Of a DNA stretch of 32,075 nucleotides, positions 1-32,075 are shown one piece after another; positions within the stretch are counted from its first letter, which is position 1; the number at the start of each line of letters is the position of its first letter. Position numbers and translations under genes: made by a program. The stretch is from a virus. The notes below the pieces were generated by a model. It ran no database searches. It was not told the origin of the DNA and saw only the letters and a program-made list of their open reading frames with translations. The stretch covers positions 1 to 32,075 of the IMG/VR virus record IMGVR_UViG_3300030380_003667; one strand, written 5' to 3'.

Positions 1-99
1 GTCGTTTTATTCCGTTGACTCGATACGAGGATGAATACTACAACTTGCCATTGGATGAAGTAAACATTCCAAACTACTGGATTATTCAAGACAGCATAT
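1..99. repeat. Terminal direct repeat, left copy (circular closure)
   Basis: This stretch is identical to the last 99 bases of the window. The open reading frame that begins at 31505 continues in the same frame through the repeat into 1-836, so the two ends overlap in a circular or circularly permuted molecule. A length of 99 is typical of an assembler k-mer overlap, so it need not be a physical terminal repeat of the virion DNA. Confidence 0.95.
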
Positions 100-836
100 C
101 GATGCGTACTCCTACAAGACCTCCTACTATAAGTGCTAATGCAACGACAGCAGGACAAGGTGTTCGTAAAGTACGTGTAGCACAGACCTATGTAAAATGG
201 GATTCGAATGGTCAAAAGTATGAAATGGAAAGCGGTTTATCTTCATTTTCAGATGAGATTGAGTTGAGCGATACACAACAACTACGCATAAACATTCCTG
301 TGTTGGCTTCTCGTATTCCTTTTGCAAGACGTATATATATATACAATGCAAACAATATACAAGACTTTAAAGGTGTGTACCAAGTGGATAAGGTTGCAGT
401 TGGTGGTGGTGGTAATGTTGATATCGATTTTACTCAAGAGTCATTTGAAGATGGTACTTTTATTCTAGATACTGAAAGGTACAGTTATTTTGATGGATAT
501 GCACAGCGTTTGCGTTTGTATCCTAGACAGTCTGAGGACTTTGAACTATCAGTTCGATATATCTACCGCCCTCCGAGGTTACAAGAGAATACAGATACTC
601 CAGAACTTCCGCAATCACATCATCTTATACTTGCGTATGCATGCTTGATGGATGTATTAAATAAACATGACAATCCCACACTAGCAGGAATATACAGACG
701 TAAGTATGAACGAGAACTTGTAAAGATGGAGCAGAGATTCTTGACACAAAAGCCAAGAAGATTTGTGAAAGGATTTATGAAAGAGTCTGGTGTTGACACT
801 GTACCTATGTTTACTCCTCTTCGGAGAATCCCATGA
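1..836 (+). CDS. Head-to-tail adaptor-like virion protein (3' part, continues from 31505)
   Basis: This is the C-terminal part of a gene whose start is at 31505. Across the join the gene is 1308 nt and encodes 435 aa. The frame is open from base 3; the TTG at 15 is not the real start. The C-terminal quarter (LRLYPRQSEDFELSVRYIYRP, then a helical stretch with AYACLMDVLNKHDNP) resembles podoviral adaptor proteins that sit under the portal and recruit the tail. A middle segment rich in Thr, Gly and alternating hydrophobics may be an inserted beta-sandwich domain (inference). The stop overlaps the next start (ATGA at 833-836), which suggests translational coupling to the tail hub gene. The function is inferred mainly from position and general fold impression; no catalytic motif is visible. 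Confidence 0.75.
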   Translation, partial: RFIPLTRYEDEYYNLPLDEVNIPNYWIIQDSISMRTPTRPPTISANATTAGQGVRKVRVAQTYVKWDSNGQKYEMESGLSSFSDEIELSDTQQLRINIPVLASRIPFARRIYIYNANNIQDFKGVYQVDKVAVGGGGNVDIDFTQESFEDGTFILDTERYSYFDGYAQRLRLYPRQSEDFELSVRYIYRPPRLQENTDTPELPQSHHLILAYACLMDVLNKHDNPTLAGIYRRKYERELVKMEQRFLTQKPRRFVKGFMKESGVDTVPMFTPLRRIP

Positions 837-2929
837 AAGATACCAACGCAAAAGTAGATAATCTGAAAGGTGTTCATGAGAACTATCCTCAACCTATTGA
901 TGCGTTGCAGGAGTTGATAAACTGGGAAGTTGATCAGTATACAGGTGGATGGTCTAATCGTTTGGGGTATGAAAGATACAACAGTACAGCCAATGATTTT
1001 GATCCATTCTTGACGAATCGTGTAGACAGTATGTTTTATGTGCAACGACACCAGGGCGCACAAGACTCAATACTGTTTGAACAAAATGGTTCATTGTATC
1101 AACTGAATGATTTTGATGGAGTATTGAAAAAGAATGCATTGTCAGAAGGACGTACACTTCCTCGTTCATCTGAGATTGGTACACAGTATTGTCAGTTTGG
1201 AAGATATGTAATCTATGTAAATGGATATGACAGGCCCAGTAAATCAAGATTGTGGCCGATTACAGACTATTCTACATCCAACTATTTGATAGAGTATCCA
1301 TTGGGGTTTGATGCGCCACCATCTGCTCCTGTTGCTTGGAATGTAGAGACTGATCCAACAGCATCTTTATCTGGACAAAATAGCACATCGATATTTTTTT
1401 ACACTACAGAATATGTAGGTGACGATCCTAAGAATAAAGGATTGGGTTCTGCTATTCAAGACCATGAAAATAAATATAGATACAAGGTTTCGTTTGTAAA
1501 TACAGCAGGGTCAGAGTCACCCTTAAGTTCAGAGAGTAATACTATAACGTGGACGACAACAGGCAGTAAGTTATTGTATGCTATTGCTATAGAGATTCCT
1601 ACTGGTAATAATGATGTGATTGCTAGACGTGTATATCGAACCAAAAACTTTTCTTCGAATATAGGAGAAGATGGTGACACATATTATTTTGTAACTGAAA
1701 TACCAAATAATGCAGATGATTTTTTTATTGATGACAATCCAGATACAGGTTTGGGAAGTCAAGTTCCATCATTGCTAGATTCAATACCTTTTCCATCTTT
1801 GGGATGTAGATTTTTAGGAAGCTATAAGGACTGTTTGTTTATTGATGGTGGACGAGATGATGACTTGACATTGTTTTATAGTCATCCTGCTAAACCAGAT
1901 CAGTTTGCTGCACTGAACTTTTTAACTTTGTCACATCGACAAGGCGGTGGATTGACAGGATTGTTTTCATATTTTAATAATCTACTTGTATTCCGAGAAA
2001 ACAGTATAGATATAATCCGAGGTTCATACCCTAACTTTAATGCTACGAATCTTGTGCAGTATGTAGGAACCAGAGCAACCAATACAATCGTTGGTGTAGC
2101 AGGACAAGGTGTATTGTTTTTGAGCTACGATGGTATATACAATATTAACATCAACTTAGATTACAATGATAATCCAACAGTACAGAATATAACTCCACAT
2201 TTACGCGATACATTTGCTCGTATAAATAAGGATGCTATTGCAAAGGCTACAGCAGTATATAGCAAAAAGAGAAGAGAATATATTGTACATTTTCCTGTAG
2301 ATGGAAGTCCTATTAACAATCTTGCATTGGTGTATCATTCAGATAAAGTCACATGGTCTATTCGAGAAGGGATACCTGCAGGTATGATGATTGTAAACGC
2401 TACAGGTGATGTTATGTTTGGAATGAATGACGGTTCAGTTTCTCCAAACAATGAGCATGGTATTATGGTGTTGTCTCGTAAACGTGCAGCAGGAGCAACG
2501 ATAACAGAAGATGTGATGACAGACAATCCACCATTGACATCTATTATGCGTAGCGCATGGCTTGATATGGGAGATCCATCTACAAAGAAGAAGATACATA
2601 GTGTGTACTTATTTATTGCAACAGGTGGTGATCAAGACATTTCGTTACATTATTACATGGACTTTAACTACAACAGTCAAGAGTTAACAGAGGCACTTCG
2701 ACAGCAAAGACCAGACTTTGAAGACCAGGTAGTATATGATAAAGTAGAGTTGGATGTTGGTGCATACTGGGAAGAACCTTTGATTACGACAATACGATAT
2801 GATGTACACAGTAAAGCATGTTCACATTTTCAGTGGAAGATAGAGACAAATGCTGACGTACATGTGATAGGATATGCCATAGACTTTACAGGTAGTGGTA
2901 TGAGAGTCATACAAGGTAAGAAGTTATGA
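833..2929 (+). CDS. Tail hub/stabilisation protein (P22 gp10-like role)
   Basis: This is a 698 aa protein translated with a 4-base overlap from the adaptor gene. It lacks a signal peptide and is rich in Gly, Asp, Tyr and Ser, with many short beta-strand-like repeats, as expected for a beta-propeller-type tail protein. The N-terminal segment NYPQPIDALQELINWEVD and a central stretch with FLGSYKDCLFIDGGRDDDL and LLVFRENSIDIIRG look like the podoviral proteins that plug the connector and build the short tail (the P22 gp10 / packaged-DNA stabilisation type). The location directly after the adaptor and before surface proteins supports this. I recognise the type but not a close named relative. Confidence 0.7.
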   Translation: MKDTNAKVDNLKGVHENYPQPIDALQELINWEVDQYTGGWSNRLGYERYNSTANDFDPFLTNRVDSMFYVQRHQGAQDSILFEQNGSLYQLNDFDGVLKKNALSEGRTLPRSSEIGTQYCQFGRYVIYVNGYDRPSKSRLWPITDYSTSNYLIEYPLGFDAPPSAPVAWNVETDPTASLSGQNSTSIFFYTTEYVGDDPKNKGLGSAIQDHENKYRYKVSFVNTAGSESPLSSESNTITWTTTGSKLLYAIAIEIPTGNNDVIARRVYRTKNFSSNIGEDGDTYYFVTEIPNNADDFFIDDNPDTGLGSQVPSLLDSIPFPSLGCRFLGSYKDCLFIDGGRDDDLTLFYSHPAKPDQFAALNFLTLSHRQGGGLTGLFSYFNNLLVFRENSIDIIRGSYPNFNATNLVQYVGTRATNTIVGVAGQGVLFLSYDGIYNININLDYNDNPTVQNITPHLRDTFARINKDAIAKATAVYSKKRREYIVHFPVDGSPINNLALVYHSDKVTWSIREGIPAGMMIVNATGDVMFGMNDGSVSPNNEHGIMVLSRKRAAGATITEDVMTDNPPLTSIMRSAWLDMGDPSTKKKIHSVYLFIATGGDQDISLHYYMDFNYNSQELTEALRQQRPDFEDQVVYDKVELDVGAYWEEPLITTIRYDVHSKACSHFQWKIETNADVHVIGYAIDFTGSGMRVIQGKKL

Positions 2930-3537
2930 GCAAGAAGTGGACTGAAGCATATCCAAGAGACAATGCGATTGCAGACTATAAAGAGTTTAATCGTGGATAC
3001 AATGAGTATAAGTCATCATTTAATGGTGGTATCGATCGAACGATGATGCCTGCTTCTGCATTTGATAAAGATGCTGTACAAGATAGAGCATTTCATTCAG
3101 TGTCTTTGTTTAGACGTGGGGATATGGAAGTACTTGTAGATGAAGATACAGGTGCAGCAGTAGGTGATTTCCGTGGACTATCGTACAATACTTATAATGG
3201 TGGATGGGTTACGGTAGACGAGATTGATGTATCCAACATGAAAGATGGTATGATGCATTGGGAGTTTTCTTCTCACATATACAACAACACATATCACAGT
3301 CATAATCCAAAGTCAGTGACTATACGTTTGTTGTTTGATGGAGTTGAAGTGTGCAATATATACAAGGTCCCACATCCGATTGTAACGTTTCGAATGGTGT
3401 GTGATTTTCCCATAACAGGTGCGCCTAATACGGCAACGGTGCAAGCTCGTTCTGTATCGTCTTCTGATGATGAGAATGAGAAGTGTTTGTTTACACTATT
3501 GGCTATGCAGCATTTATTTATAGGACGTTGGCGATGA
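2926..3537 (+). CDS. Virion/tail surface protein, unknown
   Basis: This is a 203 aa protein that begins inside the stop of the tail hub gene (ATGA overlap) and overlaps the next start in the same way. It has no membrane segment. The second half is beta-rich (GDFRGLSYNTYNGGWVTVDE onward) and reads like a jelly-roll or receptor-contact domain. It is the first of three consecutive, translationally coupled genes of similar size between the tail hub and the internal virion proteins, so a role on the outside of the tail or head is likely. The identity is unknown. Confidence 0.7.
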   Translation: MSKKWTEAYPRDNAIADYKEFNRGYNEYKSSFNGGIDRTMMPASAFDKDAVQDRAFHSVSLFRRGDMEVLVDEDTGAAVGDFRGLSYNTYNGGWVTVDEIDVSNMKDGMMHWEFSSHIYNNTYHSHNPKSVTIRLLFDGVEVCNIYKVPHPIVTFRMVCDFPITGAPNTATVQARSVSSSDDENEKCLFTLLAMQHLFIGRWR

Positions 3538-4352
3538 GTAGAATAACAAATGACAATCCTCCTAAGCGTGGAGAACAACTTACAAGTACAGAGTTGAATC
3601 AAGTATTTACAGAGGTAAATGATGCATTTCCATTAGATGGAGATAATGTCCGCAACGAAGGTATTGAGCAACCATCATTTAACTTAAGTGGCACATCTGG
3701 AAAGTCTGGTATTATTTTGATTGCTGCTGATGATAATACAGATACAGGTACAACGATTGTACCTGCAAATGAAGCAACGTCTACTCCATACGATCCCGCT
3801 ACAGTAGTACACACTTGGTCTACATTGATAACATTTAATAGCAATAAAATAATGCGAGTGTATTGGCAGTTTGAAAATGTAGTAGCAGGTAGTGGTAATG
3901 CGCAACCAATCACAGCAGATACTAACGCAACAGCGTGGGTTGTATGGTTGGAATGGCAGTTGTCTAGTGGTGGTTCTTGGGAAGAGGTTCCTAATCAAAG
4001 TGATTTTGAAGATTTGATTGAAAGTCCAGCTACAAATGGTGCTGTAACGTATCGTACCTATGGAAGTACGATTGTTAATCATGTATACATACATGAACAT
4101 AGTGGAAGTACAGATGTAGATTTTCCTCCTGATCGCACAGCGTATGGATGCTGGTGGTACAAAGCAGATCAGAACTATACAATCTATGGATTGCGTTTAA
4201 AGTGCAGAGGATTGATACAGAACTTTTATGCAGACAATCCTGTAAGTGGTGATGATACTAATGCATGGGAACTGGTTGATAGTCTATCGTCTACACATCA
4301 GATTACAATCGGATCTAGCAATATTGCATATATGGTAATGGAGGAGAAATGA
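3534..4352 (+). CDS. Virion surface protein, unknown
   Basis: This is a 272 aa protein. The start at 3534 (MSRITNDNPPKRGEQLT) is chosen over a longer in-frame start at 3483 because it forms the usual ATGA overlap with the preceding stop and leaves the protein with a normal virion-protein N terminus. The N-terminal text (LTSTELNQVFTEVNDAF) resembles the short helical leader found on several phage surface proteins. It is followed by beta-rich sequence with many Thr, Gly and Asn residues and many Trp residues (about ten). It is coupled to its neighbours on both sides. No enzymatic motif is seen, and its role as an appendage is inferred. Confidence 0.7.
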   Translation: MSRITNDNPPKRGEQLTSTELNQVFTEVNDAFPLDGDNVRNEGIEQPSFNLSGTSGKSGIILIAADDNTDTGTTIVPANEATSTPYDPATVVHTWSTLITFNSNKIMRVYWQFENVVAGSGNAQPITADTNATAWVVWLEWQLSSGGSWEEVPNQSDFEDLIESPATNGAVTYRTYGSTIVNHVYIHEHSGSTDVDFPPDRTAYGCWWYKADQNYTIYGLRLKCRGLIQNFYADNPVSGDDTNAWELVDSLSSTHQITIGSSNIAYMVMEEK

Positions 4353-5005
4353 GCATATCGTTTCCAAAGACATGGTCTTCTGAAAGATTGGATGCAACAG
4401 ATGTTCGAGATAACTTGGATGCAATGAAGAATAAGCAACAGAAGTTGGGTGGTTCAGATATGCAAACTTCTTTATCCTGGATAGATACACATCATCTGAT
4501 GGAAGGAAGATATACAACAACAACCAATATGACAGAGAATATATCTGGTACGTTTGCAGGAAAGAATAATGGTGCTTTTACAAATCGTACATCGTATTGT
4601 TCTAGATGGTTATCTGAAGGGACAAGCAATAATACTAGAAGATTACGTATACCCTATGCAGCCATAACATTTGATATATTACGTCCATGTACAATATTTT
4701 TTCAGTGGCATATGATACATCAATCAAACAATGAAGTAGATGGTACGACAGGCGAGACTGTATTGTATACTGCTTTGAATAGTCCAACTATATCTGGAGT
4801 GTCTGTAGAACATATAGTCGCAGAACAGCCCACGACAAGTACACATAATGTGTTGATAGATGGAACACAGATTACAAATGGTTTTATACTTCGTAATATA
4901 TCTTCACAAATAAAAGGCTATAATATAGGACTGGTAAACACATCCACAGCAGGCATGTGTCAGAATATATCATGGTCAGTATCACTTGAATGTTTTTACA
5001 TGTAG
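4349..5005 (+). CDS. Virion surface protein, unknown
   Basis: This is a 218 aa protein that starts in an ATGA overlap. Its N terminus (FPKTWSSERLDATDVRDNLD, then a helix and a DMQTSLSWIDTHHLMEGRY segment) matches the layout of the preceding protein: a short leader, a helix, then a beta domain. The two may be paralogues or share an attachment module. The beta domain is Thr/Asn-rich with alternating hydrophobics. The likely role is an outer appendage of the particle that is assembled with the two upstream proteins. Exact identity is unknown. Confidence 0.7.
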   Translation: MSISFPKTWSSERLDATDVRDNLDAMKNKQQKLGGSDMQTSLSWIDTHHLMEGRYTTTTNMTENISGTFAGKNNGAFTNRTSYCSRWLSEGTSNNTRRLRIPYAAITFDILRPCTIFFQWHMIHQSNNEVDGTTGETVLYTALNSPTISGVSVEHIVAEQPTTSTHNVLIDGTQITNGFILRNISSQIKGYNIGLVNTSTAGMCQNISWSVSLECFYM

Positions 5006-5014
5006 GAGCAACAC

Positions 5015-5803
5015 ATGACAGGTTTAGAACTCGCAATAATATCTGGTGTAGGACAAGCACTATTGAAAGGAGGACTTTCAGCAGCAGGTCAGTTTGGGTC
5101 TGCGCAAGACTTGAAGTTGACTCCAGAGCAACAAAAGAGACTACGTGAACTTGAACGCATGCAAGCTCGCAATGCACTTGGTATGACACAAGGAGAGCGT
5201 GAACTATATCGAAGTCAAGCTATGACTCCTGTACAAGCAGCAGAGCGTGAGGTAATGGCTAGGTTTGGTGCAGCGCAAAACATTGCTGACATTGGACAAG
5301 GAGCAGCATTTCGACAACAACAAGCTATGGCAGATGCAGGACAAGCAGCAAGAGGTCAAGTATCACAAGCAGTGGCTCAACGAGATGCAGATGTTGCACA
5401 GCAGCAGGCTGAAGAGAAAGCTCGTTTAGAAGAGCAACAACGTCAAGCAAAAGCACTTGAACGTCAAGCAGCACTATCACTAGTAGGTGGCATTGGAGAG
5501 GCTGCTTTAGGTGCAACTGGTGTTGTTGCAGAGAAGAAATCAGAACAAGAACGTTACGAAGAAAAGATTAATCGTATGCGTGACTTATTGAAAATCCAAC
5601 AAGGATTGAGTGATCAAGGTAAACAAACTAGTCAAAGTACGCAAAACATGTTGCAGATTTCTCCTCAAATGGAAGCGGTACAAAATACGAAAGCAACAGA
5701 TGATTCATTAGGTGGTGATGGCAATCGTGCTGGAGAGTTCAGAGTTCCTTCTTTAAATCCTTTTGAAGCATTGTTACAAAAAATGATTATGGGAGAGTTG
5801 TAA
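5015..5803 (+). CDS. Internal virion protein, Ala/Gln-rich (T7 gp14-like position)
   Basis: This is a 262 aa protein. The N terminus is hydrophobic and Gly/Ala-rich (LAIISGVGQALLKGGLSAAG), followed by a long Ala/Gln/Glu/Arg coiled-coil stretch (about residues 30-150). A second hydrophobic Gly/Ala patch follows (SLVGGIGEAALGATGVV), with a polar tail ending in FEALLQKMIMGEL. In T7-type phages the smallest ejected protein combines a membrane-interacting N terminus with coiled coil and lies directly before the two larger ejection proteins, as here. The stop overlaps the next start (TAATG). Assignment rests on composition and gene order. Confidence 0.7.
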   Translation: MTGLELAIISGVGQALLKGGLSAAGQFGSAQDLKLTPEQQKRLRELERMQARNALGMTQGERELYRSQAMTPVQAAEREVMARFGAAQNIADIGQGAAFRQQQAMADAGQAARGQVSQAVAQRDADVAQQQAEEKARLEEQQRQAKALERQAALSLVGGIGEAALGATGVVAEKKSEQERYEEKINRMRDLLKIQQGLSDQGKQTSQSTQNMLQISPQMEAVQNTKATDDSLGGDGNRAGEFRVPSLNPFEALLQKMIMGEL

Positions 5804-7479
5804 TGTCTTTCGAAATAGCCAGAATGATTGTACAGTCTTATCGACAAGATAATCAACAACGTATAAAAAACTCTATGGAAATGGCTTATCAAGAAGCGTT
5901 GAGTGCTTTTCAGTCTGAAATGGAAGCACGTGCGGCTGCTGTTGAAGTATTGCAAATGGAACAAAAAGCTTTTGATGATTATGTAAAAGACATAAGCAAA
6001 CTAAGACGAGACATTATACGTGGAGAATCAAAGACAGCACAAAAATCTTCTGAGATAAAGTTAAAAAATCAAAGGGGACAAGCAGCAACAGATAGAGCAA
6101 ATCTTATTGGAAGACAAAAAGCAGGATACGCCAAAGATCAAGCCCGATACAGATCTGAAAAAACAAGAGCTATGTTAGGGCAACAAGATCAAAATCTAGA
6201 TTTACAAGCTCAAGATCATGCAAGAAGACGTGTCAAAGCAGATGACATGTATACTACTTCTTTGGGAGTAGGAGTTGATCGTCTTTCAACTGCTGCTAAA
6301 ATAGAGGATGATAAGGATGCAAATGCAACGATTGAGGATATATTAGTTGCACAAATCCAACCTCAAGTCGCAGCATCATTAAGAGAAAGATCAAGACAAC
6401 AAGCTTCTTATACAGCAGACCCAGATAAAATGATTCGTTTTCGAAAAGCTGATCTTGGATATAGCATTTTGAATCAAGTAAAAAATGCAACAGGATTACC
6501 AGATGATAATCCCAGAATCCAAAATATAAAAAAGTTTTTATTTGGTGGATACAAAACATACTCTTCTACTACTCAAGATAGAGTAGGAACATTAAGTGAT
6601 GTTTCAGATATTAGTGAAACAGATGTAAACAATAAATATGAAGAAGAAAGACAAGCGTATTTAAAAAATAAAGGGAAAGGTTTTGCACCTAAAACTTTGG
6701 GAGATGAACCGACACCTCCTGGATATATTGACAAAGAGTTTATCCCTGAGGAAGTACCAGAAGGTGTAGATAGATCTGAATATGCAGCATTAAGAGAGCG
6801 TGCTGCACCAGTATTTAATGCGTTACGTAATGATTTTCGTATTGATGCTGAAGAACTAGAGCAGTTAAATACAACATCTCCACAATCTTTGGATGCTTAT
6901 CGAGACTTGCAACAGATTGCAATCACAGATCCATTGGCTGTAACACAGGAAGAACAGTTATTGCTTGATGAACTTGCATTGAAAAGACAGTTTAATCTAT
7001 TGCAACAACGTAAAAATATCGCTGAGATGCAACCAACAATGAAAAGTTCTGCTGAAATCCAAAGTAGAGCAGCAGATATAGCAGAGCCACAAGAAGCAAA
7101 AGATATAAATGCAGCAGATTTTTCTCCTGCACAACAAAAGTATTTTGCTACAGAACGACAAGCATACGAGTTATCAAACAAGACTGACAATGATATTAGA
7201 AAGATTGGTGTACCAGAAAAGTTTGGCTTGTCATTATTCAACGAAACCTTTGATAAAAGCAAAAAGTCTTACGTAGATGGGCAATCATATGATAGTGTGT
7301 TGTCAAGATTGGAGACACAGTTTGAAGGGAAACCAGAAGAACAACTTCGTGCATTGGCTGCATACAACAGTAGAGCAATGGCATTGCAGCGCTCTTCGAA
7401 TCCTCTTATATTTTCTGATGGTAAAGAAAATCAAGATTACATAGCAGCATTAAAGGCGACAGCACCAAAGGTAAAGTGA
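5803..7479 (+). CDS. Internal virion/ejection protein, coiled coil
   Basis: This is a 558 aa protein dominated by charged helices. Residues about 1-130 are almost uninterrupted heptad-like coiled coil rich in Gln, Glu, Lys and Arg. A middle region has acidic and Pro-rich patches, and a helical C terminus follows. The start overlaps the preceding stop by one base, and the stop is one base from the next gene, so the three ejection-type proteins are probably made as a unit. This matches the middle member of podoviral internal core protein sets. No catalytic motif is seen. Confidence 0.7.
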   Translation: MSFEIARMIVQSYRQDNQQRIKNSMEMAYQEALSAFQSEMEARAAAVEVLQMEQKAFDDYVKDISKLRRDIIRGESKTAQKSSEIKLKNQRGQAATDRANLIGRQKAGYAKDQARYRSEKTRAMLGQQDQNLDLQAQDHARRRVKADDMYTTSLGVGVDRLSTAAKIEDDKDANATIEDILVAQIQPQVAASLRERSRQQASYTADPDKMIRFRKADLGYSILNQVKNATGLPDDNPRIQNIKKFLFGGYKTYSSTTQDRVGTLSDVSDISETDVNNKYEEERQAYLKNKGKGFAPKTLGDEPTPPGYIDKEFIPEEVPEGVDRSEYAALRERAAPVFNALRNDFRIDAEELEQLNTTSPQSLDAYRDLQQIAITDPLAVTQEEQLLLDELALKRQFNLLQQRKNIAEMQPTMKSSAEIQSRAADIAEPQEAKDINAADFSPAQQKYFATERQAYELSNKTDNDIRKIGVPEKFGLSLFNETFDKSKKSYVDGQSYDSVLSRLETQFEGKPEEQLRALAAYNSRAMALQRSSNPLIFSDGKENQDYIAALKATAPKVK

Positions 7480-7480
7480 C

Positions 7481-10400
7481 ATGGCTACACCTCAAACAAT
7501 GGAAGAAGCAAAAGCAGAGTTAGAGAGATTACGTCTTTCTTTGGGTGCAGGAGAAATAACTTTAGAAGAATATGCAAAACAGTCTGGTCCTATTATGAGA
7601 CAGATGAATGTATATTTAATACGTCAAACAAAACCCAAAGAACCAGACTTACCTCAAGATGCAGTTCTGCGTAATCAAATAAGAGAGAATCAACCAAAAC
7701 TTATTTATGGACAAGTAAGAAGAGAAGCAGAACTAGATGCTTTGAAAGGTGAAGATGAGTCTCTAGAAGATCGATTTGCAAAAGCAACGCAAGAAGTAGA
7801 GCGACAACTATATCCTCAAAGATTTAAAACAAAAGAGTTTGAAGAACCTATACCTGCACAAGTTATGGTTAGTAATGTACGTGATCCAGTAAAAGGTCTG
7901 GTACGTGATTCAGAGACTGGTGAACTACGCGAAGCAGGATTTTTCGAACTACTTGGCGAGGGGATGAAAAGACAAGTCTTGCAAACTCCTCGTCAAAAGA
8001 GATTGGTTGAAGAGGAATATGCACAAAAAGATAGACAACTAGTACAAAGATTAAAAGAAGAAGGTAAAACTAGAAAACAGATTGAAAGTGCTTTAAATAT
8101 GGAGAGAATGGTTCGTGAGAGTCCATTGGTTGGTGATACAATAATAGAGGATGAAACAAGAGCAATGGTAGTTGAGTCTCCTTTAGAATGGGGGATGAGA
8201 ACATTTTTAAATACTGGTAGTGCTGCGCTTGCTCCTCTTGTAAAAGAAGCACAAGATGTTGTAAGTGTATTGACTGGAGCTCCAGTGTCTACTCGCAAAG
8301 ATGCAGGTTATCAAAAGACAGAACGAGATGAATATGGCATGCAGTTTATTACAAACTTCTTGTTGAATCAAGGTGTAATGTCACAACAGCAAGCACAGTT
8401 AAATCCTGCTGATGAAAACTATGATGGTCTTTTAAATATAGCTACACAAGGTTCTACAGGAAGTTTAATACTTGGTATTATGGGTGAGACTGCTGCTACT
8501 CCTACTCCTGTAGGTATACCTGGCGAGGCAGCGAAAGCAATAAATCTTTCTAAACGTTTGGCAACTAAACCATTACGTGCATCAAAATCAGTAAAGGCTC
8601 AAAAGGTTGCTAATGCAATCAATAATCCTATTGAGGGTGCAAGGTATCATGGACAAAGAGTTGAGATCGATGAAGCATTACGAACAGTCGATGAAGGTCA
8701 AACTGCACAAAAGTTAGAAGAAGAGATAGCCAGTCGTGGTGGAGTTATTAATCGTTCTTCATTGCGTGAAAAGGCTGCTCAAAGAACAGGAGATATATCT
8801 GGTTCTATAGCTGTATTGAAAAGCGCAACAGAGGCACCAGAGAACATAAAAGCAGGCATCATAAACTATGATGATTTAGATCTACCACAATCTTCTTTTT
8901 TAAAAGGAATCTTTGATAATAAAAAAACAATCTCTATCGATGAAGCAAAACAAAAAGTAAAAAACTTTGAAGATCGTATTTCTACTTTTCCTAAAGATGG
9001 AAAAGAAGTGGTAGCATTGCGTAGAGTAAATCAAGTTTCAGAAGATGCTCGTAACTTTATATTGAAGGGAGAGAAACCCAAAACAGATGCAAAGATTATT
9101 AATCGAAATGCAACAAAAGCACGATGGATGAATCAAAATATTTGGGAGATTGTTGGAACTAGTGTCCCAAAAAGATTGCGTAAAGATTGGACATTAGGAA
9201 GAGAACTTACATTAAAAAGTTTTCAAACTCCATTGACAGTTGATGAGATTATGGATCTTGGAAAGTCTTGGAAAAAGTTAGATGATGCAAATGTTTGGGA
9301 TGATATACCCAAAGGATTTGAGAGTTACAAAAATATATATGATTCTGTTCGAGGTTCTGTTGCTGATGTTATGCGAGACAACTTCTTGAAGAACATTCCA
9401 GATGATTTTATTTACGTATCCAAAGATGTAGCTGTACCAATAAAATCATACAAGTCGCCTACGTTTAAAACGTACAAGACAGAGATACAGAAGTTGTTGA
9501 AGTTTACTCCTCAAGTAAAGGGAGATGAAGTCTTTTATCTAATGAATGACGATGCATTGAACGCATTGAGGCAACGACAAAAAAGAACTGGAATGCAGCT
9601 TCCAAAAAATATCGATGAGTCCTTACAAGCAAAAGTCCCTTTGACTATGAGACAAATGCAAGACCTTACATCCACAGTATCTGGTGATATAGCGTTAGAG
9701 TTGTTGGATGGTGTACGTCTGAAGACAGGAACATTAACAAGTCAAATGGCTAGATTGCCAGAGGGTACTCCTAGACAAACTCTAATAAAGACAGGGAGTA
9801 CACCTGCATCTTTTACAATCCAACGTAAAGGATTAGCAAATGCACTACGATTGATAATCACAGGTAATCCTATACTCAATAAGTTTTCGGGTAGACTTAC
9901 AAAGAATCTTAAGAAAATGAGTCCAAGATTCTTTGGTGTTCCGAAAGCAGATTTGCCACCAACATTTCAAAGATTTTCTGATGAGATTACAAGAGCAAAC
10001 AATGCAGCAATGGATCAAGTATTAGATCGGTATAAACGATCAGCGCAAGCAATCAAAGATCCAACTGAAGCGTTTAATGCTGTATTAAGAAAAGATTTAG
10101 ACTTGGGTGTGCAACAGTATAAAACACAAAGACTAGAACAAGCTGTTCGAAAAGATCTTCCTGTTGAAGACATTGCTAAGTACGCGGAATCTGAGCGTTT
10201 GTTGGAACAAAATATATTGGAAGAAAAGTATGGTCAGACCTATGTAAAAGATTTTTTAGAGGAACAAGGTATAAAATCTCGTGATGATTTTATGGATAAT
10301 ATAGATTTTATAGAATCAAATATGTCTACGGTTTTAGATACAACAGCTAGATTAAAACAATGGAAAGCATCCTTGGCAGACTTTTTTACATCAGCAAAGA

Positions 10401-13279
10401 TGGATCAAGGAGAAAGATTATCGATACTGCAACGGTATCAAAACTACGTAGAAGATTTGGTTCGCATAGATAATACACAGCCTTTTTGGACACCCAATAA
10501 TGTGTTGCCTTTGGATATAGGAAACTTTAAAAAAATAATCGATGAGATACGAAACAAAGATGAGTCATTAAAAAATATTGGTTTGTCTCGAATGAAACCC
10601 TTCAAAGAAGAATACTATACACTTCCTTTGCTTAGTCGATCGTTTGAAACTCAACGTGTACAAAACATGGAACGTGCGATTACAAGTATGATTGATGATA
10701 CTCCAGACATGTTTGTTGATTTGAATCGAAGCACAAAGAGTATGATTAGTTTGAAGGACACAGAAGAACTAGCAGTGTCTCTCTTAAAACAAGTACGAGA
10801 AACATCTCATTTGGCAGTGAAATCTGGATTTTTGACAGATGAATCTTTGACCTTGATTTTGAATCAGATGAAAGAAAAGTTATTTGATGGTTTTGCAAAA
10901 GACGTATGGATAAATACAAGCAGAGATGTACAGAAATCATTTTTCCAAGAGTATCTGACAAAGATGGTTCGTGATAAAACTGCTGTTGTTAGTGATATGG
11001 ATGGTTTCTTCGCAGGTCTTTTTGATTCTGGTGTTTTGAAAAGTAACACCTTTGATACTTTGAGAATAGGTGTACGAGAGATTATTGAAAAGGTAAATAA
11101 AACTTTAAAGAAGATGAAGAAGAATCCTAAGAAGTTTGGTATTCTTGCAGAAGGTGATTCTTTAAAAGAACAAATAAAGATTGTAGAAGAACTTGAGAAA
11201 GCATTGCCTAGTTTGCTTGACTCAATGCAAGTAGATTATTTAAACAATCTAGTGATGAAAACAGGTGGAGTATATGAAGGATTGTTTTCAGAGCAGCTTG
11301 CAGCTATCAATAAGTATTTTACTCAATATGGTGTAGGAGCAGATTCTTTAGATGCAGCAATGAAAGAACTGTCTCCTCGTTTGCAATATATAGGATCGAA
11401 AAATATTGCTGTGATTGCAGGTATAGATATGGAATCACAGATAAAAAGTTTAGTTGAAATGAGTAATGGTATGACCTCTTCTCAACTTAGCAAGTATTTT
11501 GAACAGTTAGCAGGGTATAAGCAAAATAACCTTATTACTCCACAATATATTTTTTCTTATCTTGGTCAAGCACTTACTATGACTAGACGATGGGCAACAT
11601 CAAATATGTTGGGTGGTGCATATGAGTTAGCGTTGCGCTACTTTGGAACAAATGTTTTTACAGCACCATTTATATACTTGACTACATTGGGTGATAAATC
11701 AATGAAAGCAAGCACGTTTGCAAAGTTTACTGGTGCTGCATTTACTGGTGGTACACTTCCTGCATTAGAGAAACTTTTAAGCAAAGCAGGATTTACTACA
11801 GGGATCAAAAGCAATCGATATTTGTACGCACCTGCTGATGAAGTGATTATAAAAGCTCAACCAGGAGGTGCGGTTCGTGATTACACTGCAGGAGAGTTGA
11901 GAGCATTGGCTGAAGAATATGGCATTGATTACAGTCGTGCAGATGCAGATTTTTATGATACACAGTTTGAACGTTTCCTTATTGATGTAAAGCTGAATCC
12001 AGACGGTTCATCTAGGTATGGGGGTTCTTGGGGCAACACAAAAGAAATAGCAGGCAGCTTGTGGAAAACTATAATACGAAGAGCATGGGATAATATATCT
12101 GCATCTAGAAGAAATGTGTTTACAGAACTTGGAAGGTTTCAAGATGCTCAACAAAGACGTTTGGTGTTTATAGATTCGATTCAGAATGGAGAGACAATAC
12201 CTCAAGCAGCGGAAAAGGCAAGACGTTCGATACTAGATTACAATACATTATCTGACTTTGAAAAGCAGTATATGTTGAACGCATTTTATTTTTATTCGTT
12301 TACCAGAACCATGGGCGCGGAAGTTATCAATGCTTTTTATCGGGCTGCTATATCTGGAAACAATATACCATTCAAAGTTTTACAACTACAAAATGCAATC
12401 AATAGACAGTTGGCACAAGATTATGTAGATCAACAAGATACATTAAAGGGTCGTTTTTTCAACATTTATACAGGCACAGTTGATGGTATTGATATGTATG
12501 CAGGTGGTATGATGAATCCACAAGTGGATATGTTTGATTACATGTGCCGAGCATCTTTGATAGTGGCTAGTCCATTTGTTGATAAAGATCCTTTTGTTCA
12601 AGAACAGGAAAGTTTAATACAAAAAATATCAACATCATTTATGATAGCAGGTATTGAAGGTGGAAAAACTTTAATAAAGGGAAATCCTTTTGTTTCATTG
12701 GCTTATGAAGGAGCAACTGTAGATTGGGGTAAACGTCCTATACCATTCCCATCTGAGTTGATATCTGAAGCAGAACAATCTGGAAGATTGCCAGAAATAA
12801 TCAAGCAATATGGTTTGGTAAAAAGACCATACAAAACAGCAGGTAGACCTTTAAGCTCTCAAGGAGACTATTGGGATTTTCCTACTACTCCTGATGGCAA
12901 ATCGAAGTATATAAAGTATTTGTCACATCGTGCAATAGGTTTGACAGCATTTAATATTATTGCTTACAAGGGAGGATGGGTAGCTGCACAATCACGTGGA
13001 CAAAAAGAAAGAACAAGAGCAAGTATTTATGCTCGTCAAGATTTGACAATACCAGATCCGAATGACCCTACTAAGACTATTGTGATAAAAGATTTTACAT
13101 CTTATGCAAAGTCTATTGGTAGAGGTGATTTAACATTATCTCCTAATGTGTTGTATACTTTATATCGTTTGGGTCAAACTCCATTAAAAAGCGTTCCTAT
13201 AGAAACAGTGGAAGAAAGAATCTTACGTGATATAAAAAACACACAAGAAAAGATACTAAAAGGATTACCTAAGGAATAA
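7481..13279 (+). CDS. Giant internal virion/DNA-ejection protein
   Basis: This 1932 aa protein takes up about 18% of the genome. The first 350 residues are charged and helical. A Gly/Ala/Pro-rich patch follows near residue 330, then a long helical body. The last 600 residues contain hydrophobic segments (for example NVFTAPFIYLTTLGD and FYFYSFTRTMGAEVINAF) typical of the C-terminal domain of very large podoviral ejection proteins. T7 gp16, the functional analogue, carries a lytic transglycosylase domain at its N terminus. I could not see that motif here, so this protein may lack peptidoglycan hydrolase activity. Placement after two smaller core proteins supports the call. Confidence 0.75.
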   Translation: MATPQTMEEAKAELERLRLSLGAGEITLEEYAKQSGPIMRQMNVYLIRQTKPKEPDLPQDAVLRNQIRENQPKLIYGQVRREAELDALKGEDESLEDRFAKATQEVERQLYPQRFKTKEFEEPIPAQVMVSNVRDPVKGLVRDSETGELREAGFFELLGEGMKRQVLQTPRQKRLVEEEYAQKDRQLVQRLKEEGKTRKQIESALNMERMVRESPLVGDTIIEDETRAMVVESPLEWGMRTFLNTGSAALAPLVKEAQDVVSVLTGAPVSTRKDAGYQKTERDEYGMQFITNFLLNQGVMSQQQAQLNPADENYDGLLNIATQGSTGSLILGIMGETAATPTPVGIPGEAAKAINLSKRLATKPLRASKSVKAQKVANAINNPIEGARYHGQRVEIDEALRTVDEGQTAQKLEEEIASRGGVINRSSLREKAAQRTGDISGSIAVLKSATEAPENIKAGIINYDDLDLPQSSFLKGIFDNKKTISIDEAKQKVKNFEDRISTFPKDGKEVVALRRVNQVSEDARNFILKGEKPKTDAKIINRNATKARWMNQNIWEIVGTSVPKRLRKDWTLGRELTLKSFQTPLTVDEIMDLGKSWKKLDDANVWDDIPKGFESYKNIYDSVRGSVADVMRDNFLKNIPDDFIYVSKDVAVPIKSYKSPTFKTYKTEIQKLLKFTPQVKGDEVFYLMNDDALNALRQRQKRTGMQLPKNIDESLQAKVPLTMRQMQDLTSTVSGDIALELLDGVRLKTGTLTSQMARLPEGTPRQTLIKTGSTPASFTIQRKGLANALRLIITGNPILNKFSGRLTKNLKKMSPRFFGVPKADLPPTFQRFSDEITRANNAAMDQVLDRYKRSAQAIKDPTEAFNAVLRKDLDLGVQQYKTQRLEQAVRKDLPVEDIAKYAESERLLEQNILEEKYGQTYVKDFLEEQGIKSRDDFMDNIDFIESNMSTVLDTTARLKQWKASLADFFTSAKMDQGERLSILQRYQNYVEDLVRIDNTQPFWTPNNVLPLDIGNFKKIIDEIRNKDESLKNIGLSRMKPFKEEYYTLPLLSRSFETQRVQNMERAITSMIDDTPDMFVDLNRSTKSMISLKDTEELAVSLLKQVRETSHLAVKSGFLTDESLTLILNQMKEKLFDGFAKDVWINTSRDVQKSFFQEYLTKMVRDKTAVVSDMDGFFAGLFDSGVLKSNTFDTLRIGVREIIEKVNKTLKKMKKNPKKFGILAEGDSLKEQIKIVEELEKALPSLLDSMQVDYLNNLVMKTGGVYEGLFSEQLAAINKYFTQYGVGADSLDAAMKELSPRLQYIGSKNIAVIAGIDMESQIKSLVEMSNGMTSSQLSKYFEQLAGYKQNNLITPQYIFSYLGQALTMTRRWATSNMLGGAYELALRYFGTNVFTAPFIYLTTLGDKSMKASTFAKFTGAAFTGGTLPALEKLLSKAGFTTGIKSNRYLYAPADEVIIKAQPGGAVRDYTAGELRALAEEYGIDYSRADADFYDTQFERFLIDVKLNPDGSSRYGGSWGNTKEIAGSLWKTIIRRAWDNISASRRNVFTELGRFQDAQQRRLVFIDSIQNGETIPQAAEKARRSILDYNTLSDFEKQYMLNAFYFYSFTRTMGAEVINAFYRAAISGNNIPFKVLQLQNAINRQLAQDYVDQQDTLKGRFFNIYTGTVDGIDMYAGGMMNPQVDMFDYMCRASLIVASPFVDKDPFVQEQESLIQKISTSFMIAGIEGGKTLIKGNPFVSLAYEGATVDWGKRPIPFPSELISEAEQSGRLPEIIKQYGLVKRPYKTAGRPLSSQGDYWDFPTTPDGKSKYIKYLSHRAIGLTAFNIIAYKGGWVAAQSRGQKERTRASIYARQDLTIPDPNDPTKTIVIKDFTSYAKSIGRGDLTLSPNVLYTLYRLGQTPLKSVPIETVEERILRDIKNTQEKILKGLPKE

Positions 13280-13281
13280 GT

Positions 13282-13662
13282 ATGGAACACTACAAACTTT
13301 TAGAAAGGTACAACGAGGAGGTTGGTACAAACTTTGTGGGTTTTGATTTGCTCCCTACACAGCGTGGCTATCGAGCCTATCCAACATTGAGTGGTACATT
13401 GTCTGCGCTTTGGATATATGGTGATAGTTTGAGTGGAGCCAACAGTTTGACAGTGCGTGTGACTGAAGATGCAGATGGTGACAAGTGTATTATTGGAGAT
13501 ACACAGGTAGGACTATCGACAGGAATCACAACCAATACATTGACTAGTAGTGTAATCAAGATTGAGATTGACGTAGCAGATACCTGGCCTACGAAAGTTT
13601 GGGTAAAGACGGACACAGGAACTGTAAATGTTCGTGAAGTTAAAATCACTTGGAGAGTGTAA
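13282..13662 (+). CDS. Small beta-rich virion protein, unknown
   Basis: This is a 126 aa protein that starts two bases after the giant ejection gene. After about 30 residues it is almost entirely beta-like (alternating hydrophobics with Thr, Val, Gly and Asp) and ends in VREVKITWRV. It has no signal peptide and no Cys pairs. Its stop overlaps the next start (TAATG at 13660-13664). The size and context suggest a small tail or fibre-associated protein, but the identity is unknown. Confidence 0.65.
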   Translation: MEHYKLLERYNEEVGTNFVGFDLLPTQRGYRAYPTLSGTLSALWIYGDSLSGANSLTVRVTEDADGDKCIIGDTQVGLSTGITTNTLTSSVIKIEIDVADTWPTKVWVKTDTGTVNVREVKITWRV

Positions 13663-13934
13663 TGACAATCCCAAGTAATGTAGATGCGTTTGGAAATACA
13701 TCTGGTGCTTTTGGTACTGGAAGTAAAGAAGATGATGTCAGTACACAAATCAATGGTGTTACACAGACATTCGTTACTACTCTGGCCTTTAATACAGACA
13801 GTTTGGTGATATATTACAATGGAGTGAGACAGAGAACAGGGGTGGAAATCACTGTAGTCAATGCTCAAACATTTCAAACTTCATTCGTTCCCGAAACAGG
13901 GACTGTCCTTGTGGCAGTATATCAGCCTTTATAG
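13662..13934 (+). CDS. Short tail-fibre-type protein
   Basis: This is a 90 aa protein. The start at 13662 is preferred to the longer in-frame start at 13650 because it overlaps the upstream stop as TAATG and has GGAG seven bases upstream. After a Gly/Ser/Thr-rich leader comes a small beta domain (QTFVTTLAFNTDSLVIYYNG, then a Val/Thr-rich tail ending in VLVAVYQPL). This pattern of a short strand set, a YYNGVR-type turn and a hydrophobic end resembles the C-terminal domain of the next gene, which has VMVFRNGLLIE and YEVRYLA. The two may share a fold for trimer ends or receptor contact (inference). Confidence 0.65.
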   Translation: MTIPSNVDAFGNTSGAFGTGSKEDDVSTQINGVTQTFVTTLAFNTDSLVIYYNGVRQRTGVEITVVNAQTFQTSFVPETGTVLVAVYQPL

Positions 13935-13943
13935 GAGACTACC

Positions 13944-14807
13944 ATGGCTATTCAACTCGTAAGAAACCAACTCGTTGATTCGATTATCAACGTAGACAAA
14001 CTACTTGATGGTGCAGTATCGTACGCGAAGATTAATCCTTCAGACATCGAAACTTCACTTTCTGGTGGCTCAAGCAAACTTGCTTCTGCTGCTGCTATTA
14101 AAGCATATGTTGATGCTCAAGTACCCGATACCTTCCAAGGTGGAGACGGTATTGCTATCGATGCATCTGGAGATCCTGATGTAATCTCTGTTGATCTTGC
14201 TACCAATCCAGGTATGCAGTTTTCTTCTGGAAAGCTTGATCTTAAACTTAAGAGTGAATCTGGTGGTAGTCTTACCAAAGATGCAGACGGTATTTACATT
14301 GCTAATAGTGCAATCTCAAATGCTAAACTTGCAAACCGTACTATATCTGGTGTTGCGCTTGGTGGCAATCTTAATAACTTGAGTGCAGGAAATGGACTTA
14401 GCATGACAGCATACAATGGTTCTGCTGCTGTTTCTGACCTTACTATTGATCTTGATGGATCTACTCTTGCTGTTGGATCAAATGGTCTTAAGGTAGCTGA
14501 CGGTGGAATCGGATCAACCCAGATTGCAAATGCATCTGTGACTCCTGCTAAGGTCAGTTTTGCTCCTCAAGTAGACATCTTAAATATACAAGCAGCTACT
14601 GTTGCATACGCTCTTTCAGAAGAAGTTCCTTCTGGATTTGAGGCTGGTGTTATGGTCTTTCGTAATGGACTTTTGATTGAGCAGACTCAATCATCACCAT
14701 CTAGTCTTGATCAGTACCAGTTGACAACATCAGCAGGAACAAGTACAGTAACATTTGGCGCACAGCCATCTACTACTGATCGTTACGAAGTACGTTACTT
14801 GGCATAA
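13944..14807 (+). CDS. Tail fibre/spike-type protein
   Basis: This is a 287 aa protein with AGGAG upstream of an ATGGC start. The N-terminal 35 residues (RNQLVDSIINVDKLLDGAVS) are followed by repeated short units typical of trimeric fibre shafts: GDGIAIDASGDPDVISVDLA, SKLDLKLKSESGGSL, ISNAKLANRTISG and GLKVADGGIGSTQIANASV. A C-terminal beta domain follows. Similar units occur in many phage fibres. Leucine is written mostly as CTT here, as in the capsid gene, unlike the TTG/TTA-rich neighbours. That suggests a highly expressed structural gene. A terminator follows immediately. Confidence 0.75.
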   Translation: MAIQLVRNQLVDSIINVDKLLDGAVSYAKINPSDIETSLSGGSSKLASAAAIKAYVDAQVPDTFQGGDGIAIDASGDPDVISVDLATNPGMQFSSGKLDLKLKSESGGSLTKDADGIYIANSAISNAKLANRTISGVALGGNLNNLSAGNGLSMTAYNGSAAVSDLTIDLDGSTLAVGSNGLKVADGGIGSTQIANASVTPAKVSFAPQVDILNIQAATVAYALSEEVPSGFEAGVMVFRNGLLIEQTQSSPSSLDQYQLTTSAGTSTVTFGAQPSTTDRYEVRYLA

Positions 14808-14818
14808 TCTTTTCAAGT

Positions 14819-14851
14819 CCTCTCCCATCATAATGGGAGGGGCATTTTTTT
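14819..14851 (+). terminator. Rho-independent terminator after the fibre gene
   Basis: A 10-bp stem (arms 14819-14828 and 14833-14842, with one G-T pair) has a 4-base loop (CATA). Two bases later comes a run of seven T (14845-14851). It lies 12 bases after the fibre stop codon. It should end or attenuate late structural transcripts before the lysis genes. Confidence 0.9.
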
Positions 14852-14862
14852 CTGGAGTAATC

Positions 14863-15099
14863 ATGGATAAAGAGAAACTGATTAGTCTAATCTTAGGTCA
14901 AGGTGGTGCAACAGTTTTGGCATGTGTTGCGCTTTGGTATATATCACAGTTGTATGTCGAACAAATACAGACTATGATGGAGAAGTGCGATGGTGATCGC
15001 ATTATGTATCAGATGAACATTGAAAAACTATCTGCAAAGTTAGATGATATTTCTACAGATGTAAGAGTAATAAAAGATGCCCAAACGAAAAACCATTGA
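14863..15099 (+). CDS. Membrane protein, probable holin-like
   Basis: This is a 78 aa protein. The start at 14863 has GGAG six bases upstream; an earlier in-frame start at 14755 would run through the fibre stop region and the terminator and is rejected. One membrane segment lies at about residues 15-33 (ATVLACVALWYISQLYV), followed by a charged helical tail rich in Lys, Glu, Asp and Gln with coiled-coil character. A short hydrophobic N terminus plus a coiled-coil tail is common in small phage lysis proteins, and the endolysin gene lies about 650 bases downstream. Holin is therefore an inference from topology and position. Confidence 0.6.
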   Translation: MDKEKLISLILGQGGATVLACVALWYISQLYVEQIQTMMEKCDGDRIMYQMNIEKLSAKLDDISTDVRVIKDAQTKNH

Positions 15100-15394
15100 T
15101 AAATCAAAAATGAAATGCAACTCTCCTCGCTCATTACGCAAAGGAGAACCAGGGTTTGAAAAGAAAAAGAAAGTTGTACTTGGTTGCAAATCAGGGAGAC
15201 AACAGTTGATAAAGTATGGAGCGAAAGGATATGAACACAACTATTCTGACTCTGCAAAATCATCATTTCGCGCACGACACAAATGCTCATCGAAAAAGAA
15301 TCCTTTGACAGCAGGCTATTGGGCTTGCAAAGATCTTTGGCCAGGAGGAAAGAAAACAAAAAGACCTAGTGCAAAGAAGAGAACAAGGAGATAA
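15077..15394 (+). CDS. Small basic Lys/Cys-rich protein (DUF6321-like pattern)
   Basis: This 105 aa protein is strongly basic, with Lys/Arg clusters at both ends. Its central part (KVVLGCKSGRQQLIKYGAKG, SFRARHKC, TAGYWACKDLWPGG) follows the order I know from a small phage/environmental family in which a VKFGxxG block is followed by SFKARH and a YWA motif. That recollection was not checked by search. It overlaps the preceding gene by 23 bases and precedes another basic gene with only one base between them. It could bind DNA or RNA; four Cys residues (14, 37, 70 and 83) might bind metal. The function is unknown. Confidence 0.65.
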   Translation: MPKRKTIDKSKMKCNSPRSLRKGEPGFEKKKKVVLGCKSGRQQLIKYGAKGYEHNYSDSAKSSFRARHKCSSKKNPLTAGYWACKDLWPGGKKTKRPSAKKRTRR

Positions 15395-15395
15395 G

Positions 15396-15578
15396 ATGGG
15401 TTGTGGTTGTAAAAATAATATGTCCAACAAATATGGAGGCACCATGTATGGAAAGAAAAGTACCAAGAAGGTAAACAAGAAAGAAGCTAAAGCGTATAGT
15501 GGAACAAAGGTACGTAAAGGTGGAATGAAGAAACCATCTGCGAAAGTTTTTCGTGGTTATACATATCGAGAATACTAA
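15396..15578 (+). CDS. Small basic protein with MGCGCKNN start
   Basis: This is a 60 aa protein. The start at 15396 is chosen because AAGGAGA sits just upstream; an earlier in-frame start at 15369 has no such site. It opens with Met-Gly-Cys-Gly-Cys and is rich in Lys, Gly and Tyr, with a Tyr-rich end (RGYTYREY). Phage genomes often carry short proteins with this opening near lysis or packaging genes, but I know no function. Its stop overlaps the following start as TAATG. Confidence 0.65.
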   Translation: MGCGCKNNMSNKYGGTMYGKKSTKKVNKKEAKAYSGTKVRKGGMKKPSAKVFRGYTYREY

Positions 15579-15760
15579 TGCCAAAGATAGACATTACTCC
15601 TGCATCATGGGTGCAGATCTTTGCATTGATTGGTAAACTTGTCAACTATGCTCAAGGTGGTTTTACTCCTACAGAAAAAGAAGAACTTGTAAAAGATCTT
15701 CTCGCTGTGCTTGGTGTTTTGGCTGCTGACATTGGCGAGGACTTTGATGCCGAAAGGTAA
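15578..15760 (+). CDS. Small protein with amphipathic helices, unknown
   Basis: This is a 60 aa acidic protein coupled to the gene before (TAATG) and overlapping the endolysin start by 14 bases. Two hydrophobic helices are visible (SWVQIFALIGKLVNYA and ELVKDLLAVLGVLAADIG). They are separated by a polar turn with TPTEKEE. They are weakly hydrophobic for membrane segments. The position directly before the amidase would suit a holin, pinholin or lysis regulator, but the helices could equally belong to a soluble protein. Confidence 0.6.
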   Translation: MPKIDITPASWVQIFALIGKLVNYAQGGFTPTEKEELVKDLLAVLGVLAADIGEDFDAER

Positions 15761-16175
15761 ACGTAATATAAAAAAAATCATCATACATCACAGTGCTAGT
15801 CCTGTGTCAACAACGGTTGAAGACATCGATCGTTGGCATAAAGCACGTGGATGGAGAGGGATAGGTTATCATTATGTGTGCCTTGAAGATGGGTCTATTG
15901 AGACAGGTAGAAATATAAATCGATCTGGCGCACATACCAAGGGATACAACAAAGATAGTATTGGTCTTTGTGTTACTGGCAACTTCCAAGATTATCATTG
16001 TCCTAAACCTAGATTTGATAAGTTGATGACTTTCGTGGGTGAACTTATTGAGCAACATGATTTATCATGGGATCATGTCTATTATCATAAACAGTTTGGA
16101 AATACAGCCTGTTGTGGAAGATTTTTGATTGAACAGTTAAAGCAATACTTAAAGGGAAGACGTTGTCAATGTTGA
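15747..16175 (+). CDS. N-acetylmuramoyl-L-alanine amidase endolysin (T7 lysozyme type)
   Basis: This 142 aa protein has the full length of a single Amidase_2 domain. It cleaves the bond between muramic acid and L-alanine in peptidoglycan. Visible features are the zinc ligands His14 (in IIIHHSAS), His114 and Cys122 (HKQFGNTACCGR), the Gly-Tyr-His block around residue 41, and SIGLCVTGNF at 71-80. The order matches T7 lysozyme (known family with His, His and Cys ligands). No signal peptide is present, so export needs a holin. The start at 15747 has GAGGA just upstream; a longer frame from 15711 would overlap the previous gene further. T7 lysozyme also inhibits T7 RNA polymerase, but no such polymerase is encoded here. 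Confidence 0.93.
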   Translation: MPKGKRNIKKIIIHHSASPVSTTVEDIDRWHKARGWRGIGYHYVCLEDGSIETGRNINRSGAHTKGYNKDSIGLCVTGNFQDYHCPKPRFDKLMTFVGELIEQHDLSWDHVYYHKQFGNTACCGRFLIEQLKQYLKGRRCQC

Positions 16176-16474
16176 AGAAGTTTTTAAAAAGACATCTTGT
16201 ACATGGTGAACTTAAGAAGATTGCTATACGTGCAGGTATACATCAGAACAGTGTGTATGCTTGGGTGAAGGGACGCAATCAGCCATCGGTTGTTTCTCTT
16301 ATATGGTTTTTTCGCGCATTGTCAGAGATCAAAGAGAAAGACTATGTGCTATTATGGATAGAGTATTTGTTTACTCTAGAGGGAAGTAAAGATGCCAATA
16401 AAGAAGTACAAGAGTGGTTACAAAGTCAAAGGGACAAAGACCAAGAAAGCTATGACCAAGAAGAAGGCTGTTAA
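16169..16474 (+). CDS. Helix-turn-helix DNA-binding protein
   Basis: This is a 101 aa protein. The start at 16169 (ATG) is preferred over TTG at 16163, with AAGGGA upstream, and it overlaps the amidase stop. Residues about 14-50 (GELKKIAIRAGIHQNSVYAW followed by KGRNQPSV) form a classic helix-turn-helix of the Cro/XRE kind. A hydrophobic helical part follows, then an acidic tail. The tail (from about residue 75) overlaps a second reading frame at 16392-16520. It could regulate late or lysis transcription, but its operator is unknown. Confidence 0.75.
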   Translation: MLKKFLKRHLVHGELKKIAIRAGIHQNSVYAWVKGRNQPSVVSLIWFFRALSEIKEKDYVLLWIEYLFTLEGSKDANKEVQEWLQSQRDKDQESYDQEEGC

Positions 16475-16520
16475 ACAACAGAAAGCAATCTACGCTAGGA
16501 AGAAAAATGGCAAAAGATAG
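16392..16520 (+). CDS. Very small Lys-rich protein (42 aa)
   Basis: The frame starts at ATG 16392 with AGAGGGA about seven bases upstream and encodes 42 aa, of which about 18 are Lys or Arg (MPIKKYKSGYKVKGTKTKKA at the start, AVKQQKAIYARKKNGKR at the end). It overlaps the end of the helix-turn-helix gene by 83 bases in another frame and the start of the next gene by 14 bases. Short proteins ending in an Ala-Ile-Tyr-Ala-Arg-Lys type motif are common in phages in my recollection. Both the strong ribosome site and protein-like content favour it being real. No function is known. Confidence 0.5.
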   Translation: MPIKKYKSGYKVKGTKTKKAMTKKKAVKQQKAIYARKKNGKR

Positions 16521-16839
16521 CTGTTACAAAAAGGTCAAGAAGTCTTACAAGAAGTTTCCGAGCGCACGTGCAAGTCAAGCGATAGCCAAGTGCCGAAAGG
16601 GAAAGGGGAAGGTACGCAAAACAAAAGCAGGTACATCCTTGAAACGATGGGAAAAGGAGAAGTGGGTAGACACACGTACAGGAAAAGCGTGTGGTGCAAA
16701 GACAAACAAGAAACAGTATTGTAGACCTACCAAAAAAGTCTCAAGCAAAACTCCAAAGACTGCATCACAAATATCTCCTGCAAAGAAACGTGCTAACATT
16801 CGTCGGAAGTCTCAAGGAAAACGAGCTAAGAAAGCATAG
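16507..16839 (+). CDS. Basic DUF5872-like protein
   Basis: This is a 110 aa protein. TAGGAAG lies shortly before the start. It is extremely basic (Lys/Arg-rich at both ends) with a conserved-looking core: KRWEKEKWVDTRTGKACGAK, then QYCRPTKKVSSKTPKT. I recognise this as the small family found in large algal viruses and phages called DUF5872; the match is from memory. Five Cys residues (positions 6, 29, 57, 67 and others nearby) could bind metal. It is the last of a run of very basic small genes and may act on nucleic acid, but no function is established. Confidence 0.7.
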   Translation: MAKDSCYKKVKKSYKKFPSARASQAIAKCRKGKGKVRKTKAGTSLKRWEKEKWVDTRTGKACGAKTNKKQYCRPTKKVSSKTPKTASQISPAKKRANIRRKSQGKRAKKA

Positions 16840-16873
16840 GTGTGTTACAAATAAATACACACACTGGTGCAAT

Positions 16874-17677
16874 ATGATAAGGATAGGATCTGCATTTTCT
16901 GGAATCGGGGGGTTTGAAGTCGGCTTAGAGAAAAGCATTCCCGATAGCAAAACTGTTTGGCAGATAGAGCAGAACTCTTTTTGCCAGAAGGTATTGCGTA
17001 AGCATTGGCCGGATTCCAAGATATATGATGATGTACGAGAGGTAGGTGCGCACAACTTGGAGCCTGTCGATATTTTTTGTGCGGGCTTTCCGTGTCAAGA
17101 TATATCTTTAGCAGGAAAGGGAGAGGGTTTGGATGGCAAAAAGTCTGGTCTTTGGTGGGAATGTTTCAGAATCATTAGCGAGCTACGACCACGAATCATC
17201 GTGTTGGAGAACGTCGCAGCTATCACTTTTCGGGGAGGACGAGAAGTGGTTGGAAGCCTTGCCCAAATCGGGTATGACACAGAGTGGCAAGTTATATCAG
17301 CTCGGATGTTCGGTGCGCCTCATCTCAGACGTAGATGGTTTTGCGTCGGTTATACTTCCGACACCAACAGCCAAAGCAAATCAAGCAGCACCTACGATGC
17401 GCAAACATTGGAAGGGATTGTTACCAACTCCAACAGCACATTTAGCAAAAGAAACAGGAGCGCCATCGGAGTACAACAGAGACACTTTGAATCTAATATG
17501 TCACTTTCAGAAAAAGGAAAAGGATATTGGAAAAAGACAAGTCCTGTCTCCCCTCTTTGTGGAGTGGATGATGGGATTCCCGATAGGTTGGACAGACTTA
17601 GAGCGTTAGGCAATGCGATTGTTCCTCAATGCTCAGAGTATATTGGCAAGTGTATTGTCGGAAGTGGTCTTTTATAG
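16874..17677 (+). CDS. dcm-like: DNA cytosine-5 methyltransferase
   Basis: This 267 aa protein transfers a methyl group from S-adenosylmethionine to C5 of cytosine. It has motif I SAFSGIGGFEVGL (residues 6-18), motif IV AGFPCQDIS with catalytic Cys74, motif VI ENVAAI, motif VIII around APHLRRRWF and motif X LRALGNAIVPQ at the end. It is short for the family (usually 300-400 aa) because the target-recognition part is reduced. That is exactly the part overlapped by a second frame (17133-17609). The ATG at 16874 is the first start right before motif I; the frame is open further upstream but would run through the previous gene. The stop overlaps that of the opposing nuclease gene. Its likely role is protection of phage DNA from host restriction. 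Confidence 0.92.
   Translation: MIRIGSAFSGIGGFEVGLEKSIPDSKTVWQIEQNSFCQKVLRKHWPDSKIYDDVREVGAHNLEPVDIFCAGFPCQDISLAGKGEGLDGKKSGLWWECFRIISELRPRIIVLENVAAITFRGGREVVGSLAQIGYDTEWQVISARMFGAPHLRRRWFCVGYTSDTNSQSKSSSTYDAQTLEGIVTNSNSTFSKRNRSAIGVQQRHFESNMSLSEKGKGYWKKTSPVSPLCGVDDGIPDRLDRLRALGNAIVPQCSEYIGKCIVGSGLL
17133..17609 (+). CDS. Overlapping 158-aa frame nested in the methyltransferase gene
   Basis: This frame lies entirely within the methyltransferase gene, shifted by +1. It starts at ATG 17133 with GGGAGAGGG about five bases upstream. The protein is 158 aa and reads like a real conserved family. It has CWRTSQLSLFGE (24-35), LPKSGMTQSGKLYQL (43-57), LPTPTA repeated at 75-80 and 97-102, and SPLFVEWMMGFPIGWTDL (139-156). 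I recall the last block near the C terminus of many phage methyltransferases and in proteins beside them. It may therefore be a separate subunit or target-recognition partner, or a relic of an alternative methyltransferase frame. Both frames look functional over the same bases. Function is unknown. Confidence 0.6.
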   Translation: MAKSLVFGGNVSESLASYDHESSCWRTSQLSLFGEDEKWLEALPKSGMTQSGKLYQLGCSVRLISDVDGFASVILPTPTAKANQAAPTMRKHWKGLLPTPTAHLAKETGAPSEYNRDTLNLICHFQKKEKDIGKRQVLSPLFVEWMMGFPIGWTDLER

Positions 17678-18265
17678 GTCGGGCAAGAACGGTGCTTGTT
17701 TATAAATAGTTGGTATCTTGGGTTCAAACATCCTTTGTTGAATCACATATAAGTATTGATCCTCGATGTCATCTCTTGTCGGGATTTGATCAACACATCC
17801 AATGTAACCATGCACAGAAGAGGTCTTCAAAAACTTGACTCCTTCTGCCTTTGCTCTAGGAGCTTTGATCCTGTGTACATACATGGACTTGACAGCCGCA
17901 ACAAACATATCTCCATTGTACCAGTAGTGTCTGCCTGTCGGTATGTCTACATAGACGATATAGTTTGGGACGTATACCAGGTACTCTGCATATCCCATGG
18001 TAGCTGTCTGTATAATCTCAGCAAAGAAAGTTGGGTATCGATTACCACAGTTTGCAGACTTGACTTCGATCGTTCGTATGTCGTTCCCGATCTCTAGTAC
18101 TATATCGTAGGGTGTGGATTTGCTCTTGGGTAGGTGTGCATTCTTCAGTCCTTGCATGATGAAGAGAGAAAAGAAAGACTCGCTGTGATGGTTGAGCATG
18201 TCCACCACAGCGAGTTCGGATATGAGTCCGGTCTTGAGGAGTTTATGAAATGATTGGTTTGTCAT
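17672..18265 (-). CDS. PD-(D/E)XK nuclease-like protein
   Basis: This is a 197 aa protein from the ATG at 18265 (MTNQSFHKLLKTGLISELAV). The frame is open to 18328 and an earlier start there is possible, but it would overlap the primase gene by 86 bases. Core motif: TPYDIVLE then IRTIEVKSA, matching Asp-x(n)-Glu-x-Lys of the restriction-endonuclease fold, preceded by a conserved helix with GLISELAVVDML. The Glu-Val-Lys is intact, so it is probably active. It is the last gene of the leftward replication block, so a Holliday-junction or recombination nuclease is most likely. A restriction partner for the facing methyltransferase cannot be excluded. Confidence 0.7.
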   Translation of the reverse strand: MTNQSFHKLLKTGLISELAVVDMLNHHSESFFSLFIMQGLKNAHLPKSKSTPYDIVLEIGNDIRTIEVKSANCGNRYPTFFAEIIQTATMGYAEYLVYVPNYIVYVDIPTGRHYWYNGDMFVAAVKSMYVHRIKAPRAKAEGVKFLKTSSVHGYIGCVDQIPTRDDIEDQYLYVIQQRMFEPKIPTIYKQAPFLPDL

Positions 18266-20486
18266 CTTGTTCTGGGGAATAATACCATCCAGAACGATTG
18301 ACTCCATTCCTCCGACAACGCTTGCCATGGTTTTGCAGTTCGCACCCTAGCTGTTTAAGGAGAGTAGGATAAAAGTTAGGATAGGATACAGGTTTGATTG
18401 TGCGTGCGCCATACACTTGCTCAATCATATCCGAAACAGTAAAGTACTGTCCACAGTTTTCGTCCACAAACTCTTGTATAAGTGTGTCGTGTATCCCAGT
18501 CACAGTGTGTTCTTGATTTTTTTCACGTGACAACTTCTGTTCATCGGGAGTCAGCCACCACTGCTCTCCACTTTTGAATGCAGCCACAGCTTCAGCCCAT
18601 AACTGATCTCGCTCTTCAATAAGTTCAGCCTCATCGAATGCCATGTAGTCTTCCTTTCCATGACACTTGATGTACCAGTATCGACGAGATCCTGTTCGGT
18701 CTTTAAAGATTGCAACGTCTTCATCGTTTGCGCTACCCCAGTTTATGGACGAGCGTTTGACCTTCACCTCGTACTTGTCGTATGCTCTTCGGAATGTATC
18801 GGTATCGTCAGACAGGAAGTTCTTTATTGTGTTCGCGTCCTTCTTAGCCATGGCAGATAGTTCAGCCATCTCATGTATCCATGCTGTGCGTAGGATAGAC
18901 TGTCCATCTTTGTGTCCTATGTTTATGGGGCTGCTGTTGTACCAAGAGTAACCTGTTAGCTGACAGTAGCCTGCCATAACTTTGATGAACGTTCCCTTGC
19001 CATGTCCTTGTGGAGCATTTATGACAGGCATGGTATCAACTTTGCATCCAGGTTGTATCGCTCTGGCAACAGCAGCGATCATCCATTTGCGAGAATATAT
19101 CTGGTTGAGTTCGGTATTGTCACACTTGAGATACTTGTGCAGTGTGTTGTGTATTCTTTTGATTCCATCCCATTGCAATGAGTTCAGATAGTCTACTATT
19201 GGGTTGACCTCTCTTTGCTCTCCGTGTATGGCCATCGCGTGCTGCACCATTTTCAGTTCCAAGTTCCGACCTGGGAAGAACTTTTTCCGAAGGTCGCTCA
19301 TGATTCTCAGTTCGGTCACATCCATTACAGGTTGATCTCTCGTAAATAGACGTTGTCGGATCTCACATTTCCAGAGGTCAATGTTAAGACTCCATATCAT
19401 TTCGACGATGTTGTCTACAGACTTGAGATACTTCCACTGTTTGTTCCCATCAGTGTACTGCAGCTCTAAACCATTATCTGTTGTGATGCAATCCAGATGT
19501 GCTTTGCGCTCGTTGACGCACGTGAGTCTGTATCGAGCCACACCCCATAGGTCTACTGCTCTGTGGATAAAAGCACTGCCCAGTGTACCAGACCCTGGAG
19601 CATAGCACTGGTATTTCCCTTTGCGCTTATGTAGGTTAGGCCATTGCTCTACATACCAGTCAAAAGGATGTGCGTTCCCATCTGACCCAGTGATCGGATA
19701 TGTCGATGGTACGCTCAGAACTTTGTATCGTTGTCCTCCAGAAGGAGGAGGAGTATAATCCACAGGCACAGCACTACTAGTGTGTATTGGTTGTGGTCGT
19801 GTGGCGTTGGGATAAGTAGGTACATAGTCTGCCAATAGTTTGTCGATGTTAATCACGCCGCCATCTCCAAACTTACTCCACTTCTGATCTGCCCTGTCAG
19901 CACGTGCGCACGGGAAGAACCAGAACCGTGCAGGGTCTTTTGTTTGTATGTCATTCTCTGGGAAAAACTTTTGCATGGAAAACCAAACACGTTGATACTC
20001 CTTGAGTTTGATGGGACGTGACACAGGGAGAATAAGACGGAATGTGTATCCTTCTTTCAGTCCTTGTGAGTACGATGAGAATGCAGTATAACATACACCA
20101 TCTAATCTTGTGAACACACTGCGTGCTGTCTGCTCGTCAAGACCATCTAGATCCATGATGAATGCATTGACTGTATCGACAGATTCGGATTGTCGGTTCC
20201 CTTCCCTTGTAGCCCACGAAACAGGACAGAATAAAGGGACATCTTCTTTTCCACATTCTATCTTTTTTCCTGCTTTGTTTGTTAGTGTCCTCATGTTATC
20301 GACGATGATGTGACTCATGACATCGTGATGACCTGCGCGTAGGATGATCTCATGCGCATTTGATAGCTTGTTGGTTATCCACCAACGACCTTTCGGAGCA
20401 GGATGTTTTGTAGCAGGAAAAGAAATATCTTCTGCTCTCATGTTGTCGGTTGTGATGTAGTGTGTTAATGTATTTGTACTAGTCAT
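18243..20486 (-). CDS. Primase-helicase fusion (AEP-like N terminus, VapE-type helicase)
   Basis: This is a 747 aa replication protein. Residues about 95-200 resemble an archaeo-eukaryotic-type primase: FIMDLDG gives the paired Asp112/Asp114, and FRLILPVSRP and DPARFWFFPC follow. Residues about 455-670 form a virulence-associated E-type AAA+ domain with Walker A APQGHGKGT (491-499), Walker B WIHEMAEL (536-543), INWGSAND (sensor) and DRTGSRRYW (arginine finger). A central linker has aromatic and Cys residues. It should unwind DNA and lay primers for host polymerase. AAAGGA lies eight bases before the start. The start overlaps the previous stop by 8 bases. No DNA polymerase is encoded nearby. 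Confidence 0.85.
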   Translation of the reverse strand: MTSTNTLTHYITTDNMRAEDISFPATKHPAPKGRWWITNKLSNAHEIILRAGHHDVMSHIIVDNMRTLTNKAGKKIECGKEDVPLFCPVSWATREGNRQSESVDTVNAFIMDLDGLDEQTARSVFTRLDGVCYTAFSSYSQGLKEGYTFRLILPVSRPIKLKEYQRVWFSMQKFFPENDIQTKDPARFWFFPCARADRADQKWSKFGDGGVINIDKLLADYVPTYPNATRPQPIHTSSAVPVDYTPPPSGGQRYKVLSVPSTYPITGSDGNAHPFDWYVEQWPNLHKRKGKYQCYAPGSGTLGSAFIHRAVDLWGVARYRLTCVNERKAHLDCITTDNGLELQYTDGNKQWKYLKSVDNIVEMIWSLNIDLWKCEIRQRLFTRDQPVMDVTELRIMSDLRKKFFPGRNLELKMVQHAMAIHGEQREVNPIVDYLNSLQWDGIKRIHNTLHKYLKCDNTELNQIYSRKWMIAAVARAIQPGCKVDTMPVINAPQGHGKGTFIKVMAGYCQLTGYSWYNSSPINIGHKDGQSILRTAWIHEMAELSAMAKKDANTIKNFLSDDTDTFRRAYDKYEVKVKRSSINWGSANDEDVAIFKDRTGSRRYWYIKCHGKEDYMAFDEAELIEERDQLWAEAVAAFKSGEQWWLTPDEQKLSREKNQEHTVTGIHDTLIQEFVDENCGQYFTVSDMIEQVYGARTIKPVSYPNFYPTLLKQLGCELQNHGKRCRRNGVNRSGWYYSPEQDDKPIIS

Positions 20487-20712
20487 TTTTGTTTCCTTTG
20501 TTGTGATGGCTGGTGTGTGATATGGCCGGTTGAGACTCTTGTTCCCAACCGGCTTCTTTTATTAAGAGCATCATTAGGTTGTCGGCTATGAATAATCCGA
20601 GTGCCTGACGGATGCAAGCAGATGTGTTCAATCCTTTTGCATTGGCTATGGTCTGAAATGTTTCGTATGTCTTCTGGTCCATGCGTAGCATGTATGCTTT
20701 TCGTTTACTCAT
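20479..20712 (-). CDS. Ribbon-helix-helix DNA-binding protein
   Basis: This is a 77 aa protein. The start at 20712 has AAGGAGA eight bases upstream; an upstream in-frame ATG at 20736 has no such site and overlaps the previous gene. The N-terminal 45 residues fit the Arc/MetJ/CopG fold: a short strand (KAYMLRMD), then a helix (QKTYETFQTIANAKG), a turn with LNTSACIRQALGLFI and a second helix. The C-terminal tail is polar. Its stop overlaps the start of the primase gene. Such proteins commonly repress their own operon or control copy number; it is a candidate binder for the palindromes at 23584-24100. Confidence 0.75.
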   Translation of the reverse strand: MSKRKAYMLRMDQKTYETFQTIANAKGLNTSACIRQALGLFIADNLMMLLIKEAGWEQESQPAISHTSHHNKGNKND

Positions 20713-20725
20713 GTCGGGTGTCTCC

Positions 20726-20947
20726 TTATCCTGCATTACAGAATGTTATTGTGTGTTGGTCTTTGAGTACATTAATAATCTGGTTGTATGTCTCCCAAGA
20801 TACTTCCACTGATCGTGTACCCATGACTATGTAGCAGGTTGAATCATCGTCATATTTGCGCCAATGCTCTGTTCTGATCATGTGTGTCGGAACTGTATGT
20901 TGTGTATTATCTGTGTCGATAAACTGAATGAATGATAAGTTATTCAT
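20726..20947 (-). CDS. Small unknown early protein
   Basis: This is a 73 aa protein starting at the ATG at 20947 with GGAG six bases upstream; TTG at 20959 is an alternative. It has no Cys clusters or membrane segment. It reads as a small alpha/beta protein with Trp and Tyr residues (RTEHWRKYDDDSTCYIVMGT, VEVSWETYNQIINVL). It overlaps the neighbouring gene at 20940-20947. It is unknown and probably a host-takeover or replication accessory protein (inference from the block it is in). Confidence 0.65.
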   Translation of the reverse strand: MNNLSFIQFIDTDNTQHTVPTHMIRTEHWRKYDDDSTCYIVMGTRSVEVSWETYNQIINVLKDQHTITFCNAG

Positions 20948-21242
20948 GGCCATCTCCAAATGTTGGTGTGTATATCATAGTCATGTCGTACTCTCCTTTG
21001 GTCGGTTGTGTCGGTGGTGGTGGTGGTGGGAAGAAGGTTGCCTGCATTGCACGGAGCTTCCGCTTGGTGTCTATCAGTTGTTGGTGTAGCTCACCAATCA
21101 GCACCTGGCGTTCTTCCCTAATCTGGTCTGTCATGGTTTCCTGGACGCGTCGGTACGTGTCTAGATGATAGTCTATCTGTAGTTGGAGAATGTATGCATT
21201 ATGCTCTAATGATTGTCGGTGCGTGATATGTCTGTCTGTCAT
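20940..21242 (-). CDS. Coiled-coil protein with a proline run
   Basis: This is a 100 aa protein with AGGAGA about ten bases before its start. Residues about 10-68 form an almost continuous charged helix (coiled coil) rich in Gln, Arg, Glu and Leu. A run of six Pro follows (residues 72-77), then a short tail. The proline run is encoded by GGT/CCA-type repeats, so the DNA is repetitive at about 21013-21030. It may tether two partners or fold as an oligomeric rod with a flexible end. Function is unknown. Confidence 0.65.
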   Translation of the reverse strand: MTDRHITHRQSLEHNAYILQLQIDYHLDTYRRVQETMTDQIREERQVLIGELHQQLIDTKRKLRAMQATFFPPPPPPTQPTKGEYDMTMIYTPTFGDGHE

Positions 21243-21254
21243 GGTTAGTATCTC

Positions 21255-21458
21255 CTATTGATTTGATTTTTTGTGATAAAAATGATATTGCATCCATCCA
21301 TCATCTGAATCGTACTGAAAAACTATTTGCGCGTAGTATCCATCTTCACACTGCATATGTTCAAAGCGAACCCAAATAGATCTGTCATCTATTTGTTTCA
21401 CTTTATCCATTATTTTTTTGGCTTCTTTGTATGTTAAGTCTTTATATATTTTACTCAT
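21255..21458 (-). CDS. Small unknown early protein
   Basis: This is a 67 aa protein with AAGGA ten bases before its ATG. The N-terminal half is a Lys-rich helix (LTYKEAKKIMDKVKQID). The second half is a beta region ending in YHFYHKKSNQ, with one Cys, several Tyr/Phe/Trp residues and acidic patches. Its pattern (helix, then IWVRFEH and YYAQIVFQYD strands) resembles that of the 83 aa protein at 21863-22114, so the two may be paralogues. Function is unknown. Confidence 0.6.
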   Translation of the reverse strand: MSKIYKDLTYKEAKKIMDKVKQIDDRSIWVRFEHMQCEDGYYAQIVFQYDSDDGWMQYHFYHKKSNQ

Positions 21459-21470
21459 GTCGTTTTTTCC

Positions 21471-21743
21471 TTATTTGGTGTGTGTGTCGGTGGTGTCGAT
21501 TGTGTTCGAGCTAAGTGCATCCTGCACAAACTCTCTAGCAAGTTTAATGTGATAGCAAGTCTTTCCATATCTATGAGCAGGACAGTAACAAATCACACCC
21601 CAACCAGGATTTGATAGTCTTTTGTATACTCTTGTTATGGGCGTGTCATTGTCGGAGGTGTTCCATACGATTTGATAACATTGTATTGTGTGGTCGTTAA
21701 TCTTCTGTGTTCTGTTGATCATTCCTACGGGCTGTCTTTTCAT
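21471..21743 (-). CDS. SWIM-type zinc-finger protein
   Basis: This is a 90 aa protein from ATG 21743, where GGAGG is eight bases upstream; a longer frame to 21791 has no ribosome site and overlaps the small membrane gene. Residues 52-65 (CYCPAHRYGKTCYH) match Cys-x-Cys-x8-Cys-x-His, the SWIM zinc-finger spacing known for DNA- or protein-binding domains in larger enzymes. Here it is nearly the whole protein, preceded by about 50 residues of strands. It may bind DNA or a host protein during early takeover. Its start overlaps the previous stop by four bases (ATGA). Confidence 0.65.
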   Translation of the reverse strand: MKRQPVGMINRTQKINDHTIQCYQIVWNTSDNDTPITRVYKRLSNPGWGVICYCPAHRYGKTCYHIKLAREFVQDALSSNTIDTTDTHTK

Positions 21744-21853
21744 TTTGTCAACCTCCAAAACAGCATGAGAGTAGCTGTACAAATGATCCAAATGGAAAAG
21801 AATATTAACGTTGGTTTGAAAATGTTTTGTGCAAAATATATTAGTTCATTCAT
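21740..21853 (-). CDS. 37-aa single-pass membrane protein
   Basis: This is a short frame from ATG 21853 to a stop at 21740, whose TGA overlaps the start of the zinc-finger gene (ATGA). A TAGGA site lies seven bases before the start. The protein has one membrane helix at about residues 14-33 (PTLIFFSIWIICTATLMLFW) with polar ends. Position, ribosome site and coupling support a real gene. It may act on the host membrane early in infection (inference). Confidence 0.55.
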   Translation of the reverse strand: MNELIYFAQNIFKPTLIFFSIWIICTATLMLFWRLTK

Positions 21854-21862
21854 GTTTGTATC

Positions 21863-22114
21863 CTACTTAAAAGGGTTACGTGTCGTTGGGGTTGTATAAT
21901 AGAATGAATCTATGCAAGGACTATCCGAACAGTAACAAGACATGTACCACCTGCTATCATCAAAACAGTATCGAATAACAATCATGAAATATTTTTCATC
22001 TTCTACATTGTGATACATATAATCTGTGATTCGGTTATCCTGTTGAGCAATAGCGTTGAGTCTATCGTGTATTTGTTCGTATGTTAAAGGCGTGTCATAG
22101 TGTCGTGTGTACAT
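21863..22114 (-). CDS. Small unknown early protein
   Basis: This is an 83 aa protein with AGGATA about seven bases before its ATG. It starts with a helix-prone segment (PLTYEQIHDRLNAIAQQD), followed by strands (YMYHNVEDEKYFMIVIRYC) and a Cys-containing end (SCYCSDSPC) with the spacing Cys-x-Cys-x4-Cys. The Cys set might bind a metal. It resembles the 67 aa protein at 21255-21458 in layout. Unknown function. Confidence 0.6.
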   Translation of the reverse strand: MYTRHYDTPLTYEQIHDRLNAIAQQDNRITDYMYHNVEDEKYFMIVIRYCFDDSRWYMSCYCSDSPCIDSFYYTTPTTRNPFK

Positions 22115-22178
22115 GGTGTATCCTGTTTGTGCGTGTGATAGGTTGATCAGTTTAACAACATAATCAGGTTTGAATCTG

Positions 22179-23018
22179 TTATGCTATTCGTGCTATACGT
22201 GCTTTGTGCTGTGTGTTTGTTGCACCGTGTAACACTTCGGTTATTGTCTTTTGTCTCCGAGACTTACCATTGCATAGCATACAAGTTGAACACGTCATAG
22301 GGAGTCCATGCATATCTTTTTTGTCTGTACTTGCTAAGCATCTTATACCCTCTTCTTTTGCTTCCTTTTCGTTGTCAGTTACAAAGAATGTATTCCAACC
22401 TAGCGCACGCGCCTTCTCATTTTCGCGTGCGTTATCGACGCTTGCCATAAATAAATCTTGCATGTCTTGATACTCTGGTTTGTTCCATTGGTGCGTATAT
22501 CCTGTGTAGTTTTCGCAAGTAGAGAGGAGCTTAGACCATACCGAAACAGGAACCGCAGCGGGATCCCCGGCCGCTCCAACTCGGACACGAAGACCACGGA
22601 GAAACTCTTTCGAGAGAGTCATCGGAATAGCCGATTGACTCTTTGCACTTTTCCAAACACTACCAAGGTTACTCCAACGAACATAACATCCATTATTTCC
22701 GTTATATTTACAATCCCCGCAAACAGCAGAAGAACCAGAGAAATATATATCCTTTGGTGTTTCGTGTACGGGTAGAATATAAAGTTGTACGAGAGGACCC
22801 GTCTTTCCGTTGGTGCTGTCTTTCGTAAATCCTGACATGACAACCATGATAGGTGTTTCATTGTCAAGCAAAGAGATACCTTTATATAGTACAAGAGTCT
22901 CCTTATACTTGAGTGCTTTTGTAATGGCTTTGTTGAGTCCTTTGTTGACAAGATTGCGAACGATAAAAGGGCCTGTTGTGTGTTTGCTGTTAGCTATTGC
23001 TTTGATTGTATTAAACAT
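22179..23018 (-). CDS. Conserved Cys-rich phage protein, unknown function
   Basis: This is a 279 aa protein with AAAGGATA shortly before its ATG. Cys clusters are Cys100-x2-Cys103 with Cys111, Cys227, and Cys243-x2-Cys246-x2-Cys249, so a metal site or iron-sulfur centre is plausible. Recognisable blocks are CGDCKYNGNNGCYV, RVGAAGDPAAVPVSVW, YTGYTHQW and MASVDNARENEKA. I recall these as the signature of a widespread phage domain of unknown function. The final Cys cluster and a basic tail (RIARIA) could bind nucleic acid. It is the largest of the early block after the primase. The GC-rich patch at about 22545-22585 encodes the GDPAAVP motif. Confidence 0.7.
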   Translation of the reverse strand: MFNTIKAIANSKHTTGPFIVRNLVNKGLNKAITKALKYKETLVLYKGISLLDNETPIMVVMSGFTKDSTNGKTGPLVQLYILPVHETPKDIYFSGSSAVCGDCKYNGNNGCYVRWSNLGSVWKSAKSQSAIPMTLSKEFLRGLRVRVGAAGDPAAVPVSVWSKLLSTCENYTGYTHQWNKPEYQDMQDLFMASVDNARENEKARALGWNTFFVTDNEKEAKEEGIRCLASTDKKDMHGLPMTCSTCMLCNGKSRRQKTITEVLHGATNTQHKARIARIA

Positions 23019-23045
23019 TTTGTTATCCTTTGGTTGGGTGTGTTT

Positions 23046-23348
23046 TTATAGGTGAGAGTCTAGATATGATACTAGGGCCTGGATGTGTTTATAGTCTGTT
23101 ATTTTGTAGTCGGTCGTGATCTCACTATCTATTATTGGCTTGTGTTTTGACCATTCGATGATACGAAAAGTATCATATGTTTTAAAGTCACGCGTCAATA
23201 TGATTGTGATGTTATCATGGTCAAGCGTGACAAAATGCCTGCAATAGGTATAGATATAATCTTTAAAATCGGAGAACTCGTTTTTTTCACAAAGCTCATC
23301 GTATTCTGAAGCTGTAACGGGGTAGCGATTAAATAGTATCTCGGTCAT
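23046..23348 (-). CDS. Small unknown early protein
   Basis: This is a 100 aa protein with AAAGGA eight bases before its ATG, within the end of the previous short gene. It is rich in Asp, Tyr, Thr and Lys, with an acidic first half (SEYDELCEKNEFSDFKDYIY) and a strand-rich second half (ITIILTRDFKTYDTFRII). No motif is recognised. It is the second gene of the leftward block and is probably made very early. Confidence 0.65.
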   Translation of the reverse strand: MTEILFNRYPVTASEYDELCEKNEFSDFKDYIYTYCRHFVTLDHDNITIILTRDFKTYDTFRIIEWSKHKPIIDSEITTDYKITDYKHIQALVSYLDSHL

Positions 23349-23353
23349 TGGTT

Positions 23354-23530
23354 TTATCCTTTGTTAGTTTTCGGTTCAATCATTGCGAATATACAAACAA
23401 CATACATTATAATGTTAATACAATAGTGCATGCTTATTGCTTTTAATGGGTTGTCAATGATCCAAATAGAGCATTCAAAAGACAACAACAGAAGTAATAT
23501 AAAGATGAAATAATAAATGATGTCTTTCAT
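23354..23530 (-). CDS. 58-aa membrane protein, first gene of the leftward block
   Basis: ATG 23530 with AAAGGA eight bases upstream; the stop at 23354 is part of the AAAGGATAA that serves the next gene. The protein is 58 aa with two hydrophobic stretches: residues 4-18 (IIYYFIFILLLLLSF) and about 36-50 (YCINIIMYVVCIFAM), separated by a short polar loop. It may be a two-pass membrane protein. As the first gene after the leftward promoter it should be made first and could act on the host envelope, for example in exclusion (inference). Confidence 0.6.
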   Translation of the reverse strand: MKDIIYYFIFILLLLLSFECSIWIIDNPLKAISMHYCINIIMYVVCIFAMIEPKTNKG

Positions 23531-23579
23531 TGTTTGTTTCCTTTGTTTGTGTGTATGAGAGTTTTTATCTCTGCTCTAA

Positions 23580-23608
23580 TACATATATCATTTTGATATA
23601 CACGTCAA
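23580..23608 (-). promoter_or_regulatory. Leftward promoter with palindromic operator
   Basis: On the minus strand, TTGACG at 23603-23608 is a near-consensus -35 box. A -10 region lies at about 23580-23587 (TATATG or TATGTA; spacing 15-17). Position 23530, the first leftward start codon, lies about 50 bases downstream. The spacer holds the 17-bp palindrome at 23584-23600, listed separately. The -10 match is imperfect, so the exact box is uncertain. Confidence 0.55.
23584..23600. promoter_or_regulatory. 17-bp palindrome in the leftward promoter spacer
   Basis: Two perfect 7-base arms (TATATCA and TGATATA) flank TTT. The site sits between the -35 and -10 boxes, where a bound protein would block RNA polymerase. 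Candidate binders are the ribbon-helix-helix protein (20479-20712) or a host regulator. An 11-base A run follows at about 23607-23617. Confidence 0.55.
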
Positions 23609-23917
23609 AAAAAAAAATGAAAAATGTTTGTACACGAAAAAATATATTGTTCGCTGATCTATATATAAAGTGTTCAAGTGTTCAAAGATTTTCATTTTTT
23701 TCGTTCTGATATTGAACAGATTGTGAACAGTGATAACATAGGAAGATACTCAGTTTTCATCGAACTGTTCGACTATACTATAAAAGTGTTCAATAAAGAT
23801 TATGCCCAAAAGCTTACATTATCATATAGTGTTAGGATTTTTTTTAAAAGGTTTAGGAGCCTAGGAACAAGCGAACACAAAAAAAAATACAAGAATATTT
23901 TTGAGTCCTATTATCTA

Positions 23918-23956
23918 CTCACTAGTAGGTAAGTGAGTCCGTAATCTACTAGTGAG
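23918..23956. repeat. Inverted repeat, 11-bp arms
   Basis: CTCACTAGTAG (23918-23928) and CTACTAGTGAG (23946-23956) are exact reverse complements separated by 17 bases. A third AGTGAG lies in between (23932-23937) and could form an alternative hairpin with the left arm. It may be a DNA hairpin or a binding site. It does not resemble a terminator because no T run follows. Confidence 0.7.
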
Positions 23957-24017
23957 AAGGTTAATAACATACTGCACGCGCGTTCAGTGGTGTGGATGAA
24001 CCGAACACTGTTCACCT

Positions 24018-24053
24018 ACTGAACACTCATTCAGTACTGAACATCCATTCAGT
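24018..24053. repeat. Tandem pair of 18-bp inverted-repeat units
   Basis: Two adjacent 18-bp units (24018-24035 and 24036-24053) have the form ACTGAACA-yy-CATTCAGT and differ only at the two central bases (CT versus TC). Each unit has perfect ACTGAA/TTCAGT arms. The exact spacing and variation only at the centre are characteristic of a protein-binding iteron pair. Confidence 0.75.
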
Positions 24054-24100
24054 GTCTATGCGCTACCGAACACTGTTCGGACACTGTACAAACGTTCAGG

Positions 24101-24275
24101 TCGGGGGGACCCCCAAAGCGGTGTAATAGAGAAAATGGGGACACCAAAAAATATCTGGATGACTTTTTTAGATTTTGGTTGTTTTAAGGCACTGAGGACA
24201 TGTTTTTGTTATACTATTTTTGCATGGTGTTTTCGATGATATATTTATTTTGTATATATCACGCAGGAGGATACC
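24101..24275. other. Leader upstream of the rightward block; G/C run and AT-rich region
   Basis: GGGGGGACCCCC (24103-24114) is a homopolymer palindrome. It is followed by AT-rich DNA with TATACT (24210-24215) and TATATT (24240-24245), either of which could be a -10 box. Neither has a good -35 box at normal spacing, so I do not call a promoter. AGGAGG at 24265-24270 serves the next gene. No other gene is seen. Confidence 0.5.
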
Positions 24276-24728
24276 GTGTACACAGATTATGGAGTAGGCA
24301 TGGCAGAACACAAAAGTAAGATTCCAACAAAAATACAAACATTTATAGTCAAAATGAATCCCGTTGCAAAGGGTAGACCCAGATTTACCAAGGCAGGTCG
24401 AACATATACACCGAAAAAAACGAAAGAGGCTACAGATGTAATCGCGAAAAAGATTGAAGAGCAAAGAGGAGAGCAGATTCCAAAGGGTGCGCCTGTTTCG
24501 TTGTATTGTAAATTTATGTGTAAACGTCCAGTGAGTATGGGTAAGGGTGATAGGGTATTGAAGACGACCAAGCCAGATGTAGATAACTATTTAAAACTTG
24601 TTATGGATGCTTGTAATCAAGCGCAGGTTTGGGAAGATGACAGTCAAGTGGTTGAGGTTCTTGCACAGAAATGGTATTGTGCTGATTACCAAGAGCCAGA
24701 GGTTCAGATACAGATAAGTAGGTTATGA
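24276..24728 (+). CDS. rusA-like: RusA-type Holliday junction resolvase
   Basis: This 150 aa protein cuts four-way DNA junctions; in phages it resolves branched DNA before packaging. Family features are GRPRFTKAG in the N-terminal part (residues 33-41), the acidic pair Asp101/Asp103 in TTKPDVDNYLK, and a third acidic site in VWEDDSQVV (Asp121/122). The start is GTG at 24276 with AGGAGG five bases upstream. An ATG at 24300 with GGAG is an alternative that would remove 8 residues. It is the first gene of the rightward block, next to terminase, as usual for junction resolvases linked to packaging. Confidence 0.85.
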   Translation: MYTDYGVGMAEHKSKIPTKIQTFIVKMNPVAKGRPRFTKAGRTYTPKKTKEATDVIAKKIEEQRGEQIPKGAPVSLYCKFMCKRPVSMGKGDRVLKTTKPDVDNYLKLVMDACNQAQVWEDDSQVVEVLAQKWYCADYQEPEVQIQISRL

Positions 24729-24729
24729 T

Positions 24730-25113
24730 ATGGCAATGAAGATTACACAGAAACACAAAAAAGCAGCGTTGTTGTGTGCGCAGGGATACTTGAGTTTAAA
24801 ACAGATCGCAAATGAAGTTGGTGTGGCTCGACAGACTGTAGTGCAGTGGAAACAAAAGGCTGAGTTTAAAGCTTTGATTATGGGATACAATGAGCCTTTG
24901 TTTGATACGGAGGTACGAGAGCGTAATCTACTAGACCAAGCATATAAGACGTTACAGATTGTAATGGAGAATGGTCAGAATGATGGTGCGAAGGTAAATG
25001 CTGCAAAGTATGTGATTGATACATTTCGAAACAAGAAGGGTATTAAGGGTAAGTTTAGTGATGCAAATGATGGTGAGATGAAGAACATCTTGAAGTTGGT
25101 TGAGGAGAAATGA
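24730..25113 (+). CDS. Small terminase subunit-like protein
   Basis: This is a 127 aa protein. An N-terminal helix-turn-helix is visible (about residues 18-45: LSLKQIANEVGVARQTVVQW), followed by a helical part (VRERNLLDQAYKTLQIVMEN) and a Lys-rich tail with EMKNILKLVEE. Recognition of the phage packaging site by such a helix-turn-helix is typical. It directly precedes and overlaps the large subunit (ATGA). The sequence is not close enough to a named family for a stronger claim. Confidence 0.75.
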   Translation: MAMKITQKHKKAALLCAQGYLSLKQIANEVGVARQTVVQWKQKAEFKALIMGYNEPLFDTEVRERNLLDQAYKTLQIVMENGQNDGAKVNAAKYVIDTFRNKKGIKGKFSDANDGEMKNILKLVEEK

Positions 25114-26654
25114 GTTTACCGTATATTTCCTACAAGGTTCCTCGCAGACATCGTAAGGATTTGCAAGATGTATTGAAAGACCCGATAAAGTTTTTTCGAT
25201 TGTTGCGCGTACAAGATAAGTATAGTGGTGCTTACAAACAGTTTGACTTGTATCCTGAACAGGAACAGTTATTGCAGCAGATATGCAGTAGCAATAAGAT
25301 TATTGTTGTAAAGCCCAGACAGATTGGAGTGAGTACACTATTGCGTGCGTATGCATTTTGGAAGGTGTATACCAGTAAAGATCCTATTAAGTATGGTGTA
25401 TTAAGTTTCCATGATCGTTCTGCCAAGCATCTCCGAAAGATGGACAACAACTTTCTTGCAGGTTTGCCAGAGATGTTGCAGCGTCATTGTTCGATCGACA
25501 ATACAACGGATTTGATTTTCGATGATACACAAGCTGGCCTTTCCTCGTATACTGCGAGATCTAGTGGAGGTACTCGTTCGTTTACTTTGAATGCAGCGCA
25601 CTTGAGTGAGTTTGCTTTTTATCCGGATCAAGAAGAGGTATTGGCACAGGTTGTAGCGACAGTGGGTAAGGGTCAGATTGTGATTGAGTCTACACCCAAT
25701 ACTGTTGGTGATATATTTCACAAGTTGTGTAAAGAGGCTCCAGATAATGGTTGGACACTTGTAACGTTTTGGTGGTGGCAACATCAGAACTACAGGACCC
25801 CTGCACCTACAGACATGATATACACAGAAGAGGAACAAAAGCTAATAAACTTGTATGGATTGGATGATGATCAGATACAGTGGCGCAGAGAACAAGTTGC
25901 AACCATTGGTATTGATAAGTTTAAGCGAGAGTATCCTGCATCGATCGATGATGCTTTTTCGTTTGGTAGTTCTGCCTATTTTGATCCCGATGCGTTAGAT
26001 CGTATCGAGCCTATTATCTTTGATGGTAACGAGCGTGTGTACGAAAAGGAGGTATACAGTGATGATGTATATGCAGTTGGAGTTGATGTGGCAGGGGGTG
26101 TTGGTGGTGATTATAGCTGCATTTGTGTTGTGTCTTGTTCTAGCCGTGAAGTAGTTTATCAGTACAGATGTAATACCATAACTCCTGTTGAGTTTTCTGA
26201 AAAGATTATGCATATTGCACAGAAGTATAATGATGCAATGGTGTTGTGCGAATCGAACAATCATGGTCATGTAGTGATTCAAAAGTTGATTGACTATGGA
26301 TATACGAATCTGTGGTACAGTGCAGAAGGTAAACATTGGGTAACCAGTTCGAAAAGTAAGATTGAGGCATATGAGATTTTGCGTGAAATGATTTCTTCTG
26401 ACATGTTGTCTAGATTAGACATGACAACTTTAATGGAGCTTCGAAGTATGACAATATATAAAGTTGCACCAGAGGCTCCTAATGGTTTGCATGATGACTT
26501 GGCAGACTCGTTGGCATTGGCTTATAGATGTGCTAGAGATATACCAAGTTATATGGTTCGTAATGCAAAACAAGGATTGATGGATAGATTGATTAGCAAT
26601 CGCCGAGCAAAACGTATAAGATTAATGCGAATGCCTTATAGGAGCGCACAATGA
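25110..26654 (+). CDS. terL: Large terminase subunit
   Basis: This 514 aa protein is the packaging motor: an ATPase that drives DNA into the capsid and a nuclease that cuts it. The ATPase has a Walker A-like KPRQIGVST (residues 68-76), and Walker B/coupling with AAHLSEFAF (about 165-175) and GQIVIESTPN. The RNase-H-like nuclease has GVDVAGGVGGDYS with the first Asp at about residue 326, VLCESNNHG, and GLHDDLADSLALAY near residues 458-471. The start overlaps the small subunit stop. Its overall layout is of the Terminase_6 type. Confidence 0.95.
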   Translation: MSLPYISYKVPRRHRKDLQDVLKDPIKFFRLLRVQDKYSGAYKQFDLYPEQEQLLQQICSSNKIIVVKPRQIGVSTLLRAYAFWKVYTSKDPIKYGVLSFHDRSAKHLRKMDNNFLAGLPEMLQRHCSIDNTTDLIFDDTQAGLSSYTARSSGGTRSFTLNAAHLSEFAFYPDQEEVLAQVVATVGKGQIVIESTPNTVGDIFHKLCKEAPDNGWTLVTFWWWQHQNYRTPAPTDMIYTEEEQKLINLYGLDDDQIQWRREQVATIGIDKFKREYPASIDDAFSFGSSAYFDPDALDRIEPIIFDGNERVYEKEVYSDDVYAVGVDVAGGVGGDYSCICVVSCSSREVVYQYRCNTITPVEFSEKIMHIAQKYNDAMVLCESNNHGHVVIQKLIDYGYTNLWYSAEGKHWVTSSKSKIEAYEILREMISSDMLSRLDMTTLMELRSMTIYKVAPEAPNGLHDDLADSLALAYRCARDIPSYMVRNAKQGLMDRLISNRRAKRIRLMRMPYRSAQ

Positions 26655-28336
26655 AAGCAAAGATTGCAGAAGCATTGTTTCGTAAACATGAACAATATTG
26701 GGATGAGCAAAAAGCAGAGTTGAGGAAACTTCGTGCTGCATACATGACTAGGTATTGGGACAAGGATTATGCACCTGATCAGATTTTGATTGAAACAACA
26801 CGTGCGTATGAATACATCGAAGGTTATATAGCATCGTTGTATGCTCGCAATCCTTCTGTGATTGTCAAGGGTGATGTACGAGGAAGAGGGGATTCACAAA
26901 AAGTCCAAGCCCTATCCAATGCGTTTCTTGATAAAGTTCGAACACAGATTGAGGATGTGTCACGACTCGCTTTGATATACCCATGTGCATTTTTGAAACT
27001 GTATGCGACACAGCATCCAGATCCATTTAAACGTGTGGGTGTATCAGCGGTTGCGGCATGGGATGTAGTTGTAGATACAGATGCACCAAGTTGGAGTGAG
27101 CAAAAGTATGTTGGACACAGGTATCATATTACTTTGCAAGATGCGAAAGCCAAGTATGGTAACAAGAAGTATGCATCACATCAGTTGATTCGATTCCTAG
27201 ATTACGATAGTAGTCATGACAATGCACCATATATGGCAGCAAACTTGTCAGCATTAAATGAAAGTGGTCATGAGCCAGACAATCCTTTTGAGTATATTCA
27301 AGTTATAGAGTTTTATGATTTGGAAAGCAATAAGATGTATGTTTGGAGTCCAGATTATTCTAATGGTGAGAAGTGGTTGTTTGATGGAGTGGAGATTGAG
27401 ATTGGTGATGGAGAGAATACAGAGGTGCAGAAGTACGATCAGATACCATTTACTGACGCGGCTAATAATCCTTTGGCTCCTTTGGTTCCTTTATATTTCT
27501 CTCGTCAGCCAGATTTGCCTTTGCGTGGGTATTCAGCACTTCGTAGAGTTTATTCACAAGTAGAGGAAACCAATATAATCCGTACATATCAGTCTACGAT
27601 GGTACGTAGAGCAGCAAGACAATGGATTGTAAAAAAAGGTGTATTTACTGATGAAGATATGGCCAAACTAGCGTTGGGTGCAGATGGTGAATATATTGAA
27701 GCAGAACTTAGTCCAAGTCAGAATCTGAGTGGCTCGATACAGGCAGTTCCTCATACAGGTGTTCCTGCTGAACTAGAGACATATATACGACAAGTTAATG
27801 ATGATTTCCAACGTGGTAGTGTTCTTGCTCCGTTTACAAGAGGAGAGGCGACACGTGCAACAGCTACAGAGATTACAGCATTGGCATCGTACAGCTCAAG
27901 TGAGATTGGACGATTGGCGCGTGAGCGTGATGCAATGATTGAGTATGCTGCATCTGTTTATGTATCGATGATGAAAATCTTTTTACAAGATGAACCAGAT
28001 GTGATTGTCATAAATGGCAAGACTCAGATTGTTCGTTCTGAAGATTTAGATGGAGACTTTAGTTTTTACGCTTTAGATGCAGGAGCGACACCAGTATCAG
28101 AGGCAGTGAAGAAGCAGGACTTCTTACAATCAATCGGGATTTTAATGGAGTTGGGAGTTCCACAACAAAAAGTCTTACAAGAACTTGTACGCAAGTTGGA
28201 TCTTCCAGAGGATTTCCTGGAGACAAACGTCGAAGGAATACAAGATTTAACACAAACACAACAACAACCCTCACCTACAGCAACGATAGAACAAGGACAA
28301 CAAGGTAGTCCTCAAGCAGTTGCACAAGTTTTATAG
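26651..28336 (+). CDS. Portal protein
   Basis: This 561 aa protein forms the twelve-subunit channel at the vertex where DNA enters and the tail attaches. It follows the large terminase with a 4-base overlap. It shows a long N-terminal helical segment, a central beta-rich wing (VIEFYDLESNKMYVWSPDYS) and helical stretches such as EIGRLARERDAMIEYAASVY. It has a Gln/Pro-rich C terminus. Podovirus portals are longer than siphovirus ones and this size fits. No catalytic residues are expected. Confidence 0.9.
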   Translation: MKAKIAEALFRKHEQYWDEQKAELRKLRAAYMTRYWDKDYAPDQILIETTRAYEYIEGYIASLYARNPSVIVKGDVRGRGDSQKVQALSNAFLDKVRTQIEDVSRLALIYPCAFLKLYATQHPDPFKRVGVSAVAAWDVVVDTDAPSWSEQKYVGHRYHITLQDAKAKYGNKKYASHQLIRFLDYDSSHDNAPYMAANLSALNESGHEPDNPFEYIQVIEFYDLESNKMYVWSPDYSNGEKWLFDGVEIEIGDGENTEVQKYDQIPFTDAANNPLAPLVPLYFSRQPDLPLRGYSALRRVYSQVEETNIIRTYQSTMVRRAARQWIVKKGVFTDEDMAKLALGADGEYIEAELSPSQNLSGSIQAVPHTGVPAELETYIRQVNDDFQRGSVLAPFTRGEATRATATEITALASYSSSEIGRLARERDAMIEYAASVYVSMMKIFLQDEPDVIVINGKTQIVRSEDLDGDFSFYALDAGATPVSEAVKKQDFLQSIGILMELGVPQQKVLQELVRKLDLPEDFLETNVEGIQDLTQTQQQPSPTATIEQGQQGSPQAVAQVL

Positions 28337-28345
28337 GAGTATAAC

Positions 28346-28828
28346 ATGTCAATACCACAAGATTTAATAATGCAAGCTGAAACGATTGGAGCAGGTATGG
28401 ATGCCGCCCAACAACAAGGTATACAAATCATGACCCCTCAAGGAAAGTATTCTGCGAGAGCATTGAATGCTGTAGTTGATGTAGTCAATGAGATTATGCC
28501 TATGTTTGGAGAGCAAGTAATGATGGAACAGTACACAGAAGACTTGACCATAATGCCACAAGAACTCGTAAATGCATTGATGGCAATCATGACTGTTGCA
28601 GACCAAGCAGGTGTACCTATCGATATGGAGATAAGTTCAGTTGTATCTGACAATGATTTGGCTAAACTTGCTGCGTTGATAAAACGTTTGGCACAAGATA
28701 AAAAGCTAAAAGACTTTTTGATGAAAGGAACTGAAGAAGTTACCGAAGAAGTTGAAGTAGAATCTGCCCCTGCGCCCGAGGGTGGTATGGAAGTATCGGA
28801 CGAAGAACTATTTTCCCAGAGAGTATAA
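28346..28828 (+). CDS. Small acidic virion-assembly protein, unknown
   Basis: This is a 160 aa protein rich in Met, Gln, Ala and Glu. It is helical with an acidic, Glu/Val/Pro-rich tail (EEVTEEVEVESAPAPEGGM). AGGAG lies about ten bases before the start. It sits between the portal and the scaffold-like gene and its stop overlaps the next start (TAATG). Such proteins may assist portal or scaffold assembly; identity is not recognised. Confidence 0.65.
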   Translation: MSIPQDLIMQAETIGAGMDAAQQQGIQIMTPQGKYSARALNAVVDVVNEIMPMFGEQVMMEQYTEDLTIMPQELVNALMAIMTVADQAGVPIDMEISSVVSDNDLAKLAALIKRLAQDKKLKDFLMKGTEEVTEEVEVESAPAPEGGMEVSDEELFSQRV

Positions 28829-29691
28829 TGTCAGAAGAACAAAACGATAATACAGCAAACCTTGAAACCGTGACTCCATCGGAGGACACTGCTACAGTCT
28901 CCGAACAACCAGAAGTCACACCTAACGATCGACCATCGATTGATAACTATAAGGATGAATATGACAAACGAGTGGATGCTTTGTTGGCTAGGCATGAAGC
29001 AGAAAGTCGTGGAGAGCCAACGCCCGAACCCGAAGGACTCCGAGAAGGAGAATCTTGGGACAAACTCTTCGATCAAGCAGACGAAAACAGTCAACGAGCA
29101 ATGCAACAGCTCAGAGCAGACTATACAAGAAAGACCCAAGAACTAGCTGCTGAACGCAAAGAACTACAAGAGCAAGCACAACACATTGAATCAATGCGTA
29201 TGAGTCTTGAAGATAATGCTGCATACAAGGCAATACAAGAGGCTGCACAAGAAGATACAGGTGATTTTGATCCATATGATTCTGCTTCGTTTGAGCGATA
29301 TGTGAATAAGATTGTAGCAGAACGATTACAGTCCGTGTTGCAGCCTATGGCAGAGCAACAGATGAAAGCAAGTGCGCAAGCAAAAGTGCAAACTTTCATG
29401 GAACAACATCCAGATTTAAACACAGATGAAACTTTGAAAACAGAGGTGCGCCAAACTTTGTTGGGGAATGAGTCTTTATCACTACAAGATGCGTACTGGA
29501 TTGTAAAAGGCAGACGTAGCCATAGTGTTTCTGAACGAGAAGCAGTCCAAAAACTGGCATTTAAGAATGCAGCAAAGGCAAGTGGACTCAAAGTAGGAGT
29601 AGGACAAAACAAAGGTACTACAGTTCCTAAAGGGTCTACAAAGATGAAAGCTGCTGACTTGTACCAACATTTACTTAAGCAACAGAAATAA
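28828..29691 (+). CDS. Scaffolding-like protein
   Basis: This is a 287 aa protein. The first 90 residues are acidic and Pro/Thr/Glu-rich (disordered), followed by a long coiled coil (about residues 90-130: RAMQQLRADYTRKTQELAAE, then ELQEQAQHIESMRM). A helical part with EQHPDLNTDETLKTEVRQTL follows and a basic C terminus (KGSTKMKAADLYQHLLKQQ) ends the protein. Acidic start, coiled coil and basic capsid-binding tail are typical of scaffolding proteins, and it lies just before the major capsid gene. The sequence itself is weakly conserved in such proteins, so the call rests on layout and position. Confidence 0.75.
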   Translation: MSEEQNDNTANLETVTPSEDTATVSEQPEVTPNDRPSIDNYKDEYDKRVDALLARHEAESRGEPTPEPEGLREGESWDKLFDQADENSQRAMQQLRADYTRKTQELAAERKELQEQAQHIESMRMSLEDNAAYKAIQEAAQEDTGDFDPYDSASFERYVNKIVAERLQSVLQPMAEQQMKASAQAKVQTFMEQHPDLNTDETLKTEVRQTLLGNESLSLQDAYWIVKGRRSHSVSEREAVQKLAFKNAAKASGLKVGVGQNKGTTVPKGSTKMKAADLYQHLLKQQK

Positions 29692-29693
29692 AT

Positions 29694-29810
29694 ATGTTAT
29701 ACAATAATCATGTCGCATTGTGGATTCCCCTGGAGACAGGACACGTTGAAGCAACTCCCCCACGAGGATACGAGGCGATGGATACAATAAACTCTAACGT
29801 AGGAGCCTAA
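29694..29810 (+). CDS. 38-aa frame filling the scaffold-capsid gap
   Basis: ATG 29694 to TAA 29810 is an open frame of 38 codons that takes up the whole 120-base gap between the scaffold stop and the capsid start. The protein (LYNNHVALWIPLETGHVEAT, then PPRGYEAMDTINSNVGA) reads like real protein and has no rare-codon excess. However, its ribosome site is weak (TAAGCAACAGAAATAAAT). Its last codons include the AGGAG that serves the capsid gene. It could be a short virion protein or a leader; a chance frame cannot be ruled out. Confidence 0.4.
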   Translation: MLYNNHVALWIPLETGHVEATPPRGYEAMDTINSNVGA

Positions 29811-29811
29811 C

Positions 29812-30939
29812 ATGGCAATCCAACCCGATATATTAGCATCGACCCTGCGTATCTTGAAAGATCGTGAGGTAGATAATACATTTAAAAACATCCCATTGCT
29901 TGATGCAATCCGTAGTCACGGAGCAGTTATTGAGAGTGATGGTGGTAGCAAGGTAAACTGTCCTGCTATTATGACCGAACATTCAATGATTACTCAGCTG
30001 TCTAGTGGATATGAGTCTGTAAATCTTGCAGTCAAAGATCCTCTTCGTCAGACTGAATACAACTGGTGTGACTTTGTTGCTCCTGTAGTAATCACTGAAA
30101 AAGAACAACTTACCAACAAAGGCGATCGCGCAGTAATCAACATTGCTGAAGCTCGTCTCAAGTCCGTTATGGGTATGTTGCAACGTGAGTTCTGTAAGCA
30201 GATCGTAAACAACGAGTCTACTATTCTTTCTGAACTTCAAACCTTGTCTCCAAAAGGAGCAAACGGTTGGTTTGGATGTCAACCATTTGGTGATCAAGAA
30301 GGACTTGTTGGTGGACTTGATAAAGCTACATATACAGATACATTCCAAAACCAATATGTAGATTGCCCATCTGCTTTTCCTGATGAGACTGATCATGCTG
30401 TTCGTCTTTTTCGTGCTATGAGCAAGTTGTATATTGACTCACAAGTATATGCTCCAGAGGGAGAGGTAGACATTATCCTTATGTCACCACGATGTTATGA
30501 GCTTTACAAGAATAGTTTGTTTGCACAAGAGCGATACACTTCTATTCAAGAGCAACGTGACATGGCTGGTAAACTTGGACTTATGTTCAATGGTGCAAAG
30601 GTTTATGTTGAGCCTAATCTTGCAGGAACATTTGTACAGACTGATCTTACAAAACCTGCACAGAATATGAGTGGAGTTGACATTACTTTTGGAACTTCTA
30701 CTAAAAATCATTATCAAACTGACGGTGCTGCTGTTGGAACTATCGATGCGATGTTCCTAAACTCAAAACTTATGTCATTGTATTTTGATCGTGATGCTTA
30801 CTTTGAAATGGGTGAGTTTGAGCGTATCAGTGGATATGCAGCTATGGCTGCAAACATCATGACTCGTACACAACTTGCTACTGCAAACTTGTCAGGACAT
30901 GGTATCCTTATCAATGCATTCGCTACTATTAATCCATAA
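29812..30939 (+). CDS. Major capsid protein
   Basis: This 375 aa protein forms the capsid shell. It follows a scaffold-like gene and has AGGAG upstream. It shows an N-terminal arm (LRILKDREVDNTFKNIPLLD), then beta-rich segments and a helix typical of the HK97-type fold (AVINIAEARLKSVMGMLQRE). It ends with MAANIMTRTQLATANLSGHG and FATINP. Leucine is mainly CTT, unlike the replication genes, which suits high expression. The fold assignment is by general pattern, not by a close relative. Confidence 0.85.
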   Translation: MAIQPDILASTLRILKDREVDNTFKNIPLLDAIRSHGAVIESDGGSKVNCPAIMTEHSMITQLSSGYESVNLAVKDPLRQTEYNWCDFVAPVVITEKEQLTNKGDRAVINIAEARLKSVMGMLQREFCKQIVNNESTILSELQTLSPKGANGWFGCQPFGDQEGLVGGLDKATYTDTFQNQYVDCPSAFPDETDHAVRLFRAMSKLYIDSQVYAPEGEVDIILMSPRCYELYKNSLFAQERYTSIQEQRDMAGKLGLMFNGAKVYVEPNLAGTFVQTDLTKPAQNMSGVDITFGTSTKNHYQTDGAAVGTIDAMFLNSKLMSLYFDRDAYFEMGEFERISGYAAMAANIMTRTQLATANLSGHGILINAFATINP

Positions 30940-30949
30940 GAGGTGAAAC

Positions 30950-31435
30950 ATGGCTACTCAAAACTTATTACAACGACTTGACCAAGCATCAGAGACTACA
31001 GGGTCTTCTGCTGATGCGTCAAATCGTAGAATCGAAGAAGTGTTTATTGCGTCAGAAGCAATCACAGCAGGCGACTTTGTTTGTCTTGACTTGAGCAAAT
31101 CTGCTGACAGCGATAAAGTATTATTTGTAAAGAAACTTACTGCAACAGCAGCAACTAACCTTTGTGTTGGTGTTGCCATTGCAGCAGCAGCAACAGATGA
31201 AAATGTTCGTGTATGTATTCGTGGAATGATTTCTGCGAATGTTGCTACTGGTGTAGCGCAAGGCGATCGTCTTGTTGCTTCATCATCAGCAGGACGAGCA
31301 GAAGAATATGCAGATGTAACTATTGAAGAAAGCGGCAGTGCAACCAAAACTGTATCTTTCAAACCGATTGTTGCTTTTGCTGTTGGTGCTGAAGATGCTA
31401 ACTTTGCAACAGTATACGTATACCCACAGTTCTAG
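30950..31435 (+). CDS. Capsid decoration-like protein
   Basis: This is a 161 aa protein, starting 10 bases after the capsid stop with GAGGTG upstream. After a short helical start it is Ala/Val/Ser/Thr-rich and beta-like (IEEVFIASEAITAGDFVCLD, ENVRVCIRGMISANVATGVA, SFKPIVAFAVGAED). Such small beta domains after the capsid gene are usually head-decoration (capsid-stabilising) proteins. The identity is inferred from position and composition. A terminator follows. Confidence 0.7.
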   Translation: MATQNLLQRLDQASETTGSSADASNRRIEEVFIASEAITAGDFVCLDLSKSADSDKVLFVKKLTATAATNLCVGVAIAAAATDENVRVCIRGMISANVATGVAQGDRLVASSSAGRAEEYADVTIEESGSATKTVSFKPIVAFAVGAEDANFATVYVYPQF

Positions 31436-31453
31436 GCATTCTCCATGCTACAT

Positions 31454-31493
31454 GGGCTAGGTTATTCCATTTGGTCTAGCCTAGCCCTTTTTT
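31454..31493 (+). terminator. Rho-independent terminator after the decoration gene
   Basis: Exact 8-bp arms GGGCTAGG (31454-31461) and CCTAGCCC (31480-31487) flank an 18-base loop and are followed by six T (31488-31493). It lies 18 bases after the decoration stop. It should raise capsid-level transcripts relative to the downstream tail genes by stopping a part of transcription. Confidence 0.85.
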
Positions 31494-31504
31494 ATAGGTG
31501 ACCC

Positions 31505-32075
31505 ATGAATCTACAAGACATTCGACAATACATTGCCAACATCATTGACTACGATCCATCGACGAATCGTGAGTATACCGAACAGATTGAAAATGTAATC
31601 AATCATCATTATCGAATGTTGTTTGCAGAAAAAGCATTTAGTTTTGCTCAAAAGGAAGTGAAACTAGAAATATATACAGATGCAACTAGGACAGCATCTG
31701 GAACATATAGTGGTTCTTTGAAACTTACAATCGTAGATGCAACAAGTGATTTGCCTGCTTGGATTGAGGGCAACATTGTAGAGATTGAAGGTACAGAGTA
31801 TGAGGTTTTGTATAGAGATCCTACAGTACTAACAAGATTTTTTATTGATGCATCGATGGCAGTGTTTTCAGCAAAGACCATTACATTTAAACAAAGATTT
31901 ATTCGTCTTCCACAAGATTGTGTAAGCTTGCTTCAAGTGGGAAGACGTTCAGCTTCTATATCTCCATCAGCAGTAGGTCGTTTTATTCCGTTGACTCGAT
32001 ACGAGGATGAATACTACAACTTGCCATTGGATGAAGTAAACATTCCAAACTACTGGATTATTCAAGACAGCATAT
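31505..32075 (+). CDS. Head-to-tail adaptor-like virion protein (5' part, continues at 1)
   Basis: ATG 31505 follows AGGTG at five bases. The frame is open to the end of the window and continues in frame at base 3, giving 435 aa over the circle join. This part supplies the N-terminal 190 or so residues: a helix (LQDIRQYIANIIDYDPSTNR), then a second helix with HHYRMLFAEKAFSFA and strands. Such a helical start followed by beta-rich DNA-channel contacts is usual for connector adaptors. It lies after the terminator and before the tail hub, so it belongs to the tail part of the late block. Confidence 0.75.
   Translation, partial: MNLQDIRQYIANIIDYDPSTNREYTEQIENVINHHYRMLFAEKAFSFAQKEVKLEIYTDATRTASGTYSGSLKLTIVDATSDLPAWIEGNIVEIEGTEYEVLYRDPTVLTRFFIDASMAVFSAKTITFKQRFIRLPQDCVSLLQVGRRSASISPSAVGRFIPLTRYEDEYYNLPLDEVNIPNYWIIQDSI
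31977..32075. repeat. Terminal direct repeat, right copy (circular closure)
   Basis: This is an exact copy of positions 1-99. It lies inside the coding sequence of the head-tail adaptor gene that starts at 31505. Removing one copy gives a circle of 31,976 bp. Confidence 0.95.

Follow-up and report, generated by a model that had tools for sequence, protein, structure and literature searches.

In iteron plasmids, the Rep monomer binds the iterons and the Rep dimer binds an inverted-repeat operator of common sequence. Among systems with a helicase as initiator, the SaPI Rep protein recognises its origin iterons through its C-terminal domain (PMC7581432), the origins of E. coli PICIs consist of an AT-rich region flanked by two sets of iterons (PMC6092414), and the winged helix of the P4 alpha protein binds the origin repeats of that satellite (PMC4234260). 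The P4 record annotates type-1 origin repeats that read TGTTCACC in 11 of 16 cases, with a spacing of ~10–11 bp in ori, which has the leftward alpha operon on one side and the rightward sid operon on the other. Here we analyse a divergent intergenic region of an environmental phage that, on balance, we favour reading as its main control region, in which a left block of repeats would be an iteron origin for a VapE-type primase-helicase and a right block would hold operators most likely bound by an XRE-type protein.

The sequence analysed, referred to below as the window, is the whole of IMG/VR record IMGVR_UViG_3300030380_003667 (32,075 bases). This contig carries a 99-base direct terminal repeat and is therefore probably a complete, circularly assembled genome. 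The phage is small and looks lytic, and gene scans of the window named no integrase. Nucleotide comparison with annotated phages found no similar DNA in the phage collection searched, where the closest terminases are ~25–27% identical, and a search of GTDB bacterial genomes found no related TerL, with no host or provirus identified. An Rfam search gave no match. The genes are arranged in two divergent blocks. The leftward block runs from 23348 to 17672 and encodes the VapE-type primase-helicase, a ribbon-helix-helix protein and small proteins. The rightward block begins with RusA (24276), continues through the terminase, portal, head, tail and lysis genes, and crosses the contig ends to reach an XRE-type protein (16169–16471) and a C5 cytosine methyltransferase (16691–17677). 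Near the head of the leftward operon lies a 279-amino-acid protein of PHROG 2554 (unknown function; 22182–23018), which has conserved cysteines and is missing from some relatives. The genes that bear on the control region are as follows.

18243–20486, minus strand: VapE-type primase-helicase, proposed initiator acting at the left block (PF05272, E=2.7e-68; PDB 7pds, E=2e-27)
20482–20736, minus strand: ribbon-helix-helix protein, considered for binding to the TGTTC array but disfavoured
24276–24728, plus strand: RusA-like resolvase, with which the rightward (late) block opens (PF05866, E=2.3e-26)
16169–16471, plus strand: helix-turn-helix protein of the XRE/Cro type, candidate for binding the right block (AlphaFold2 pLDDT 92)

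Between positions 23648 and 24100, TGTTC/GAACA occurs 15 times, compared with 1.6 expected and a maximum of 6 in 2000 dinucleotide shuffles, and the shorter GTTC/GAAC occurs 20 times (4.1 expected; shuffle maximum 12). Across the whole window TGTTC/GAACA is barely enriched (111 vs 97), and the excess is therefore limited to the intergenic region from which the leftward block (from 23348) and the rightward block (24276 onward) diverge. An earlier note on this DNA, made from the sequence alone, had described a dense array at the point of divergence with palindromes and two 18-bp inverted units, and all of this was borne out: the palindromes are TCGAACTGTTCGA at 23760–23772 and GAACACTGTTC at 24003–24013 and 24068–24078, the 18-bp units are ACTGAACACTCATTCAGT (24018) and ACTGAACATCCATTCAGT (24036), and weaker palindromes are found at 23971 and 24083. 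The controls that the note had proposed were also run. Relatives were collected through searches with the RusA, TerL and XRE proteins, and about a dozen of them carry the array at the same position, each exceeding shuffled sequence several-fold in one or both blocks. The array is real and conserved, and it looks functional. The GC-skew check, likewise proposed, gave no origin signal and is uninformative on this point because the skew rises steadily and is flat only across the leftward genes. The intergenic region is 33% GC, compared with 40% for the genome, with A/T runs at 23590–23660 and 23877–23905. The contigs of many relatives break inside the control region (as at the starts of L002, L003, L006, L008 and L010), suggesting that it is hypervariable between strains; contig ends were considered as a sign of a physical cos end, and this idea was dropped as the ends cluster throughout the hypervariable region.

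What the earlier note had missed is that the array consists of two blocks of different architecture that share one half-site, with an unrelated palindrome pair as separator. These blocks and the neighbouring elements are listed below.

23648–23877, no strand assigned: left block with nine half-sites (TGTTC/GAACA), arranged mainly as direct repeats, proposed replication-origin iterons (shuffles and relatives)
23914–23959, no strand assigned: palindrome family TCTACT-N4-AGTAG / CTACTAGTGAGAAG between the blocks (repeat search; related units in relatives)
23971–24099, no strand assigned: right block, six palindromes of the form ACTGNAC-N4-RTTCAGT or GAAC-N3-GTTC, proposed operators (motif matches and relatives)
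24102–24156, no strand assigned: GC-rich element GGGGGG-A-CCCCC-AAA...TGGGGACACC-AAAAAATATC, candidate packaging (cos) site (15 aligned sequences)
23580–23608, minus strand: predicted leftward early promoter with −35 TTGACG (23603–23608), a 17-bp spacer and −10-like TATGTA (23580–23585)
24207–24215, plus strand: predicted late rightward promoter, extended −10 TGT-TATACT (conservation)

When the relatives were pooled, the two blocks gave opposite spacing statistics, with direct repeats in the left block and palindromes in the right. In the window, positions 23600–23900 hold 9 sites (0.9 expected; maximum 5), including direct pairs 8 bp apart at 23671/23679 and 23865/23873 and 11 bp apart at 23714/23725, and the one close inverted pair of the left block is that at 23760–23772. 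For the left-block half-site TGTTCA, the pooled relatives contain 14 direct pairs at a spacing of 8 bp (1.9 expected) and 17 at 10–11 bp (3.8 expected), and GAAC-N3/4-GTTC palindromes occur in the left block of none of the relatives examined. In the pooled right blocks, GAAC-N3-GTTC is found 25 times (1.2 expected; maximum 7) and GAAC-N4-GTTC 11 times (1.2 expected; maximum 8), and close direct pairs are almost absent. The six palindromes of the window are centred at ~23979.5, 24008, 24026.5, 24044.5, 24073 and 24091.5, that is, 18–18.5 or 28.5 bp apart, two distances that, computed from the coordinates, differ by about one helical turn. Every match in the window to CTGNAC-N4-RTTCAG or GAAC-N3-GTTC lies within the right block, with none elsewhere in the genome.

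The left block combines several attributes of iteron origins, namely regularly spaced intergenic direct repeats (8 and 10–11 bp, far above permutation), AT-rich DNA beside or inside the repeats, and a VapE-type helicase encoded on the same element. Judged by these features, it is most likely an iteron origin of the P4/SaPI satellite type. The earlier note had recognised no known system with this layout, which was wrong: the P4 ori and crr regions, with their TGTTCACC repeats, share the TGTTCA core, the 10–11 bp direct spacing and a dense array at a similar point of divergence, where a primase-helicase operon runs leftward and late genes run rightward, and alpha is a helicase with a C-terminal winged helix, a fold that is only predicted here. 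Unlike in P4, the CC after the core is mostly absent, an 8-bp spacing is common, an extra palindromic block is present, the C-terminal domain of the helicase has no detectable sequence relation to alpha, and the element is a full phage rather than a satellite. The repeats are thus not the full P4 octamer; TGTTCA is common, the last two bases mostly differ, and scoring with a P4 type-1 weight matrix left just 1–2 matches in the left block of the window, so that the likeness is restricted to the core. Among the relatives, L015 carries P4-like GGTGAACAG repeats and L096 has four GTGAACACCT-like repeats with a spacing of 10 bp. The SaPI/PICI systems are alike in having a VapE-type helicase (the 7pds match) and iterons near AT-rich DNA, but their iteron sequence differs, and the SaPI origin lies directly downstream of rep, whereas the array here is ~3.2 kb from the VapE gene (~3–3.2 kb upstream of it, at divergent promoters).

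The primase-helicase was not named in the earlier note and is here the best candidate binder of the left block. Its PDB match 7pds is described as ‘Similar to D. nodosus vapE’. The C-terminal 116 residues (18246–18593) have a winged-helix topology in the AlphaFold2 model (pLDDT 79, moderate confidence); solved structures matched this domain weakly throughout (E at least 0.1), and comparison with P4 alpha detected no sequence or profile similarity. On present evidence the helicase and the left block appear to work like their P4 and SaPI counterparts, as analogues rather than as proven members of those systems. In VapE-bearing viruses, a predicted wing reading GKRCRR, GNRCRR or GRRCRR accompanies the left half-site TGTTCA, GKKCRR accompanies TGTTCC (G026), and GKACRR accompanies TGTTG/TGTTA (G011, G014, G015 and their sample mates or relatives). 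In the two lineages in which the left half-site has changed, the right palindromes keep GTTCAG; those of the TGTTG clade include ACTGTACAGATGTTCAGT in L018 and are slightly degenerate in L019. This retention speaks for a separate binder at each of the two blocks. The covariation of wing and half-site is suggestive only, because the residue was chosen after the alignment had been seen and two changes or lineages are available; in the TGTTG clade, the XRE protein is different too. Iteron plasmids likewise have direct- and inverted-repeat arrays with a common half-site, but here the correlated changes suggest two proteins, the array is larger, and the replication protein is a primase-helicase.

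The tandem sites of the right block, each two-fold symmetric and 14–18 bp long, fit an XRE dimer, and the XRE protein probably binds them. It is encoded in every near-complete VapE-bearing relative, and wherever a genome has TGTTC sites the recognition region of the protein (HxNSVYxWxKGRNxP) hardly varies. Foldseek matched its predicted fold to C.BclI, P22 c2 and 434 Cro with a probability of ~1 but E ~0.1. Operators of XRE/Cro-type proteins (P22 c2, 434 Cro and C proteins) are alike in being tandem palindromes of ~16–18 bp on an element that encodes an XRE-fold protein. Here, in contrast, there are six or more sites, the protein gene is at the end of the late operon, and the sites overlap neither predicted promoter, lying ~110–240 bp upstream of the predicted late extended −10 (TGTTATACT); the block may therefore act by looping or upstream activation, or at the neighbouring GC-rich element. 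Within 16169–17677, the C5 cytosine methyltransferase gene comes shortly after that for the XRE-type protein, whose fold most resembles restriction-modification C proteins, with weak E-values. The earlier note had suggested both the helix-turn-helix and the ribbon-helix-helix protein as binders. The former is plausible for the right block, and the latter is disfavoured because its putative contact-strand residues vary freely (A-M-R, I-P-R, V-P-K, T-P-K, C-P-Q) among genomes in which TGTTC is unchanged. Another candidate, the 100-amino-acid product of the first leftward gene (23046–23348), was rejected, as it has no homologue in any relative.

Both promoters are predictions. TTGAC of the leftward promoter-like sequence is invariant in 7 aligned relatives, and this sequence was not picked by a generic consensus promoter scan; TTTTTGTTATACTATTTTTGCA at the predicted late promoter hardly varies between the window and its close relatives. 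In the GC-rich element, CCCCC is invariant and the flanks are conserved in 15 aligned sequences. Units related to the middle palindromes are present in L004, L005 and L007, with TTGACAATCTGTCA repeats instead in L016 and L096; these palindromes (TCTACT-N4-AGTAGA) change fast, and the ribbon-helix-helix protein is one idea for their binder. Some relatives contain a conserved, GC-rich and structured-looking stretch with GAGGGAGCGAY (L010:100–310, L012:540–700 and the equivalents in L017–L019), which is absent from the window; it is a possible small RNA, with no Rfam match in L010 or L017.

Near-complete viruses that lack VapE and have a 48–57% identical terminase (G028, G034–G038 and G040) carry no array and no XRE protein, and they reach at most 7 TGTTC per 450 bp, compared with 13–16 in viruses that bear the array. 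In G030, G032 and G040, the first two of which are fragments, six DnaA-box-like sites lie within 300 bp just left of the GC-rich element. Direct-repeat arrays of the DnaA-box type TTATTCACA were also seen beside the GC-rich element of VapE-less terminase relatives (L154:1458–1525, L150:830–910 and L172:1311–1390), which suggests an origin dependent on host DnaA. The GC-rich element itself (GGGGG..CCCCCAAA..TGGGGA..AAAAAATATC) is kept even in such relatives.

The joint loss of both blocks in VapE-less relatives, together with the TGTTC core common to the two, would also be expected if a single protein, the initiator helicase, bound the whole array, as monomers on the direct repeats for origin function and as dimers on the palindromes for autoregulation, the arrangement of iteron plasmids. 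We regard this as rather doubtful, since the TGTTG clade and G026 changed the left half-site with the right palindromes unchanged, and the extended consensus of the right block, in which CAGT follows TGTT, sets it apart. A pure transcription switch, in which all sites are operators of a repressor (XRE or ribbon-helix-helix) between early and late promoters and no origin is present, would account for the exact position at the divergence point, the conserved promoter-like sequences on both flanks and the constant presence of the XRE protein; it seems unlikely given that the 8 and 10–11 bp direct spacing, the match to P4 origin repeats and the DnaA-box arrays of terminase relatives indicate replication for at least one block.

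The right block is immediately adjacent to the conserved GC-rich element, which lies upstream of terS, and TerS carries an N-terminal helix-turn-helix, so a cosB-like binding site for the small terminase subunit beside the cos candidate was weighed as well. VapE-less relatives from the same terminase family keep the GC-rich element without the palindromes, however, and the number of palindromes varies widely among relatives with similar TerS, which makes this distinctly improbable. Sites for a host regulator would be very improbable: GAAC-N7-GAAC, recalling alphaproteobacterial-type LexA boxes (GTTC-N7-GTTC), occurs once (23714–23728), and N7 is not the dominant spacing; the core resembles part of a DnaA box, but the window has no more than 1 TTWTNCACA per 300 bp, which is background and not a cluster. 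Chance or a compositional artefact is a negligible prospect in view of the shuffle controls and of the conservation in relatives with different flanking sequence.

The favoured reading remains a left iteron origin beside right operators, with which the earlier suggestion of an origin, a switch or both agrees about right, as the left block resembles the one and the right block the other; which protein binds which block, and to what end, we infer. The C-terminal winged helix of the VapE-type helicase would bind the TGTTCA direct repeats on neighbouring helical turns, and the bound initiator would load the helicase and open the adjacent AT-rich DNA, as P4 alpha and SaPI Rep do. The XRE-type protein, made from the far end of the late operon, would bind the dimer operators of the right block, most likely cooperatively, and would in this way act at a distance on how early and late transcription are balanced. 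More speculatively, and at a level of confidence that is tentative at best, the initiator and a late repressor may use one half-site in direct and inverted form, such that the firing of the origin would compete or cross-talk with late transcription at the sites they share, with initiator specificity having switched at least twice in one phage family via the wing.

On this reading, a likely origin and initiator can be assigned for several dozen environmental phage contigs, a family for which the phage collection searched contains no close cultured relative, and the P4/SaPI style of origin would extend to complete phages. Next to a packaging block that is conserved, origin modules appear to be exchanged, either VapE with iterons or DnaA boxes. 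Each part belongs to a known kind; what is of interest is that they occur together in a phage family, along with the naturally occurring shifts in site specificity, which pair origin sites with candidate helicase residues and would make initiator specificity testable by domain swaps.

Follow-up and report, generated by a model that had tools for sequence, protein, structure and literature searches.

Paired TGAACA half-sites upstream of rusA as a probable replication origin in a group of uncultured phages

An array of six sites within 130 bp occupies the intergenic region between two divergent gene blocks in an uncultured phage. Because its sites most resemble those of the origin of satellite phage P4, it is likely to be an origin of replication. 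The reading preferred here, held with a little more than even confidence, is that of an origin bound by the phage's own VapE-type helicase-primase. The DNA analysed (the window) is an IMG/VR virus record of 32,075 bases from an uncultured phage group. Its rightward block, on the plus strand, carries rusA-like, terminase, portal and capsid-like genes, and its leftward block, to the left of the array, carries the helicase-primase gene (Table 1). Positions 18000-26700 gave zero nucleotide matches against 50,697 phage records.

Relatives were collected by scanning viral contigs with the RusA and TerL proteins, which yielded 23 and 24 loci respectively. Twenty contigs, window included, were examined whole. 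They total 443,447 bases and contain near-duplicates, for instance G008 and G009. Sites were counted as inside if they lay at most 1000 bp upstream of rusA; G017, which lacks rusA, was counted wholly as outside. The whole module is present in six genomes: the window, G001, G003, G006, G007 and G008. Of the 19 contigs with rusA, 9 stop short of 1000 bp upstream of the gene, which suggests that assemblies break at the repeats.

Table 1. Features of the window that bear on the array
Feature	Coordinates	Strand	Remarks
Small helix-turn-helix (HTH) protein	16163..16474	+	conserved in group; rival binder
VapE-type helicase-primase	18243..20486	-	proposed initiator; C-terminal winged helix at about residues 662-740
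Ribbon-helix-helix (RHH) protein	20479..20736	-	overlaps helicase gene; rival binder
Second half-site cluster, TGAACA/TGTTCA	23671..23792		at 23671, 23679, 23713, 23724 and 23787; partly direct repeats; AT-rich DNA
AT-rich stretch, 71% AT	23800..23899		between both half-site clusters; candidate melting region (inferred)
A site 1 (ACTGCACG-CG-CGTTCAGT)	23971..23988	+	left half degenerate
B site 1 (ACCGAACA-C-TGTTCACC)	24000..24016	+	holds GGTGAACA at 24009-24016, minus strand
A site 2, first unit	24018..24035	+
A site 3, second unit	24036..24053	+
B site 2 (ACCGAACA-C-TGTTCGGA)	24065..24081	+	spacer 1
A site 4 (ACTGTACA-AA-CGTTCAGG)	24083..24100	+
rusA-like Holliday junction resolvase	24276..24728	+	first gene of rightward block; anchor for relatives
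Terminase small subunit (TerS)	24730..25113	+	rival binder; 630 bp from array

The array is built from two kinds of site, which alternate. A sites follow the pattern ACTGnACR-NN-YGTTCAGT and are pairs of half-sites with a 2-bp spacer. B sites follow the pattern GAACA-N-TGTTC and are pairs of half-sites with a 1-bp spacer. In the relatives the A dyad is 8+2+8, written ACTGAACA-NN-TGTTCAGT.

The sites, the rule for their spacing, their conservation and their restriction to one intergenic region can be read directly from the group. Palindromes with spacers of 0 to 8 bp were sought in the 20 contigs and counted when at least 14 of the 16 arm bases fitted. Spacers 1 and 2 account for 15 and 43 palindromes (58) within the 1000 bp upstream of rusA and for none elsewhere, while the remaining spacers gave 4 inside and 8 outside. 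The hexamer TGAACA is likewise the most enriched of the region, with 136 copies against 6.6 expected, and its cores number 154 in the 14,841 bases inside compared with 296 in the 428,606 bases outside. Ranked by genome-wide clustering, it comes first among hexamers in 5 of 13 contigs, second in three and fifth in one; in the other four (G010, G012, G013 and G015) it falls outside the top six. Inverted half-sites stand 7 and 8 bp apart, start to start, and direct repeats most often 8 and 10 bp apart, the latter as expected for iterons.

The sites are further organised into A-B-A cassettes of 46-47 bp. In the window the layout A-28.5-B-18.5-A occurs twice in direct order, and in relatives the duplicate is inverted. 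For instance, G003 and G007 each have one inverted and one direct copy of the cassette. The same holds for G001, except that its last B falls short of the cut-off; B sites are absent from G008. The A sites are spaced 47/18/47 bp, within 2 bp, in all six whole-module genomes. Site arrangements differ in G002, G004, G016 and G018. Two A sites 47 bp apart are found in G013 and a single one in G012, and B sites only in G005 and G014. That G010, G012 and G013 have one or two A sites at most, and other repeats instead, counts against the origin reading.

Other repeats are also present in this part of the genome. In the same intergenic region, L011, L012, L016-L018, L015 and L013/L019 carry different families, such as TTGACAATCTGTCA and ATAGCAAGTTTGTTA, so the region upstream of rusA is hypervariable. 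Clusters of ACAAG/CTTGT occur in G010, G012, G013 and G015, and G016 (L239) has about a dozen short direct repeats of the ACAAGA(G) type at about 1338-1600, upstream of its RHH-helicase operon. A third spacer-locked palindrome, AATCTACT-N4-AGTAGRTT, is found in the window at 23912-23931 and 23943-23962 and also in G001-G004, G006 and G007. At 13/16 it occurs 28 times inside and 3 times outside, and its pairs are often 46 bp apart.

The two middle A sites were the subject of a preliminary description, which reported abutting 18-bp units, ACTGAACACTCATTCAGT and ACTGAACATCCATTCAGT, that differ solely at positions 9 and 10; letters and coordinates are both correct. In 300 first-order Markov simulations neither exact ACTGAA-N6-TTCAGT, of which the window has two copies, nor an abutting tandem of it ever arose. 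With up to three mismatches allowed, ACTGAACANNCATTCAGT has 8 matches against 0.77 expected (100 shuffles). A pattern made of the arms alone was rejected, as its 30 matches at the same tolerance, against 25.6 expected, are at chance level. Since the arms-only pattern is not enriched, only close matches carry meaning.

Conserved arms around a free centre, as the preliminary description had it, are borne out by the relatives. The 24 A sites (four in each of six genomes) were matched by position rather than by score and compared by pairwise difference. Columns 9 and 10 rank first and second of 18 in variability, at 0.75 and 0.70 (0.73 for both), against an arm mean of 0.17. Equal variation of arms and centre was thus not what the same locus displayed across relatives. 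Columns 5 (0.63), 11 (0.55) and 18 (0.55) are loose as well, and the two halves are unequal, YGTTCAG on the right being far more strictly kept than CTGnACR on the left. The strict half has the same orientation in 23 of the 24 sites, the exception being site 2 of G001.

The same description proposed a protein dimer that reads only the arms. Conserved arms and a free centre agree with this, but the arms are read unevenly, and a simple arm-reading dimer is not required, because the hexamer TGAACA also occurs in direct repeat, 8 or 10 bp apart. Its further suggestion, that the two units could be the highest-affinity site, found no support. Both have CA at positions 11-12 where the family has YG, which breaks the inner arm pairs. 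Other sites thus fit the family better, and nothing marks these two as the strongest: measured against the family pattern each scores 14/16, the same as the site at 24083 and less than sites in relatives that reach 16/16.

The likeness to P4 is clearest in one relative, G011 (L014), which has four direct repeats in the homologous region. A 49-nt query of these repeats, chosen after the likeness to P4 had been noticed, matched 3 of 50,697 phage records. All three are P4, with 25 of 25 bases (E 5e-4), and the matches fall on its annotated origin and two "ori type 1 repeats". Against plasmid records, 2 of 72,556 matched, the better being a 4.8-Mb E. coli record at E 0.02. Counted against the origin reading, G011 has no A or B palindromes and its contig has no helicase gene.

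The sites of P4 and of the phages described here have both common and distinct features. The 16 annotated ori type 1 repeats of P4 are TGTTCACC or close variants, and its iteron is GGTGAACA. Like the type 1 iterons of P4 ori and crr, the sites here have a TGAACA core in clustered direct and inverted copies. They differ in that most are palindromes whose halves stand 1 or 2 bp apart and which form A-B-A cassettes, and the flanking GG is mostly replaced. The octamer GGTGAACA is not repeated in the window, where it occurs once (in B site 1) against 1.2 expected, and across the group it is found 7 times inside, in 5 genomes, and 8 times outside. Broad sharing is limited to the hexamer core, which counts against the origin reading.

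The helicases provide a second link. The window helicase matches PF05272 (E 2.7e-68) and scores below cut-off for DUF5906. Its best phrog is phrog_256; it also matches phrog_2249 (E 3.2e-35), which P4 alpha matches over its full length (E 3e-241). The two thus belong to a common profile family with an SF3/P4-family helicase core. The only sequence relative in the PDB found by profile at E below 5 is 7pds, a VapE-type helicase (E 2.6e-42).

The P4 alpha protein binds the origin repeats through a winged-helix domain (PMC4234260). The C-terminal 108 residues of the window helicase are modelled as a winged helix (pLDDT 81), with Z of about 7 to assorted winged helices in a fold search; a model of the helicase with its C-terminus has pLDDT 56. 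No phage origin-binding domain is prominent among the fold-search matches listed for the C-terminal model. Among these listed matches PDB 1ka8, the P4 origin-binding domain, does not appear. By profile, the C-terminal domain of the window helicase is not recognisably P4-like. Comparison by hhalign gave no link between ten helicase orthologues and P4 alpha alone, nor between the window helicase or its C-terminal domain and either P4 alpha or the helicase of an unrelated contig, G020 (L054). The negative outcomes of the hhalign comparison and of the fold search count against the origin reading.

From this evidence we infer the binding protein, the melting and the origin function. The elementary site would be the half-site TGAACA, paired into spacer-2 and spacer-1 palindromes, with a second, looser cluster of half-sites in AT-rich DNA about 200-300 bp upstream. 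The C-terminal winged helix of the helicase-primase may dock on the half-sites. Docked protomers could then assemble and the AT-rich stretch melt, after which the helicase would load and prime. The GC skew, which is monotonic with no turn at the array, counts against the origin reading.

A related arrangement is known from the origins of SaPIs and PICIs, which are bound by Rep, a helicase of VapE or D5 type; the comparison here is one of layout and helicase. In SaPIs the origin follows rep immediately downstream, and PICI origins are reported to have two site clusters that flank AT-rich DNA (PMC6092414). The phage resembles these elements in its VapE-type helicase with a modelled C-terminal winged helix, and in its two clusters around AT-rich DNA, of which the upstream one is loose. 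It differs in that the array is not directly downstream of the helicase gene but upstream of it, at a distance of 3.5 kb, which counts against the origin reading, and in being a phage of about 33 kb rather than an island. The phage also differs from P4 in having terminase, portal and capsid genes of its own. We class the array as a variant of those iteron origins on which self-loading helicases act rather than as a P4 origin, because the octamer is unrepeated in the window and kinship of the binding domains is putative.

One speculative extension, which we regard as rather unlikely, recasts the P4-type iteron as a code of two spacings, with directional A sites and symmetric B sites packed into A-B-A cassettes that can be inverted but keep their length. 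Each of the two spacings would select its own assembly state of a single initiator, and the orientation of the cassette would set the direction of the fork. For instance, B would carry a holding dimer and A a helicase-loading complex.

The alternative that survives best is an operator array, although it appears unlikely. In this model, dimers of the HTH or the RHH protein bind the palindromes and control the divergent blocks. The array does lie between such blocks, and the HTH and RHH genes are found in 12 and 9 of 20 contigs, many of which are fragments. The HTH protein, being well conserved, and TerS, whose gene is 630 bp away, are fair rivals as binders. Operators of temperate phages similarly have dyads of 17-18 bp in a divergent intergenic region. 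Against this model, no array site overlaps a candidate extended -10, identified by eye at 24207-24215 and separated by 107 bp from the last site on its left, and the HTH and RHH genes have no such sites nearby (0 beyond the region). S24 peptidase and tyrosine integrase are each found in 0 of 13 records, a further difference from temperate phages, so nothing points to a lysogeny switch of either type, although a small repressor lacking S24 may be present. The model further leaves unexplained the direct-repeat form of G011 and its match to the P4 origin.

Support for an operator also comes from outside the group. In L053, an unrelated 73-kb contig without a D5_N match, the same 18-bp palindrome follows CAAC beside promoter-like DNA at 4450, 6068 and 6309, the third copy being imperfect. 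Since a contig without that match carries it, the palindrome by itself cannot identify the protein that binds it, and its presence there counts against the origin reading.

A packaging role is improbable. TerS would here bind the array as pac or cos-flanking sites, next to a conserved G-rich block. That block, GGGGnnCCCC...TTTGGGG-AGCC-AAAAAATATCTGGATGACTTTTT, lies between the array and rusA (24103-24169), is recognisable in most of 16 contigs compared, distant ones included, and is itself a candidate cos/pac or terminator; a terminator scan found none. The array adjoins it 630 bp upstream of terS, its sites are directional, and a G-rich tract adjoins the array of G020 too. However, contig ends near the array do not share one position but lie anywhere between 210 and 1036 bp upstream of rusA, and no terminase is annotated in P4, the phage with the origin that G011 matches.

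A site for site-specific recombination, resolution or partition made of A-B-A cassettes is very unlikely: the cassettes are rigid at 46-47 bp, with direct and inverted duplicates, but tyrosine integrase is found in 0 of 13 records and the P4 origin match is again unexplained.

SOS boxes bound by host LexA are the least credible of these models. CTRHAMRYBYGTTCAGS is listed under delta proteobacteria and CTG-N10-CAG is the gammaproteobacterial form (PMC2248561). The A pattern fits both by eye, with the CTG-N10-CAG layout and a right half GTTCAG, although these consensus groups may not be those of the host. Here, however, four to seven sites are arrayed away from any recognised promoter, B sites form a second class with a spacing 1 bp shorter, and half-sites are directly repeated. 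A hairpin or RNA reading was rejected, with a DNA fold z of -1.5 and no Rfam match at gathering score.

Similar sites can be found elsewhere. An exact-pattern scan of viral contigs returned 59 stretches, nine of which belong to the group as judged by contig name; genome contigs were also scanned. Outside the group these are mostly single sites without a TGAACA cluster, the exceptions among the matches listed being L054, L049 and L053. The first of these, G020, has 15 spacer-2 sites in 300 bp (4262-4561) at a cut-off of 13/16, and encodes a protein that matches "phage/plasmid primase, P4 family" at 123.1 bits against a curated cut-off of 108.7; this pairing of sites and primase supports the origin reading. 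Its best tblastn matches to window proteins are weak (an amidase at E 0.002, one structural protein at E 0.007). L256 was set aside, as its two copies lie in apparent coding sequence and it has no tblastn match to window proteins. Among the matches listed, two bacterial contigs each have two A-type sites exactly 775 bp apart (6431 and 7206 in L155, 6340 and 7115 in L172). When the arrays were compared with phage records, that of the window had no match, that of L003 had five, all at E 2 or worse, and that of L054 had 45, at E 0.3 or worse among the matches listed, Gordonia phages included. A literature search of titles and the starts of abstracts found no description of this array.

If the origin reading is true, it would provide an origin and an initiator for uncultured phages without a nucleotide match in the phage collection searched, and it would connect P4, a classic satellite, with full tailed phages through their replication signals. 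The two-spacing reading, if true, would mean that origin signals are common to satellites and full phages. The rule of a 1- or 2-bp spacer, together with an invertible cassette, makes a clean test object for the use of paired sites by self-loading helicases.
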